In this document: in pieces, positions 1-42,424 of the stretch
How positions within the stretch are numbered: the stretch's first letter is position 1
How the letters are laid out: every line of letters starts with the position of its first letter
Assembly: GCA_028870115.1 (NCBI GenBank)
Contig: JAGWQH010000039.1
Coordinates: forward strand, 1 to 42,424
Length of the DNA: 42,424 nt
Direction of reading: 5' to 3'
Source of the DNA: Candidatus Methylomirabilota bacterium
GTDB taxonomy: Bacteria; Methylomirabilota; Methylomirabilia; Methylomirabilales; Methylomirabilaceae
Translations under genes and position numbers: made by a program
The notes under the pieces: model-generated
Databases searched by the model: none
The model's input: only the letters and a program-made list of their open reading frames with translations
Told to the model about the DNA's origin: nothing

Positions 1-120
1 GCAGCCGGGAAAGCGAAGAAGGTCGCCTTGACCGCCTGTATGCGGAAGCTGCTGACCATTCTGAATGCGATGCTCAAACATCAGACCCCGTGGACCATAA
101 ATATTGCGCGTAGCTCTTGA
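1..120 (+). mobile_element. IS110-family transposase, C-terminal fragment cut by window edge
   Basis: The frame is open from base 1 to a TGA at 118-120 and encodes about 39 residues. The stretch KKVALTACMRKLLTILNAML, followed by a Thr-Pro-Trp, is typical of the extreme C-terminus of IS110/IS1111 transposases (the Transposase_20 domain, with its conserved Ala-Cys-Met-Arg-Lys-Leu). These enzymes are DEDD recombinases that move the element without long terminal inverted repeats. The N-terminal catalytic part lies to the left of the window, so it cannot be told whether the gene is intact. The element end probably lies between 121 and 167, just before the hsp20 stop. No inverted repeat is visible there, as expected for the family. 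Confidence 0.8.
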
Positions 121-167
121 CAACCAAGACAGTTGCTATCTACCCTGTAGTTACCTTTCACGCCCTA

Positions 168-620
168 TTACTTCACGTCGATTTTCACTTGCTTGGGTTT
201 AGCCTCTTCCGCTTTCGGCATGGTGACTTCCAGCACGCCGTCCTTGAACACTGCCTTGATCTTGTCCTGCTGGACGACGGTGGGCAGGTTGAAGGCGCGC
301 TGAAACGCCCCGTATGAGCGTTCGATCCTGAGGTAATTTTCCTCTTTGACCTCACGCTCGAACTTCCGCTCGCCTTTCAGCGTCAGGGTATTGTCCCGCA
401 CTTGGATGTCAATGTGGTCCCGGCTCACCCCGGGCAGCTCCGCCTTCATGACGATACTGTCAGGGGTCTCGAAGATATCCACGGCGGGCGACCACATGGA
501 GGTCGTGAGCCCCTCCTCATCATCCGTACGGGTCCGGGACAGCGCCTGATCGAACAGGCGATTCATCCGTTCCTGAAGCGTCATGACGTCGCGGAATGGA
601 TCCCATCGAACGATCGCCAT
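168..620 (-). CDS. Hsp20/alpha-crystallin small heat-shock protein
   Basis: A 150-residue small heat-shock protein, an ATP-independent holdase that binds unfolding cytoplasmic proteins and hands them to DnaK. The N-terminus (MAIVRWDPFRDVMTLQERMN) is typical of bacterial Hsp20. The alpha-crystallin domain covers about residues 45-140 and ends with the conserved G-V-L-x-V-x-x-P motif (GVLEVTMPK). A longer frame begins upstream at 647, but the ATG at 620 is preceded by GGGAGGTGA at the right distance and is preferred. The gene starts 24 nt after the dnaK stop on the same strand, so it is probably the second gene of a dnaK-hsp20 heat-shock transcript. Length is normal for the family. Confidence 0.93.
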   Translation of the reverse strand: MAIVRWDPFRDVMTLQERMNRLFDQALSRTRTDDEEGLTTSMWSPAVDIFETPDSIVMKAELPGVSRDHIDIQVRDNTLTLKGERKFEREVKEENYLRIERSYGAFQRAFNLPTVVQQDKIKAVFKDGVLEVTMPKAEEAKPKQVKIDVK

Positions 621-643
621 CTGCGTCACCTCCCTTCCTGCTG

Positions 644-2563
644 TCATTTCTTATCGCTTTTACCGCCAAGGTCCTCGAACTCGGCATCGACCACCCCGCC
701 TTCCGGTGCTCCCTGGGATGGCTCACTCTGAGCCTGTCCACCAGGGGCAGTCTGCTGCTTGCTCTGAGCCTGCTGATAGAGCAGCTCAGCAAGTCGGTGG
801 GAGGCTTTGGTCAACTGATCAAGCGCCTCGCGTTGCTTTCCCACCTCTTCGCCCTTCAGGGCATCCTTGGCCGCGTTGATGGCGGTTTCCAGCGTGCCCA
901 ACTCGGAGATCGGGAGTTTTTCGCGATTCTCGCTCAGCATCTTCTCTGTCTGGTAGCACAGACTGTCGAGCTGGTTCCGGACCTCGATCTCCTCGCGCCG
1001 CTTCTTATCTTCCTCGGCGCACCGGTCGGACTCTTTGACCATTCGCTCGATCTCATCTTTGGTGAGTCCGGAGCTGGCAGTGATTGTAATCTTCTGCTCC
1101 TTGCTGGTGGCAAGGTCCTTGGCGGCAACGTTGAGGATTCCATTAGCGTCGATGTCGAAGGCTACCTCGATTTGCGGAATGCCGCGCGGCGCCGGCGGGA
1201 TCCCCACCAGGTGGAAACGACCCAGCGTCCGGCTGTCCCTGGCCAGTTGCCGCTCCCCCTGCAGGACATGGATCTCTACGCTGGTCTGGCTATCGGCCGC
1301 CGTCGTGAAGAGTTCGCTCTTACGGGTCGGGATGGTGGTGTTCCGCTCGATCAGCCGAGTCATGACCCCGCCCAAGGTCTCAATTCCGAGGGAAAGCGGC
1401 GTCACATCCAGGAGGACCACGTCTTTGACGTCGCCCACCAACACGCCGGCCTGAATAGCTGCGCCGACCGCGACCACCTCATCGGGATTGACCCCCTTAT
1501 GCGGCTCCTTCTCAAAGAGCTCCCGCACAAGTTGCTGGACCTTCGGCATTCGGGTCTGGCCGCCAACAAGCACGACCTCATCGATGTCGCGAGGATCGAG
1601 ACCGGCGTCCTTTAGGGCCTGCCGGCAGGGCCCGACGGACCGTTGGATCAGGTCCTCGACCAATTGCTCGAGCTTCGCCCTCGTGAGCTTGATGCTCAGG
1701 TGCTTCGGGCCGGAGGCGTCGGCCGTGATGAATGGAAGGTTGATCTCGGTCTCCAGCACCGTGCTCAGCTCACATTTGGCCTTTTCCCCAGCCTCTTTCA
1801 GCCGCTGAAGCGCCATTCGGTCCTTCCGCAGGTCGATCCCCTGGTCCTTTTTGAACTCTTCCACCAGCCACGAGATGATCCGCTCATCGAAGTCGTCGCC
1901 TCCCAGGTGGGTATCGCCGTTGGTGGATTTGACTTCAAAGACGCCTTCGCCCAACTCGAGGATCGAAATGTCGAATGTCCCGCCCCCCAAGTCGTAAACG
2001 GCGATCTTTTCGTCCTTTTTCTTGTCCAGGCCGTAGGCCAGCGACGCCGCCGTCGGCTCATTCACGATTCGAAGCACCTCGAGGCCGGCGATCTTGCCGG
2101 CGTCCTTGGTGGCCTGGCGCTGCGAGTCGTTAAAATAGGCGGGAACCGTGATCACCGCCTGCGTGATCTTCTCCCCGAGATAGGCCTCGGCATCCGTCTT
2201 CATCTTCTGGAGGATCATGGCGGAGATCTCCGGTGGAGAATAGCCCTTCCCTCTTACCTCAACCCAGGCATCGCCATTACCGGCTCGAGCTACCTTGTAC
2301 GGCACCAGCTTGATTTCCTGGCTAACCTCATCATGGCGGCGACCCATGAAGCGTTTGATTGAAAAGATCGTATTTTCGGGATTGGTGGTTGCCTGCCGCT
2401 TGGCGACCTGACCTACCAGTCGCTCCCCCTCTTTCGAGAATGCCACAACCGACGGGGTCAATCGACCGCCCTCGGCATTGGGGACAACTACCGGATCTCC
2501 AGCCTCCATAATGGCCATTACTGAATTGGTGGTTCCGAGGTCGATACCGAGAACTTTTGGCAC
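644..2563 (-). CDS. dnaK: Chaperone DnaK (Hsp70)
   Basis: A 639-residue Hsp70, the ATP-driven chaperone that works with DnaJ and GrpE. The N-terminal nucleotide-binding domain (about residues 1-380) has the signature GIDLGTTNS, the middle signature [17 protein letters not shown] and the third, [17 protein letters not shown]. The substrate-binding domain begins around [14 protein letters not shown] (about residue 390). The helical lid runs to a Gly/Gln-rich tail, but the usual EEVD-like end is replaced by an Asp/Lys end. The start is a GTG at 2563 with AGGAGG at 2571-2576, seven bases upstream. No grpE or dnaJ is adjacent; hsp20 follows directly. No CIRCE inverted repeat was found upstream. 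Confidence 0.97.
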
Positions 2564-2659
2564 TTCTTGTCCTCCTGATAAGAAATTGTTATTGCCAATT
2601 TAACAAAGATTAAATTTACTTCTCACTATTCTCGCAACGATTCTCATCTCACACGGCAA

Positions 2660-2686
2660 GTTATAACATTAGTCCATCGCTGTCAA
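2660..2686 (-). promoter_or_regulatory. Candidate sigma70-type promoter of dnaK-hsp20
   Basis: On the minus strand TTGACA (2681-2686) is followed after 15 nt by TATAAC (2660-2665), about 95 nt before the dnaK GTG. The spacer is shorter than the optimal 17 nt, so this is tentative. Around it the 2564-2846 intergenic stretch is AT-rich and holds no other gene. Confidence 0.35.
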
Positions 2687-2782
2687 GTATTATTGAAAGA
2701 ATTATTTTAGATATGTACCGACCTTTTCTGAGCCGGCCTAGTTGGAAAACTCCTTGACTCACCGTACCGCATGAGTTAGTGT

Positions 2783-2791
2783 TGCGATAAT
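2783..2791 (+). promoter_or_regulatory. Possible extended -10 promoter of cutA
   Basis: TGC directly followed by GATAAT forms a TGnTATAAT-like extended -10 box about 55 nt before the cutA ATG. No convincing -35 box lies 16-18 nt upstream, which is tolerated in extended -10 promoters. This is a weak call. Confidence 0.25.
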
Positions 2792-2846
2792 CTATTGAAT
2801 ATTAAGGCGGAATGATCGGGATACGTTCTCAGCCGGAGGAAGGGAA

Positions 2847-3182
2847 ATGGAGTCGACACCTACCCATATTGTCGTCCTCATTACAGCAAGCTCCAGGCAG
2901 GAGGCTGAGGTGATTGGCAAGGCGCTGGTCGAATCGCGGCTGGCAGCCTGTGTCAACATTTCGGCTGGGGTGTACTCTCTCTTTTGGTGGCAGGGGGCGG
3001 TCGAACGTCAAGAGGAGGTACTCATGTTGGTAAAAAGCCGACGCGATCTCCTCTCTTCGATCATTGAGATTGTAAAAGGGTTGCACTCCTACTCTGTGCC
3101 GGAAGTGGTCGCGCTACCCATTCTCGCCGGGTCCGCCGACTACCTTGCTTGGGTGGACGAGTCGTTACAGCAAACGCCCTGA
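2847..3182 (+). CDS. cutA: CutA1 divalent-cation tolerance protein
   Basis: A 111-residue CutA1-type protein. The family forms very stable homotrimers with a ferredoxin-like fold and was linked in E. coli to tolerance of divalent metals such as copper; its biochemical role is unsettled. Diagnostic segments are SRLAACVNI (about residues 31-39), the W-x-G-x-V-E strand (WWQGAVERQEE), and the C-terminal VPEVVALPILAGSADYLAW. The start is supported by GGAGGAAGGG just upstream of the ATG. The gene is divergent from dnaK and convergent with the zinc-type CDF exporter, a metal-related gene, which fits a metal-handling role without proving it. Confidence 0.92.
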   Translation: MESTPTHIVVLITASSRQEAEVIGKALVESRLAACVNISAGVYSLFWWQGAVERQEEVLMLVKSRRDLLSSIIEIVKGLHSYSVPEVVALPILAGSADYLAWVDESLQQTP

Positions 3183-3264
3183 TGCCGGCCGGCAGATGGC
3201 CCGTCACAACGACGGAATCTCCTTCATGGGCTGATACCCTTCCAAAAAAGTGAGCGAACCTGCC

Positions 3265-4209
3265 TTAACGGGACTGAAGAACGTTTGCAGGTTCCTTCGA
3301 ATTAAGGGCACAGGTCTGCTCAAGCGTACACGCCTCGGCTTCAAGTTGGAAGGTGGTGTGAGCAATGCCAAAGCGCTCCTTCAGCATATGGCTGATCCGG
3401 TCGAGCAGCCGATTGCCCTGGCTGGTCTGGAGATCAGCCACCTGGACGTGGCAACTCATGGCATAGACATGAGAGCTGAGGCTCCAGACATGCAGGTCAT
3501 GCACATCCTTGACCTCCGGGAAGCTACGTACAGCTCGTAAGAGGCGATCCATCTGGATCCCGCGCGGAACGCCCTCCATCAACACATTCACTGTCTCTGC
3601 CACGATATCCCAGCAGCCGGCCAGAACCAACAGCCCGATTACACAACTCAGGAGCGGATCAATCAGGCTCCAGCCGCTGAACAGTATGATAACCCCAGCC
3701 GCCACAACGCCAAGCGACACGAACCCGTCGCTCAGCAGGTGCAGAAAGGCGCTTCGGATGTTGAGATCCCGGGTCCCTCGCCGAAGCGACAGGGCGACCC
3801 CCATATTTATCAGAAATCCGATTCCTGCTACCGCCATCATGACGGGTGCCTGCGGCACAACCGGGGATCCCAGCCGATTGATGGCCACATAGAACAGCCA
3901 CAGGGTGATGCCGATCAGCGAGATCCCATTGCCGAGGGCGGCCAGGATACTGGCCCGATGATAGCCGAAGGTCTTTCGTTCGTTGGCTGGACGCTCCACC
4001 TGCCGAAGCGCAATCCATGAAATGGCCAGTCCGATGACGTCGCTAAAGTTATGCCACGCATCGCCTACGAGGGCGAGACTCCCAGCAGTCAGGCCTGCTA
4101 CCAACTCGGCCAGGGCAAACAAGAGATTCAGGACGATCCCGATCTTCAAACGCCGACTGACGAAATCTCCACTATCGTGGGCGATGCCTGGATTCGTCCC
4201 GATCCCCAC
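3265..4209 (-). CDS. CDF-family cation efflux protein (CzcD/ZitB-like)
   Basis: A cation diffusion facilitator, a membrane antiporter that exports Zn2+ (sometimes Cd2+ or Co2+) in exchange for protons. Six transmembrane segments cover roughly residues 20-210. Two copies of the HxxxD metal-site motif typical of zinc-selective members are visible: HNFSD in TM2 and HLLSD in TM5. A cytoplasmic dimerisation domain follows (DVHDLHVWSLSSHVYAMSCH). The start is uncertain. A TTG at 4254 would add 15 residues that only mirror the overlapping RodZ-like gene and has too short a ribosome-site spacing; the GTG at 4209, two bases past the upstream stop, gives a normal N-terminus and is used here. It is probably co-transcribed with the RodZ-like gene. 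Confidence 0.9.
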   Translation of the reverse strand: MGIGTNPGIAHDSGDFVSRRLKIGIVLNLLFALAELVAGLTAGSLALVGDAWHNFSDVIGLAISWIALRQVERPANERKTFGYHRASILAALGNGISLIGITLWLFYVAINRLGSPVVPQAPVMMAVAGIGFLINMGVALSLRRGTRDLNIRSAFLHLLSDGFVSLGVVAAGVIILFSGWSLIDPLLSCVIGLLVLAGCWDIVAETVNVLMEGVPRGIQMDRLLRAVRSFPEVKDVHDLHVWSLSSHVYAMSCHVQVADLQTSQGNRLLDRISHMLKERFGIAHTTFQLEAEACTLEQTCALNSKEPANVLQSR

Positions 4210-4210
4210 C

Positions 4211-5050
4211 TTACTGCCCCGCGATAGGCGATCCGCCGTCCCCAGGTAGGACAAGGTTCCTGATCACCCGACCCCGCTCCCCCTTCAACGAAATCGGCCT
4301 GCCATTCAGCGAAAGCGCCACCCCTTCGGAGTTACCGATGGTGACCACAAATCCATTGTTCGCCAACCACTGTGAAGTCTCGCCCGGATACAACAAGACC
4401 CCTCTTCGAGGCGCCCCGTCCGCCGAAACCCCAAGCCAGGTCGTCTGTTTCGCCTCAGCCTTTAGCGCATAGCGGGAAGGCGGGCTCTCAGGCGCCCTTA
4501 CCGGAGGGCCAGTGGGTGGGCTGGCCGGGCTCACCCCTTCTGGCTGCCCCGAGCCCATAGCGGTAGCGTGGGGACCCGGTGGTGTTGCGGTGCCGGCCTC
4601 CGGGGTTGGTACGGCCGTCTGCTGAGACTCTAGCGGCGGCACTGGCGATCGCCCGGAGAGGAGCGAGAGTCCGATGAAGATCAGGGGGATCGCAACGGCG
4701 GCGGGCACCAAGTAGACGAGTAGGCGACGGAGATCGATCTGCGAGCCTATTCCTATTGATGATATCGGATGCGACAGCCCGCTCACCCTGGCCGCGTTCA
4801 CCTGCTCCTTCAACTGCGCCAAGAGCTGCTTGGGATCAAGGCCAAGAAAGGCGGCGTATTCCGTCAGAAATCGAGTGAGGTATAGAGAATCTGGAACAAG
4901 GTGGAACTGCTCCTGCTCCATCAGGCGAACGAAGGAGAGGGGAACCTTGCTGCCGGCCGCAGCCGCTTCGATTGTGAGGCCCTTTGCCGTCCTGGCTCCC
5001 TGCAGGAGCGGACCAATCGTGCTCGTCGCGTCACCTGTGCTGCCGTCCAT
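4211..5050 (-). CDS. RodZ-like membrane protein (HTH_25 + DUF4115)
   Basis: A 279-residue protein with the RodZ layout. An N-terminal helix-turn-helix of the HTH_25 type covers about residues 12-80 (ARTAKGLTIEAAA...YLTRFLTEYAAFLGLD). One transmembrane helix follows at about 110-133, then a Pro/Thr/Gly-rich periplasmic linker, then a C-terminal DUF4115 beta domain (about 195-275, with WLGVSADG, GVALSLNGRPI and LVLPG). RodZ links MreB filaments to the cell-wall elongation machinery in rod-shaped bacteria. The ATG at 5050 carries GAGGGTGAT upstream and is preferred over the GTG at 5071. The neighbouring genes do not include mreB, so the cell-shape role rests on domain order alone. Confidence 0.82.
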   Translation of the reverse strand: MDGSTGDATSTIGPLLQGARTAKGLTIEAAAAGSKVPLSFVRLMEQEQFHLVPDSLYLTRFLTEYAAFLGLDPKQLLAQLKEQVNAARVSGLSHPISSIGIGSQIDLRRLLVYLVPAAVAIPLIFIGLSLLSGRSPVPPLESQQTAVPTPEAGTATPPGPHATAMGSGQPEGVSPASPPTGPPVRAPESPPSRYALKAEAKQTTWLGVSADGAPRRGVLLYPGETSQWLANNGFVVTIGNSEGVALSLNGRPISLKGERGRVIRNLVLPGDGGSPIAGQ

Positions 5051-5132
5051 ATCACCCTCTGCTCGAGCCACCCAGTCTCCCTTCCACCGATGATCGAAGT
5101 GCGCTCCATCGTGCGGGGCTCAACGCTCGATC

Positions 5133-5148
5133 CATTTATCGATAAATG
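5133..5148. promoter_or_regulatory. 16-bp perfect palindrome upstream of the RodZ-like gene
   Basis: CATTTATCGATAAATG is a perfect inverted repeat in the 140-nt gap between the HAD phosphatase stop and the RodZ-like start, about 85 nt before that ATG. It is AT-rich against a GC-rich background. It could be a binding site for a dimeric regulator; no known consensus was recognised. Confidence 0.4.
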
Positions 5149-5190
5149 TACGCTACCATAGTAGAACATGAGAGGCAAGCGGATGGCGAG

Positions 5191-5787
5191 CTATCGATGC
5201 TCCCCATTACCGTTCAGGTCGGCAATCCGCGTCAGCGCCTCATGCCATGACCCGATTCGACGCACGTTGTCAGGAAGCGGACCCTGATTCCACGGGTGGT
5301 CGAACAGCAGGACCGGGATGGTCGTGTCCGCTACGGCGAGGGCCACTGCAAGCTCATCCTCGATGAAAAGACCGAGCGCCAATCCTGATGCGACATCCGT
5401 TTTGTGGCGTTCCACCGGGTCGCGCGTCCTGTGCACGACCGCCTCGAAGTAAGACCGTACGCCCACGCGCGTCAGCCAGTCCATCGTGATCCGCTCGTCT
5501 CGCGGAGTCCGGCCGGTGATGATGTACAGATCATGGCCGACGCCGGCTAACGCTTCCACCGCCTCCTTGGCGCCGGGAAAGAGGGGACGGGATGAGAAGA
5601 AGCCGTCCTCGATCAGTTCCGTAAAAAAGTCATCGGCTTCCTGCCGTGGGATATGGGGAAACCGGTCGGCGATTCGCCAGGCCGCGTCCGCAAGCTCGAC
5701 CTCGACACCGAAGCGTTCATTAAAGGCCTGCAGGTAATGCGGCAGTGAATCAGCCAGAACATCATCGAGATCGATACCGATCCTCAT
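5191..5787 (-). CDS. HAD-superfamily 5'-nucleotidase-type phosphatase (NT5C-like)
   Basis: A 198-residue HAD hydrolase. Motif I is at the very N-terminus (GIDLDDVLADSL: Asp nucleophile and the second Asp two residues later). Motif II is the Thr of IITGRTPRDE, and motif IV is the acidic pair in LFIEDEL. The cap is small and inserted after motif I, as in the NT5C group of 5'(3')-deoxyribonucleotidases, which dephosphorylate (deoxy)nucleoside monophosphates. A longer frame to 5856 exists, but the ATG at 5787 forms an ATGA overlap with the stop of the upstream helicase gene, so translation is probably coupled. The link suggests nucleotide salvage alongside DNA processing; the substrate is not known. 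Confidence 0.8.
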   Translation of the reverse strand: MRIGIDLDDVLADSLPHYLQAFNERFGVEVELADAAWRIADRFPHIPRQEADDFFTELIEDGFFSSRPLFPGAKEAVEALAGVGHDLYIITGRTPRDERITMDWLTRVGVRSYFEAVVHRTRDPVERHKTDVASGLALGLFIEDELAVALAVADTTIPVLLFDHPWNQGPLPDNVRRIGSWHEALTRIADLNGNGEHR

Positions 5788-8759
5788 CCCTGGCGCTCCC
5801 CGATCCATACGGTAGCGGGACAGATGGTCCTGAAGGCGCAGAAGCTGCAGATCCACTGACCCGGCGTCGCCTGAAAGAGGCCTGTCCGGATCCCGGTTGC
5901 AGCCTCCCGAACCCGCTGGGCCGCCTGCTCGAGATCTTTTTCCTTTTTGACCGCCTGCCCAATGATCACACCGCCAGGGGTCAGAAAGTGCAGCTCTACC
6001 CGGTCCGGCACCCGGCCGGCGGACTCCCGGTAGGCCAGCGCATACAGGGAGAGTTGCTGGCTCTCCCGCGCCTCTTTATCTGCGGCTTTCTGGTCCCGGA
6101 CCGACGACGACTTATAATCGATGATCACCAACTCCCCTTCGCGCTCGTCCACACGATCCAAAAAACCGGTGACGATATCGTTGCCGACCTCAAACCGGAA
6201 CCGTTTCTCGACAGCCGTCGGCGGTTGCCTTACCCCGGCAAAGGCATGGAATCGGGTGAGGGCGTCTCTGCCCTCCTGTAGCCGCGCCTCTTCATGCTCC
6301 CGGGAGATGAAGCCCTCATTGACCCAGTGGGCTTCGAAGGTTTCGATCAGGTTTTCAAGCGATATCGTCTGCTCCTGAAGCCGGCGATTATTATATGCCT
6401 GAACAGCCCGATGCAGTGCAGCGCCATAGACGATCGTATGCTCCCTGAGCACCGGTACCCGCAGGATATGGACGTATTTGTATTTCAGGGGGCAGGTCAG
6501 GTAGTCATCGATCTGGTAGTGGGAGAGGTTGAGTGGCGCGTCGGCGCGGCCCACGGGGTCGATGTCGATCTGGGGAGGCGGCGCGCCTCGACCGATGGCC
6601 GCCTCGGGCGTCCCTCGCCAGGGGCGCTCCTCATCCTCTTTCGGCAGCGCCAGTGTTTCCGCCAGAAACCGGCTACGTTTCCACTCCCGCTTGGTCCCGT
6701 AATCCTTCGCCCGCGTAAGAAAAAGGTATCGCTTGGCGCGGGTTATCCCGACGTAGAACAGGCGTCGTTCCTCTTGTAGATGAAAGTCGCCGGACGGCAG
6801 CGTTTCCTTGATCAGCTCATCGGGGAGCTGGATCGCATCCTTCCGATCGACCGAGGGGAACCGCTTCTCGACCAAGCCCGCGAGAAACACCGCCTCAAAC
6901 TCGAGCCCCTTGGCCTTGTGGAGCGTGAGGACGGCAACCGTTCCTTCCACTGGTTCTGCTTCGGCGACAGGCGGGTCTTGTCCTGCCTCGATCAGCATCG
7001 TCAGATACGGAACGAAACCGGCTACGCGGTCCTGGGGCGCCGCCTCCCCAAACCGCTGAACCAGTCCGAAGAATGCGGCCAGATTCCCGACCTGTTGATG
7101 ATCGCGGGGAGAGTTGGATTGAAGCAGTCGCTTGGCGTAGCCCGGTTGGTCCATCAGAAACTCATACAGAATGCGGCCGGTTACTTCTCTGGCTGCTTTG
7201 CCGAGATAGCGGTACAGGTCGTCCAAGAGGGCTGTAGCGGCCGCGATCCCCTCAGACGAAACACCGGACAGCTCGGGTAGAGCGTCTGGTTGTCTTGTCA
7301 GATCGAGCAGTACCTCATAGAGGCTGCGATGCTTCCGATGCGCGTGGGCGTTACAGAGGGTCAGATCCGCCGCCGGTATCCCATAAATATCGGAGCCGGC
7401 CAGATGAAAGAGGCTGAGGGAATCGTGAGGGTCGGCCAGCAGCCGGAGAAATGAGATCGCCAGCCGTATCTCCTCGCGGTCGTACAGGCCCCTGGCGCCG
7501 CTGAAATTCCACGGAATCCCCTTCATGTTCAGCGCCCGCAGGAACGGGTCGGCATCGCTGTTTCTTCGAACCAGAATGGCGATGCTGCTGAGCGCGCACG
7601 CGTTCGCCTCGACCAGCTCGTTGATCTTCCCGGCTATCCAGTCGGCCTCCTCCTGATAGGTCTGAAAGACCATGCTCTCGACAGCCGGGCCATCATCGTT
7701 GCAGGGCTTGAGGCGCTTGTCTACACCTTCCTGATACTCCAGGCGATCCGGATTGTTGTGCTGGATCAGACGGTATGCGGTGTCAAGAATACCAGGTGTC
7801 GAGCGATAGTTCTCCACAAGGACAACCGTCTCCGTCTCCGGAAACTCCCGGCGGAAGCCGAGGATGTTACTGATTGAAGCCCCTCGAAACTTGAAGATCG
7901 ACTGGTCGTCATCTCCCACCACCGTTATATTCCGATGAAAGGCCGCCAGGAGCTTCACGATCTGAAACTGGGCATAGTTGGTGTCCTGGAACTCATCGAC
8001 CAGGATGTACCGGAACCGTTGCTGCAACTGTTGGAGCGCGAGCGGGTGCTTCCGAAGCAGGTTGAGTGTCTGCGTCATCAGGTCGCCAAAATCCAACTTC
8101 CCCTCCCGGGCCATCAATTCCTGATACTGCCGGTAGGTCCCGGCGATCTCCGTCTCACGGGTCGCTTGCTCGGCCAGCGCCGTATCATCGGGAGAAGCCG
8201 CCGCTCGACTCGCCAGCTCCACTGCGTAACTCGCGTACTGCTCGGGACCGACATCCTCATCCTTGGCCCGACTGAACAGTTTCAGCAGGGCCTGAACATG
8301 CCGCAGCGGGTTGCCAAGCGGCCGGAAATAGTCGAGGGGGAGTTCGAACAGATGCTCCTGAAAGAAGATGACCTGCTCCGCCTCTGTGAGTAGGCGGAAG
8401 TCCGGGCTCAATCCGATCTCCAACGCGTGCTCCCGGAGCACGCGGTCTCCAAAGGCGTGAAAGGTAGAGATCCAGGTATCGGTAAACCCGTACGGGACCA
8501 GCAGGTCCACGCGCCGCTCCATCTCCGCTGCCGCCTTCTCGGTAAAGGTCAGGGCGAGGATCTGTTCCGGCCGGGCTTGCTTGCTGTTGATCAGGTGGGC
8601 GATTCGACGGGCGATGACCGTGGTCTTCCCCGTCCCGGCGCCGGCAATGACGAGCAGCGGGCCGTCGCCGTGCGTGACCGCCGCCTGCTGAGCCGCGTTC
8701 AGGCCCTCCAGACCTGGCGCCCCGGTATCCAACGTTGTCATCGTCGGTGGCTGTGCCAT
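5784..8759 (-). CDS. UvrD/PcrA-like helicase fused to a RecB-family nuclease domain
   Basis: A 991-residue superfamily 1A helicase. Motif I is GAGTGKTTVIARR (about residue 40), Ia is LTFTEKAAAEM, II is VDEFQDTN (about 255), III is VGDDDQSIFKFRG, IV is VENYRS, V is VLTLHKAKGLEF and VI is RRLFYVGITRAKR. The last 270 residues hold a PDDEXK exonuclease domain with GFLDRVD and VIIDYKSS. One Cys at about 756 (YLTCPLKYKY) and three in CSFCAFRTIC (about 971-980) match the four-Cys iron-sulfur staple of AddB/AdnA-type nucleases. The protein would unwind and trim DNA ends for recombinational repair. The start ATG has AGGAG ten bases upstream, overlapping the vapC stop. No AddAB partner is visible here. 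Confidence 0.9.
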   Translation of the reverse strand: MAQPPTMTTLDTGAPGLEGLNAAQQAAVTHGDGPLLVIAGAGTGKTTVIARRIAHLINSKQARPEQILALTFTEKAAAEMERRVDLLVPYGFTDTWISTFHAFGDRVLREHALEIGLSPDFRLLTEAEQVIFFQEHLFELPLDYFRPLGNPLRHVQALLKLFSRAKDEDVGPEQYASYAVELASRAAASPDDTALAEQATRETEIAGTYRQYQELMAREGKLDFGDLMTQTLNLLRKHPLALQQLQQRFRYILVDEFQDTNYAQFQIVKLLAAFHRNITVVGDDDQSIFKFRGASISNILGFRREFPETETVVLVENYRSTPGILDTAYRLIQHNNPDRLEYQEGVDKRLKPCNDDGPAVESMVFQTYQEEADWIAGKINELVEANACALSSIAILVRRNSDADPFLRALNMKGIPWNFSGARGLYDREEIRLAISFLRLLADPHDSLSLFHLAGSDIYGIPAADLTLCNAHAHRKHRSLYEVLLDLTRQPDALPELSGVSSEGIAAATALLDDLYRYLGKAAREVTGRILYEFLMDQPGYAKRLLQSNSPRDHQQVGNLAAFFGLVQRFGEAAPQDRVAGFVPYLTMLIEAGQDPPVAEAEPVEGTVAVLTLHKAKGLEFEAVFLAGLVEKRFPSVDRKDAIQLPDELIKETLPSGDFHLQEERRLFYVGITRAKRYLFLTRAKDYGTKREWKRSRFLAETLALPKEDEERPWRGTPEAAIGRGAPPPQIDIDPVGRADAPLNLSHYQIDDYLTCPLKYKYVHILRVPVLREHTIVYGAALHRAVQAYNNRRLQEQTISLENLIETFEAHWVNEGFISREHEEARLQEGRDALTRFHAFAGVRQPPTAVEKRFRFEVGNDIVTGFLDRVDEREGELVIIDYKSSSVRDQKAADKEARESQQLSLYALAYRESAGRVPDRVELHFLTPGGVIIGQAVKKEKDLEQAAQRVREAATGIRTGLFQATPGQWICSFCAFRTICPATVWIGERQG

Positions 8760-8765
8760 CTGCTG

Positions 8766-9176
8766 TCAGCTCCTGCGAGGTTTTCCCGTCGGAGCCGAAA
8801 GAGGGTACAAGGTAAGATCAGGTACTGAGAAATGCTCCGCATTGTATGTCACAACCACCAGGCGATAGGCCTTGGCTGTGGCGGCAACGATAAGATCCGG
8901 CAGATCAACCATTTTTCCTCTGGCCCGTAATGCTCGATAATATTCCGCCGCCTGATCCGCAATCTCTGCCGTGACCGGGTAGTCGGTCAGAGAGTCCAAA
9001 AACGCTTCCGTGACTTGCTGTTCTGACGGACGCATGCCAGCCTTGATCTCAAAGCGCGTGATCACAGAACACCCGGGAAGCCCCTCCAACTGGAACTTCC
9101 TGATCAGTTCTGCGGTCGCCTTGTCCCCTCGCAGGAACCAAATAATGACATCGGCATCAAGGAGCGCCTCAGCCAT
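8766..9176 (-). CDS. VapC-type PIN-domain toxin (first vapBC pair)
   Basis: A 136-residue PIN-domain ribonuclease. The acidic active-site residues appear in order: Asp in LLDADVIIWFLRG near the N-terminus, Glu in SVITRFEIKAG, Asp in VDLPDLIVAATA, with a further acidic/Asn region in VVTYNAEHFSV. VapC toxins cut tRNA or rRNA and are neutralised by the cognate VapB. A longer frame runs to 9221, but the ATG at 9176 overlaps the antitoxin stop by eight bases, the usual arrangement for toxin-antitoxin pairs, and is preferred. The helicase gene begins only six bases after the stop, so the pair may share its transcript. Confidence 0.87.
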   Translation of the reverse strand: MAEALLDADVIIWFLRGDKATAELIRKFQLEGLPGCSVITRFEIKAGMRPSEQQVTEAFLDSLTDYPVTAEIADQAAEYYRALRARGKMVDLPDLIVAATAKAYRLVVVTYNAEHFSVPDLTLYPLSAPTGKPRRS

Positions 9177-9438
9177 GCAGATGCTCCATCCGGCGACCCG
9201 TCTCTGCCCTGAGCTGCGCAAGCCACCGGTGCACCTCTTTCAAGGTAGAAAGCTCCGGGTGGCCTTCATCGCTCCAGGCCCCGGCCGCTTTTTCCATGGC
9301 TTGTTCCAGACGCTGTCGCCTCAGCTCCTTTCGAGTCGCCTCCACGATAAACTCGCTCCGTTTCCGTCGTGAGACCACCTGATCCACTTCTCTGAGGAGG
9401 TCCCGCGGAAATACGACCTGCATCTTCATCTTCTGCAT
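9169..9438 (-). CDS. VapB-type ribbon-helix-helix antitoxin
   Basis: An 89-residue antitoxin paired with the overlapping PIN toxin. Residues from the start show a ribbon-helix-helix pattern: a beta strand (MKMQVVFPRDLLREVD), a short turn and the helix RSEFIVEATRKELRRQRLE. A C-terminal tail follows that would wrap the toxin. The frame is open to 9600, but the upstream residues look non-coding. The ATG at 9438 has GGAGGA four bases upstream; an ATG at 9429 is also possible. Antitoxins of this class usually repress their own promoter as a complex with the toxin; no clear operator was spotted upstream. Confidence 0.8.
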   Translation of the reverse strand: MQKMKMQVVFPRDLLREVDQVVSRRKRSEFIVEATRKELRRQRLEQAMEKAAGAWSDEGHPELSTLKEVHRWLAQLRAETGRRMEHLHG

Positions 9439-9596
9439 CCCTTCCTCCCCCATCTCACGAGTCTCCCCAGACATCGTCATCCGATAGCGCTCCGGCTGAA
9501 CAGCCAGGTCGCGAAACCCCCGCAAGAAGAACATACAGGAAGAAGGAGATGGTGTCAACACTGTAAGCATGACAATATAGCCAGTATTGTATCTCC

Positions 9597-9941
9597 TCAA
9601 AGGGTGCCCAACTGGCCTTCCTGGCGGCCCTTGCGTTCTCCATCGGTTTAGCCTTTGCTACAGCGAAGATAATCACCGGTGAGGTGGTCTGGGTGGAACC
9701 CTCTGCGGAGATCCTGGTGATCAATGCTCACGGAAAGGAGATAACTTTCCGGGTGGCGGAGAAGGCTGGAAGGTTGGTTGGGTACCTGTTCACCGGATTC
9801 CTGGAAGAGCAGGAAACGACTTTCGGTGACGCAGAGAACGCTGCACGGGCACTGGCTAATGTGAAACCAGGCGACAAGGTGACAGTGAATTACACCGAGA
9901 CTAACGGAAATCTTTACGCTCAGTCCTTCGTGACGGACTGA
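9597..9941 (+). pseudogene. Small exported DUF5666-like protein, 5' end missing
   Basis: The frame is open from just after an in-frame TGA (9570-9572) to a stop at 9941. It encodes a signal-peptide-like hydrophobic stretch (FLAALAFSIGLAFATAK, about 9618-9668) and a mature domain ITGEVVWVEPSAEILVINAH ... ALANVKPGDKVTVNYTE. The paralogue at 10188 has the same order. No ATG, GTG or TTG precedes the signal peptide in frame. The first usable codon, the GTG at 9684, lies after it and lacks a ribosome site. The gene therefore seems to have lost its start, perhaps by rearrangement next to vapBC. A strong terminator follows at 9962. Family and function are not certain; similarity to DUF5666-type beta domains is by eye. 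Confidence 0.6.
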
Positions 9942-9961
9942 GCCGACGTGAAATGGGTATA

Positions 9962-9993
9962 AAGAGGCGGCTCTCGCCCCGAGGGCCGCCTCT
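9962..9993 (+). terminator. Rho-independent terminator
   Basis: AAGAGGCGG pairs with CCGCCTCTT, with extra inner pairing (CTC/GAG), and is followed by a pyrimidine-rich TCTTCTTTT tract. It sits 20 nt after the stop of the first small exported-protein gene. Confidence 0.8.
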
Positions 9994-10187
9994 TCTTCTT
10001 TTCTCAGCCGTCCGAAATTCCTTTGGTCCGGACAGACGGCACTCGACGTATGAGACCGCCATGGCATATTATAATATTTAATAGAGGGGATGTGGGATAA
10101 CTGAAGTTGATCACACTGAGCGGTGAGCCTCCAGAAGTGGGCACAGAGTTTGCGACTCATACTCAATATGAAGGGAGGTGACCTTCC

Positions 10188-10478
10188 ATGCGGAGACAAA
10201 TGGCAGTAGCCCTTGTCGCCATCCTGGCAGTTGTGTCCTTTACTGGAGTGGCGTTTGCTACGCATTTGATCACCGGCGAGGTAGTCTCGGCAAACCCATC
10301 CACGAAGACGCTAGTGATAAATGCTCAGGGGCATGAGATAACGTTCAGCGTGATGGAGAGCGCTGTACATGCCATGGCTGACCTTAAGCCAGGCGCCAAG
10401 GTAGCGGTCGTTTTCAGCGAAGGTGACGGGAAGCTACCAGTGTGCCACCATGTGTTCCTCTGGCCGACTGGAGGGTAA
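10188..10478 (+). CDS. Small exported DUF5666-like protein, apparently frameshifted at its C-terminus
   Basis: A 96-residue protein with a clear signal peptide (MRRQMAVALVAILAVV ... VAFA, cleavage near residue 24), then THLITGEVVSANPSTKTLVI and ADLKPGAKVAVVF. The ATG has GGGAGGTGA upstream. After GDGKLP the frame runs into unrelated residues and stops at 10476-10478. In the +2 frame, 10475-10537 reads VTVSYTGADGKLTAQSATKG and stop, which closely matches the expected end of this domain (compare the paralogue's VTVNYTETNGNLYAQSF). The GACGGGAAGCT motif occurs twice, so a small internal duplication with frameshift is likely. A terminator follows at 10556. Exported location is inferred; function unknown. 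Confidence 0.7.
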   Translation: MRRQMAVALVAILAVVSFTGVAFATHLITGEVVSANPSTKTLVINAQGHEITFSVMESAVHAMADLKPGAKVAVVFSEGDGKLPVCHHVFLWPTGG

Positions 10479-10555
10479 CAGTCAGTTACACTGGGGCCGA
10501 CGGGAAGCTTACCGCTCAGTCCGCCACAAAGGGTTGAGTCGACACAAAACTGGCG

Positions 10556-10591
10556 AAAAAGGTGGCTGTCGTTACGAGAGTTGCCTTTTTT
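10556..10591 (+). terminator. Rho-independent terminator
   Basis: A long hairpin: AAAAAGG at 10556 pairs with CCTTTTT at 10584, with G-U pairs in the middle and an inner TCG/CGA stem around a TTA loop, ending in a T-run. It lies 18 nt after the +2-frame stop at 10537, which supports that frame as the original 3' end. Confidence 0.8.
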
Positions 10592-10615
10592 CCCTTTTAT
10601 GAATGATGACACTGA

Positions 10616-11269
10616 TTACGCAAAGACAAAGCCTTGTTGGGGGATCGGCTGTTCGGGCTGACGCAGGGTCCCCAAGGGATCATGCACCCAACTCCACAGG
10701 TCCCGGCTTGAAGAAGAGCTCGATCTGCCAGCTGTCTTTATGGATGGCGGCGACCCCGTCGGTAATGACACCAAAGGCGGGCAAATACCCGTCATGGTCG
10801 AGCACCAGGTGTAGCTTGATCGCTCCTTTCGTGCGACGGAATTTGGCCCAGTCGAAGAGGGATACACAGAGATCGATCACGGTGGAATCCATGCTGACCA
10901 GCCGATTCTTGAATCGGAACCGCTTGCCGAACGGCCCCGTCGCACGACAGCGCTCCAGGAGACAGAAGAAGAGTTGCTGGAAGAGCTCCCAGGGCCGGTG
11001 TGCATTGGCATAGGCGAGGGAGGAACGCTTCGGCGCCACGATCCCCAGATGGACGAGCTTGCCCTCGCACCCTCGCAGGTCTGCAGGCCCTGGCAGATTT
11101 CTCGCAGGGAATGGGCGCGGCCGAGTTGGCAGAAGAGCATGGCGACGAACTGGCCCCAACTGCTAAAGCCCTTGGCATGCCGCTCGGCCCCCGTTGCGCG
11201 GACTAATTATTCGAACTCGACTCGCGGAAAGAGTTGCAGGATTTGGCTGAACATGCTACAGACCTTCAT
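10616..11269 (-). pseudogene. IS4-family transposase remnant (stop codon, frameshifts, internal deletion)
   Basis: Reading on the minus strand, the ATG at 11269 gives MKVCSMFSQILQLFPRVEFE, then a TAA in place of the usual Lys codon, then LVRATGAERHAKGFSSWGQF and LREICQGLQTC. This is the N-terminal DUF4372-type domain of IS4 transposases. After a frameshift near 11070 the catalytic part continues: VSMDSTVIDLCVSLFDWAKF, which contains the first catalytic Asp (DST), then IKLHLVLDHDGYLPAF. The second half of the DDE domain is missing: VITDGVAAIHK runs almost directly into DSWQIELFFK, near the normal C-terminus, and a second frameshift leads to a stop at 10616. No functional protein is expected. 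It separates a truncated GH57 gene from unrelated DNA. Confidence 0.8.
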
Positions 11270-11279
11270 GGTTGAGTCC

Positions 11280-11961
11280 TCCTTGGTTGGGGGTGACTGT
11301 TTGGGTGAACATGTACCCCCTATGGTACCTTGGAGGACGCAGCCTTCGAAACCTATTTTGGACAAGACTGGAGCGTCCACCTACTCTCTCAAGCCGCTCT
11401 TTCGCGACGAGCAGCGAAAGGTCTTCAACCTCATCCTGGAATCGACCATGGCCGAGGTCGAGACCGTCTATCACCAGCTCTACGAGCACCATGCCCCGCT
11501 GATGCATTTTCGGAGTACGCTCGGCATCCCGTTGCCCAAGGTCTTCCATGCGGCTGCAGAGGTTGTTCTGAACACTGATCTCCGCCGGGGCTTCCAGGAA
11601 GAGGCGCCTGATCGCGGCCGCATCCAAGCCCTGTTAGAGGATGCCAGGATGTGGCGAGTCGAGCTTGACATCTTCGGTCTCTGGTATACGCTCAAGCAGA
11701 CGATTCAGCGGCTGGCCGAGGGGTTTCGGGTACAGCCTGCCGAGACCCCCCTTCTCCAGCGGCTCGAGGCAATGGTGGCTCTGACGCACGCTCTGCCCTT
11801 CGAGGTGGATCTGTGGGAGGCCCAGAACGTCTATTATGAACTGCTCCAGTGGGGTCTATCCCGCGCTTCGCGATAAGCGCGACCAGGGCGACTCTGAGGT
11901 CCAGGAATGGGTGAGCCATTTCGTCTCCCTCGGCGAGACGCTCGGGATCGTGGTCGATTAG
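11280..11961 (+). pseudogene. 3' fragment of a GH57/DUF3536-type glycosidase gene
   Basis: From about 11370 the frame reads STYSLKPLFRDEQRKVFNLI, APLMHFRSTLGIPLPKVFHA, VVLNTDLRRGF and LPFEVDLWEAQNVYYELLQ, which matches the DUF3536 domain that follows the catalytic domain in some GH57 hydrolases. The N-terminal catalytic part is absent; the IS4 remnant abuts the fragment. The frame stops at 11874, but in the +1 frame 11853-11961 continues with VYPALRDKRDQGDSEVQEW and HFVSLGETLGIVVD, the expected end, so there is a frameshift near 11850. A further frame change near 11385 is possible. It lies 100 nt before glgB in the same direction, so it was probably the first gene of the glycogen operon before disruption. 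Confidence 0.75.
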
Positions 11962-12061
11962 TGGAGAAGAGGCAACAGGACGGGCGACAGCGATTGAACT
12001 GAAGGTAAGGATGGTGTTATCTTTGGGACCACGATGTGCAAGATTGTCGGAGAGTTCATAA

Positions 12062-14293
12062 ATGCCGTCTACTCTTACTGCTGAGACGATCGAGGCGATT
12101 GTCCAGGGTGAGCATGGCGATTCGTTCGCCGTGCTGGGCCCGCATGAGGTACATGTCGCCTCAGAGCCGTGCGTCGCCGTGCGCGCCTTCCTCCCGGATG
12201 CCCGGGAGGCGACGGTCGTTCATGCTGATGGTGTGAGCGAGGACCGGCCCATGGAGCTGGCGCACCCGGATGGTCTCTTCGAGGTTATCGTTCCGACGCG
12301 GGACGGCCTCTTTCCGTATCGACTGCGTGTCGTAGACCGGCAGGGAGAAGGGTGCGAGATCGAGGACCCTTACCGTTTTCCCTCGACCTTGAGCGACTAT
12401 GACCTATACCTGATGGGTGAGGGCAGCCATTTCAGAAACTATGAAAAGTTGGGGGCCCACCTGATGACCCTGGGTGGTGTGCCCGGGGTGTGCTTTGCGG
12501 TCTGGGCCCCCAATGCCAAAAGAGTCAGCGTCGTCGGAGACTTCAATCGCTGGGACGGCCGGCGTCATCCGATGCGACACCATCCCGGAAACGGCATATG
12601 GGATCTCTTCATCCCGGGTCTCACAGAGGGCGCGCTGTACAAATTCGAGATCAAGTCGCAATCCGGCGAGCCGCTCGCCCTCAAAGCCGACCCATTCGCC
12701 TTTGCCTTCGAGCCATCACCCCGAACCGCCTCGCGTGTGTTCAACATTGATGCCTACCGGTGGGGGGATGCATCGTGGATGGAAGCGCGAGAGCATTACA
12801 ACGGGCTTGAGCGACCGGTAGCGATCTACGAGGTACATCTGGGCTCCTGGATGCGGCCGCGTGAGGAGGGGAAAGATTTTCTCACGTATCGGGAGCTGGC
12901 GCACCAGCTTGCCGATTACCTGACCGAGATGGGATACACCCACGTCGAACTGCTCCCGATCACGGAGCACCCATTTTACGGCTCGTGGGGGTACCAAACT
13001 ATCGGCTACTTCGCGCCAACCTGCCGATATGGAACGCCGGCAGATTTCATGTACTTCGTCGATCATTTGCACCAGTGCGGGATTGGCGTAATCCTTGACT
13101 GGGTCCCATCCCATTTTCCCCGCGACCCGCATGGGTTGGTTTACTTCGACGGGACCTACCTTTATGAGCATGAAGATCCCCGCAGGGGTGAACATCGCGA
13201 GTGGGGTACGCTCATCTTCAATTACGGCCGAAAGGAAGTGGACAACTTCCTGCTGAGCAATGCGCTCTTCTGGCTTGAACGCTATCATCTGGATGGTCTG
13301 CGGGTGGATGCGGTCGCCTCGATGCTCTATCTGGACTACTCCCGCAAGCCTGGCGAGTGGATCCCCAACATCCATGGCGGCAACGAGAATCTGGAGGCGG
13401 TCGCCTTCCTCAGGCGCCTCAATGAACTGATCTACGAGCACCATCCCGGCGTGATGACGATTGCGGAGGAATCGACCGCATGGCCCCAAGTCTCGCGCCC
13501 GACCTACATGGGCGGACTTGGCTTCGGGTTGAAGTGGAACATGGGGTGGATGCATGACATGCTCGGGTATATGGCACTCGATCCGATTCATCGAAGCTAT
13601 CACCATAACAACCTGACCTTCGGTCTGCTCTATGCCTTCAGCGAAAACTTTATCCTGCCCCTTTCCCACGATGAGGTGGTGCATGGGAAAGGCTCACTGC
13701 TTGGAAAGATGTCGGGCGATATCTGGCAGAAGTTCGCGAACCTGCGCGGCTTCTATGTCTATATGTATGGGCAACCGGGGAAGAAGCTTCTGTTCATGGG
13801 AGGAGAGTTCGGCCAATGGCGCGAGTGGAATCACGACCAGGGCTTGGACTGGCATCTCCTCACGGAAGGTCCCCATCACAAAGGGGTACAGAGGCTCGTA
13901 CAGGACCTGAATCGGCTTTACCGGGCGCAACCGGCTCTGCACGAGGTCGATTTCGATCTGCGCGGATTCGAGTGGATCGACTGCCATGACTGGCAGGGGA
14001 GCATCGTCTCTTTCCTGCGGCACGCCAGGAATCCGGAAGACTTCATGATCGTGGTCTGCAACTTTACCCCCGTGCCCAGATACGGCTATCGCATCGGTGT
14101 ACCGACCGGTGGCTACTATGTGGAGCTACTGAACTCGGATGCCGCGATCTACGGTGGCAGTAATCTCGGGAATGGCGGCGGCGTTACGGCAGAGCCGATC
14201 CCGGATCATGGACAGCCGTTTTCACTGCTCCTCACTCTTCCTCCATTGGCCGGGTTGATCCTCAAGCCCGCAACCACCCCGGGTCCAACATGA
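12062..14293 (+). CDS. glgB: 1,4-alpha-glucan branching enzyme GlgB (GH13, CBM48)
   Basis: A 743-residue glycogen branching enzyme that transfers segments of alpha-1,4-glucan to form alpha-1,6 branches. It has an extra N-terminal module (residues 1-110), a CBM48 domain (about 110-220, [20 protein letters not shown]), the GH13 barrel (about 250-620) and a C-terminal beta domain. Catalytic landmarks are [10 protein letters not shown], the nucleophile Asp in GLRVDAVAS (about 415), the acid Glu in TIAEEST (about 467) and the transition-state Asp in [11 protein letters not shown] (about 536). Length is typical for the long GlgB class. GGAGAG lies eight bases before the ATG. The next gene, a GH57 enzyme, follows after 48 nt, giving a storage-glucan operon. 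Confidence 0.96.
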
Positions 14294-14341
14294 GAACTCT
14301 GAGGGGACGGCGATCGCCTCCCGCTTACGGAGCGTCGGAAT

Positions 14342-16462
14342 ATGGCGGATAGACCTGCTGAGCAGACTTTCGACAGCGTTCAGGACAAGCTCCGTTTTCT
14401 GTTTGTCCTGCACAACCATCAGCCTCTAGGCAATTTTGATGAAGTGATCCAGGCGCTGACGGACAGGGCCTACCGACCCCTCCTCGAGGCCATCCGCACT
14501 AGACCAGCGCTCAAATTCACCCTGCACCTGAGCGGTCCGCTGTTGCTGTGGCTGGAGCGCCGAGCCCCGGATTACATCGATCTTATCGGCGAGCTGGTCC
14601 AGCACGACCGACTGGAGCTCCTGTCGGGAGGGTTATACGAGCCGATCCTGGCCGCCATCCCGCACGAGGACCGAATCGCCCAGATCACGCTGATGAGCGA
14701 GCGTCTTCTGTCCCGTTTCGGTGTTCGATCGCGCGGCCTGTGGCTGACGGAGCGGATCTGGGACAGCGCGATCATCCCCTCCCTTGTAGAGGCGGGCGTC
14801 GCCTATGTCTTGATGGATGACCGCGCCTTTCTCACGTCGGGATTTGAGGCCGAGCGACTGCACGACTATTACCTCACCGAAGCAGAAGGTCAGTCACTCG
14901 CGGTCTTCCCGATCGATAAGACGCTCCGATACCTGATCCCGTTTCGCCAGCCGGACGAGATTAAGGCGCACCTGCGCTGGATCGCACGGATAGGCGGGCG
15001 GCTGGCCATCGCGGCTGACGATGGCGAGAAGTTTGGCGGCTGGCCTGGGACTGCACAGTGGGTCTACAGGGACGGATGGCTGAAGGGGTTTCTGGACCTG
15101 CTTGAAAGTGCAGGCGATTGGCTCGTATCGCAGACGGTGAGCGAAGCGTTGGAGGGCGTTCGTCCCGCCGGCCTATGCTACCTTCCGACCTGCTCATACG
15201 TCGAGATGGAGGAATGGTCGCTCGGACCGAATGGAGGGCGTCGGTTTGAGGAACTGAAGAGCCGCCTCGGCCCCGATGCCGATCGGTTCATGCCGCATCT
15301 GCGCGGAGGACATTGGAAGCATTTCCTGGTCCGGTATCCTGAGGCGAATCGGGCCCACAAGAAGGGTCTGGCGCTTGGCCGACTGCTCCCGGTAGGGCGC
15401 GGCGCTAAACAGGCGAAGCACGAACTCCTTGCGGCTCAATGTAACGACAGCTACTGGCATGGGATATTCGGGGGCCTGTACCTGCCCCATCTGCGACATG
15501 AGATCTGGCGACATCTGGCGCGTGCCGAGGCTTGCATCCGCCGCCGCCAGAAGTTCAAGGTGGAAGTGTCCGATCTCGATTGCGACGGGGCGCCGGAGGT
15601 CTGGGTCTCGAGTAGCCGCTTCTCGGCCCAGATTCAGCCGCACCGCGGCGGTCGGTTGGTGGAATGGACCGACTTCGCCGGAGAGATCAATCTCCTCAAT
15701 ACGCTCACGCGCCGCCCTGAGCTCTATCATGATGCCATCCGGCGCGCGGCCGCGCAACCCGAAGGGCAACCGCACGAGGGGGTTCCTGGGATTCACGACC
15801 TGCATCGGGCGGCGCCGGCCGATCTTGTGACTGCCCTCTGCTACGATCAATGGGAACGCGCCGCGTTCCTTGATCACTTTTTTACTGATCCCGATCCACT
15901 GTCGTCCTGGATCTCTGGCTGCCTAGACGAATGCGGCGATTTCGTCGACGGGACCTGGGATTGGCAGCAGACCTCGGCCGGCGTCGTCCTCGACCGATCT
16001 GGGAGAGTTCGGACCGACAAAGGACTTCACCATCCGCTCCTCCTACGAAAGAAGTATATCTTTACAAATGATCGGTGCCTTACCGTTCGCTATCGCATCA
16101 CGAATCGGGGGGGCGATCGCCTACACATCCGCTTCGGAGTGGAACTGAACTTCTTCCTGCCGGGCCTCGCCTTCGGCCAATCGCTCATCACGCTGGGCGA
16201 CCAGCGCGTCTCACTCGACAATCCAGCGTGCGCAGCCGAGGTCGAGCGCTTTACCGTGTCCACTACTCAGGAGCCAAGTCCACGGCTTCGCGTCGAACTC
16301 GACCATCCTGCAGCGCTGTACAGCCATCTGGTAGCGACCGTCTCGCAATCGGAGGATGGGTATGAACGGACAGTGCAGGGGGTGGCGGCCATGCCGACCT
16401 GGGATCTCTGCCTTGATCCTGGTGATATGTGGGAAGGTCAGGTGGAGGTAACGTTGACGTGA
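14342..16462 (+). CDS. GH57 4-alpha-glucanotransferase/alpha-amylase
   Basis: A 706-residue GH57 enzyme acting on alpha-1,4-glucans, of the Thermococcus litoralis 4-alpha-glucanotransferase type (with DUF1925/DUF1926 C-terminal beta domains). All five GH57 motifs are present in order: HNHQP (about 24), GGLYEP, WLTERIWD with the nucleophile Glu (about 136), AADDGEKFGGWPG with the acid Asp (about 226) and CYLPTCSYVEMEEWSL. The beta-sandwich part from about 400 includes FGVELNFFLPG. Whether it mainly hydrolyses or transfers cannot be read from sequence. It is 48 nt downstream of glgB, and its stop overlaps the start of the MscS gene (TGATG), suggesting one transcript. Confidence 0.9.
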   Translation: MADRPAEQTFDSVQDKLRFLFVLHNHQPLGNFDEVIQALTDRAYRPLLEAIRTRPALKFTLHLSGPLLLWLERRAPDYIDLIGELVQHDRLELLSGGLYEPILAAIPHEDRIAQITLMSERLLSRFGVRSRGLWLTERIWDSAIIPSLVEAGVAYVLMDDRAFLTSGFEAERLHDYYLTEAEGQSLAVFPIDKTLRYLIPFRQPDEIKAHLRWIARIGGRLAIAADDGEKFGGWPGTAQWVYRDGWLKGFLDLLESAGDWLVSQTVSEALEGVRPAGLCYLPTCSYVEMEEWSLGPNGGRRFEELKSRLGPDADRFMPHLRGGHWKHFLVRYPEANRAHKKGLALGRLLPVGRGAKQAKHELLAAQCNDSYWHGIFGGLYLPHLRHEIWRHLARAEACIRRRQKFKVEVSDLDCDGAPEVWVSSSRFSAQIQPHRGGRLVEWTDFAGEINLLNTLTRRPELYHDAIRRAAAQPEGQPHEGVPGIHDLHRAAPADLVTALCYDQWERAAFLDHFFTDPDPLSSWISGCLDECGDFVDGTWDWQQTSAGVVLDRSGRVRTDKGLHHPLLLRKKYIFTNDRCLTVRYRITNRGGDRLHIRFGVELNFFLPGLAFGQSLITLGDQRVSLDNPACAAEVERFTVSTTQEPSPRLRVELDHPAALYSHLVATVSQSEDGYERTVQGVAAMPTWDLCLDPGDMWEGQVEVTLT

Positions 16463-17334
16463 TGAACGCGGGAGCACCTGAAGAGTTCCTCCATTGGCTG
16501 CGGACGGGCGGCGTGCGCCTGGTGATTATTATCACAGGGAGCCTGGCACTGGTTCGCCTCCTTAAGCTGGCCTCGGATCAGGTCGTCCGAGCCGTAACGG
16601 AAGAAGGGACCGACCAGGCCAGTGAGCGCGAGAAGCGCGCCCTGACGCTCGCCGGCATCGTCAAGACCGTCGGGACGACAGTGATCGTGATCATCGCCAC
16701 GATGATGGGACTTCGGGAATTCGGGTTGGACATCACGCCCATCATTGCCGGCGCGGGTGTGGTGGGGCTGGCCGTCGGCTTCGGCGCGCAGAGTCTGATC
16801 AAGGATGTCATCGCCGGCTTCTTCATTATCCTCGAGGGGCAGTTTGCGGTAGGCGACGTCATTAAGACGGGCGAGATCAGCGGTTCGGTGGAGCGGCTCA
16901 GTTTGCGGGCAACCATCCTGCGAGATTTCAGCAGCGGCGCGGTACACTTTATCCCCAATAGCGAACTCAAGGTCGTCTCGAACCTGACGAAGGAGTGGTC
17001 ACGGGTGGCACTAGATATCGGCGTCGCCTACGACGAGAATATTGACTGGGTCATCGAGGTGCTGCAACGGACCGGTCAGGAGCTGGCAAGGGATGAACGG
17101 ATGGGCCCGCTGATCCTCGAGCCGCCGGAAGTTCTCGGCATTGAGTCGTTCGGCGAGTCTCAAGTCATCATCAAGGTGCTGGTCAAGACGCTCCCTCAGC
17201 GACAATGGGAGGTGGCTCGGGAGTTCAGAAGGCGGATTAAAGCGACCTTCGAAAAGGAGGGGATCGAGATACCCTATCCTACGCGGGTACATCTGACACG
17301 GATCGAGAGCCTGCCTCTGGAAGAGCAGCTATAA
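16462..17334 (+). CDS. MscS-family mechanosensitive ion channel
   Basis: A 290-residue small-conductance mechanosensitive channel that releases solutes on hypo-osmotic shock. Three transmembrane segments are seen at about residues 17-33, 60-80 and 83-115. The pore-lining TM3 is Gly/Ala-rich (GAGVVGLAVGFGAQSLIKDV), followed by the beta domain signature FAVGDVIKTGEISGSVERLS and FIPNSELKVVSN. The C-terminal cytoplasmic domain ends at IPYPTRVHL. The ATG at 16462 overlaps the GH57 stop; an upstream GTG at 16459 or 16429 is possible, with GGAGGT near 16444. Its place after two glycogen genes may reflect osmotic control of carbon storage, but that is speculation. Confidence 0.92.
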   Translation: MNAGAPEEFLHWLRTGGVRLVIIITGSLALVRLLKLASDQVVRAVTEEGTDQASEREKRALTLAGIVKTVGTTVIVIIATMMGLREFGLDITPIIAGAGVVGLAVGFGAQSLIKDVIAGFFIILEGQFAVGDVIKTGEISGSVERLSLRATILRDFSSGAVHFIPNSELKVVSNLTKEWSRVALDIGVAYDENIDWVIEVLQRTGQELARDERMGPLILEPPEVLGIESFGESQVIIKVLVKTLPQRQWEVAREFRRRIKATFEKEGIEIPYPTRVHLTRIESLPLEEQL

Positions 17335-17371
17335 GCTGTCAGCTATTAGCCGATGGCTGTTTTTAAGCATC

Positions 17372-17401
17372 TTGACTCCCGCTTCAGCCCGGCGGTAGGA
17401 T
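17372..17401 (+). promoter_or_regulatory. Candidate promoter of the TPR-protein gene
   Basis: TTGACT (17372-17377), an 18-nt spacer and TAGGAT (17396-17401) lie about 55 nt before the TPR-gene ATG, inside an AT-richer gap. Further TATAGT-like boxes lie just downstream. Confidence 0.35.
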
Positions 17402-17455
17402 AATAAGATAACACTATAGTTGCTTGGCTGCTCCCGTGGGTGGGGGGAGACCCCG

Positions 17456-18073
17456 ATGCAAGACGAGACAGTCCCGAAAACCCTTGAGGCGTATCGTAAG
17501 GCCGTTGATCTCGACCCTGAGAATGTCCAGGCGCGGTATCAGCTTGCGCTGCAGTATCTCCGGGCGAGGCGGGTGAAAGAGGCGATTGCCGAGATGCAAC
17601 GGGTGATCATCCTGGATCCCAAGCATCTCGAGGCTCAGTTCCAACTCAGCCTCTGGTATTACAGGCGGTGTATGTTTCACGCCGCCATCGAAGCCGCCAA
17701 GAAGGTCTTGGCGCTGGATCCGGCCAACCCGTGGGCCTACTACCGGATGGCCAGATCCTATTTCCATCTGGGTAAGTTGGACTTGGCCATACAGAGTTTC
17801 GGCAAGGTGTTGGAAGCGGACCCCTCGCATATCATTGTACATTACCATCTTGGCATCATCTATGAACGAAAACGGCAGTGGCATGACGCAATCCGAGAAT
17901 TTTCACTGGTGGTGTCCGAGAATCCTGAGGATGCCTCCTCCCACTTCCACCTGGGACTTGCCTACAAGCGGCTGGGAATGAGCGACCTGTCCATCGGCGA
18001 GTTCATGGCGGCCCTGAACCTCGACGGCGAAGACAGCGCATCGCTCGAACAGTTGCACACCCTCCAAGGGTAA
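17456..18073 (+). CDS. Tetratricopeptide-repeat protein
   Basis: A 205-residue protein made almost entirely of about five to six TPR units with the usual pattern (A-Y-x-x-A-V-x-L-D-P-x-N; YYRMARSYFHLGKLDLAIQS; VHYHLGIIYERKRQWHDAI; SHFHLGLAYKRLGMSDLSI). TPR arrays are helical scaffolds for protein-protein contacts. No signal peptide or membrane segment is seen, so a cytoplasmic adaptor is likely; the partner is unknown. The frame extends back to 17420, but the ATG at 17456 has a GGGGGAG site six bases upstream. The Smr-domain gene follows after about 110 nt on the same strand. Confidence 0.87.
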   Translation: MQDETVPKTLEAYRKAVDLDPENVQARYQLALQYLRARRVKEAIAEMQRVIILDPKHLEAQFQLSLWYYRRCMFHAAIEAAKKVLALDPANPWAYYRMARSYFHLGKLDLAIQSFGKVLEADPSHIIVHYHLGIIYERKRQWHDAIREFSLVVSENPEDASSHFHLGLAYKRLGMSDLSIGEFMAALNLDGEDSASLEQLHTLQG

Positions 18074-18186
18074 TCTGCGGTCATCCCTAACCCGGACTCA
18101 CACGATTGGCACTCCTGAGACCATTCAGTCGGCAGTCGAGGAACTATCTAACGCTGACTCGGGAAACAACGGGCCAGGGTGATGCC

Positions 18187-18477
18187 GTGAGCGCTGCGCC
18201 GGAGGAGCCGTTCGAAGAGCCGGTGAAACTTCCCGTCGAGGATGTCCTCGATCTGCACACTTTTGCGCCGAAGGAGATCGCTTCGGTCGTCGAGGAGTAT
18301 CTGTGGCAGTGCCATCAGGCCGGAATGTCGCAAGTGCGGCTGATTCACGGGAAGGGCACAGGCACGCAGCGGGCGATTGTCCGTCGGCTCCTGATGAACC
18401 ATCCCGATGTTCTATCCTTTGCCGATGCCCCAACCGAGGCCGGGGGATGGGGAGCGACTGTGGTCCGCCTCAAGTAG
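18187..18477 (+). CDS. Smr-domain protein
   Basis: A 96-residue stand-alone Smr (small MutS-related) domain. It shows the two hallmark motifs: LDLHTFAPKE, equivalent to the LDLHG motif, and IHGKGTGTQR, equivalent to the HGKG motif, ending with GGWGATVVRLK. Smr domains bind or nick nucleic acids; those acting alone are thought to be RNA or DNA endonucleases, but the substrate here is unknown. The frame is open from a TTG at 18106; the GTG at 18187 with AGGGTGA four bases upstream gives the normal short N-terminus (EEPFEEPVKLPVEDVLDLH) and is preferred. The stop codon lies in the left arm of a strong palindrome. Confidence 0.85.
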   Translation: MSAAPEEPFEEPVKLPVEDVLDLHTFAPKEIASVVEEYLWQCHQAGMSQVRLIHGKGTGTQRAIVRRLLMNHPDVLSFADAPTEAGGWGATVVRLK

Positions 18478-18501
18478 GGGCGAAATATGTTTCGCCCCTA
18501 C
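18474..18501. repeat. Palindromic intergenic element, possible bidirectional terminator
   Basis: GTAGGGGCGAAA (18474-18485) and TTTCGCCCCTAC (18490-18501) form a perfect 12-bp stem with a 4-nt loop between two converging genes. It lacks a T-run. Similar GTAGGGGCG palindromes are scattered in many genomes, and a weaker relative (GGGCGAGTGAAACCCGCCCC) lies at 41942-41961 in this window, so this may be a repeat family rather than only a terminator. Confidence 0.7.
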
Positions 18502-18509
18502 GGTTTCGT

Positions 18510-19217
18510 CTAGCGCAGGTTTTCGTAGAAGCGTGCGAAGAGGATCCGGGCCCACCGATTGAGCTCGTCGATCCTGGCTGGAAGCTGCTCAAGGATCGCA
18601 CCAGGCCGGATATAGTCCTTGACTCCATCGAGCTCCTGCGTGAAAGTCCTCACCCACTCAGAGACCATCGATGCAGTGACCTCGAGGTGAAATAGCAGGC
18701 CATAGACGTGGCGGCCGATCGAGAAGGCCTGGCACTCATAGAGCGTTGATCTGGCAAGGTTGACTGCCCCGGGCGGTGTGTCGAAATACTCGCCATGCCA
18801 CTCGAACACCTCAATCGACTCTGGAAACCCGCCGAATAGCCGATCATGCCGCGCCGCCATAGTGAGGTGAACCGGGTACCAGCCGATCTCCTTGCGCGGC
18901 CCCCGGCGGATCGTTCCGCCGGCCGCTTTGGCAATGAGTTGTGACCCGAGGCAGATACCCAATGTGGGGAAATCGAGTTCCATCGCCTCTTTCAGGAGCC
19001 GATCCTCTGTCCTTAACCACGGGTAATCCGCTTCGTCGTTCACACTCATTGGCCCGCCCATGACCAGGAGCCCGGAAAACGGCAACAGGTCGTCCGGCAC
19101 CCGGTCGCCGTCGTACAGCCTCACCGTCTCCACGGGACGTTGCTGCGCCTGCAGTAGGTCAAGGAAGATGCCAGGAGTCTCACACCCGATGTGCTGGAAG
19201 ACCAAGAGTGGTTTCAT
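18510..19217 (-). CDS. Class I glutamine amidotransferase (GATase1) protein
   Basis: A 235-residue stand-alone GATase1-domain protein, related to the glutaminase part of GMP synthase and to gamma-glutamyl hydrolase-like enzymes. The nucleophile Cys is in LGICLGSQLIAKAAGG (about residue 95), the oxyanion glycines in LLVMGGPMSVND, and the His-x-Glu of the triad in GLLFHLEVT (about 175; usually FHPE, here FHLE). EWHGEYFDTP also matches the family. Such proteins hydrolyse glutamine to supply ammonia or act as peptidase-like hydrolases; no synthetase partner is next to it, so the substrate is unclear. The ATG start is followed immediately by a typical KPLLVFQH strand. Confidence 0.88.
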   Translation of the reverse strand: MKPLLVFQHIGCETPGIFLDLLQAQQRPVETVRLYDGDRVPDDLLPFSGLLVMGGPMSVNDEADYPWLRTEDRLLKEAMELDFPTLGICLGSQLIAKAAGGTIRRGPRKEIGWYPVHLTMAARHDRLFGGFPESIEVFEWHGEYFDTPPGAVNLARSTLYECQAFSIGRHVYGLLFHLEVTASMVSEWVRTFTQELDGVKDYIRPGAILEQLPARIDELNRWARILFARFYENLR

Positions 19218-19407
19218 TGCAAAGGGTCTCCATCGCGGAAGGAGTGACCTGCAGGATCTCCGCTATATTTACCGCTTGCCCTCAGCCAGTCGAAGGGCAA
19301 TGTTGCCAACATGCTCCATGCGTGGTTCGACAGGCCTGAGCATAGGCCCGTCTCCGTCCAACTCGGCAGCGGGATTCTCGCCAAGCCTCATCGGGTTCAC
19401 GTGGTTG

Positions 19408-19782
19408 TTAGTGCTCACGATACTGATCAGCAGCGATACGAAGCGCACGTGCCGCTTCGTGGAGGGCCTTATCCTGCGTCCACAGGCGACAGGACGAAAG
19501 GAAAGCACCGCCGAGCAGGTGGACATCTACCCAGCCCAAACCACGGCCGGAGAGCTGGTGCTGATCCACGAAACGGAGAAGCTCGTCGTGCTCTGTCACC
19601 CGCGCTTGTGGCAGGGCCGCCAACAGGCCGAGGATCTCCCGCCGGTTTCGTAAATGCCCACATGCGAGCTCGCCGATCACGAAGGGGTGGCACACCACAT
19701 GCCCCTCGTGGAGCAATTCAACGAGCTGCGCCCGGCCTCGGGCCAGATGGTCAACCCACACGGAGGTGTCGACGAGGATCAT
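19408..19782 (-). CDS. VapC-type PIN-domain toxin (second vapBC pair)
   Basis: A 124-residue PIN-domain ribonuclease beginning MILVDTSVWVDHLARG with the first catalytic Asp. It is followed by FVIGELACGHLRN (Glu) and GWVDVHLLGGA and LWTQDKAL (Asp residues of the site). It is not a close copy of the first VapC (8766-9176); this one belongs to the short group typified by VDTSVWI. Its ATG overlaps the antitoxin TGA as TGATG, so translation is coupled. The toxin is expected to cut specific RNAs when the antitoxin is lost. Downstream, 19218-19407 holds no gene I can support before the convergently placed amidotransferase start. Confidence 0.88.
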   Translation of the reverse strand: MILVDTSVWVDHLARGRAQLVELLHEGHVVCHPFVIGELACGHLRNRREILGLLAALPQARVTEHDELLRFVDQHQLSGRGLGWVDVHLLGGAFLSSCRLWTQDKALHEAARALRIAADQYREH

Positions 19783-19976
19783 CAGGCCGCTGAGCGGCGA
19801 CGGCGGACCGAGCGAAGCGAGCTCTCGGTCCCGCCCAGCTTGGCCAGACGACGAGCACTCTCCAGCGCAATCAGGGCCTCTAGCCCACGCCGGATCAAGG
19901 CGGTCTTCTCGCTGATCCCGGTCAACTGCTCAGCCCTCTTCAGGAGTGAGTCATCGATATTGAGTGTGGTTCTCAT
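19782..19976 (-). CDS. VapB-type antitoxin (second vapBC pair)
   Basis: A 64-residue ribbon-helix-helix-like antitoxin, MRTTLNIDDSLLKRAEQL then TALIRRGLEALIALESARRL, of the type that pairs with short VapC toxins. The ATG at 19976 is chosen over the one at 19982 because the family starts with M-R-T-T-L. There is no Shine-Dalgarno sequence. The -10 box ends only 7 nt before this ATG, so the message is probably leaderless. The C-terminal Arg-rich tail (SVRRRRSA) is positively charged and could contact the toxin. Confidence 0.85.
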   Translation of the reverse strand: MRTTLNIDDSLLKRAEQLTGISEKTALIRRGLEALIALESARRLAKLGGTESSLRSVRRRRSAA

Positions 19977-19983
19977 ATGCATC

Positions 19984-20012
19984 AGTATGCATTAGCCATG
20001 CATACTTGTCAA
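19984..20012 (-). promoter_or_regulatory. vapBC promoter with embedded operator
   Basis: On the minus strand TTGACA (20007-20012), a 17-nt spacer and CATACT (19984-19989) make a near-consensus promoter. Between the boxes sit GTATGCAT (19985-19992) and ATGCATAC (19998-20005), a perfect 8-bp inverted repeat with 5-nt spacing, the right size for a ribbon-helix-helix dimer pair. Transcription would begin at or next to the antitoxin ATG. Autorepression by the VapBC complex is inferred. Confidence 0.65.
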
Positions 20013-20023
20013 GACCTCGGATA

Positions 20024-20122
20024 GCGCTAACACGTTTGAGCTCAAGGGCTGCCGGTGCCCGAAGGGCAGAGGGAACCAACAAGCGCCGCTTGTTGGCGGT
20101 CCCCTGAAACGAAGGGTTAGGC
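20024..20122 (-). repeat. attC-like recombination site
   Basis: Read on the minus strand, this 99-bp imperfect palindrome starts with GCCTAAC (20122-20116), a good inverse core site, and ends with GTTAGCGC (20031-20024), which differs from the ideal GTTAGGC. Internal arms include CCAACAAGC/GCTTGTTGG and a CAAACG box typical of integron 59-base elements. The TAA of the HNH gene lies inside GCCTAAC, the classic layout of a gene cassette. No integron integrase is in the window. Confidence 0.6.
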
Positions 20123-20808
20123 ATGGCGCTCATTACGGCTGGAATTCTCGGAGACCATCCCGGTGAGTTCTTCAATTGATAGAGGAGCATCGCGCCTTCG
20201 ATGGACCATTCGATGGCAATTGGAGCAGAGCACGGTCAAGTCGTCTTTGGGATTGATGGTAGATGGCTCAGGAAGGGTGGAGATTGGAACGACGTGATGA
20301 ACTTCAATATAGTTCTTCCCGTGCGCTCCGTATGCAGCCTCAAAATTGAAATCACAGGCTTTGCATGTTGTTCCGTAGATTTTAATTGCAGCCACGCGAA
20401 GTTTAAGCTTGCGCTCGAAATATGAAACGAGGCGTGCTTTTCTCGGGCCTGCTATACCGCTTTCCTCTTCCTGCAATCCATCCAAATCAGCAGCAACCTG
20501 CTTCCGAAGGGAATGGTCGTCGAAGAACTCGCGGATTCTGGAGATGTCGTCCGAGTGAGTTGTATTCTCCTCAAGTGCAAGTTGTAGTTTGGTTGACCTC
20601 GAATCGAGCCAGTCGAACAGAGCGTGGTCAAACTCCGAGGTTCCGTTAATTGCCGGGCGCAATTGCCGACGGAACTTGTCGGAAACGGTCGAATGTGACG
20701 CAATGCCTTCTTTCTCAAGTCCCTGACATTTTCCCCCGACATCTGGGGCCTGTAGTGGCCGGCAACATCGCGAAGAACTTCCATGATCTCGTTGATTCGA
20801 TCACTCAT
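20117..20808 (-). pseudogene. HNH endonuclease gene with a frameshift
   Basis: The C-terminal frame (stop at 20117) encodes an HNH nuclease domain: CKACDFNFEAAYGAHG, then IEVHHVVPIS with the catalytic His pair, then NPKDDLTVLCSNCHRMVHRR with the zinc-binding Cys-x-x-Cys. Upstream, KFRRQLRPAINGTSEFDHAL is in the same frame. The natural start, ATG at 20808 (GGGGAGGTACG upstream), reads MSDRINEIMEVLRDVAGHYR in another frame. The two join if one base is restored near 20723, where ...NVRDL should lead into EKEGIASHSTVSDKF. This is either a real mutation or a sequence error. The gene is less GC-rich than its neighbours and ends in an attC-like site, which suggests horizontal arrival as a cassette. 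Confidence 0.75.
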
Positions 20809-20908
20809 CGTACCTCCCCTTGCTGCCGAACTACTGATTAGCCTAGTCAGGCTATCAGTATTAGGTTGGTCGGCCTATTACATCCTTGGAGCTCCAACGA
20901 TTGCCGCG

Positions 20909-20937
20909 ATTGTCTAGCCGTTCCAGGGAGTTGTCAA
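20909..20937 (-). promoter_or_regulatory. Candidate promoter of the HNH gene
   Basis: TTGACA (20932-20937), a 17-nt spacer and GACAAT (20909-20914) on the minus strand, about 100 nt before the HNH ATG. A hairpin (CTGATTAGCC/GGCTATCAG, 20834-20858) lies in the leader. The rest of the 20809-21249 gap holds a REP-like repeat and the thiI promoter region. Confidence 0.35.
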
Positions 20938-21000
20938 GGGTTTCCATAGAAAACGCGCCTACGTTGGTCCTTGTCACAGGAGGAGGTCATCATGCCGGCC

Positions 21001-21058
21001 CGTCACCCCGGCGAAAGCCGGGGTCCAGGGCTGGATTCCGGCTTACGCCGGAATGACG
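21001..21058. repeat. REP-like double-hairpin intergenic repeat
   Basis: Two stem-loops in tandem: CCCCGGC-GAAA-GCCGGGG and ATTCCGGC-TTAC-GCCGGAAT, enclosed by CGTCA and TGACG. This repeat is familiar from the intergenic regions of many unrelated bacteria and gives a spurious reading frame (PARHPGESRGPGLDSGLRRN). It lies between the HNH gene and thiI. Confidence 0.75.
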
Positions 21059-21204
21059 AACGGTTGCGGACTCACGGAGAAGCTGGGAGAATCCTTGCCG
21101 AAGGTAAGTCTTTTGGGTGCGCCGTGGTGCGGCACTACCGCATGAAGTTTCACTTGCCTTTCAAGCGGCGCCCCACGAGCTCTTTGCGTGCAAGCGGAAA
21201 TCGA

Positions 21205-21232
21205 TTGCCGATCACAGAGAACGTGCTAGGAT
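21205..21232 (+). promoter_or_regulatory. Candidate promoter of thiI
   Basis: TTGCCG (21205-21210), a 16-nt spacer and TAGGAT (21227-21232) end 17 nt before the thiI ATG. The short remaining leader contains GGAGGAATT before the start. Confidence 0.3.
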
Positions 21233-21249
21233 GAGCTACTGGAGGAATT

Positions 21250-22449
21250 ATGAAAACTAAAAGCAACGCGATGGCACAACCGCCGGTGAGGGGCGTCCTC
21301 ATCCATTACCACGAGATTGCACTCAAAGGGAAAAACCGGAGCTTCTTTCTGAAGCAGCTTGAGGCTAATCTCCTGGCGGCCACGCGTGATCTCGACTGTG
21401 GCCCGCTCCGGCGACCCGCCGGTCGGCTATTCCTGGAGTTGCGGGAGGAGAGTTCGTGGGAGGTCTTGCGGCAGCGGTTGAGCCGAGTCTTCGGAATTGC
21501 GAATTTCGCCCCCGCCTTCACGATGGCGCCCAACCTGGAGTTGCTCGCACAACGGATCGAAGAGGAGGTCTGCAACCGCTCATTTCGCAGCTTTCGCGTG
21601 GCGGCCCGTCGTGCCTTCAAGACCTTTCCGCAGACCTCCCAGGAGATCAACGAGATGATCGGGGCCAGAGTGCAGCGTATCCATGGCGCCGACGTCGATC
21701 TCACCAATCCGGACCTGACCATCTACATCGAGTTGCTCCCCGCAGAGGCTTTTGTCTACTTCGAGAAGCTCTTGGGCCCCGGAGGCCTGCCGGTGGGGAC
21801 CGGCGGGACCCTTGCGTGTCTGCTGTCAGGCGGGATCGACTCCCCGGTTGCGGCTCATCGGATGATGAAGCGGGGCTGCCGTATCGTCTTTGTCCACTTC
21901 CATAGCCAGCCGTTCGCCGACCGAACCTCACAGGAAAAAGCAATCGAGCTGGTACGCCTTCTCACCCGGTACCAGTTTACCTCTCGCCTCTACCTGGTAC
22001 CCTTCGGCGAAATCCAGCAGGAGGTCGTTGCTCGCGTCACGGGACGCTTGAGGGTCCTTGTGTATCGACGGCTGATGTTGCGAATCGCCGAACAGATCGC
22101 TCAAAAGGAAGGCGCCCAAGCCCTGGTGACCGGTGAGAGTCTCGGTCAGGTGTCGTCACAAACCGTTGAAAACATCGCGACCATTGAACAGGCATCCACC
22201 CTGCCGATTCTGCGGCCATTGATCGGCATGGATAAGGACGAGATCACGCAGCAGGCGCAGCAGATCGGCAGCTACGATGTCTCGGTCATCCCCGACCAGG
22301 ACTGCTGCTCGATGTTCACGCCCAGGCAGGCGGCGACACATACGACTCACCACGAGATCGAATTCGCTGAGCGCCCTCTTGACCTGGACCGACTCACAGC
22401 GAAGGCGCGCGCTGCTGCGCACTCCGTCGAGCTGTCGTTTCCCGTCTGA
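21250..22449 (+). CDS. thiI: tRNA 4-thiouridine synthetase ThiI
   Basis: A 399-residue ThiI, which adenylates U8 of tRNA and transfers sulfur to form 4-thiouridine; in some bacteria it also takes part in thiazole synthesis. An N-terminal ferredoxin-like part (VLIHYHEIALKGKNRSFF) and a THUMP domain (about residues 60-165) precede the PP-loop ATPase domain. The ATP-binding motif LLSGGIDSPVAAHRM is near residue 193. The C-terminus has the conserved DQDCCSMFTPRQAATH. The rhodanese domain of the E. coli protein is absent, as in the Bacillus and archaeal types, so sulfur must come from another carrier. GGAGGAATT precedes the ATG. Confidence 0.95.
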   Translation: MKTKSNAMAQPPVRGVLIHYHEIALKGKNRSFFLKQLEANLLAATRDLDCGPLRRPAGRLFLELREESSWEVLRQRLSRVFGIANFAPAFTMAPNLELLAQRIEEEVCNRSFRSFRVAARRAFKTFPQTSQEINEMIGARVQRIHGADVDLTNPDLTIYIELLPAEAFVYFEKLLGPGGLPVGTGGTLACLLSGGIDSPVAAHRMMKRGCRIVFVHFHSQPFADRTSQEKAIELVRLLTRYQFTSRLYLVPFGEIQQEVVARVTGRLRVLVYRRLMLRIAEQIAQKEGAQALVTGESLGQVSSQTVENIATIEQASTLPILRPLIGMDKDEITQQAQQIGSYDVSVIPDQDCCSMFTPRQAATHTTHHEIEFAERPLDLDRLTAKARAAAHSVELSFPV

Positions 22450-22485
22450 GGCCTGATCTCAGTCCCTCTCTCCGGTTCAGGCGCC

Positions 22486-22872
22486 TTACTTCTTCGGCTG
22501 GTACTTCGGGACAGCCACTGAGCGGATAAAGGCGACGATCTCCTTGATCTCCTTCTCGTTCAGCATACTGCCGTACCCGGTCATCAGCGGACTCAACTTC
22601 TCGGCCGCGCTACCATTCTTGATGACATTGATCACTTGCGCGTCGGTTCTGGTATTCATGTACTTGCCGTCCGTAAAGTTCCGCGGCTTGGGATTTAAAG
22701 AAGCGGCTGCCAACCCGTCCCCCTTACCTGCTGGACCATGACACGGAACACAAAAGGTCGTATACTTCTCCGGAGCCTTGGGATCGGTATTGGCCGACGC
22801 GGCTGTCCAGGCTCCTGCAGAGCCCACGACCAAAACGGTCAGCAGGGTCACTTGAATGGTCGCTTTTCTCAC
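22486..22872 (-). CDS. Exported class I cytochrome c
   Basis: A 128-residue monohaem cytochrome c. A signal peptide (ATIQVTLLTVLVVGSAGAWT, cleavage near residue 27) is followed by the haem site CVPCHG and a likely distal Met ligand in SPLMTGYGSML. The C-terminal helix is EIVAFIRSV. It should carry electrons in the periplasm; the partner is unknown. The start is either a TTG at 22878 or, more likely, the GTG at 22872, which is eight bases from AGGAGG and lines up with the start of the paralogue at 23531. It converges with thiI. It is about 70% identical by eye to the second copy. Confidence 0.9.
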   Translation of the reverse strand: MRKATIQVTLLTVLVVGSAGAWTAASANTDPKAPEKYTTFCVPCHGPAGKGDGLAAASLNPKPRNFTDGKYMNTRTDAQVINVIKNGSAAEKLSPLMTGYGSMLNEKEIKEIVAFIRSVAVPKYQPKK

Positions 22873-22979
22873 CGTCAATTCCTCCTGTGAAGTGGTTTCC
22901 GCTTATCGTATACAGTGAGTAACCAACACTAGATACAAGTTACACTACAAATTGTCCTTGCAAAAAGAACAACGAAGAA

Positions 22980-23078
22980 GAGGTTAACCTCGCCGAGCAC
23001 CCCCTTGACCTGGACCGGCTCGTGGCGCGGGTGCACCTGCTGCATACTCCCTTGAACTGCCGTTTCCCGGTTAACTAG
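22980..23078 (+). pseudogene. Remnant of a second thiI 3' end
   Basis: Reading 22980-23078 gives EVNLAEHPLDLDRLVARV ... NCRFPVN and a stop, which aligns with the ThiI C-terminus EIEFAERPLDLDRLTAKA ... ELSFPV. The DNA is near-identical over CTTGACCTGGACCG. It lies just before the second cytochrome c gene in the same relation that thiI has to the first, so it marks a tandem duplication of a thiI-tail plus cytochrome block, of which only 33 codons of thiI remain. Confidence 0.8.
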
Positions 23079-23138
23079 GCTACCTGACTTTCAGCAATCA
23101 GCGCTCAACCGGCTGAAAGCTGGACGCTGAAGGGTTGC

Positions 23139-23531
23139 CTAGTACTTCTTTAGCTGGTACTCCGGGATGGCTAGTGAGCGGATAAAGGTGACGATCTCCA
23201 TGACCTCCTCGTCAGAAAGCTGACCCGCCCACGTTGGCATGAACGAGCTCAGGCCGACCGCCGCGCCGCCTTCTTTGATGGCCTTGATCAACTGCGCGTC
23301 AGCCTTGGCATTCATTAACTCGCCGTCCGTAAAGTTTCGCGGCTTGGGATTCAGAGCAGCGGCTGCCGGCCCGTCCCCTCGACCCGCTGGACCATGACAC
23401 GGAGCACAGAGGATCGTAAACTTCTCCGGAGCCTTGAGCTCGGCGGCGGCCGACGCGGCTGTCCAGGCCCCTGCAGAGCCCACGACCAAAGCGGTCAGCA
23501 GGGTCACTTGAATAGTCGCTTTTCTCCCCAT
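23139..23531 (-). CDS. Exported class I cytochrome c, paralogue
   Basis: A 130-residue monohaem cytochrome c and tandem paralogue of the gene at 22486. The signal peptide (ATIQVTLLTALVVGSAGAWT) is almost unchanged, as are CAPCHGPAGRGDGPAAAALN and PKPRNFTDGELMN. Differences cluster around the distal ligand (LSSFMPTWAGQLSDEEV), with Met still present. The ATG at 23531 has AGGAAG five bases upstream; the longer frame to 23585 is not needed. A candidate promoter lies upstream, so the two copies may be expressed separately. Confidence 0.9.
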   Translation of the reverse strand: MGRKATIQVTLLTALVVGSAGAWTAASAAAELKAPEKFTILCAPCHGPAGRGDGPAAAALNPKPRNFTDGELMNAKADAQLIKAIKEGGAAVGLSSFMPTWAGQLSDEEVMEIVTFIRSLAIPEYQLKKY

Positions 23532-23592
23532 CGATTCTTCCTGTGAAGTCGTTCCCGCTCCGCTCATGTAAAGAGTACCAGACATTTTTTAC

Positions 23593-23621
23593 ATGTTGCA
23601 CCCCGGATTATCCTCTGTCAA
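23593..23621 (-). promoter_or_regulatory. Candidate promoter of the second cytochrome c gene
   Basis: TTGACA (23616-23621), a 17-nt spacer and CAACAT (23593-23598) on the minus strand, about 60 nt before the ATG at 23531. The -35 box is perfect; the -10 box is weak. Confidence 0.35.
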
Positions 23622-23774
23622 GAGGAAGTTAATCCCCAGTAGCGCAGATCGCGCAATACGACAATGCTCGCTTCTGCCGGCTATCGGTAAAAGTTGTTAA
23701 AGAGGACGGTGTTGCGAGCGTTGAGTCGGAGTCGTTACGAAATGACTGCTGGGAAGCGAGTGCGGATAACAGCC

Positions 23775-24524
23775 CTATTCAATGAGGTTGAGGAAGGCAA
23801 CAGACCGAAGTCGTTTGCCGAAGAAGTGGGTAATGCACACTCGCAAGATCTCTTGAAGGTTGGTAATGTGGGGATCGGCCAGAGGCGAAGCGAGTGACTG
23901 TTCGAGTCCGCCATGCAGAACCGAGCGCAGGAATTCTACTGATTCCGAAGAGATGGGTAAATGGTCCGGCGCCCGTGAGAGGCACCTGGAGCAGACCAGC
24001 CCACCTCGGATCGGGCTGATAGCGAGTTGAGTACCGTGCTCCAGCACAGACCGGCACACCAGGCAGCGATAGAGCTCCAGGAGATATCCGACAATTCTGA
24101 GGAGGCGGATCTCAAATGATCTGAGAAGGCGCGGTTCATCATGTAAGACGAGTAGCGTAAGGGCATCTAAAAGCAAGAGAAAGATCTCCTCGTTTGACTC
24201 CCCCTCCTCGACGGACGCGCCCGCCAACTCCACAAGGTAGGCCCCCCGGCTTAGCCTCCCCAGATCGTTTTTGAGCCCGGCAAACGGCTCAATAACGGAG
24301 AACTCGTTGATCTTGTGGAGAGTCCGGTTGGGCCATTCGAAGAAGACGAGCTGGCCGAGCGTGAACAGCTCGAGGGTTCCGCCATATCGGCTGCGAACCC
24401 GCCTTGCGCCTTTCGCCACCGCCCGAATCTTTCCCAGCCGTCGCGTAAAAAACGGAATAATCCGGTCTGCCTCGCCAAGATTGTGTCCGCCGACCACAAT
24501 CGCTTCGGTTGTCTGTAGCGGCAT
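23775..24524 (-). CDS. recO: DNA repair protein RecO
   Basis: A 249-residue RecO, which with RecR loads RecA onto SSB-coated single-stranded DNA and can anneal strands. The N-terminal OB fold starts TTEAIVVGGHNLGEADRII and is followed by the basic FTRRLGKIRAVAKGARRVRS. The C-terminal helical domain contains the zinc ribbon CLVCRSVLEHG ... CSRC with four cysteines. The start lies eight bases after the era stop, so recO is the last gene of the phoH-era operon. The order era-recO is common in bacteria. Confidence 0.93.
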   Translation of the reverse strand: MPLQTTEAIVVGGHNLGEADRIIPFFTRRLGKIRAVAKGARRVRSRYGGTLELFTLGQLVFFEWPNRTLHKINEFSVIEPFAGLKNDLGRLSRGAYLVELAGASVEEGESNEEIFLLLLDALTLLVLHDEPRLLRSFEIRLLRIVGYLLELYRCLVCRSVLEHGTQLAISPIRGGLVCSRCLSRAPDHLPISSESVEFLRSVLHGGLEQSLASPLADPHITNLQEILRVCITHFFGKRLRSVAFLNLIE

Positions 24525-24531
24525 GGTCCTG

Positions 24532-25428
24532 TTACGGTTGCAGGTAACCGAGCCGTTTTAGCGACTCATCATCCTTCTGCCAGTCGCTGCGCACCTTGAC
24601 CCACAGCTTCAGGAAGACCTGGGTGCCGAGCAGCTTCTCAATCTCCGGCCTGGCCGATTCCCCGATTTTTTTCAGCATGGTCCCCCCGCGCCCAATAATA
24701 ATCGCTTTCTGCGAGTCCTTCTCGACATAAATGGTCGCCTCAACGTCGGTGAGTGCCCGCCCTTCCCGCACTCTGACCTTTTCTACCAACACGGCCACCG
24801 CATACGGCACCTCCTGATAGACCGAGCGGAAGACCCGCTCGCGGATCAGCTCGGCAATGACAAACCGCTCAGGTTGGTCGGTCAACTGATCAAGGGGATA
24901 CAGCGGCGGCCCCTCCGGGAGGTGTTGGACCAGCAGCGACTCGAGGAGCCCAACGTTGTCGCCTTTAGTGGCGGAGATCGGAACGATCTCGGCAAACGGC
25001 AGCAGTGTTCGGAAGCGATCGATCGTGGGCAACAGACTTTCTTTCCCAACGAGATCGACCTTGTTGACGGCGAGCAGGATCGGAGACGTGACGCGCTTCA
25101 GAATCTCCAGGATCAGCTTGTCGCCCTGGGAGAGCGAATCGGGGGCCTCCACGATCCAGAGGATCAGGTCTGCCCCCTCCAGGCTGTTCGTAGCCGTTTT
25201 GACCATCAGCCGGTGGAAATAGCCGCCGGATTTATCAATCCCGGGCGTATCCAGGAAGATTAATTGCGCTCCAGGCAGGCTCTTGATCCCCATGACTTTG
25301 GTCCTCGTCGTCTGCGGCCTGGGAGAGACGATCGATACCTTCTGTCCCAACAGGCGGTTCATGAGGGTCGATTTGCCCACGTTGGGGCGTCCAATGATTG
25401 CCACGAAGCCGGATTTATAGCTGTTCAC
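24532..25428 (-). CDS. era: GTPase Era
   Basis: A 298-residue Era, an essential GTPase that binds the 3' end of 16S rRNA during 30S assembly. The G1 motif is GRPNVGKST (residues 13-21), G2 lies in QTTRTKVMG, G3 is DTPGI and G4 is NKVD. The C-terminal KH domain includes IYVEKDSQKAIIIGRGG. The frame is open to 25665, but the GTG at 25428 follows the dgkA stop by one base, has AGGTG upstream and gives the normal N-terminus (NSYKSGFVAIIGRP). Confidence 0.95.
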   Translation of the reverse strand: MNSYKSGFVAIIGRPNVGKSTLMNRLLGQKVSIVSPRPQTTRTKVMGIKSLPGAQLIFLDTPGIDKSGGYFHRLMVKTATNSLEGADLILWIVEAPDSLSQGDKLILEILKRVTSPILLAVNKVDLVGKESLLPTIDRFRTLLPFAEIVPISATKGDNVGLLESLLVQHLPEGPPLYPLDQLTDQPERFVIAELIRERVFRSVYQEVPYAVAVLVEKVRVREGRALTDVEATIYVEKDSQKAIIIGRGGTMLKKIGESARPEIEKLLGTQVFLKLWVKVRSDWQKDDESLKRLGYLQP

Positions 25429-25429
25429 A

Positions 25430-25951
25430 TCACACCTGGTGATTCGCGACATCGAACCGATGATCATCTTTGCCTGGACCTGGTTCACTGGAAGGGTTCC
25501 GTCCGGGCCGGCGCGGCAAGAGCGCAGTGACAATGGTTCCTCCCAGTCCGATGGCGGTCGCCGCCAGCATGGCCGACTTCGCTGAAAGCGGACTTGCGAT
25601 GAAGGCGTCGAACAGAGGAGGCGCAAGAATGATGATACCGACAACAGCCGAGACCAACGCAGCAATCAGGACTGCGCCGGCAGCGATATCCTTTGCCCGT
25701 CTGGCGATCGGGTGAAGATCGGGCGATACAAGGTCCACGGTCAACTCCACCGCAGTATTCAGAAGCTCAGTGATGACGACCAACGCAATGGCCATGAGCA
25801 GCAGTACGAGATCGATATACGGCAACCCCAGCAGCAGCCCGAATAGCGCGACGAGGCCGGTCACGATGATGTGGATGCGCAGGTGGCGTTGCGTTGAGAT
25901 CGCATCTTCGATTCCCTTTAGCGCACAGCGAAACGGATATAACGACCACAC
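25430..25951 (-). CDS. dgkA: Diacylglycerol/undecaprenol kinase (DgkA family)
   Basis: A 173-residue membrane kinase of the prokaryotic DgkA family, which phosphorylates diacylglycerol or undecaprenol. It begins with the amphipathic YPFRCALKGIEDAISTQRH. Three transmembrane helices hold the catalytic segment ITELLNTAVELTVDLV and AKDIAAGAVLIAAL. After the usual end a fourth hydrophobic stretch (MLAATAIGLGGTIVTALL) and a 25-residue polar tail are added, making it longer than the typical 120 residues. The start is taken as the GTG at 25951, five bases after the ybeY stop; no strong ribosome site is seen, so translational coupling is likely. Confidence 0.87.
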   Translation of the reverse strand: MWSLYPFRCALKGIEDAISTQRHLRIHIIVTGLVALFGLLLGLPYIDLVLLLMAIALVVITELLNTAVELTVDLVSPDLHPIARRAKDIAAGAVLIAALVSAVVGIIILAPPLFDAFIASPLSAKSAMLAATAIGLGGTIVTALLPRRPGRNPSSEPGPGKDDHRFDVANHQV

Positions 25952-25956
25952 AACGC

Positions 25957-26403
25957 TTATCTGCCTTCTGCTTCGACGAACGGGAGGCCGAACCGTCTCT
26001 CGAGGCGTTTCATTCGCCTCGCCTCTACCGGCGTCTGATGGTCGTAGCCGAGGAGGTGGAGGAGACCATGGATCAGGAGCGCGACCAACTCCTCTTGAAG
26101 AGTGTGACCCGCCGCTCCGGCCTGTCGATCGGCTGTTTCGGCCGAGATCACCACATCCCCCAGTAGATGCGGCGAAAGCGCCGCAAATGGCCCCTCGCGC
26201 ATCGGAAATGACAGGACGTCCGTACTGTGAGCCTTCCCTCGATACTGCCGGTTCAGGCGGGTCATAGCCCGGTCGCCCACCAGCAACAGCCCGCACTCGG
26301 CCTCGTTAGCCCCTGCTTTCATGAGGATGGTATCCCCGACCTTTTTTAGAAATCTCGTGTCGAGCTTGATCTTCCTTTGCCGGTTTGTGACCTGTATCGC
26401 CAT
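25957..26403 (-). CDS. ybeY: Endoribonuclease YbeY
   Basis: A 148-residue YbeY, a single-strand-specific metallo-endoribonuclease for 16S rRNA 3' maturation and ribosome quality control. The zinc motif HxxxHxxxxxH is seen as HGLLHLLGYDH (about residue 115). TDVLSFPMREG and LGDVVISAETA are also conserved. The ATG at 26403 has GGGGAGCGA upstream and is preferred to the frame opening at 26502. Its first 98 bases overlap the 3' end of the pgpH-like gene in another frame, an unusually long overlap. YbeY next to PhoH and Era is a widespread and functionally sensible arrangement. Confidence 0.94.
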   Translation of the reverse strand: MAIQVTNRQRKIKLDTRFLKKVGDTILMKAGANEAECGLLLVGDRAMTRLNRQYRGKAHSTDVLSFPMREGPFAALSPHLLGDVVISAETADRQAGAAGHTLQEELVALLIHGLLHLLGYDHQTPVEARRMKRLERRFGLPFVEAEGR

Positions 26404-27952
26404 TCGCTCCCCTTTTGCCGGCGAACTCCTCAAAGGCAAACCCTGGATACTCCACCCGTCGGTGGTAGATGCCGCACAGAATCCGAACGAAGTTCTCCTC
26501 AATGAGGCGGAGTTCGCTGAAGGTCAGCTCGCATTCGCGGAGTTGCCCATCCGCGAAAATCGCATTAACAATCTTCGCAACCAGCGCCTGAAACCGCCCG
26601 GGCGTCCGTTCGGTGAGGGTCCGCGATGCAGCCTCAACGGCGTCGGCCAGCATCAGGATCGCCGCCTCTTTGGTTTGGGGTTTGGGCCCGGGATATCGGA
26701 ACTTTTCTTCCTGAACCTCGCCCTGGTCGCTTTCTTCTGCGCCCTTGGCCTTGTGATAAAAGAAGAGAATGAGCCTGGTGCCGTGGTGCTGCGGGATCAT
26801 CTCCAACACCGCCGGTGGCAGGCCATAGGCCCTGCCTAACTCAATACCCGCCTTCACGTGTGATACGATCACCAAACTGCTGAGGCTCGGACCAAGCTTT
26901 TCATGCCGATTCCTGACATTCTGTTGATTTTCGATGAAGTATGAAGGCTTGGTGATCTTCCCGATGTCGTGGTAGTACGCGCCCACCCGGCACAGCATGC
27001 TATTCGCGCCGATCGCCTCCGCGGCCGCCTCGGCCAGGGTGCCCACCATGATGCTGTGATGGTAGGTACCGGGGGCCTTGAGTATCATCTGTTTCAGGAG
27101 CGGATGGTTCAGGTTGCACAGTTCCAGCAATCGAAAATCGGTGGCCACCTCGAACAGGTATTCGAATAGTGGGAGCAGGCCGAGCGACAGAATTGCAACG
27201 ACCAGCCCGCCGACCAGGCCGCATAGCAGGTGAAAGCCAAGCCGCTCCGTAGACCCGGAGAGCAACGACCATGCGAGAACGGAGTATAGGTTGGCCAGCC
27301 CGACAGCTACCCCGGCCTTGAGCAGGATCGCTCGATCTTTCCGACCAACGAGGGCGAAGATTGCGGCAAGGCTGCTCACAAGGCTGTATAGGAAGAAGCG
27401 GAATCCGTTAGTCGCCAAGAGAGCGGTAAGAATGCTGATGGCGAGGGCGCCGGCAAAGGCCAGGCGGCTGTTGAAAAGGATCGCCAGCAGCAGGCCTCCA
27501 AGGGCGACAGGGATCGAGTATTCGAGGGCGCTCGCAGGTACATTGGGGAGCGTCTGATGAACGGAGGGCAGAAAAAAGTAAAACAAACGGGTAATGGCGA
27601 CCGTCAACAAGATGACCGATGTGAGCAGGAACAGGCTCTTCGGCTGTCGCAGCGGCTTGGGTTGAAGCGTCCAGATGTACAGGTAGAGGTTCCCGAGTAG
27701 GAAGCCGACCAGCAGGCAGATCCCGAGAAGCGTAAGGATTCCCGCCTGGAGTGTCGGTGAAGATGCTATGACGAGGATGATCGCGAGGACAGCCAGACCG
27801 CAGAGCGTGTAGAGCGCACCCGGATGGTGCTCAAGGCCTCTGGTGGCCCAATGGAACCAGGAAGAGACTACGCGCGGAGCGCTCAACAGCCGGCGCGCAA
27901 CCGGCGACTGCACGCCGGCGATCGTACTACTGCCGTTCCTGTAGGGCGCCAT
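26306..27952 (-). CDS. 7TM-HD phosphohydrolase, PgpH-like, without extracellular domain
   Basis: A 548-residue membrane protein with eight or so hydrophobic segments (residues about 45-275) and a cytoplasmic HD domain. The HD motifs are APGTYHHSIMVG, AYYHDIGKI (about 326) and a later QHHGT. This is the 7TMR-HD family of PgpH, which hydrolyses cyclic di-AMP. PgpH proteins normally carry a large extracellular 7TMR-HDED domain after the first helix and exceed 700 residues; here the first and second helices are separated by only a few residues, so that domain is absent. AGGAGG lies seven bases before the ATG and overlaps the phoH stop. The last 33 codons overlap ybeY and look unconserved. Confidence 0.87.
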   Translation of the reverse strand: MAPYRNGSSTIAGVQSPVARRLLSAPRVVSSWFHWATRGLEHHPGALYTLCGLAVLAIILVIASSPTLQAGILTLLGICLLVGFLLGNLYLYIWTLQPKPLRQPKSLFLLTSVILLTVAITRLFYFFLPSVHQTLPNVPASALEYSIPVALGGLLLAILFNSRLAFAGALAISILTALLATNGFRFFLYSLVSSLAAIFALVGRKDRAILLKAGVAVGLANLYSVLAWSLLSGSTERLGFHLLCGLVGGLVVAILSLGLLPLFEYLFEVATDFRLLELCNLNHPLLKQMILKAPGTYHHSIMVGTLAEAAAEAIGANSMLCRVGAYYHDIGKITKPSYFIENQQNVRNRHEKLGPSLSSLVIVSHVKAGIELGRAYGLPPAVLEMIPQHHGTRLILFFYHKAKGAEESDQGEVQEEKFRYPGPKPQTKEAAILMLADAVEAASRTLTERTPGRFQALVAKIVNAIFADGQLRECELTFSELRLIEENFVRILCGIYHRRVEYPGFAFEEFAGKRGANGDTGHKPAKEDQARHEISKKGRGYHPHESRG

Positions 27953-27963
27953 CGGGCGCCCTC

Positions 27964-28956
27964 CTATCGCCCCCCGGCTGGTAACGTGGAGGTCTGGTAC
28001 AGTTCATAGGCCCTGACAATCTGCTGCACCAACTCGTGTCGCACCACGTCCTCCTCGCCGAGATAGGCGAACTTGATCCCTTCGATCCCTTTCAGAATGC
28101 GCTGTACCTCGATCAGGCCGGACAGTCTGCCGGTAGGTAGATCGACCTGGGTGATGTCTCCCGTGATAACGGTCTTTGAACCGAAACCAAGGCGTGTCAG
28201 AAACATCTTCATCTGCTCCGAGGTTGTGTTCTGGGCCTCGTCCAATACAATGAACGAATCGTTCAGGGTCCGGCCTCGCATGAAGGCCAACGGGGCGATC
28301 TCGATGGTGCCCATCTCGATCAGACGGGTAACACGTTCCAGCTCGATCATGTCGTAGAGCGCATCGTACAGGGGTCGAAGATAGGGGTTAATCTTGTCGT
28401 AGAGCGTGCCAGGAAGGAACCCCAACTTTTCCCCCGCCTCCACGGCGGGCCGGGTCAGAATGATCCTGTTGACCTCGTGCTTCAAGAGAGCCGACACAGC
28501 CATCGCCATGGCCAGATAGGTCTTACCGGTTCCGGCCGGCCCGATGGCAAAGACGATATCGTGGTGGCGGATGGCCTCGATGTACCATCGCTGGCCGGGA
28601 CCCTTCGGTCGAACCGGCCGCTTCTTTGACGATACCTCGATCAATTCACCCTGGATCCGCTTGAACTCCTCCTCCTCTTTCTTGATGAAAAGCCGAAGGG
28701 CCAGCTTCACGTCCTGTGGCGTCACGCGCTCGCCGCGCGTCAGTTGCGAGATCAGCTCCGATACGACCTGCTCCCCCACCGCCACATCTGACGCCTCACC
28801 CTGGATGCTCACGAGGCCGTTTCGGGCAACCAGTTTGATCTGCAACGCCTCTTCGATGAGCTTCCTGACCTCGTCCTTACGACCAAACAGTTGCTGGATC
28901 TCTTCCCCGATGGGTAAGGAGACCTTCGTTTCCGGTCGAATCTGGTCCCTCGTCAT
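27964..28956 (-). CDS. PhoH-like ATPase
   Basis: A 330-residue PhoH-family ATPase. A small N-terminal KH-like domain (about 10-85) precedes the P-loop domain with GPAGTGKTYLAMAMAV (about 137) and the Walker B FIVLDEAQNTTSEQMKMFL. PhoH proteins are linked to RNA metabolism and usually lie next to ybeY, as here. The ATG at 28956 has GGGGAG almost touching it, closer than ideal; no better start is visible. It is the first gene of the six-gene operon ending with recO. Confidence 0.93.
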   Translation of the reverse strand: MTRDQIRPETKVSLPIGEEIQQLFGRKDEVRKLIEEALQIKLVARNGLVSIQGEASDVAVGEQVVSELISQLTRGERVTPQDVKLALRLFIKKEEEEFKRIQGELIEVSSKKRPVRPKGPGQRWYIEAIRHHDIVFAIGPAGTGKTYLAMAMAVSALLKHEVNRIILTRPAVEAGEKLGFLPGTLYDKINPYLRPLYDALYDMIELERVTRLIEMGTIEIAPLAFMRGRTLNDSFIVLDEAQNTTSEQMKMFLTRLGFGSKTVITGDITQVDLPTGRLSGLIEVQRILKGIEGIKFAYLGEEDVVRHELVQQIVRAYELYQTSTLPAGGR

Positions 28957-29053
28957 CTCCCCGCTTCACTGCTCATCACTCAGCGTTCAGCTATCAGCCA
29001 TCAGCAACTTGCGACCCTTTTGTCGCTGAATGCCGCTCCCTTGTTCTACACTC

Positions 29054-29082
29054 AGCATATTCCCGTCCCGCAGCCCTGTCAA
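29054..29082 (-). promoter_or_regulatory. Promoter of the phoH operon
   Basis: TTGACA (29077-29082), a 17-nt spacer and TATGCT (29054-29059) on the minus strand, about 95 nt before the phoH ATG. The leader contains a run of CAGC/GCTG-type short inverted repeats. Confidence 0.5.
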
Positions 29083-29105
29083 CATCACCACCCGTTCATG
29101 CGCTT

Positions 29106-29196
29106 GTCATTGCGAGCGACCAACGGGAGCACGGCAATCTCACCGTCGTTGTTCTGAAGGACTGTGAGATTACTTCGGCTTCGCCTCGCAATGACG
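29106..29196. repeat. GTCATTGCGAG-type intergenic repeat
   Basis: An imperfect inverted repeat bounded by GTCATTGCGAG (29106-29116) and CTCGCAATGAC (29185-29195), with inner arms GGCAATCTCAC and GTGAGATTAC. This repeat type is dispersed through many bacterial genomes and is non-coding. It fills most of the gap between the phoH promoter and aspS. Confidence 0.75.
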
Positions 29197-29253
29197 CGCG
29201 GGACTTTCGGAGCAATAACACGAGCGACTTCGCTGACGGCTGAACGCGGCTTC

Positions 29254-31031
29254 TCAGTCCAGATCCAGTTTAATCTGCAGATCTCTGAGTTGCCTTGCGT
29301 CGACAGGCGAGGGGGCCTGCGTCATCAGATCCTGCGCCTTTTGGGTCTTGGGGAAGGCGATGACATCCCGGATCGAGCCGGCCCCCGCGAGCAGCGCGAT
29401 GACCCGATCGAAGCCGAAGGCGAGCCCACCGTGGGGTGGGGCGCCGTACTCAAGCGCCTCCAGGAGAAACCCGAACCTGGCCTTCGCCTCATCCGCGCCG
29501 ATGCCAAGCGCGCCGAACATCCGGCTTTGCACATCCCGGCGGTGGATCCTGATGCTGCCGCCGCCCAGCTCCTGCCCGTTTACGACCAGATCATAGGCCT
29601 TGGCGCGGATGCTTCCGGGGTCGGCGTCAAAGAGCGGCAGATCCTCGTCTAACGGCGCCGTAAAGGGGTGATGCATCGCCTGCCACCGCCCTTGCTCGGG
29701 ATCGTATTCAAGGAGCGGGAAGTCGATAACCCAGGTGACCGCCAGCGCGCTTTCGTCGATCAGTTTCAACTCTCGGCCCAATTTGACTCGGAGACGCCCC
29801 AGCGTCTCAGCCGCCGTCTTGACCCGATCGGCGACCAGCAACAGCAGATCCCCCTTCTCCCCTTTCAGTCGCTCAGCCAGGCGCGTAAGGATGATCGGCC
29901 CGAGGAATTTGGCCAGAGGCGACTGGATCCCATCCGCGGACACCTTGAACCAGGCCAAACCTTTGGCCCCGAACCCTTTGGCGCAGTCAACCAGCCCATC
30001 GATCTGTGCCCTGGAAAATGAGGCGCACCCCTTGACATTCATCCCCTTGACCACGCCGCCTCCCGCAATCGGCTCGGCAAACGCCTTGGCCTCAACCCCG
30101 CGCAATATCTCGGTCAGATCGGCAAGTTCCATCCCGAACCGGGTGTCCGGCGCATCGAGGCCGAACCGGTCGATCGCCTCGGCATACGTCAGTCGCGGAA
30201 AGGGTCTGGGTAGGGAAGGTTTGCCGGCCGCTTCGAAGAGCGCCGCCACCAGCCCCTCCGTCACACTCAGCACATCCTCTCGATCCACAAACGACATCTC
30301 CATGTCGATCTGGGTGAACTCCGGCTGCCGGTCGGCCCGCAGATCCTCGTCTCGAAAGCACCTGACGATCTGATAGTACCGGTCGATCCCCGCGACCATG
30401 AGAAGCTGCTTGAAGAGTTGAGGCGACTGCGGCAGGGCGTAGAACTCCCCGGGGTTCAGCCGACTGGGGACCAGATAGTCCCTGGCCCCTTCGGGCGTGC
30501 TCCGGGTCAACATAGGGGTCTCTACCTCAACAAACCCATGTCGGTCCAGATAGCCATGGACCGCCTGGCTCGCCTTGTGACGCAGGCGCAGGTTACGCAC
30601 CATCGACTGGCGACGGAGGTCCAGGTATCGATACGTCAGCCGAATCTCCTCAGCGACATCGGTCTGCTCCTCAATCGGAAAGACCGGCGGCTTGGCCTCG
30701 TTCAGGATCTGCGCCTCCTCTACCACAACCTCGATCGCCCCGGTGGGAAGCAGAGCGTTTGCGGTTCCCGGCGGGCGGGCCTGGACCCTTCCGCGAATCG
30801 CTACCACAAATTCAGCGCGCATCCGTCGGGCCACCTCATGAGCCTCCGGGTGATGCTCGGGGTTGAAGACCGTCTGGGCAATTCCTTCGCGATCCCGAAG
30901 ATCGATAAAGATAAGGCCGCCATGGTCGCGTCGCCGATGCACCCAGCCCATCAGCACCACAGAGTTCCCGAGATGATCCTGGCGCAACAGACCACAATAC
31001 TCCGTCCGTTTGAGGCGTCCCATACTCGCGC

Positions 31032-31035
<4 letters not shown>
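29254..31035 (-). CDS. aspS: Aspartyl-tRNA synthetase, non-discriminating type
   Basis: A 593-residue bacterial-type AspRS: N-terminal anticodon-binding OB fold (VVLMGWVHRRRDHGGLIF), class II core with motif 2 (VRCFRDEDLRADRQPEFTQI), inserted GAD domain (about 290-420) and motif 3 (GGLAFGFDRVIALLAG). The His of HRRRDHGG and the Gly of ARPPGTAN match positions that mark non-discriminating AspRS, which charges both tRNA-Asp and tRNA-Asn; bacteria with this type usually finish Asn-tRNA with GatCAB. The start is a GTG at 31035 that overlaps the hisS stop, with GGAGG four bases upstream; an ATG at 31023 is an alternative. Confidence 0.96.
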
Positions 31036-32291
<1,256 letters not shown>

Positions 32292-32348
32292 GCTGATAAC
32301 GGATCGCCGGCTGATAGCTTGCCGATCAAAGAAATGCTCAATGCGGGC

Positions 32349-33311
32349 CTATGAAACCGTCTTCCGGTCGAAACGGAGGGTTGATTCGATAAAGCGGATG
32401 GTCGCGGATCTCGAGCGCATCACAAGGGAGTGGGTCTGGGCTCCTCCGCCGAAGAAGCGCACTCCTTTTAGGAGATCACCATCGGTGACCCCGGTTGCGG
32501 CAAACATGATGTCGATCTCTCCCCCGCCGGTCAGATCGGAGATCGTAAATACCCGGCCCAGATCCCGGATCCCCATTCTCAGCGCCAGCTCTGCTTCCTC
32601 CTCCGTTAGCGGCTTCAGGCGACCCTGCATGTCGCCTCCTATACACTGAAGCGCCGTCGCCGCGATCGCGCCTTCTCGCGCCCCTCCGACCCCCATGAGG
32701 ACATCGACGCCTGTCCCTTCGAATGCCACCGCTATGGTGGCGGAGAGGTCGCCATCCTGAATGAGTTTAATGCGCGCACCGATTCCGCGGACTTGTCTCA
32801 CCAGTTCGGCATGACGAGGTCGGTCAAGGATGACCACCGTGATATCCTCGACGGAACAGTTCATTGCTTCAGCAATGGCGCGAAGGTTCTTCTCGGGAGG
32901 GGCGGTGATATCGATCGCCCCGGCGGCCTTGGGCCCGACGGCGATCTTTTCCATATGGGCATCCGGCACCTGGCGCAGCGACCCCTTCTCAGCCGCGGCA
33001 ATAACGGAGATGGCATTCGGTCGGCCTTGGGCCACGATCGCCCCGCTTTCAACGGCGTCAAGCGCTATATCCACTTGAAGGGCATCGCCCTGGCCAAGGA
33101 CCTCTCCGACGTAGAGGGTTGGCGCCTCACCGTGCTCACCCTTACCGATAACGATGGAACCCCTGAAGCTGACGTTATCGAAGGCATGGCGCATGGCGTC
33201 GATCGCAGCCTGCTCAGCCGCGCTCGGATTGCCCAACCCCATCCAACGAGCCGATGAAATGGCGGCCATCTCGGTCGCCCGCACTAACTCAAGCGCCAGG
33301 TTTCGGTCCAT
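32349..33311 (-). CDS. GlpX-like fructose-1,6-bisphosphatase family protein, divergent active site
   Basis: A 320-residue protein of the class II FBPase (GlpX) family over its full length (LVRATEMAAISSARWMGLG, VGGAREGAIAA, FAATGVTDGDLLKG). Several metal-site residues known in E. coli GlpX differ. The motif GEGExDEAP is GKGEHGEAP (Glu57 replaced by Lys, Asp61 by Gly), Asp33 lines up with Glu, and DPxEGT is DAVESG. Asp85, Glu88 and Glu213 equivalents are kept. It may be a variant phosphatase, a different hydrolase or inactive; calling it FBPase would be unsafe. The ATG at 33311 is preferred over 33332. It leads the glpX-hisS-aspS transcript, with a good promoter upstream. Confidence 0.85.
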   Translation of the reverse strand: MDRNLALELVRATEMAAISSARWMGLGNPSAAEQAAIDAMRHAFDNVSFRGSIVIGKGEHGEAPTLYVGEVLGQGDALQVDIALDAVESGAIVAQGRPNAISVIAAAEKGSLRQVPDAHMEKIAVGPKAAGAIDITAPPEKNLRAIAEAMNCSVEDITVVILDRPRHAELVRQVRGIGARIKLIQDGDLSATIAVAFEGTGVDVLMGVGGAREGAIAATALQCIGGDMQGRLKPLTEEEAELALRMGIRDLGRVFTISDLTGGGEIDIMFAATGVTDGDLLKGVRFFGGGAQTHSLVMRSRSATIRFIESTLRFDRKTVS

Positions 33312-33393
33312 CGTCTCTCTCTTTTCTGTCACCGCGAAGCTGCGAGCGGTTCAATGCTGTTCGTTCGCGCTCCACATCCCTAAAGTCGACAGG

Positions 33394-33422
33394 AGTATAG
33401 GAAATACGCGGGATCGAGTCAA
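33394..33422 (-). promoter_or_regulatory. Promoter of the glpX-hisS-aspS operon
   Basis: TTGACT (33417-33422), a 17-nt spacer and TATACT (33394-33399) on the minus strand, both one base from consensus, about 80 nt before the glpX-like ATG. This is one of the best promoters in the window. Confidence 0.65.
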
Positions 33423-33468
33423 GCCCAACTCCTGCAGTTGCCTTCACCGAGAAGCCGTAAGACCTTAG

Positions 33469-33651
33469 CCTGCATTATTCATGAATGTCTGGTGTTCATT
33501 TATACATGCCTATACTACCAGTGAAATGAGCGAGATGGGCTTTGACACCATGTCGATCCCGGTCTTCAGGGTCATGCTATGCGAAGGCTGTATTGTCGCT
33601 CCGCAGCGAAGACTGCAAATAAGATTGGGCCGCCTTCATGAATAATGCGGG
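33469..33651. mobile_element. MITE-like element with 17-bp terminal inverted repeats
   Basis: CCTGCATTATTCATGAA (33469-33485) is repeated inverted at 33635-33651 (reverse complement CCCGCATTATTCATGAA), one mismatch in 17. The 183-bp element has no coding capacity. It is flanked by TTAG on the left and TTAA on the right, near-copies that could be a target duplication. Ends starting with CC and a 4-bp duplication fit IS1380-type elements, of which this could be an internal deletion. It fills most of the gap 33333-33695. Confidence 0.6.
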
Positions 33652-33695
33652 TTAAGCTGCCTACAGCCGCCGTTTAAGCCATACCGGACATCTTT

Positions 33696-34601
33696 CTAAT
33701 CTTCGCACGCGCCGTGCTTCTCGAGCAGCTCAGCAACCTTCGTATCCCCATGCCACAAGGCATACTTCAGGGCTGTCCCGCCGTCGCTGGCTTTGACGTT
33801 CACCTCGGCACCTTTATTGAGCAGCAGCTCGACAATCCCGGTATGCCCCTTGCCGGACGCATACATCAGCGCCGTCACGTTATTATTATCCCTTATGTTC
33901 ACCTCAGCACCTTTATTAAGCAGCAGCTCTACCACCTTGGAACGTCCATGCAAGGCCGCGCGTATGAGGGCGGTTCCGCTATCTTTATTGCGGGCGTTCA
34001 CGTCGGCGCCTTTGGCGAGCAACTGCTCTACAACCCCGGTATGGCCATTCTCGGATGCGCATATCAGGGCGGTCGCACCGACCTTATTACGGGCGTTCAC
34101 GTCGGCGCCTTTGGCGAGCAACTGCTCTACAACCCCGGTATGGCCATTCTCGGAGGTCATGATCAGGACCGTCGCGCCATTGGCAGCTCTCGCGTTTACG
34201 TCGGCGCCTTTGGCGAGCAACTGCTCTACAACCCCGGTATGGCCATTCTCGGACGCATACATCAGGGATGTGAAGCTGTCTTTATCCTTCGCGTTCACGT
34301 CGGCGCCCTTGTTGAGCAGGGCCTTCGCAATCCCGGCATGTCCATGCCAGGACGCGCGTATCAGAGCGGTCAGGTCATTATTGTCTCTCGCGTTCACGTC
34401 GGCGCCTTTGGCGAGCAGTAATTCCGCAATCCCGGCATGTCCATGCCAGGCCGCATGCATAAGGGCTGTCCAACCTTCTCGATCTCTCGCATTCACGTCG
34501 GCGCCTTCAGCGAGCAGACGCCCGACTTTTTCTGCCTCACCGGATTGGGACGCCTCGATAAGCTTTCCACTACCCCCAAATATTGAGCCTAGGAAACCCA
34601 T
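33696..34601 (-). CDS. Ankyrin-repeat protein 1 of 5
   Basis: A 301-residue protein of about eight 33-residue ankyrin repeats plus capping units (consensus G-x-T-A-L-x-x-A-x-x-x-G-H-x-x-V-V-E-x-L-L-x-K-G-A-D-V-N-A). Ankyrin arrays bind other proteins. The N-terminus is a short hydrophobic stretch, MGFLGSIFGGSGK, shared with the four genes upstream. It is not a signal peptide, but could touch a membrane. Repeats four to six are almost identical at the DNA level. AGGAGG lies four bases before the ATG. It is the last gene of the sub-operon 36386-33696. The partner is unknown. Confidence 0.9.
   Translation of the reverse strand: MGFLGSIFGGSGKLIEASQSGEAEKVGRLLAEGADVNARDREGWTALMHAAWHGHAGIAELLLAKGADVNARDNNDLTALIRASWHGHAGIAKALLNKGADVNAKDKDSFTSLMYASENGHTGVVEQLLAKGADVNARAANGATVLIMTSENGHTGVVEQLLAKGADVNARNKVGATALICASENGHTGVVEQLLAKGADVNARNKDSGTALIRAALHGRSKVVELLLNKGAEVNIRDNNNVTALMYASGKGHTGIVELLLNKGAEVNVKASDGGTALKYALWHGDTKVAELLEKHGACED
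33991..34286 (-). repeat. Three near-identical 99-bp ankyrin units
   Basis: Units beginning near 33991, 34090 and 34189 share the block CGGCGCCTTTGGCGAGCAAC and then CTGCTCTACAACCCCGGTAT with only scattered changes. The period is exactly 33 codons. They lie inside the first ankyrin gene and point to recent unit duplication. Confidence 0.85.
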
Positions 34602-34622
34602 AGAACCTCCTTGCGGTCTTTT

Positions 34623-35534
34623 TTAGCGTACTCCGTGCTTCTCCAGCAGTTCAGCAACCCTGGAATGCCCGTTCGAGGATGTATACATCAAGGCTGTCAC
34701 ACCATCATGATCTCTTACGTTCACATCGGCGCCGTGATGGAGCAACAGCTCTGCAACCTTAACATGGCCATTCGCAGAGGCCCGTATCAGGGCGGTCCCG
34801 CCATCACTCGCCTTGGCGTTTACGTCGGCGCCGTGATAGAGCAGGACCTCAGCAACCCCGGCGTGCCCATTTAAAGAAGCCCGTATCAGAGCGGTCCCGC
34901 CATCATCAGGCCTGGCGTTCACATCGGCGCCGTGATGGAGCAGCACCTCCGCAACCTCGGTATGGCCATTCCACGCCGCCCGCACCAGGGCGGTCCCGCC
35001 ATTAAGGTCTCTCACATCCATATCCGCGCCACCACGCAGCAGCACCTCCGCAACCTTGGCATGGCCATTCCACGCCGCCCGCACCAGGGCGGTCCAGCCC
35101 CATTTATCTTTCGCGTTCATATCAACACCGTGATTGAGAAGCACCTGGACGGCTTCAGCATGCCCATGCCAGGCCCCTCGCATCAGGGCGGTAAAGCTGT
35201 CTTTATCATGAGCGTTCACATCGGCGCCGTGATTCAGCAGCAGCTCTGCAACCTTCGTATGCCCGCGCCAGGCCGCGCGCATCAGGGCGGTCCCGCCGTT
35301 ATTGTCTCTCTCGTTCACATCGGCGCGGTGATGGAGCAACAGCTCTGCAACCCCGAAATACCCCAAGAAGGACGCATGTATCAGAGCTGTCCAGCCGTAT
35401 TTGTCCTTCGTATTGACATTGGCGCCTTCGGCTAACAGCCTCTTGACTTTTTCGGTATCCCCGGATTTAGACGCCTCGATGAGCTGTTCACCAAGCTTCC
35501 CACTGCCCCCAAATAATGAGCTCAGCAAACCCAT
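34623..35534 (-). CDS. Ankyrin-repeat protein 2 of 5
   Basis: A 303-residue ankyrin-repeat protein that starts MGLLSSLFGGSGKLGEQLIE. About eight repeats follow, with insert variations such as HHGADVNARPDDG and RGGADMDVRDLNG. No enzymatic domain is present. AGGAGATGAT precedes the ATG. The stop is 21 nt before the next ankyrin gene (33696-34601), so the two are co-transcribed. Overall similarity to its neighbours is high throughout, consistent with whole-gene tandem duplication followed by divergence of the repeat surfaces. Confidence 0.9.
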   Translation of the reverse strand: MGLLSSLFGGSGKLGEQLIEASKSGDTEKVKRLLAEGANVNTKDKYGWTALIHASFLGYFGVAELLLHHRADVNERDNNGGTALMRAAWRGHTKVAELLLNHGADVNAHDKDSFTALMRGAWHGHAEAVQVLLNHGVDMNAKDKWGWTALVRAAWNGHAKVAEVLLRGGADMDVRDLNGGTALVRAAWNGHTEVAEVLLHHGADVNARPDDGGTALIRASLNGHAGVAEVLLYHGADVNAKASDGGTALIRASANGHVKVAELLLHHGADVNVRDHDGVTALMYTSSNGHSRVAELLEKHGVR

Positions 35535-35567
35535 ATCATCTCCTTCTCATGCGTGGGACCAGGCATC

Positions 35568-36386
35568 TTATTTTGTGAGCGCGTTATGCCTTTCCAGCAG
35601 TTCAGCAATCTTAGAAGTCTTATTGCGCGATGCATACATCCAGGCCGTCCCCTCCATATTATCCTTCGCGTTGACATCGGCACCTTTATTGAGCAGCAGC
35701 TCTGCCACCCTGGCGTGCCCATGCCAGGCCGCTCGTATCAGGGCGGTCCCTCGATTGTTGTCCCTCGCGTTCACATCCGCGCCGTGATTGAGCAGCAATC
35801 CCACTACTCCTGCATGCCCATGCCACGCCGCACGTATCAAGGCGGTCGCGCCATCCCTCGCCTTCGCATCCACATCAACACCTTTGGTAAGCAGCAACCC
35901 TACAACCGCGCCATGCCCTTTCTCCGCCGCCCGTATCAGGGCCGTAACGCCATTCGCAGCCTGCGCGTTCACATCGGCACCCTGAGCAAGCAGCAGCTCC
36001 GCAACCTTACCGTGTCCGTGCCAGGCAGCGTGAATCAGAGCTGTCCAGCCGTCATTATCTTTCACATTCATATCAGCGCCTTTCGCGAGCAGCAGCCCCA
36101 CAACCCCGGCATGCCCATGCTCGGACGCATGCATCAGTGCGGTCGTACCATCGCCGGCCTTCGCGTTGACGTTGGCGCCTTTGGTGAGCAGCAGTTCGGC
36201 AACCCCCGTATGCCCATGCCCGGCCGCATGCATCAGCGCGGTCGTACCATCTCTGTTGCCCGCGTTCACGCCGGCGCCTTCAGCGAGCAGGCGCTTGACC
36301 TTTTCGATGTCGCCGGACTTGGACGCCTCAGTGAGCCGTTTCCCCAGCTTATCTTCGGCTTCAAAAAATGAGCTGAAAAATCCCAT
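35568..36386 (-). CDS. Ankyrin-repeat protein 3 of 5
   Basis: A 272-residue ankyrin-repeat protein with one repeat fewer than the other four. It starts MGFFSSFFEAEDKLGKRLTE, replacing the usual GGSGK linker with a charged one. The longer frame to 36401 is rejected because AGGAGG lies four bases before the ATG at 36386. It appears to be the first gene of the downstream sub-operon: the gap to the gene above it (186 nt) is far larger than the 21-33 nt within each group, so a separate promoter is expected, though no clear one was seen. Confidence 0.9.
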   Translation of the reverse strand: MGFFSSFFEAEDKLGKRLTEASKSGDIEKVKRLLAEGAGVNAGNRDGTTALMHAAGHGHTGVAELLLTKGANVNAKAGDGTTALMHASEHGHAGVVGLLLAKGADMNVKDNDGWTALIHAAWHGHGKVAELLLAQGADVNAQAANGVTALIRAAEKGHGAVVGLLLTKGVDVDAKARDGATALIRAAWHGHAGVVGLLLNHGADVNARDNNRGTALIRAAWHGHARVAELLLNKGADVNAKDNMEGTAWMYASRNKTSKIAELLERHNALTK

Positions 36387-36572
36387 ACAACCTCCTCTCA
36401 ACCCTCCAGCCCTTCCGTCCAGTCCGGCAAGCAGCCACTGTCGAACCCCCGCCAGGATGCCGGATTTGAGCCGGCCGTTCTAAATTTCGAGACCTTACAG
36501 CACGAGCCTGTACGAGTCACGTACATGGCCCAATTGAGACATTACCATGAGCGGTACCGGCAGAGCTTGGTC

Positions 36573-37484
36573 TCAGCGCGCCGTGTGGCCTTCCAGCAGG
36601 TCAACAATATTCTGATGCCCATTTCCAGACGCATAGTATGCGGCTGTACCACCTTTACTGTCCCTGGCCTTGGCATCGGCGCCGTTATTGACCAACAGCT
36701 CCACAACCTTGATGCGCCCATACCACGCGGCATGCATCATGGCCGTACTGCCGTCTTTCGCCTGCGCGTTGGCATCGGCGCCGCGATCGATCAGTAGCTT
36801 GACGATCCCGAATTGCCCTTCTGCAGCCGTGCGCATCAACGCTGTCCAGCCCTGTCTGTCTTGTGTGTTAATATTGGCGCCTCGATCGAGCAGCAGCTTG
36901 ACGATCTCAGAATGACCCTTCCCGGACGCGGTAATCAGGGCTGTTCCGCCGTCTTTCGCCTGCGCGTTCACATCGGCGCCGCGATCGAGCAACAGCTTGA
37001 CGATTTCAAATTGTCCTTCCGCGGACGCGATGATCAGGGCTGTACTGCCGTTGCTCGCTCTGGCCTCCATATCGGCATCCTTATTGAGCAGCAGCCGTAC
37101 AAACTCGGCATGCCCCTTGTCGGACGCATACATCAGGGCCGTCCAGCTATGTTGATCGCTCACATTCACATCAGCACTCTTATGAAGCAGCCGCTCTGCA
37201 ACTCCCGCATGCCCGTGCCACGAGGCATGCATTAAGGCTGTCCAGCCATTGTTGTCTCTCACATTCACATCGGCATCTCGATTGAGCAACAGCTCTACAA
37301 CCCCGGTATGCCCATGCCGAGAGGCATGCATTAAGGCTGTCCATTCCTCCCTATCTCTCGCGTTCACATCGGCGCCTTCGGCCAATAAGCTCTTGACTTT
37401 TCCGGTATCTCCGGATTCAGACGCCTCGATAAGCTGTCCACCAACCTTCCCGCTACCCCCAAATATTGAGCCCAGGAAACCCAT
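36573..37484 (-). CDS. Ankyrin-repeat protein 4 of 5
   Basis: A 303-residue ankyrin-repeat protein starting MGFLGSIFGGSGKVGGQLIE, nearly the same N-terminus as the first gene of the cluster. Its repeats differ more in composition: several have EIVKLLLDRGADVNAQAKDG and ADMEARASNGSTALIIASAE, so its binding surface may differ. GGAGGATAC precedes the ATG. It follows the fifth ankyrin gene by 21 nt and is probably co-transcribed with it. Confidence 0.9.
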   Translation of the reverse strand: MGFLGSIFGGSGKVGGQLIEASESGDTGKVKSLLAEGADVNARDREEWTALMHASRHGHTGVVELLLNRDADVNVRDNNGWTALMHASWHGHAGVAERLLHKSADVNVSDQHSWTALMYASDKGHAEFVRLLLNKDADMEARASNGSTALIIASAEGQFEIVKLLLDRGADVNAQAKDGGTALITASGKGHSEIVKLLLDRGANINTQDRQGWTALMRTAAEGQFGIVKLLIDRGADANAQAKDGSTAMMHAAWYGRIKVVELLVNNGADAKARDSKGGTAAYYASGNGHQNIVDLLEGHTAR

Positions 37485-37505
37485 GTATCCTCCTTCGTCT
37501 TGTTC

Positions 37506-38417
37506 TTAGCGCGCCCCGTGCTTCTCCAGCAGTTCAGCTACCTTGGAATGTCCACTCGAAGACGCATGCATCCTGGCCGTCTGGCGATCATGATCCTTCA
37601 CGTTCATATCAGCGCCTCGATTGAGCAGCATCCCTACAATCCTGGCACGCCCTCTCTCAGCCGCATAGATCAGGGCCGTACCGTCCTTGTTGTCTTTCGC
37701 GTTCGCATCAGCACCATGCTTAAGCAGCAGCTCTACCACCCCGGAATGCCCTCTCCACGCCGCGCGGATCAGGGCAGTCGCGCCACTATGATCATTCGCA
37801 TTCACGTCAGCGCCGTACTTGCGCAGCAGTTCTACCGCCCCGGCATGTCCATTCCACGCCGCACGCATCAGGGCAGTCCAGCCGTCTTTATCCTTTGCGT
37901 TCACGTCGGCGCCGTGCTTGTGCAGCAGTTCTACCACTCCGGAACGCCCGTGCCCGGCGGCATGCATCAGAACCGTCCAGCCGTCTTTATCCTTTGCGTT
38001 CACGTCGGCGCCGTGCTTGAGCAGCCGCTCTACGATCTCGGAGTGCCCATGCCCGGCGGCATGCATCAGAACTGTCCAGCCGTTATGATCCTTCGCGTTC
38101 ACGTCGGCGCCATGCTTGAGCAGCCATTCTACGACGTCGGCATGCCCTTTCCAGGCCGCACGCATCAGGGCGGTCCAGCCGTTATGATCCTTCGCGTTCA
38201 CGTCGGCGCCATGCTTGAGCAGCAGTTCTGCAATCTTGGAACGCCCATGCCAGATCGCATGCATCAAGGCGGTCCAGCCATGTTTATCGCCCGCGTTTAT
38301 GTCAGCGCCTTCAGCTAACAGGCTCTTGACTTTTTCGGTTGTTCCAGCCTTAGATGCTTCAATGAGTTTTTTACCAACCTTCCCGCGGCCTTCAAATAAT
38401 GCGCTAAAAAAACCCAT
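37506..38417 (-). CDS. Ankyrin-repeat protein 5 of 5
   Basis: A 303-residue ankyrin-repeat protein starting MGFFSALFEGRGKVGKKLIE, the most upstream of the cluster. Its central repeats are very regular (KHGADVNAKDKDGWTVLMHA repeated with few changes), close to an idealised ankyrin consensus. The frame opens at 38438, but AAGGGGGGG lies four bases before the ATG at 38417. The upstream gap to the MFS gene is 116 nt. All five proteins lack cysteines of interest, signal peptides or catalytic domains; they may act as adaptors. Confidence 0.9.
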   Translation of the reverse strand: MGFFSALFEGRGKVGKKLIEASKAGTTEKVKSLLAEGADINAGDKHGWTALMHAIWHGRSKIAELLLKHGADVNAKDHNGWTALMRAAWKGHADVVEWLLKHGADVNAKDHNGWTVLMHAAGHGHSEIVERLLKHGADVNAKDKDGWTVLMHAAGHGRSGVVELLHKHGADVNAKDKDGWTALMRAAWNGHAGAVELLRKYGADVNANDHSGATALIRAAWRGHSGVVELLLKHGADANAKDNKDGTALIYAAERGRARIVGMLLNRGADMNVKDHDRQTARMHASSSGHSKVAELLEKHGAR

Positions 38418-38533
38418 ATAGCCCCCCCCTTTTTTCACATCTTATATCTGCCCGTCTATCGGACCGCTGAGGAGATCCGGCGTAATCGCTATCTCTACCG
38501 CCGACATGGGCATCGAGTCATGATGACGTTCGT

Positions 38534-39778
38534 CTACGCTTCCGAAGCTGTAGGCGACCGCAATATGTGAGCTCTATGTCGAACACACAATAATACAAGA
38601 AACGTCGTCATCGCAATTGCCGAAGCTAAGAGGTAGATCAGCCGATAGCCGAACTGCTCTGCGATAATTCCGAATATAAACGACGCAAGCGCATGACCCA
38701 GCAACATCGCAGTGCTGAACGCGCCGATGGATCGTCCACGCCCTTCCGAGTCCGCCAAGTCAATTGTGTAGGCGCTCAGGGCCGGAAAAAGCAAGCCATG
38801 CGCCATTCCGGTAAGCGTCCCGACCAACAGCAGACCAATCAGAGAGCCGAGCCAGACAAGACCCAGGGTGCCCGATCCCATGAGCAGCAGGGCAGGAAGA
38901 ATGACGCGCTGACGCCCCCATCGGTCAGATAGTCTACCACACGCCAACCGGATGCCGATCGCAGCGACGCTGTACGCAATATAGAATCCACCGATGTGCG
39001 ATAACCCAGCCTGTGTCGCGTAGGTCGGCAGGAATACAAACACCGTCCCGGAGGCCAAACCGAACACTAGGGAGAGGAGAATCGGCGGGAGGATACGCAC
39101 CGAGGGGATCAAGAAAACGAGGCCTGAGGAGACAGATTCGCGGGGCGTCGATGAGAGGTTACGAAACGTAAGGCTGGCTAGAAGGCAGGCGGCTGCGGCG
39201 ACAGCAGCAGTCAAGAAAAATACCGAATACCCCGCACGATGGATCACTTGCTCCCCGAGAGCGGGGGAGAGCGCAATCGTGATAAGTCCGGAGATCCCGA
39301 AAAGGCCCACCGCCTCCCCGCGACGGCTCGACGGAACGATATCAGCCACCAGCGTCAGATTTGCAATATAGAAGGTCGAGTACGCCATACCCTGCAGGAT
39401 GCGAAAGAGAACGAACCGCGCATCCATGTGGGTCGAGAACGCAAAGCCGACCGCGGCCAGCATCCCCAATGTCGATCCCAGCAGCAGAAATCGCTTGCGC
39501 TCGAAACGGTCAATAAGGGCTCCGGCTAGTGGTTGCCCAAGAATGGCCGCAAGGCTGTAGCTTCCCATGACCCAACCGATCTGCGACTCGGTCCCGCCAA
39601 GCGTCTTGATGTAAAGGGGAAGCAGGCTGAAGGCATTGAGGCTCGCGAAAAAGAAAAAATTGGAGAGGCAGGCGATAAAGAAGTTGAGGCTGGAAATCGT
39701 ATCGTCGACAGAGCCATCCCGCTCCTGACGAGCCCGGTTTGACAACATTACGAGTTGACTCTTACCTGATCGATCCAT
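38534..39778 (-). CDS. Major facilitator superfamily transporter
   Basis: A 414-residue MFS permease with twelve predicted transmembrane segments in two halves. The loop 2-3 motif A is GALIDRFERKRFLLLG, echoed in the second half by ACGRLSDRWGRQRVILP. It is a secondary transporter, most like the drug/metabolite efflux type, but the substrate cannot be told from sequence. A 45-nt leader separates the ATG at 39778 from a good promoter that contains a palindrome, so local control is possible; an internal ATG at 39748 is a less likely start. Confidence 0.88.
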   Translation of the reverse strand: MDRSGKSQLVMLSNRARQERDGSVDDTISSLNFFIACLSNFFFFASLNAFSLLPLYIKTLGGTESQIGWVMGSYSLAAILGQPLAGALIDRFERKRFLLLGSTLGMLAAVGFAFSTHMDARFVLFRILQGMAYSTFYIANLTLVADIVPSSRRGEAVGLFGISGLITIALSPALGEQVIHRAGYSVFFLTAAVAAAACLLASLTFRNLSSTPRESVSSGLVFLIPSVRILPPILLSLVFGLASGTVFVFLPTYATQAGLSHIGGFYIAYSVAAIGIRLACGRLSDRWGRQRVILPALLLMGSGTLGLVWLGSLIGLLLVGTLTGMAHGLLFPALSAYTIDLADSEGRGRSIGAFSTAMLLGHALASFIFGIIAEQFGYRLIYLLASAIAMTTFLVLLCVRHRAHILRSPTASEA

Positions 39779-39822
39779 CTGCGTACAGTCAGCCCCCTAT
39801 CTTTCTCCTTGTGTAGTATTGA

Positions 39823-39850
39823 AATATATCGTATACATACGTCCAGTCAA
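39823..39850 (-). promoter_or_regulatory. MFS-gene promoter with palindromic operator candidate
   Basis: TTGACT (39845-39850), a 16-nt spacer and TATATT (39823-39828) on the minus strand. The spacer contains CGTATACATACG (39830-39841), arms CGTAT/ATACG with two central bases. A bound repressor there would block RNA polymerase. No regulator gene is adjacent except the small Lrp/AsnC-type protein on the other strand. Confidence 0.5.
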
Positions 39851-39938
39851 GATCGTTCGCCTGCCAGATTGAGCCACTGACCAAAGCATGATGGTAGCCA
39901 GAGGCTCTTGGCCAATTACCCACAAGGAGGGATGCGCG

Positions 39939-40169
39939 ATGACAACCACTGCGTACGTCCTGATCGAAGGTGCATCGGATCAGACGGCCAACATCGTAAA
40001 AGCGTTACAGAAAATAAAGGGGGTAAAGTCGGCTCATGCCGTGACCGGACCCTACGACGTCATCGCGTGCGTTGAGGCAACCGATGTCGGTACAGTTGGG
40101 ACAGTTGTCCTCTCGAAGATCCGCACCTTGAAGGGCGTCATGCGAACAGTGACCTGCGTCGCCGTCTAG
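39939..40169 (+). CDS. Stand-alone Lrp/AsnC ligand-binding (RAM) domain protein
   Basis: A 76-residue protein consisting only of the Lrp/AsnC effector-binding domain: MTTTAYVLIEGASDQTANIV, then VKSAHAVTGPYDVIACVEA, then KGVMRTVTCVAV. There is no DNA-binding helix-turn-helix. Such single-domain proteins form ring-shaped oligomers and bind small molecules such as amino acids; the role is unclear. The frame opens at 39888, but AAGGAGGG lies seven to eight bases before the ATG at 39939. It is divergent from the MFS gene and convergent with pepA. Confidence 0.87.
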   Translation: MTTTAYVLIEGASDQTANIVKALQKIKGVKSAHAVTGPYDVIACVEATDVGTVGTVVLSKIRTLKGVMRTVTCVAV

Positions 40170-40257
40170 AATCCCCCCAAAGTTCAGGAGTGTGGCGGGT
40201 AGACTCATACCCTTCCCATCACTGCATTTCCATCCATTACCACCCACTACTCTTTTT

Positions 40258-41778
40258 TCAACTCTTCCCAGTCTCGTCAAAGCTCATCGCGAAATAGATC
40301 AGGGTGCGGACCATCGCTCCAGTTGCCCCCTTCACCTGATACCCGCAGTCCTTCTCGGTCTGCGAGGTTCCCGCGATGTCCAGGTGAACCCACGGAGTCT
40401 TCCCGACAAAGTTGGCCAGGAGCTTCGCGCCCGTAATCGGCCCGGCCTTTCTGCCGCCGATATTCTTCATATCCGCGCAGTCGCTCTTGATCTGTTCACC
40501 GTACTCGTCATCCATGGGCAGTTCCCAGATCTTCTCGCTGGCCGCCTCGCTGGCCTGCTTCACCCGCTGCATCAGTTCCGGGTTATTGGTAAACGCACCG
40601 GTTCGAACCGACCCGAGAGCGATAACGCACGCCCCCGTCAATGTCGCCACATCAACGAGATGGGTAATGCCCCTGTCGCAGGCGTAGCACAAGGCATCAG
40701 CCAGGATCAGTCGCCCCTCGGCGTCGGTGTTGATCACCTCGATTGTTTTGCCATTCATGGCCTTGACGATATCCCCAGGGCGCTGGGCTGTTCCGCTGGG
40801 CAGGTTCTCGGTCGCCGGCACGATGGCTGTCGCATCCACCGGCAGCTTCAACTCCGCAATCCCCTTGATCGCTGCGAGGACCACCGCCCCGCCGGCCATA
40901 TCGCCCTTCATCGCCTCCATCCCCTCGCTCGGCTTGATTGAGATTCCTCCGGAATCGAATGTGAGCCCTTTGCCCACCAGACCGAGGCGTGGACCGGTCC
41001 CTTTTCCTTTCTTCCCCTTGTAACTGACCTCAATCAGCTTCGGGGGCTCCTGGCTGCCCTGAGCCACTCCCAGCAGCGCCCCCATACCGAGCTTCTTCAT
41101 ATCGGCGCGGTCCAGGATTTTGATGGTGAGCCCAGACCCGCTCGCCATCGTCTTGGCCCGTACTGCCAGTTCCGAAGGGGTCAGCGTATTCGCCGGCTCA
41201 TTCACCAAGTCGCGGGCAAAGCTCACGGCCTCAGCCAGGATCCGGCCGCAACGCACCCCCTCCTGCATTGTGGAGACCTTGGCGCTGTCGCGCTCCAGCA
41301 ACGTCAGCTTTTGCACGACCTTCTCCCCGTTCTCGTCCGGTTTCTTATATTTATCAAATCGATAGAGGCCCAATAACGCTCCTTCAGTCACCGCACATGC
41401 CGCCTGGCCGGCGTCCAGCCCTCCGATACCGGCGCCGTGAACGATGGACCCCACCGTCCGCGCCCCCACCCCGCGCAAATAGCGCATCGCCTCCGCCGAG
41501 GCCGAGCGTACCCGATCTAGGGTAAACTCCTCCTGCTTGCCCAGTCCAATCACCAGAACCCGGGTTACCGGAAGCTGCCCGGTAGTATGCAGCAGGAGCC
41601 GCTCATGCAGTTTGCCTTTGAACTCCTGCCGGCGGATGGCGGCGGTGATCGACCCGCCGAGCGCTTGGTCCACTGCGCCGGTCGCCCCGCCGGGACGCTC
41701 CGCCCCCTCGAAGAGATTCACGATAAGCGTATCCCCTTTATAGGACAGCAGATCCTGTGCCTTGATCTCTACCTTCAC
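40258..41778 (-). CDS. pepA: Leucyl aminopeptidase (M17, PepA)
   Basis: A 506-residue M17 aminopeptidase that removes N-terminal residues from peptides in the cytoplasm using two metal ions. Metal and catalytic residues lie in VGKGLTFDSGGISIKPSEGM, AMKGDMAGGA and the signature NTDAEGRLILADAL. The N-terminal macro-like domain covers about residues 1-165. The start is the GTG at 41778 with AGGAG seven bases upstream rather than the ATG at 41808. It lies 187 nt downstream of the pafA stop on the same strand. Trimming of proteasome products is a plausible link. Confidence 0.94.
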   Translation of the reverse strand: MKVEIKAQDLLSYKGDTLIVNLFEGAERPGGATGAVDQALGGSITAAIRRQEFKGKLHERLLLHTTGQLPVTRVLVIGLGKQEEFTLDRVRSASAEAMRYLRGVGARTVGSIVHGAGIGGLDAGQAACAVTEGALLGLYRFDKYKKPDENGEKVVQKLTLLERDSAKVSTMQEGVRCGRILAEAVSFARDLVNEPANTLTPSELAVRAKTMASGSGLTIKILDRADMKKLGMGALLGVAQGSQEPPKLIEVSYKGKKGKGTGPRLGLVGKGLTFDSGGISIKPSEGMEAMKGDMAGGAVVLAAIKGIAELKLPVDATAIVPATENLPSGTAQRPGDIVKAMNGKTIEVINTDAEGRLILADALCYACDRGITHLVDVATLTGACVIALGSVRTGAFTNNPELMQRVKQASEAASEKIWELPMDDEYGEQIKSDCADMKNIGGRKAGPITGAKLLANFVGKTPWVHLDIAGTSQTEKDCGYQVKGATGAMVRTLIYFAMSFDETGKS

Positions 41779-41964
41779 TCGATCACTCCTTTCAAAGGCC
41801 ACACCCACCTCGATGGCGCAAAAATAGGAGGGATGGCGACTGTGCCACCCCTCTCTCTTCGCGCCACCGTCGGTACGGCTATCCTCTCAGTGATTCTCCA
41901 TCCCTCTATATCCCCATACCGGCATTCGGCGGACCGAGTCAGGGCGAGTGAAACCCGCCCCTAT

Positions 41965-42424
41965 TTACGACAAACCGATCAGCTCATCCACACGCGGATC
42001 CCAGGGCTTGAACGGATCCTTACAGAGAATGGTACGCTGATACCGATCGTTCAGCTTCAGGTAACTCCAGCCCACATCGTACGACTTATTCTTCTCATTT
42101 GCGTACTTGATAAAGTCGCTTCGCACCTTGGCCCTGGTCGTCTGCGGCGGCGTCGTCATAGCCGTCTCGATCTCATCCTCCGTAATCACTCGATCGATCA
42201 ACTCGTCCTGCAGCATGAGATAGTACAGCCCGCGGGTCCGCTTGATGTCATGATACTGCAGATCCAACATGAAGACGCGCTGGTCGTCGAAGGAGCAGCC
42301 CTTGCGGTTGATGTAGGAGGTGATGAGCCCGTGCTTGATGACCCAGTCCAGTTCGCGGTTGAGCGTCATCGGGTCCTCGGCGAGCTTGTCCAGGACATAC
42401 TGCCATTTCTCCAGCAGGTCGGCC
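41965..42424 (-). CDS. pafA: Pup-protein ligase PafA, C-terminal part, cut by window edge
   Basis: The frame is open to the right edge, giving about 152 residues that begin ADLLEKWQYVLDKLAEDPMT. The segments ELDWVIKHGLI, MLDLQYHDIKRTRGLYY, TPPQTTRAKVRSDFI and WSYLKLNDRYQRTILCKDPF match the C-terminal region of mycobacterial PafA more closely than Dop, whose tail differs. PafA attaches the small modifier Pup to lysines of proteins bound for the bacterial proteasome. The N-terminal glutamine-synthetase-like catalytic domain lies outside the window, as would any pup, prcBA, dop or mpa genes. The stop is at 41965. A short GGGCG hairpin lies directly downstream (41942-41961). Confidence 0.9.
   Translation of the reverse strand, partial: ADLLEKWQYVLDKLAEDPMTLNRELDWVIKHGLITSYINRKGCSFDDQRVFMLDLQYHDIKRTRGLYYLMLQDELIDRVITEDEIETAMTTPPQTTRAKVRSDFIKYANEKNKSYDVGWSYLKLNDRYQRTILCKDPFKPWDPRVDELIGLS

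Follow-up and report, generated by a model that had tools for sequence, protein, structure and literature searches.

A probable integrase-less promoter-attI platform with an HNH gene cassette beside thiI in a Methylomirabilota genome

The window, by which we mean the whole 42,424-nucleotide stretch of DNA analysed here (contig JAGWQH010000039.1 of a Candidatus Methylomirabilota bacterium, assembly GCA_028870115.1), hosts an HNH endonuclease gene between a class-I glutamine amidotransferase gene and thiI. The coordinates of this and the other features are collected in Table 1. A sequence-only reading had proposed that the gene is an orphan integron gene cassette, with an attC-like site behind it. 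Direct reading of the minus strand confirms that the stop codon (TAA, 20119-20117) lies inside a GCCTAAC core, and that the site behind the gene is 99 nucleotides long and ends in GTTAGCGC (20031-20024). The gene is also, as had been claimed, poorer in GC than its flanks (0.524 for 20031-20824 against 0.602 and 0.601). The best PADLOC match of the HNH frame is mREase_IV (E 6.7e-9, residues 77-166), and a comparison with NCBIfam gave no match. The gene is broken near its 5′ end, where the frame that starts at the ATG differs from the HNH frame. This break is shared by a near-identical contig of the MAG REEB33, which has 6 mismatches and no gap over 1974 bp.

Table 1. Coordinates of features in the window and, in the last four rows, of related features on other stretches (L numbers).
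Feature	Position	Strand	Remarks
Class-I glutamine amidotransferase gene, left chromosomal flank	18510-19217	-	Directly beside thiI in three relatives without insert
vapC-like PIN-domain gene	19408-19782	-	PF01850, E 1.9e-7; NF047959 below its cut-off
vapB antitoxin gene, possibly in next cassette	19782-19982	-	PF09957, E 6.4e-14; 5′ two thirds common with G004
Degenerate attC (candidate)	20024-20122	-	R″ GCCTAAC 20122-20116; L″ TTCAGGGGACC; R′ GTTAGCG 20031-20025; left half common with a G005 attC
HNH gene cassette (probable)	20031-20830	-	From TTCGGC to last G before TTAGCGC; GNAT gene between the same flanks in G004
HNH endonuclease frame, 181 aa from TTG	20117-20662	-	PF01844, E 2e-7
HNH gene 5′ part in other frame (ATG 20808), frame break	20663-20808	-	Same in REEB33 copy
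Pc-like promoter and putative attI core	20825-20937	-	TTGACA 20937-20932, N17, GACAAT 20914-20909; core ...AATAGGCCGACCAACCTAATACTGATAGCCTGACTAGGCTAATCAGTAG|TTCGGC
Multi-copy REP-like repeat between attI and thiI	21000-21060	.	Short matches in several genomes (DNA search, query 1601-1663)
thiI, right chromosomal flank	21250-22449	+	
intI remnant stretches, window's genome	L086, L087, L088, L122, L123, L124, L125		
G005 polymerase 3′ pieces with intI stub	L202 3418-3517; L203 5968-6150		
G007 polymerase 3′ pieces with intI stub	L238 786-1325; L238 4135-4203		
Pc-like promoter without GTT	L200 432-511; L160 2301-2368; L159 3421-3484; L209 3442-3530		

The HNH gene is the first gene behind a promoter-like element that recurs in related genomes. 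Most copies share the consensus TTGACA-N17-GA(G/C)AAT, followed by a conserved stretch and then by ...TAG|TTRRRY or something near it. In the window the corresponding box, GTTCGGC, is one letter off GTTRRRY, and the presumed crossover falls between 20831 and 20830. The repeat-like sequences between the element and thiI (20955-21201) vary, being REP-like here and another palindromic repeat in the relatives G004, G007 and G014.

A good illustration of the behaviour of this place comes from comparing the window's genome (G000) with its relatives, which are given the other G numbers. When the flanks were used as query in a DNA search, the relatives turned out to have short blocks around the HNH gene in common with the window but to lack the gene, the near-identical contig G001:C79 being the exception. 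Behind the element of roughly 130 bp beside thiI we find the HNH gene in G000, a GNAT gene (PF00583) in G004, an ORF of 195 amino acids in G007 and G014, and a third ORF in G001, whose contig C147 ends there. These differing first genes are all on one strand, and in G000, G004, G007 and G014 the amidotransferase gene stands on the far side of the insert. The amidotransferase gene adjoins thiI with neither insert nor element in G003, G013 and G008, and in G005, G009 and G010 other sequence lies beside thiI, by eye a REP-type transposase gene.

The junctions of the exchanged gene can be placed closely in the pair G000 and G004, which are 89% identical on both sides of it. On the near side identity ends four letters beyond GTTCGGC, and on the far side it resumes exactly at GTTAGCGC (20031). 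These junctions show the precise insertion at G|TT that defines a cassette, the far one on the evidence of a single genome pair. As to the other hallmark of a cassette, an ORF followed by an attC, the ORF is frame-broken and the site has good R″ and L″ boxes and degenerate R′ and L′ boxes. The cassette reading of the HNH gene is most likely right.

The attC site itself is the weaker part of this picture. The R′ box GTTAGCG is two letters off GTTRRRY, and our first attC finder missed the site because of this degenerate box. The site had been described as palindromic, and here the folding energies do not bear the description out beyond chance: folded as DNA, the 99 nucleotides reach -18.1 kcal/mol against -15.5 for shuffled sequences (z -0.91, with 40 of 200 shuffles at least as good), and the opposite strand is likewise near its shuffles (z -1.00, 34 of 200 as good). 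A search of Rfam with the 2-kb region gave no match up to E 1, and a DNA search of the window's own genome with the 99-nucleotide site found only the site itself.

We also scored the site with a covariance model, R1, trained on 18 attC sites from relatives, all on stretches that carry intI, with the window's genome excluded; these training sites had been picked from finder matches for their canonical look. Paired cells make up 91.7% of the R1 alignment but 73.8% of shuffled ones, and covariation is 0.431 against 0.124, the structure having been drawn from the same sequences on which these values were computed. The covariance check suggested in the sequence-only reading does give a match (15.1 bits, the second of four R1 matches in the window), but a weak one (E 0.015 when 4 kb are searched, 0.16 over the whole window). 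Nor is the site among the 18 matches at E ≤ 1 in its own genome, where the best 150 of 2393 candidates were scored. By score alone the site would not pass as an attC. The earlier reading had held that a score no better than background would count against it; the score comes close to that, and the case for a cassette rests instead on attI and the exchange junctions. In its R″ and L″ half the site matches a G005 attC with a score of 35.2 bits. A pattern made of its left 26 letters, accepting C or T at three positions, fits only three places in the 15 genomes of the genus (the window, G001:C79 and this G005 attC); the pattern was drawn from the very sites it finds and so is not independent evidence, and its backward control gave no match in the same 15 genomes. 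At the same place beside thiI, G007 has a weak attC where one is expected (15.3 bits, E 0.95), and the GNAT cassette of G004 has no recognisable attC.

The next genes in the window, vapB and a vapC-like gene, are possibly a second cassette. Identity between G004 and the window breaks inside vapB, with no demonstrable G|TT there, and there is no convincing attC behind the vapC-like gene. One further R1 match, at 19789-19844, scores above the site behind the HNH gene (16.3 bits), and we rejected it as an attC because it lies inside the 3′ coding end of vapB.

In order to follow the promoter element in other genomes we used a sequence model, R2, made from 14 elements of the genus. These include the window's own, whose R2 score is therefore high by construction. 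All counts with R1 and R2 are lower bounds, the best 150 candidates per genome having been scored (the best 40 in the R2 search outside the genus). R2 has at least 175 matches at E ≤ 0.01 in the genus, found in 15 of 15 genomes with 1-30 in each, and at least 26 matches in 12 of 79 genomes outside it. We fetched 13 of these 26, three of them picked for nearness to intI, and in six of the 13, intI or its 3′ stub lies on the same strand, 82-93 bp upstream of the element; L229, another of the 13, has no IntI match. Because of this arrangement, and from its sequence, we read the element in the window as a putative attI with its promoter.

Within the genus we inspected 46 elements: 19 of G005, 10 of the window's genome, 13 from a first similarity search and 4 chosen for a nearby attC. 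They remain from 49 R2 matches after three (L161 1493, L124 4690 and L212 13919) were dropped. An intI 3′ stub lies 82-105 bp upstream of six of them, one of these stubs being weak (E 0.011), and in two more elements the upstream stub is 36 bp (E 0.03) or 440 bp away. No intI or stub was found within 500 bp downstream or antisense of the 46. A GTT stands 83-85 nucleotides past the start of TTGACA in 19 of the 46 elements, against a background of 0.72 per position. In the phylum, intI points towards attI and the cassettes. The link between element and integrase has its gaps, for R2 finds no match beside the seven intI remnants of the window's genome or at the attI of the intact integron of G013. 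These places have attI-like sequences of their own, so several types of attI exist, and the type in the window appears to be tied to intI only in relatives.

How often attC sites accompany the element bears on whether it is an attI at all. Within 3 kb of the 150 genus R2 matches listed out of 175, and taking in all 130 attC matches, R1 finds an attC downstream on the same strand in 12 cases, upstream in 3 and on the opposite strand in none. Many R2 matches score low, and roughly nine in ten of those listed lack an attC in this range; since only 12 of the 150 have one downstream, weak matches may be plain promoters. This count would suit an element that is a multi-copy promoter repeat and nothing else, the gene differences being due to ordinary recombination or deletion and the attC-like site to a chance match. 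The weak R1 score in the window and the lack of R2 matches at the genome's own intI remnants would suit it too, as would the presence, in several genomes, of such a promoter without its usual GTT in front of one small conserved gene. Even so we think it improbable: it leaves out the exact GTT junction, the GTT at a fixed offset and the intI or stubs near elements both inside and outside the genus. It also leaves out orientation. On 36 partly chosen stretches there are 44 attC matches at E ≤ 0.5, four of which are second readings on the other strand, and the remaining 40, by our reading of the table, have the same orientation as the element or stub of their locus. The promoter that lacks GTT at the usual offset is seen before the same small conserved gene in four genomes, where it is possibly a domesticated Pc.

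A search of all six frames of the window with an IntI profile built here gave no match, which upholds the earlier remark that no integrase is nearby. Searches of the whole genome, as had been proposed, recovered 7 intI 3′ remnants and at least 13 attC sites elsewhere (E ≤ 0.01), along with at least 11 R2 matches (the window's included), but no intact intI, the best match reaching 88 bits against a cut-off of 265. All 7 remnants are C-terminal (profile positions about 297-362 of 365), and one of them, on C74, is weak. R1 finds at least 130 attC at E ≤ 0.01 in 14 of the 15 genus genomes. Of the 59 IntI matches at E ≤ 1e-4 in G005, G004, G007, G014 and G001, none reaches the intI cut-off; by our own sorting 28 are C-terminal fragments, 2 are N-terminal and 29 lie in other recombinase-sized ORFs. 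The C-terminal excess may in part be a detection bias, and the profile starts of the stubs may be biased toward a conserved box. G005, which is assembled as one contig, has at least 20 R2 matches and at least 10 attC and no intact intI. Phylum-wide, 32 of 95 genomes contain a match above the cut-off.

An integrase acting in trans could have put the HNH cassette at a secondary chromosomal site where there was no platform. The lack of intI in the window fits such an orphan cassette, and insertion at secondary sites is described in excerpts of PMC10127599. We still give this possibility little credence: copies related to the element that borders the cassette are found next to intI in other families, and beside thiI the element is followed by four different first genes. 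The orphan part of the earlier proposal therefore falls, the HNH gene being first behind a promoter-attI element in a genome with attC sites elsewhere and integrase remnants.

Very probably, then, the locus is an integrase-less Pc-attI platform with a captured HNH cassette and a decayed attC, set between the amidotransferase gene and thiI. This reading draws on sequence homology, junctions and adjacency, and from these we infer capture by IntI, transcription from Pc and action in trans. Judging from the junctions, an integron integrase would once have joined the attC of the cassette to attI at G|TT, and the promoter motif suggests that Pc would transcribe the cassette. Because no intact intI was found in the genome, we expect the HNH cassette to stay where it is, barring the action of an integrase from outside. 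The platform would be one of a family of Pc-attI elements dispersed along the chromosome, some of which in relatives still keep the last 20-65 or so codons of intI.

The locus seems to be one of several to many such platforms per chromosome, dispersed and partly in tandem. Among the 150 listed R2 matches, 15 pairs within 3 kb are on the same strand and none on opposite strands, three of these pairs being one triplet in G005. For example, L207 has the order attI, gene pair, attC, attI, gene, attC, and L128 has a two-gene unit, its second gene ParE-like, between two Pc-attI copies 631 bp apart. Toxin-antitoxin-like pairs are seen to end just before a Pc-attI element at L129 449-951 (Phd/YoeB by family search), L161 135-637, L128 1100-1557 (ParE-like) and L131 9782-10350.

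Another view of dispersal is given by an error-prone DNA polymerase gene (NF004225). In G013 (L082 5079-9316, contig C37) an intact intI (TIGR02249, 469 bits), followed by four attC on the same strand, overlaps the end of this gene, the stop and likely start forming TGATG. The overlap suggests one operon, and perhaps damage-induced expression. The same order is found in G006 (L085), where intI is frame-broken. A polymerase gene aligned nearly end to end and followed by an intI stub is present in the window's genome on C64 (L087) and in G005 at 1093 kb (L237, aligned over residues 3-1053). Away from a full-length gene, polymerase 3′ pieces with an intI stub occur at four places, three of them with a Pc-attI element: G005 at 541 kb (62 residues) and at 1086 kb (about 30 residues), each followed by stub and element, G007:C60 (159 residues, stub and R2 match) and a second place in G007 (about 22 residues and stub, with no R2 match). 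The two G005 places at 541 and 1086 kb share one junction with C64, which points to a single event with later copying; that intI was cut at G|TT of its own codons is offered only as a lead. It follows that units which agree at the 3′ end, while their 5′ ends are ragged, were copied. Cassettes that end in attI, which excerpts of PMC12901181 describe as functional in class 1 integrons, offer by analogy a possible route for this copying.

A wider proposal, which we put forward as doubtful, is that the integron of this genus is a dispersed network. The Pc-attI module would have spread over the chromosome in the manner of a cassette, with the attI crossover as its constant 3′ end and a 5′ end that varies from copy to copy. 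In places it would carry the 3′ ends of intI and polymerase, and within arrays it would form tandem modules. A single trans-acting integrase, now often lost, could thereby load and express cassettes at up to 20-30 sites.

Known systems, compared here through excerpts of the papers cited, resemble the locus in part. In the chromosomal integron of Treponema intI is transcribed toward attI (PMC3607928). The relatives studied here are alike in that intI is co-oriented with the cassettes and attI lies behind its 3′ end, but in the genus intI is absent or a 3′ stub at most places seen, and many attI-like elements can lie dispersed in one genome. CALINs, which by definition have no intI and a minimum of two attC spaced by less than 4 kb, also consist of cassettes with no integrase beside them, and these are described as mobilisable in trans (PMC9668308, PMC12444791). 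The window, with one weak attC and the doubtful match inside vapB, is not a CALIN and, unlike one, keeps Pc and attI. Nor does it have a functional intI adjoining attI, as in a complete integron, or an intI without attC, as in an In0. Decay of intI is well known (PMC2426708, PMC12444791). Xanthomonas integrons with inactivated intI have likewise lost intI repeatedly and retained cassettes; there, intI is at one place (ilvD) with extra CALINs at up to seven others (PMC12444791), whereas the Pc-attI elements here are multi-copy, with 1-30 R2 matches per genome among those scored. The L128 unit has attI on both sides, like the Delta-attI-type cassettes described for class 1 and 2 mobile integrons (PMC12901181), and differs in being chromosomal and in including the promoter.

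Among the open-licence papers listed by our searches, judged for the group by title and opening of the abstract, we found none on integrons of Methylomirabilota and none that describes dispersed or orphan attI, which is weak evidence of absence, and agrees with the earlier impression that integrons are little described in this group. Word searches found no mention of NC10 in PMC9668308, or of Methylomirabil, NC10 or Rokubact in PMC8352920.

In summary, the finding in the window is real in outline. It is a platform remnant and not an orphan cassette, its unusual part being the multi-copy Pc-attI elements. The usual picture of an integron is one attI beside one intI; here attI and its promoter seem to occur in multiple copies, most of them lacking an integrase. 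Since the one-contig genome G005 shows this pattern too, the missing integrase is unlikely to be explained by an assembly gap. This raises the questions of whether attI itself can spread, whether loss of the integrase is favoured once capture has taken place, and whether search methods built on intI or on attC clusters miss platforms of this kind.

Follow-up and report, generated by a model that had tools for sequence, protein, structure and literature searches.

What five consecutive ankyrin-repeat genes do in a free-living methane oxidiser, where they sit among housekeeping genes, is the question raised by the locus described here. Candidatus Methylomirabilis comprises free-living, nitrite-dependent methane oxidisers (NC10), not intracellular bacteria. 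The genome under study (G000; 2.81 Mb in 122 contigs) is a Candidatus Methylomirabilis, and the closest loci in named genomes belong to Candidatus Methylomirabilis or to Methylomirabilota bins. The window analysed is its entire contig C39, 42,424 nt in length. To our knowledge, almost no function has been assigned to the pure ankyrin proteins of free-living bacteria, and the one paper in the literature searched that mentions both Methylomirabilis and ankyrin reviews complexome profiling and is unrelated. A preliminary description of the locus proposed a family of variable binding adaptors. Our reading, to which we give a probability of about 0.6, is that the five genes, referred to as slots A to E, are part of a vertically maintained array in which each slot is a conserved protein-binding scaffold.

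All five ORFs are intact and lie head to tail on the minus strand between 33696 and 38417, transcribed from A to E (Table 1). The lengths (303, 303, 272, 303 and 301 codons), the coordinates and the intergenic gaps of exactly 21, 186, 33 and 21 nt all agree with those first described, slot C being one repeat shorter than slots A, B and D. A Shine-Dalgarno-like sequence lies shortly 5' of each of the five starts, mostly GGAGG, with AAGGGGGG in front of slot A. Slots B to E are 51-60% identical to slot A, and the paralogues have in common the N-terminus that had been said to be shared, of the type MG(F/L)...

Table 1. Features of the ankyrin array and its neighbourhood in the window
Feature	Position	Strand	Remarks
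pafA (Pup ligase), C-terminal part	41965-42369	-	near contig end; conserved left flank
pepA	40258-41808	-	conserved left flank
lrp-like	39888-40169	+	conserved left flank
MFS promoter-like TTGACT-N16-TATATT	39850-39823	-	promoter scan
MFS transporter	38534-39778	-	Pfam MFS_1 3.3e-62; constant left neighbour of array in genus (synteny)
ANK slot A, first array gene	37506-38417	-	303 aa; ATG at 38417; Ank_2 2.1e-72
ANK slot B	36573-37484	-	303 aa; slot clade 99/91
Spacer before slot C	36387-36572	-	186 nt; by-eye spacer alignment
ANK slot C	35568-36386	-	272 aa; slot clade 100/100
ANK slot D	34623-35534	-	303 aa; slot clade 94/91
ANK slot E, last array gene in G000	33696-34601	-	301 aa; slot clade 98/92
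Junction array/glpX	33394-33695	-	alignment and promoter scan
glpX promoter TTGACT-N17-TATACT	33422-33394	-	conserved in relatives compared
glpX (class II fructose-bisphosphatase)	32349-33332	-	TIGR00330 3.2e-99; not ancestral array neighbour

That the proteins contain nothing but ankyrin repeats was borne out by Pfam, whose ankyrin families span each of the five (Ank_2 E-values from 1.6e-56 to 1.5e-87); the 33-residue repeats score above the curated values of PF12796 and PF00023, and nothing credible besides ankyrin families was matched by Pfam in the five proteins. An AlphaFold2 model of the slot A protein, computed from 19 aligned sequences of the genus, has 18 helices arranged as nine helix pairs in a nine-unit solenoid, with a mean pLDDT of 94.3 and low confidence limited to the flexible residues 1-11. 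The model shows an ankyrin fold, and the closest solved structures are DARPins and ankyrin-1. An extended DARPin and ankyrin-1 (PDB 6mol and 7uzu) share with it the same 33-residue ankyrin solenoid (TM 0.93 and 0.91, rmsd 1.2); unlike these, the members of the array are natural bacterial paralogues.

Searching with a profile of the five proteins recovered tandem arrays elsewhere in the genus; in the remainder of the class the ankyrin proteins were weaker matches and for the most part scattered. Among the relatives compared (G001-G014, including REEB33 as G001, nzgw240 as G003, Ru_enrich_MO2 as G007, groundwater bin 663 as G010 and FeB_30 as G012), nine carry the array directly after the MFS gene (G001, G003, G004, G005, G007, G008, G009, G010 and G013), some of these arrays being cut by contig ends, and G012 is represented by fragments. 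G005, a single contig of 2,752,854 bp, is presumably M. oxyfera. The left flank is constant among array-bearing relatives, with pafA-pepA-lrp-MFS followed by the array, and the array of G000 lies directly downstream of the same genes. Slots follow the order A-(B)-C-D-E-F-G, with up to seven present; slot B is limited to G000, G001, G008 and G009, and slots F and G, which several relatives possess, were not found in G000. In the comparison of synteny and copy number proposed at the outset, order and place are conserved and slot number varies. By its slots, their order, similar lengths and left flank, the array of G000 is the same as those of G001, G005, G007 and G010, from which it differs in lacking slots F and G, in having slot B, in its shorter gaps, in an A-like copy displaced to contig C99 and in its new right neighbour, glpX. 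Slot A is 90% identical to its orthologue in G001 and 85% to that in G010, and slot D is 86% identical to that of G008; the slot D gene of G001, cut by a contig end and assigned to its slot by position, is 59% identical to slot D of G000. The arrangement lies well outside what chance would give. An assembly artefact is ruled out as the source of the array, because the same genes occur in the same order in independently assembled relatives.

In G006 and G011 the same MFS gene is not followed by the array, and G002, whose contig breaks off within the MFS gene, yielded no copy. In a pepA tree these three genomes, the three deepest-branching species, form a group (92/90) that falls outside the ten genomes bearing the array (94/95). 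The apparent absence from G014 carries no information, since its contig C17 stops at the point where the array would start, and pepA is lacking there as well. The array is a clade character of most Methylomirabilis species, those of the crown clade. Several ankyrin genes also lie head to tail in Treponema (L143/L145), an alphaproteobacterium (L153) and Myxococcales (L157/L159), but these clusters consist of irregular open frames of about 130-1070 aa, with no sign of the fairly constant slots of 237-306 aa.

In a maximum-likelihood tree of 59 proteins, genes cluster by slot across species and not by genome, the genes of G000 falling among those of the Methylomirabilis array. Supports (bootstrap/SH-aLRT) are 82/80 for slot A and 100/100 for each of slots F and G, those for B to E being given in Table 1. 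Because genes group by slot, the paralogues are old and have been separately maintained; concerted evolution is ruled out by the same grouping, the paralogues of a given genome not having been homogenised. Between G005 and G007, identity is about 82% in the left flank, about 73% in slot A, about 96% in slot C and about 90-98% across slots F and G and the oxidoreductase/cytochrome b block that follows; taken by slot, it ranges from about 70 to 97%. These mosaic identities suggest that array segments have been exchanged between species. The inoculum of the M. lanthanidiphila enrichment came from the original M. oxyfera enrichment (PMC6094997).

Between slot orthologues, dN/dS (Nei-Gojobori) is 0.11-0.46, compared with about 0.10 for pepA, about 0.15 for MFS and 0.05 for pafA. 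The array genes are under purifying selection and evolve faster than the neighbouring housekeeping genes. In the preliminary description, the same five genes recurring one-to-one and slowly evolving in all relatives were to count against variable adaptors. For the most part they do recur one-to-one; they evolve faster than pepA and pafA, however, and are not found in every relative. Purifying selection also bears on the view that the genes are mostly dispensable duplicates, a by-product of recombination between repeats with no function for each slot. The loss or gain of slots B, F and G, the rearranged right end of the array and the mosaic identities are what such a process would leave. Yet frames are largely intact in about ten species across synonymous divergence of about 0.1-1.3, with dN/dS well below 1, and order and most lengths are preserved, so that we regard this explanation as unlikely.

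Adaptors whose surfaces diversify toward changing targets would be consistent with the differences in slot number among species, with the recombination mosaic between G005 and G007, and with repeat-edge positions 2, 26 and 33, which change faster than the framework. Positions were analysed by simple counting, pooled over slots and repeats, so that selection on a single codon could escape notice; pN over mean pS has a maximum of 0.72 and reaches 1 at no ankyrin position. The fastest positions are 17, 25, 26, 33, 18, 2 and 22. Positions 3, 5, 13 and 14, which we take to be part of the target-binding set in DARPin design, change slowly. Mean amino-acid difference between orthologues is 0.15 in the framework, 0.25 at concave positions 5/13/14, 0.37 at turn tips and 0.45 at convex positions 17/18/22/25, with a convex minus concave difference of 0.19 (bootstrap 0.14-0.25). 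The elevated dN/dS at binding-surface positions that would mark a diversifying family was not seen, and concave positions change less than convex helix positions, the opposite of what diversifying binding predicts. With dN/dS at 0.11-0.46, diversifying selection was not found. Slots are, furthermore, distinct across species, and their paralogues show no homogenisation within genomes. We consider variable adaptors improbable. What survives of the original proposal is a family of probable binding scaffolds with a varying number of slots; the diversifying part finds no support in dN/dS or in the one-to-one slots.

An equally doubtful proposal is that the proteins are effectors delivered into a eukaryotic partner, for instance a grazing protist, in the manner of Legionella or Wolbachia, whose host-directed effectors likewise include ankyrin-repeat proteins in number. 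Enrichment of ankyrin repeats has been reported for host-associated bacteria (PMC3932732), and the named NCBIfam ankyrin models matching the array include Dot/Icm effectors. These matches, however, fall far below the curated cut-offs and involve the ankyrin repeats only, with no above-cut-off match to a named effector family; groundwater and enrichment cultures are the sources of the related genomes, the array is inherited vertically beside housekeeping genes, and no secretion signal was seen by eye in the proteins. A phage-defence module, to which matching PADLOC ankyrin-containing models and an AIPR (abortive-infection phage-resistance) gene close to a dispersed paralogue on contig C36 might point, is very improbable, as the MZA and PADLOC matches are carried by the repeats and lie far below the NCBIfam cut-off, with neither a full-length match nor partner genes (the flanks being MFS and glpX), neither the five proteins nor the adjoining genes contain a nuclease, sigma or other effector domain, and a constant chromosomal locus is atypical of defence islands. 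Named effector and defence families were both rejected as assignments, because they match via repeats only.

A set of conserved binding scaffolds would have arisen by old tandem duplications downstream of the MFS transporter gene in the Methylomirabilis crown clade, each slot then being retained separately as a protein-binding scaffold under purifying selection. Each protein would be a single-domain solenoid in the cytoplasm, built of eight to nine ankyrin units with a short hydrophobic N-terminus. The array members probably bind proteins, and the constant, concave face is probably the binding face, preserved as the ligand side while the convex face drifts. This face would be lined by Trp at repeat positions 5 and 13, Arg, His or Tyr at 10, and His or Asn at 14. 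Trp occupies position 13 in 38% of array repeats, compared with 2.8% of 428 repeats from other genera, a contrast that is indicative only because the latter sample was picked by similarity and pattern; the enrichment could reflect ancestry of the paralogues instead of function. The proteins presumably stay in the cytoplasm, and the MGFFSSLF-type N-terminus, judged from its residues, may tether them to the membrane or to a partner. A more specific and quite speculative extension, which we think has little chance of being right, is that labour is divided among the slots as membrane-tethered scaffolds found in crown Methylomirabilis alone, in which a shared groove lined by Trp, His and Arg recognises one ligand class. 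If so, there might be one scaffold per complex, for example among the membrane complexes of the intra-aerobic methane pathway. Compact, with up to seven slots of clear orthology at one constant locus, and with a limit between presence and absence that runs inside a single genus of methane oxidisers of environmental importance, the array lends itself readily to ligand-fishing and comparative work, and it corrects the expectation that ankyrin clusters must diversify.

The housekeeping surroundings that had made the cluster seem out of place are in part a local matter. Homology to relatives stops upstream of about 33440, just beyond the intact glpX promoter. In relatives of the same clade whose contigs reach that far, glpX is downstream of proC and/or yggU; in G000, proC-yggU is internal to contig C102 and the array is followed by glpX, with neither junction at a contig end. 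The arrangement array-glpX-hisS-aspS was found in G000 only. Furthermore, contig C99 of G000 carries a second A-type gene beside a LysR-glycosyltransferase-AsmA block, which in most relatives is near the array: in G008 and G009 it borders the array on the right, and in G003 and G010 it adjoins array genes. The simplest reading is that the array-glpX junction is a real rearrangement, although it may instead be a chimeric assembly. On this reading, the housekeeping genes on the glpX side are recent neighbours, and the argument from an unusual setting is correspondingly weakened.

The division of the cluster into units of two and three genes is likewise specific to this lineage. An Rfam scan of the window gave no matches. 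Slot A, with B, is probably co-transcribed with the MFS gene. The spacers before slot C are related in most relatives and about 165-190 nt long, and in several of them a promoter-like TTGACT-N17-TAAGGT can be read by eye; the spacer of G000 has GTGACT-N17-TAAGGT, a weak match, and a consensus promoter scan made no call there. Gaps partition the array as A-B and C-D-E in G000 and as A and B-C-D-E in G008, and are long everywhere in G009. Two sub-operons are a reasonable local reading for G000, not a conserved design.

The orthologous gene positions of the ankyrin array (slots A to G) vary in length from species to species, slot C encoding either 272 or 237-239 aa, and these size differences are close to the length of one or two complete 33-residue repeats, which argues that repeat number has shifted by the gain or loss of units. 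Identity also varies along the array: between related genomes G005 and G007, slot C (L115:7700-8200 of G005 compared with L113 of G007) is ~96% identical and the adjoining slot A only ~73%, a disparity that points to recombination of array segments between the two species.

Downstream of the array, a block of redox genes is 96-98% identical between species, but adjacent genes are only ~82% identical, so the block is likely a redox island of recent transfer, judging by these identities. The block was also noted for G004 and G014, and at the threshold applied its cytochrome b had no match in G000 (the genome under study), G001, G008, G009 or G013.

In G000, glpX is joined to the right end of the array (window 33440), and proC-yggU and the LysR-glycosyltransferase-AsmA block each lie on another contig, the latter retaining an A-like ankyrin gene. 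The simplest reading of this gene order is a rearrangement confined to G000 among the genomes compared. Elsewhere in G000, a lone ankyrin paralogue and a gene of the abortive-infection phage-resistance type (AIPR) are separated by ~1.3 kb.

Coordinates of the array-related features
Feature	Location	Strand	Remarks
Slot C, 237 aa	L106, L113, L114, L115
Slot A, 237 aa	L117:11404-12132		303 aa in G000
FAD/Fe-S oxidoreductase, cytochrome b, cytochrome c	L115:12500-17600 (G005)		3' of array; compared with L113 (G007)
proC-yggU	C102:91656-93080 (L217, G000)
A-like ankyrin gene	C99:5084-5995 (L053, G000)		
Isolated ankyrin paralogue, 270 aa	L051:5410-6222 (C36, G000)		64% to slot C
AIPR gene	L051:7543-9414 (C36, G000)
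Antisense open frame, 272 aa	window 35553-36371	+	through ankyrin genes
Antisense open frame, 272 aa	window 37500-38318	+	through ankyrin genes

The two antisense open frames are most likely a side effect of the codon structure of the repeats; comparable frames run through the ankyrin genes of relatives. Palindromic sequences of the CTTCAGCCT/AGGCTGAAG type, which G000 and G008 lack in their short gaps, are repeated in the C-D and D-E gaps of five loci (L114, L115, L116, L106 and L117).
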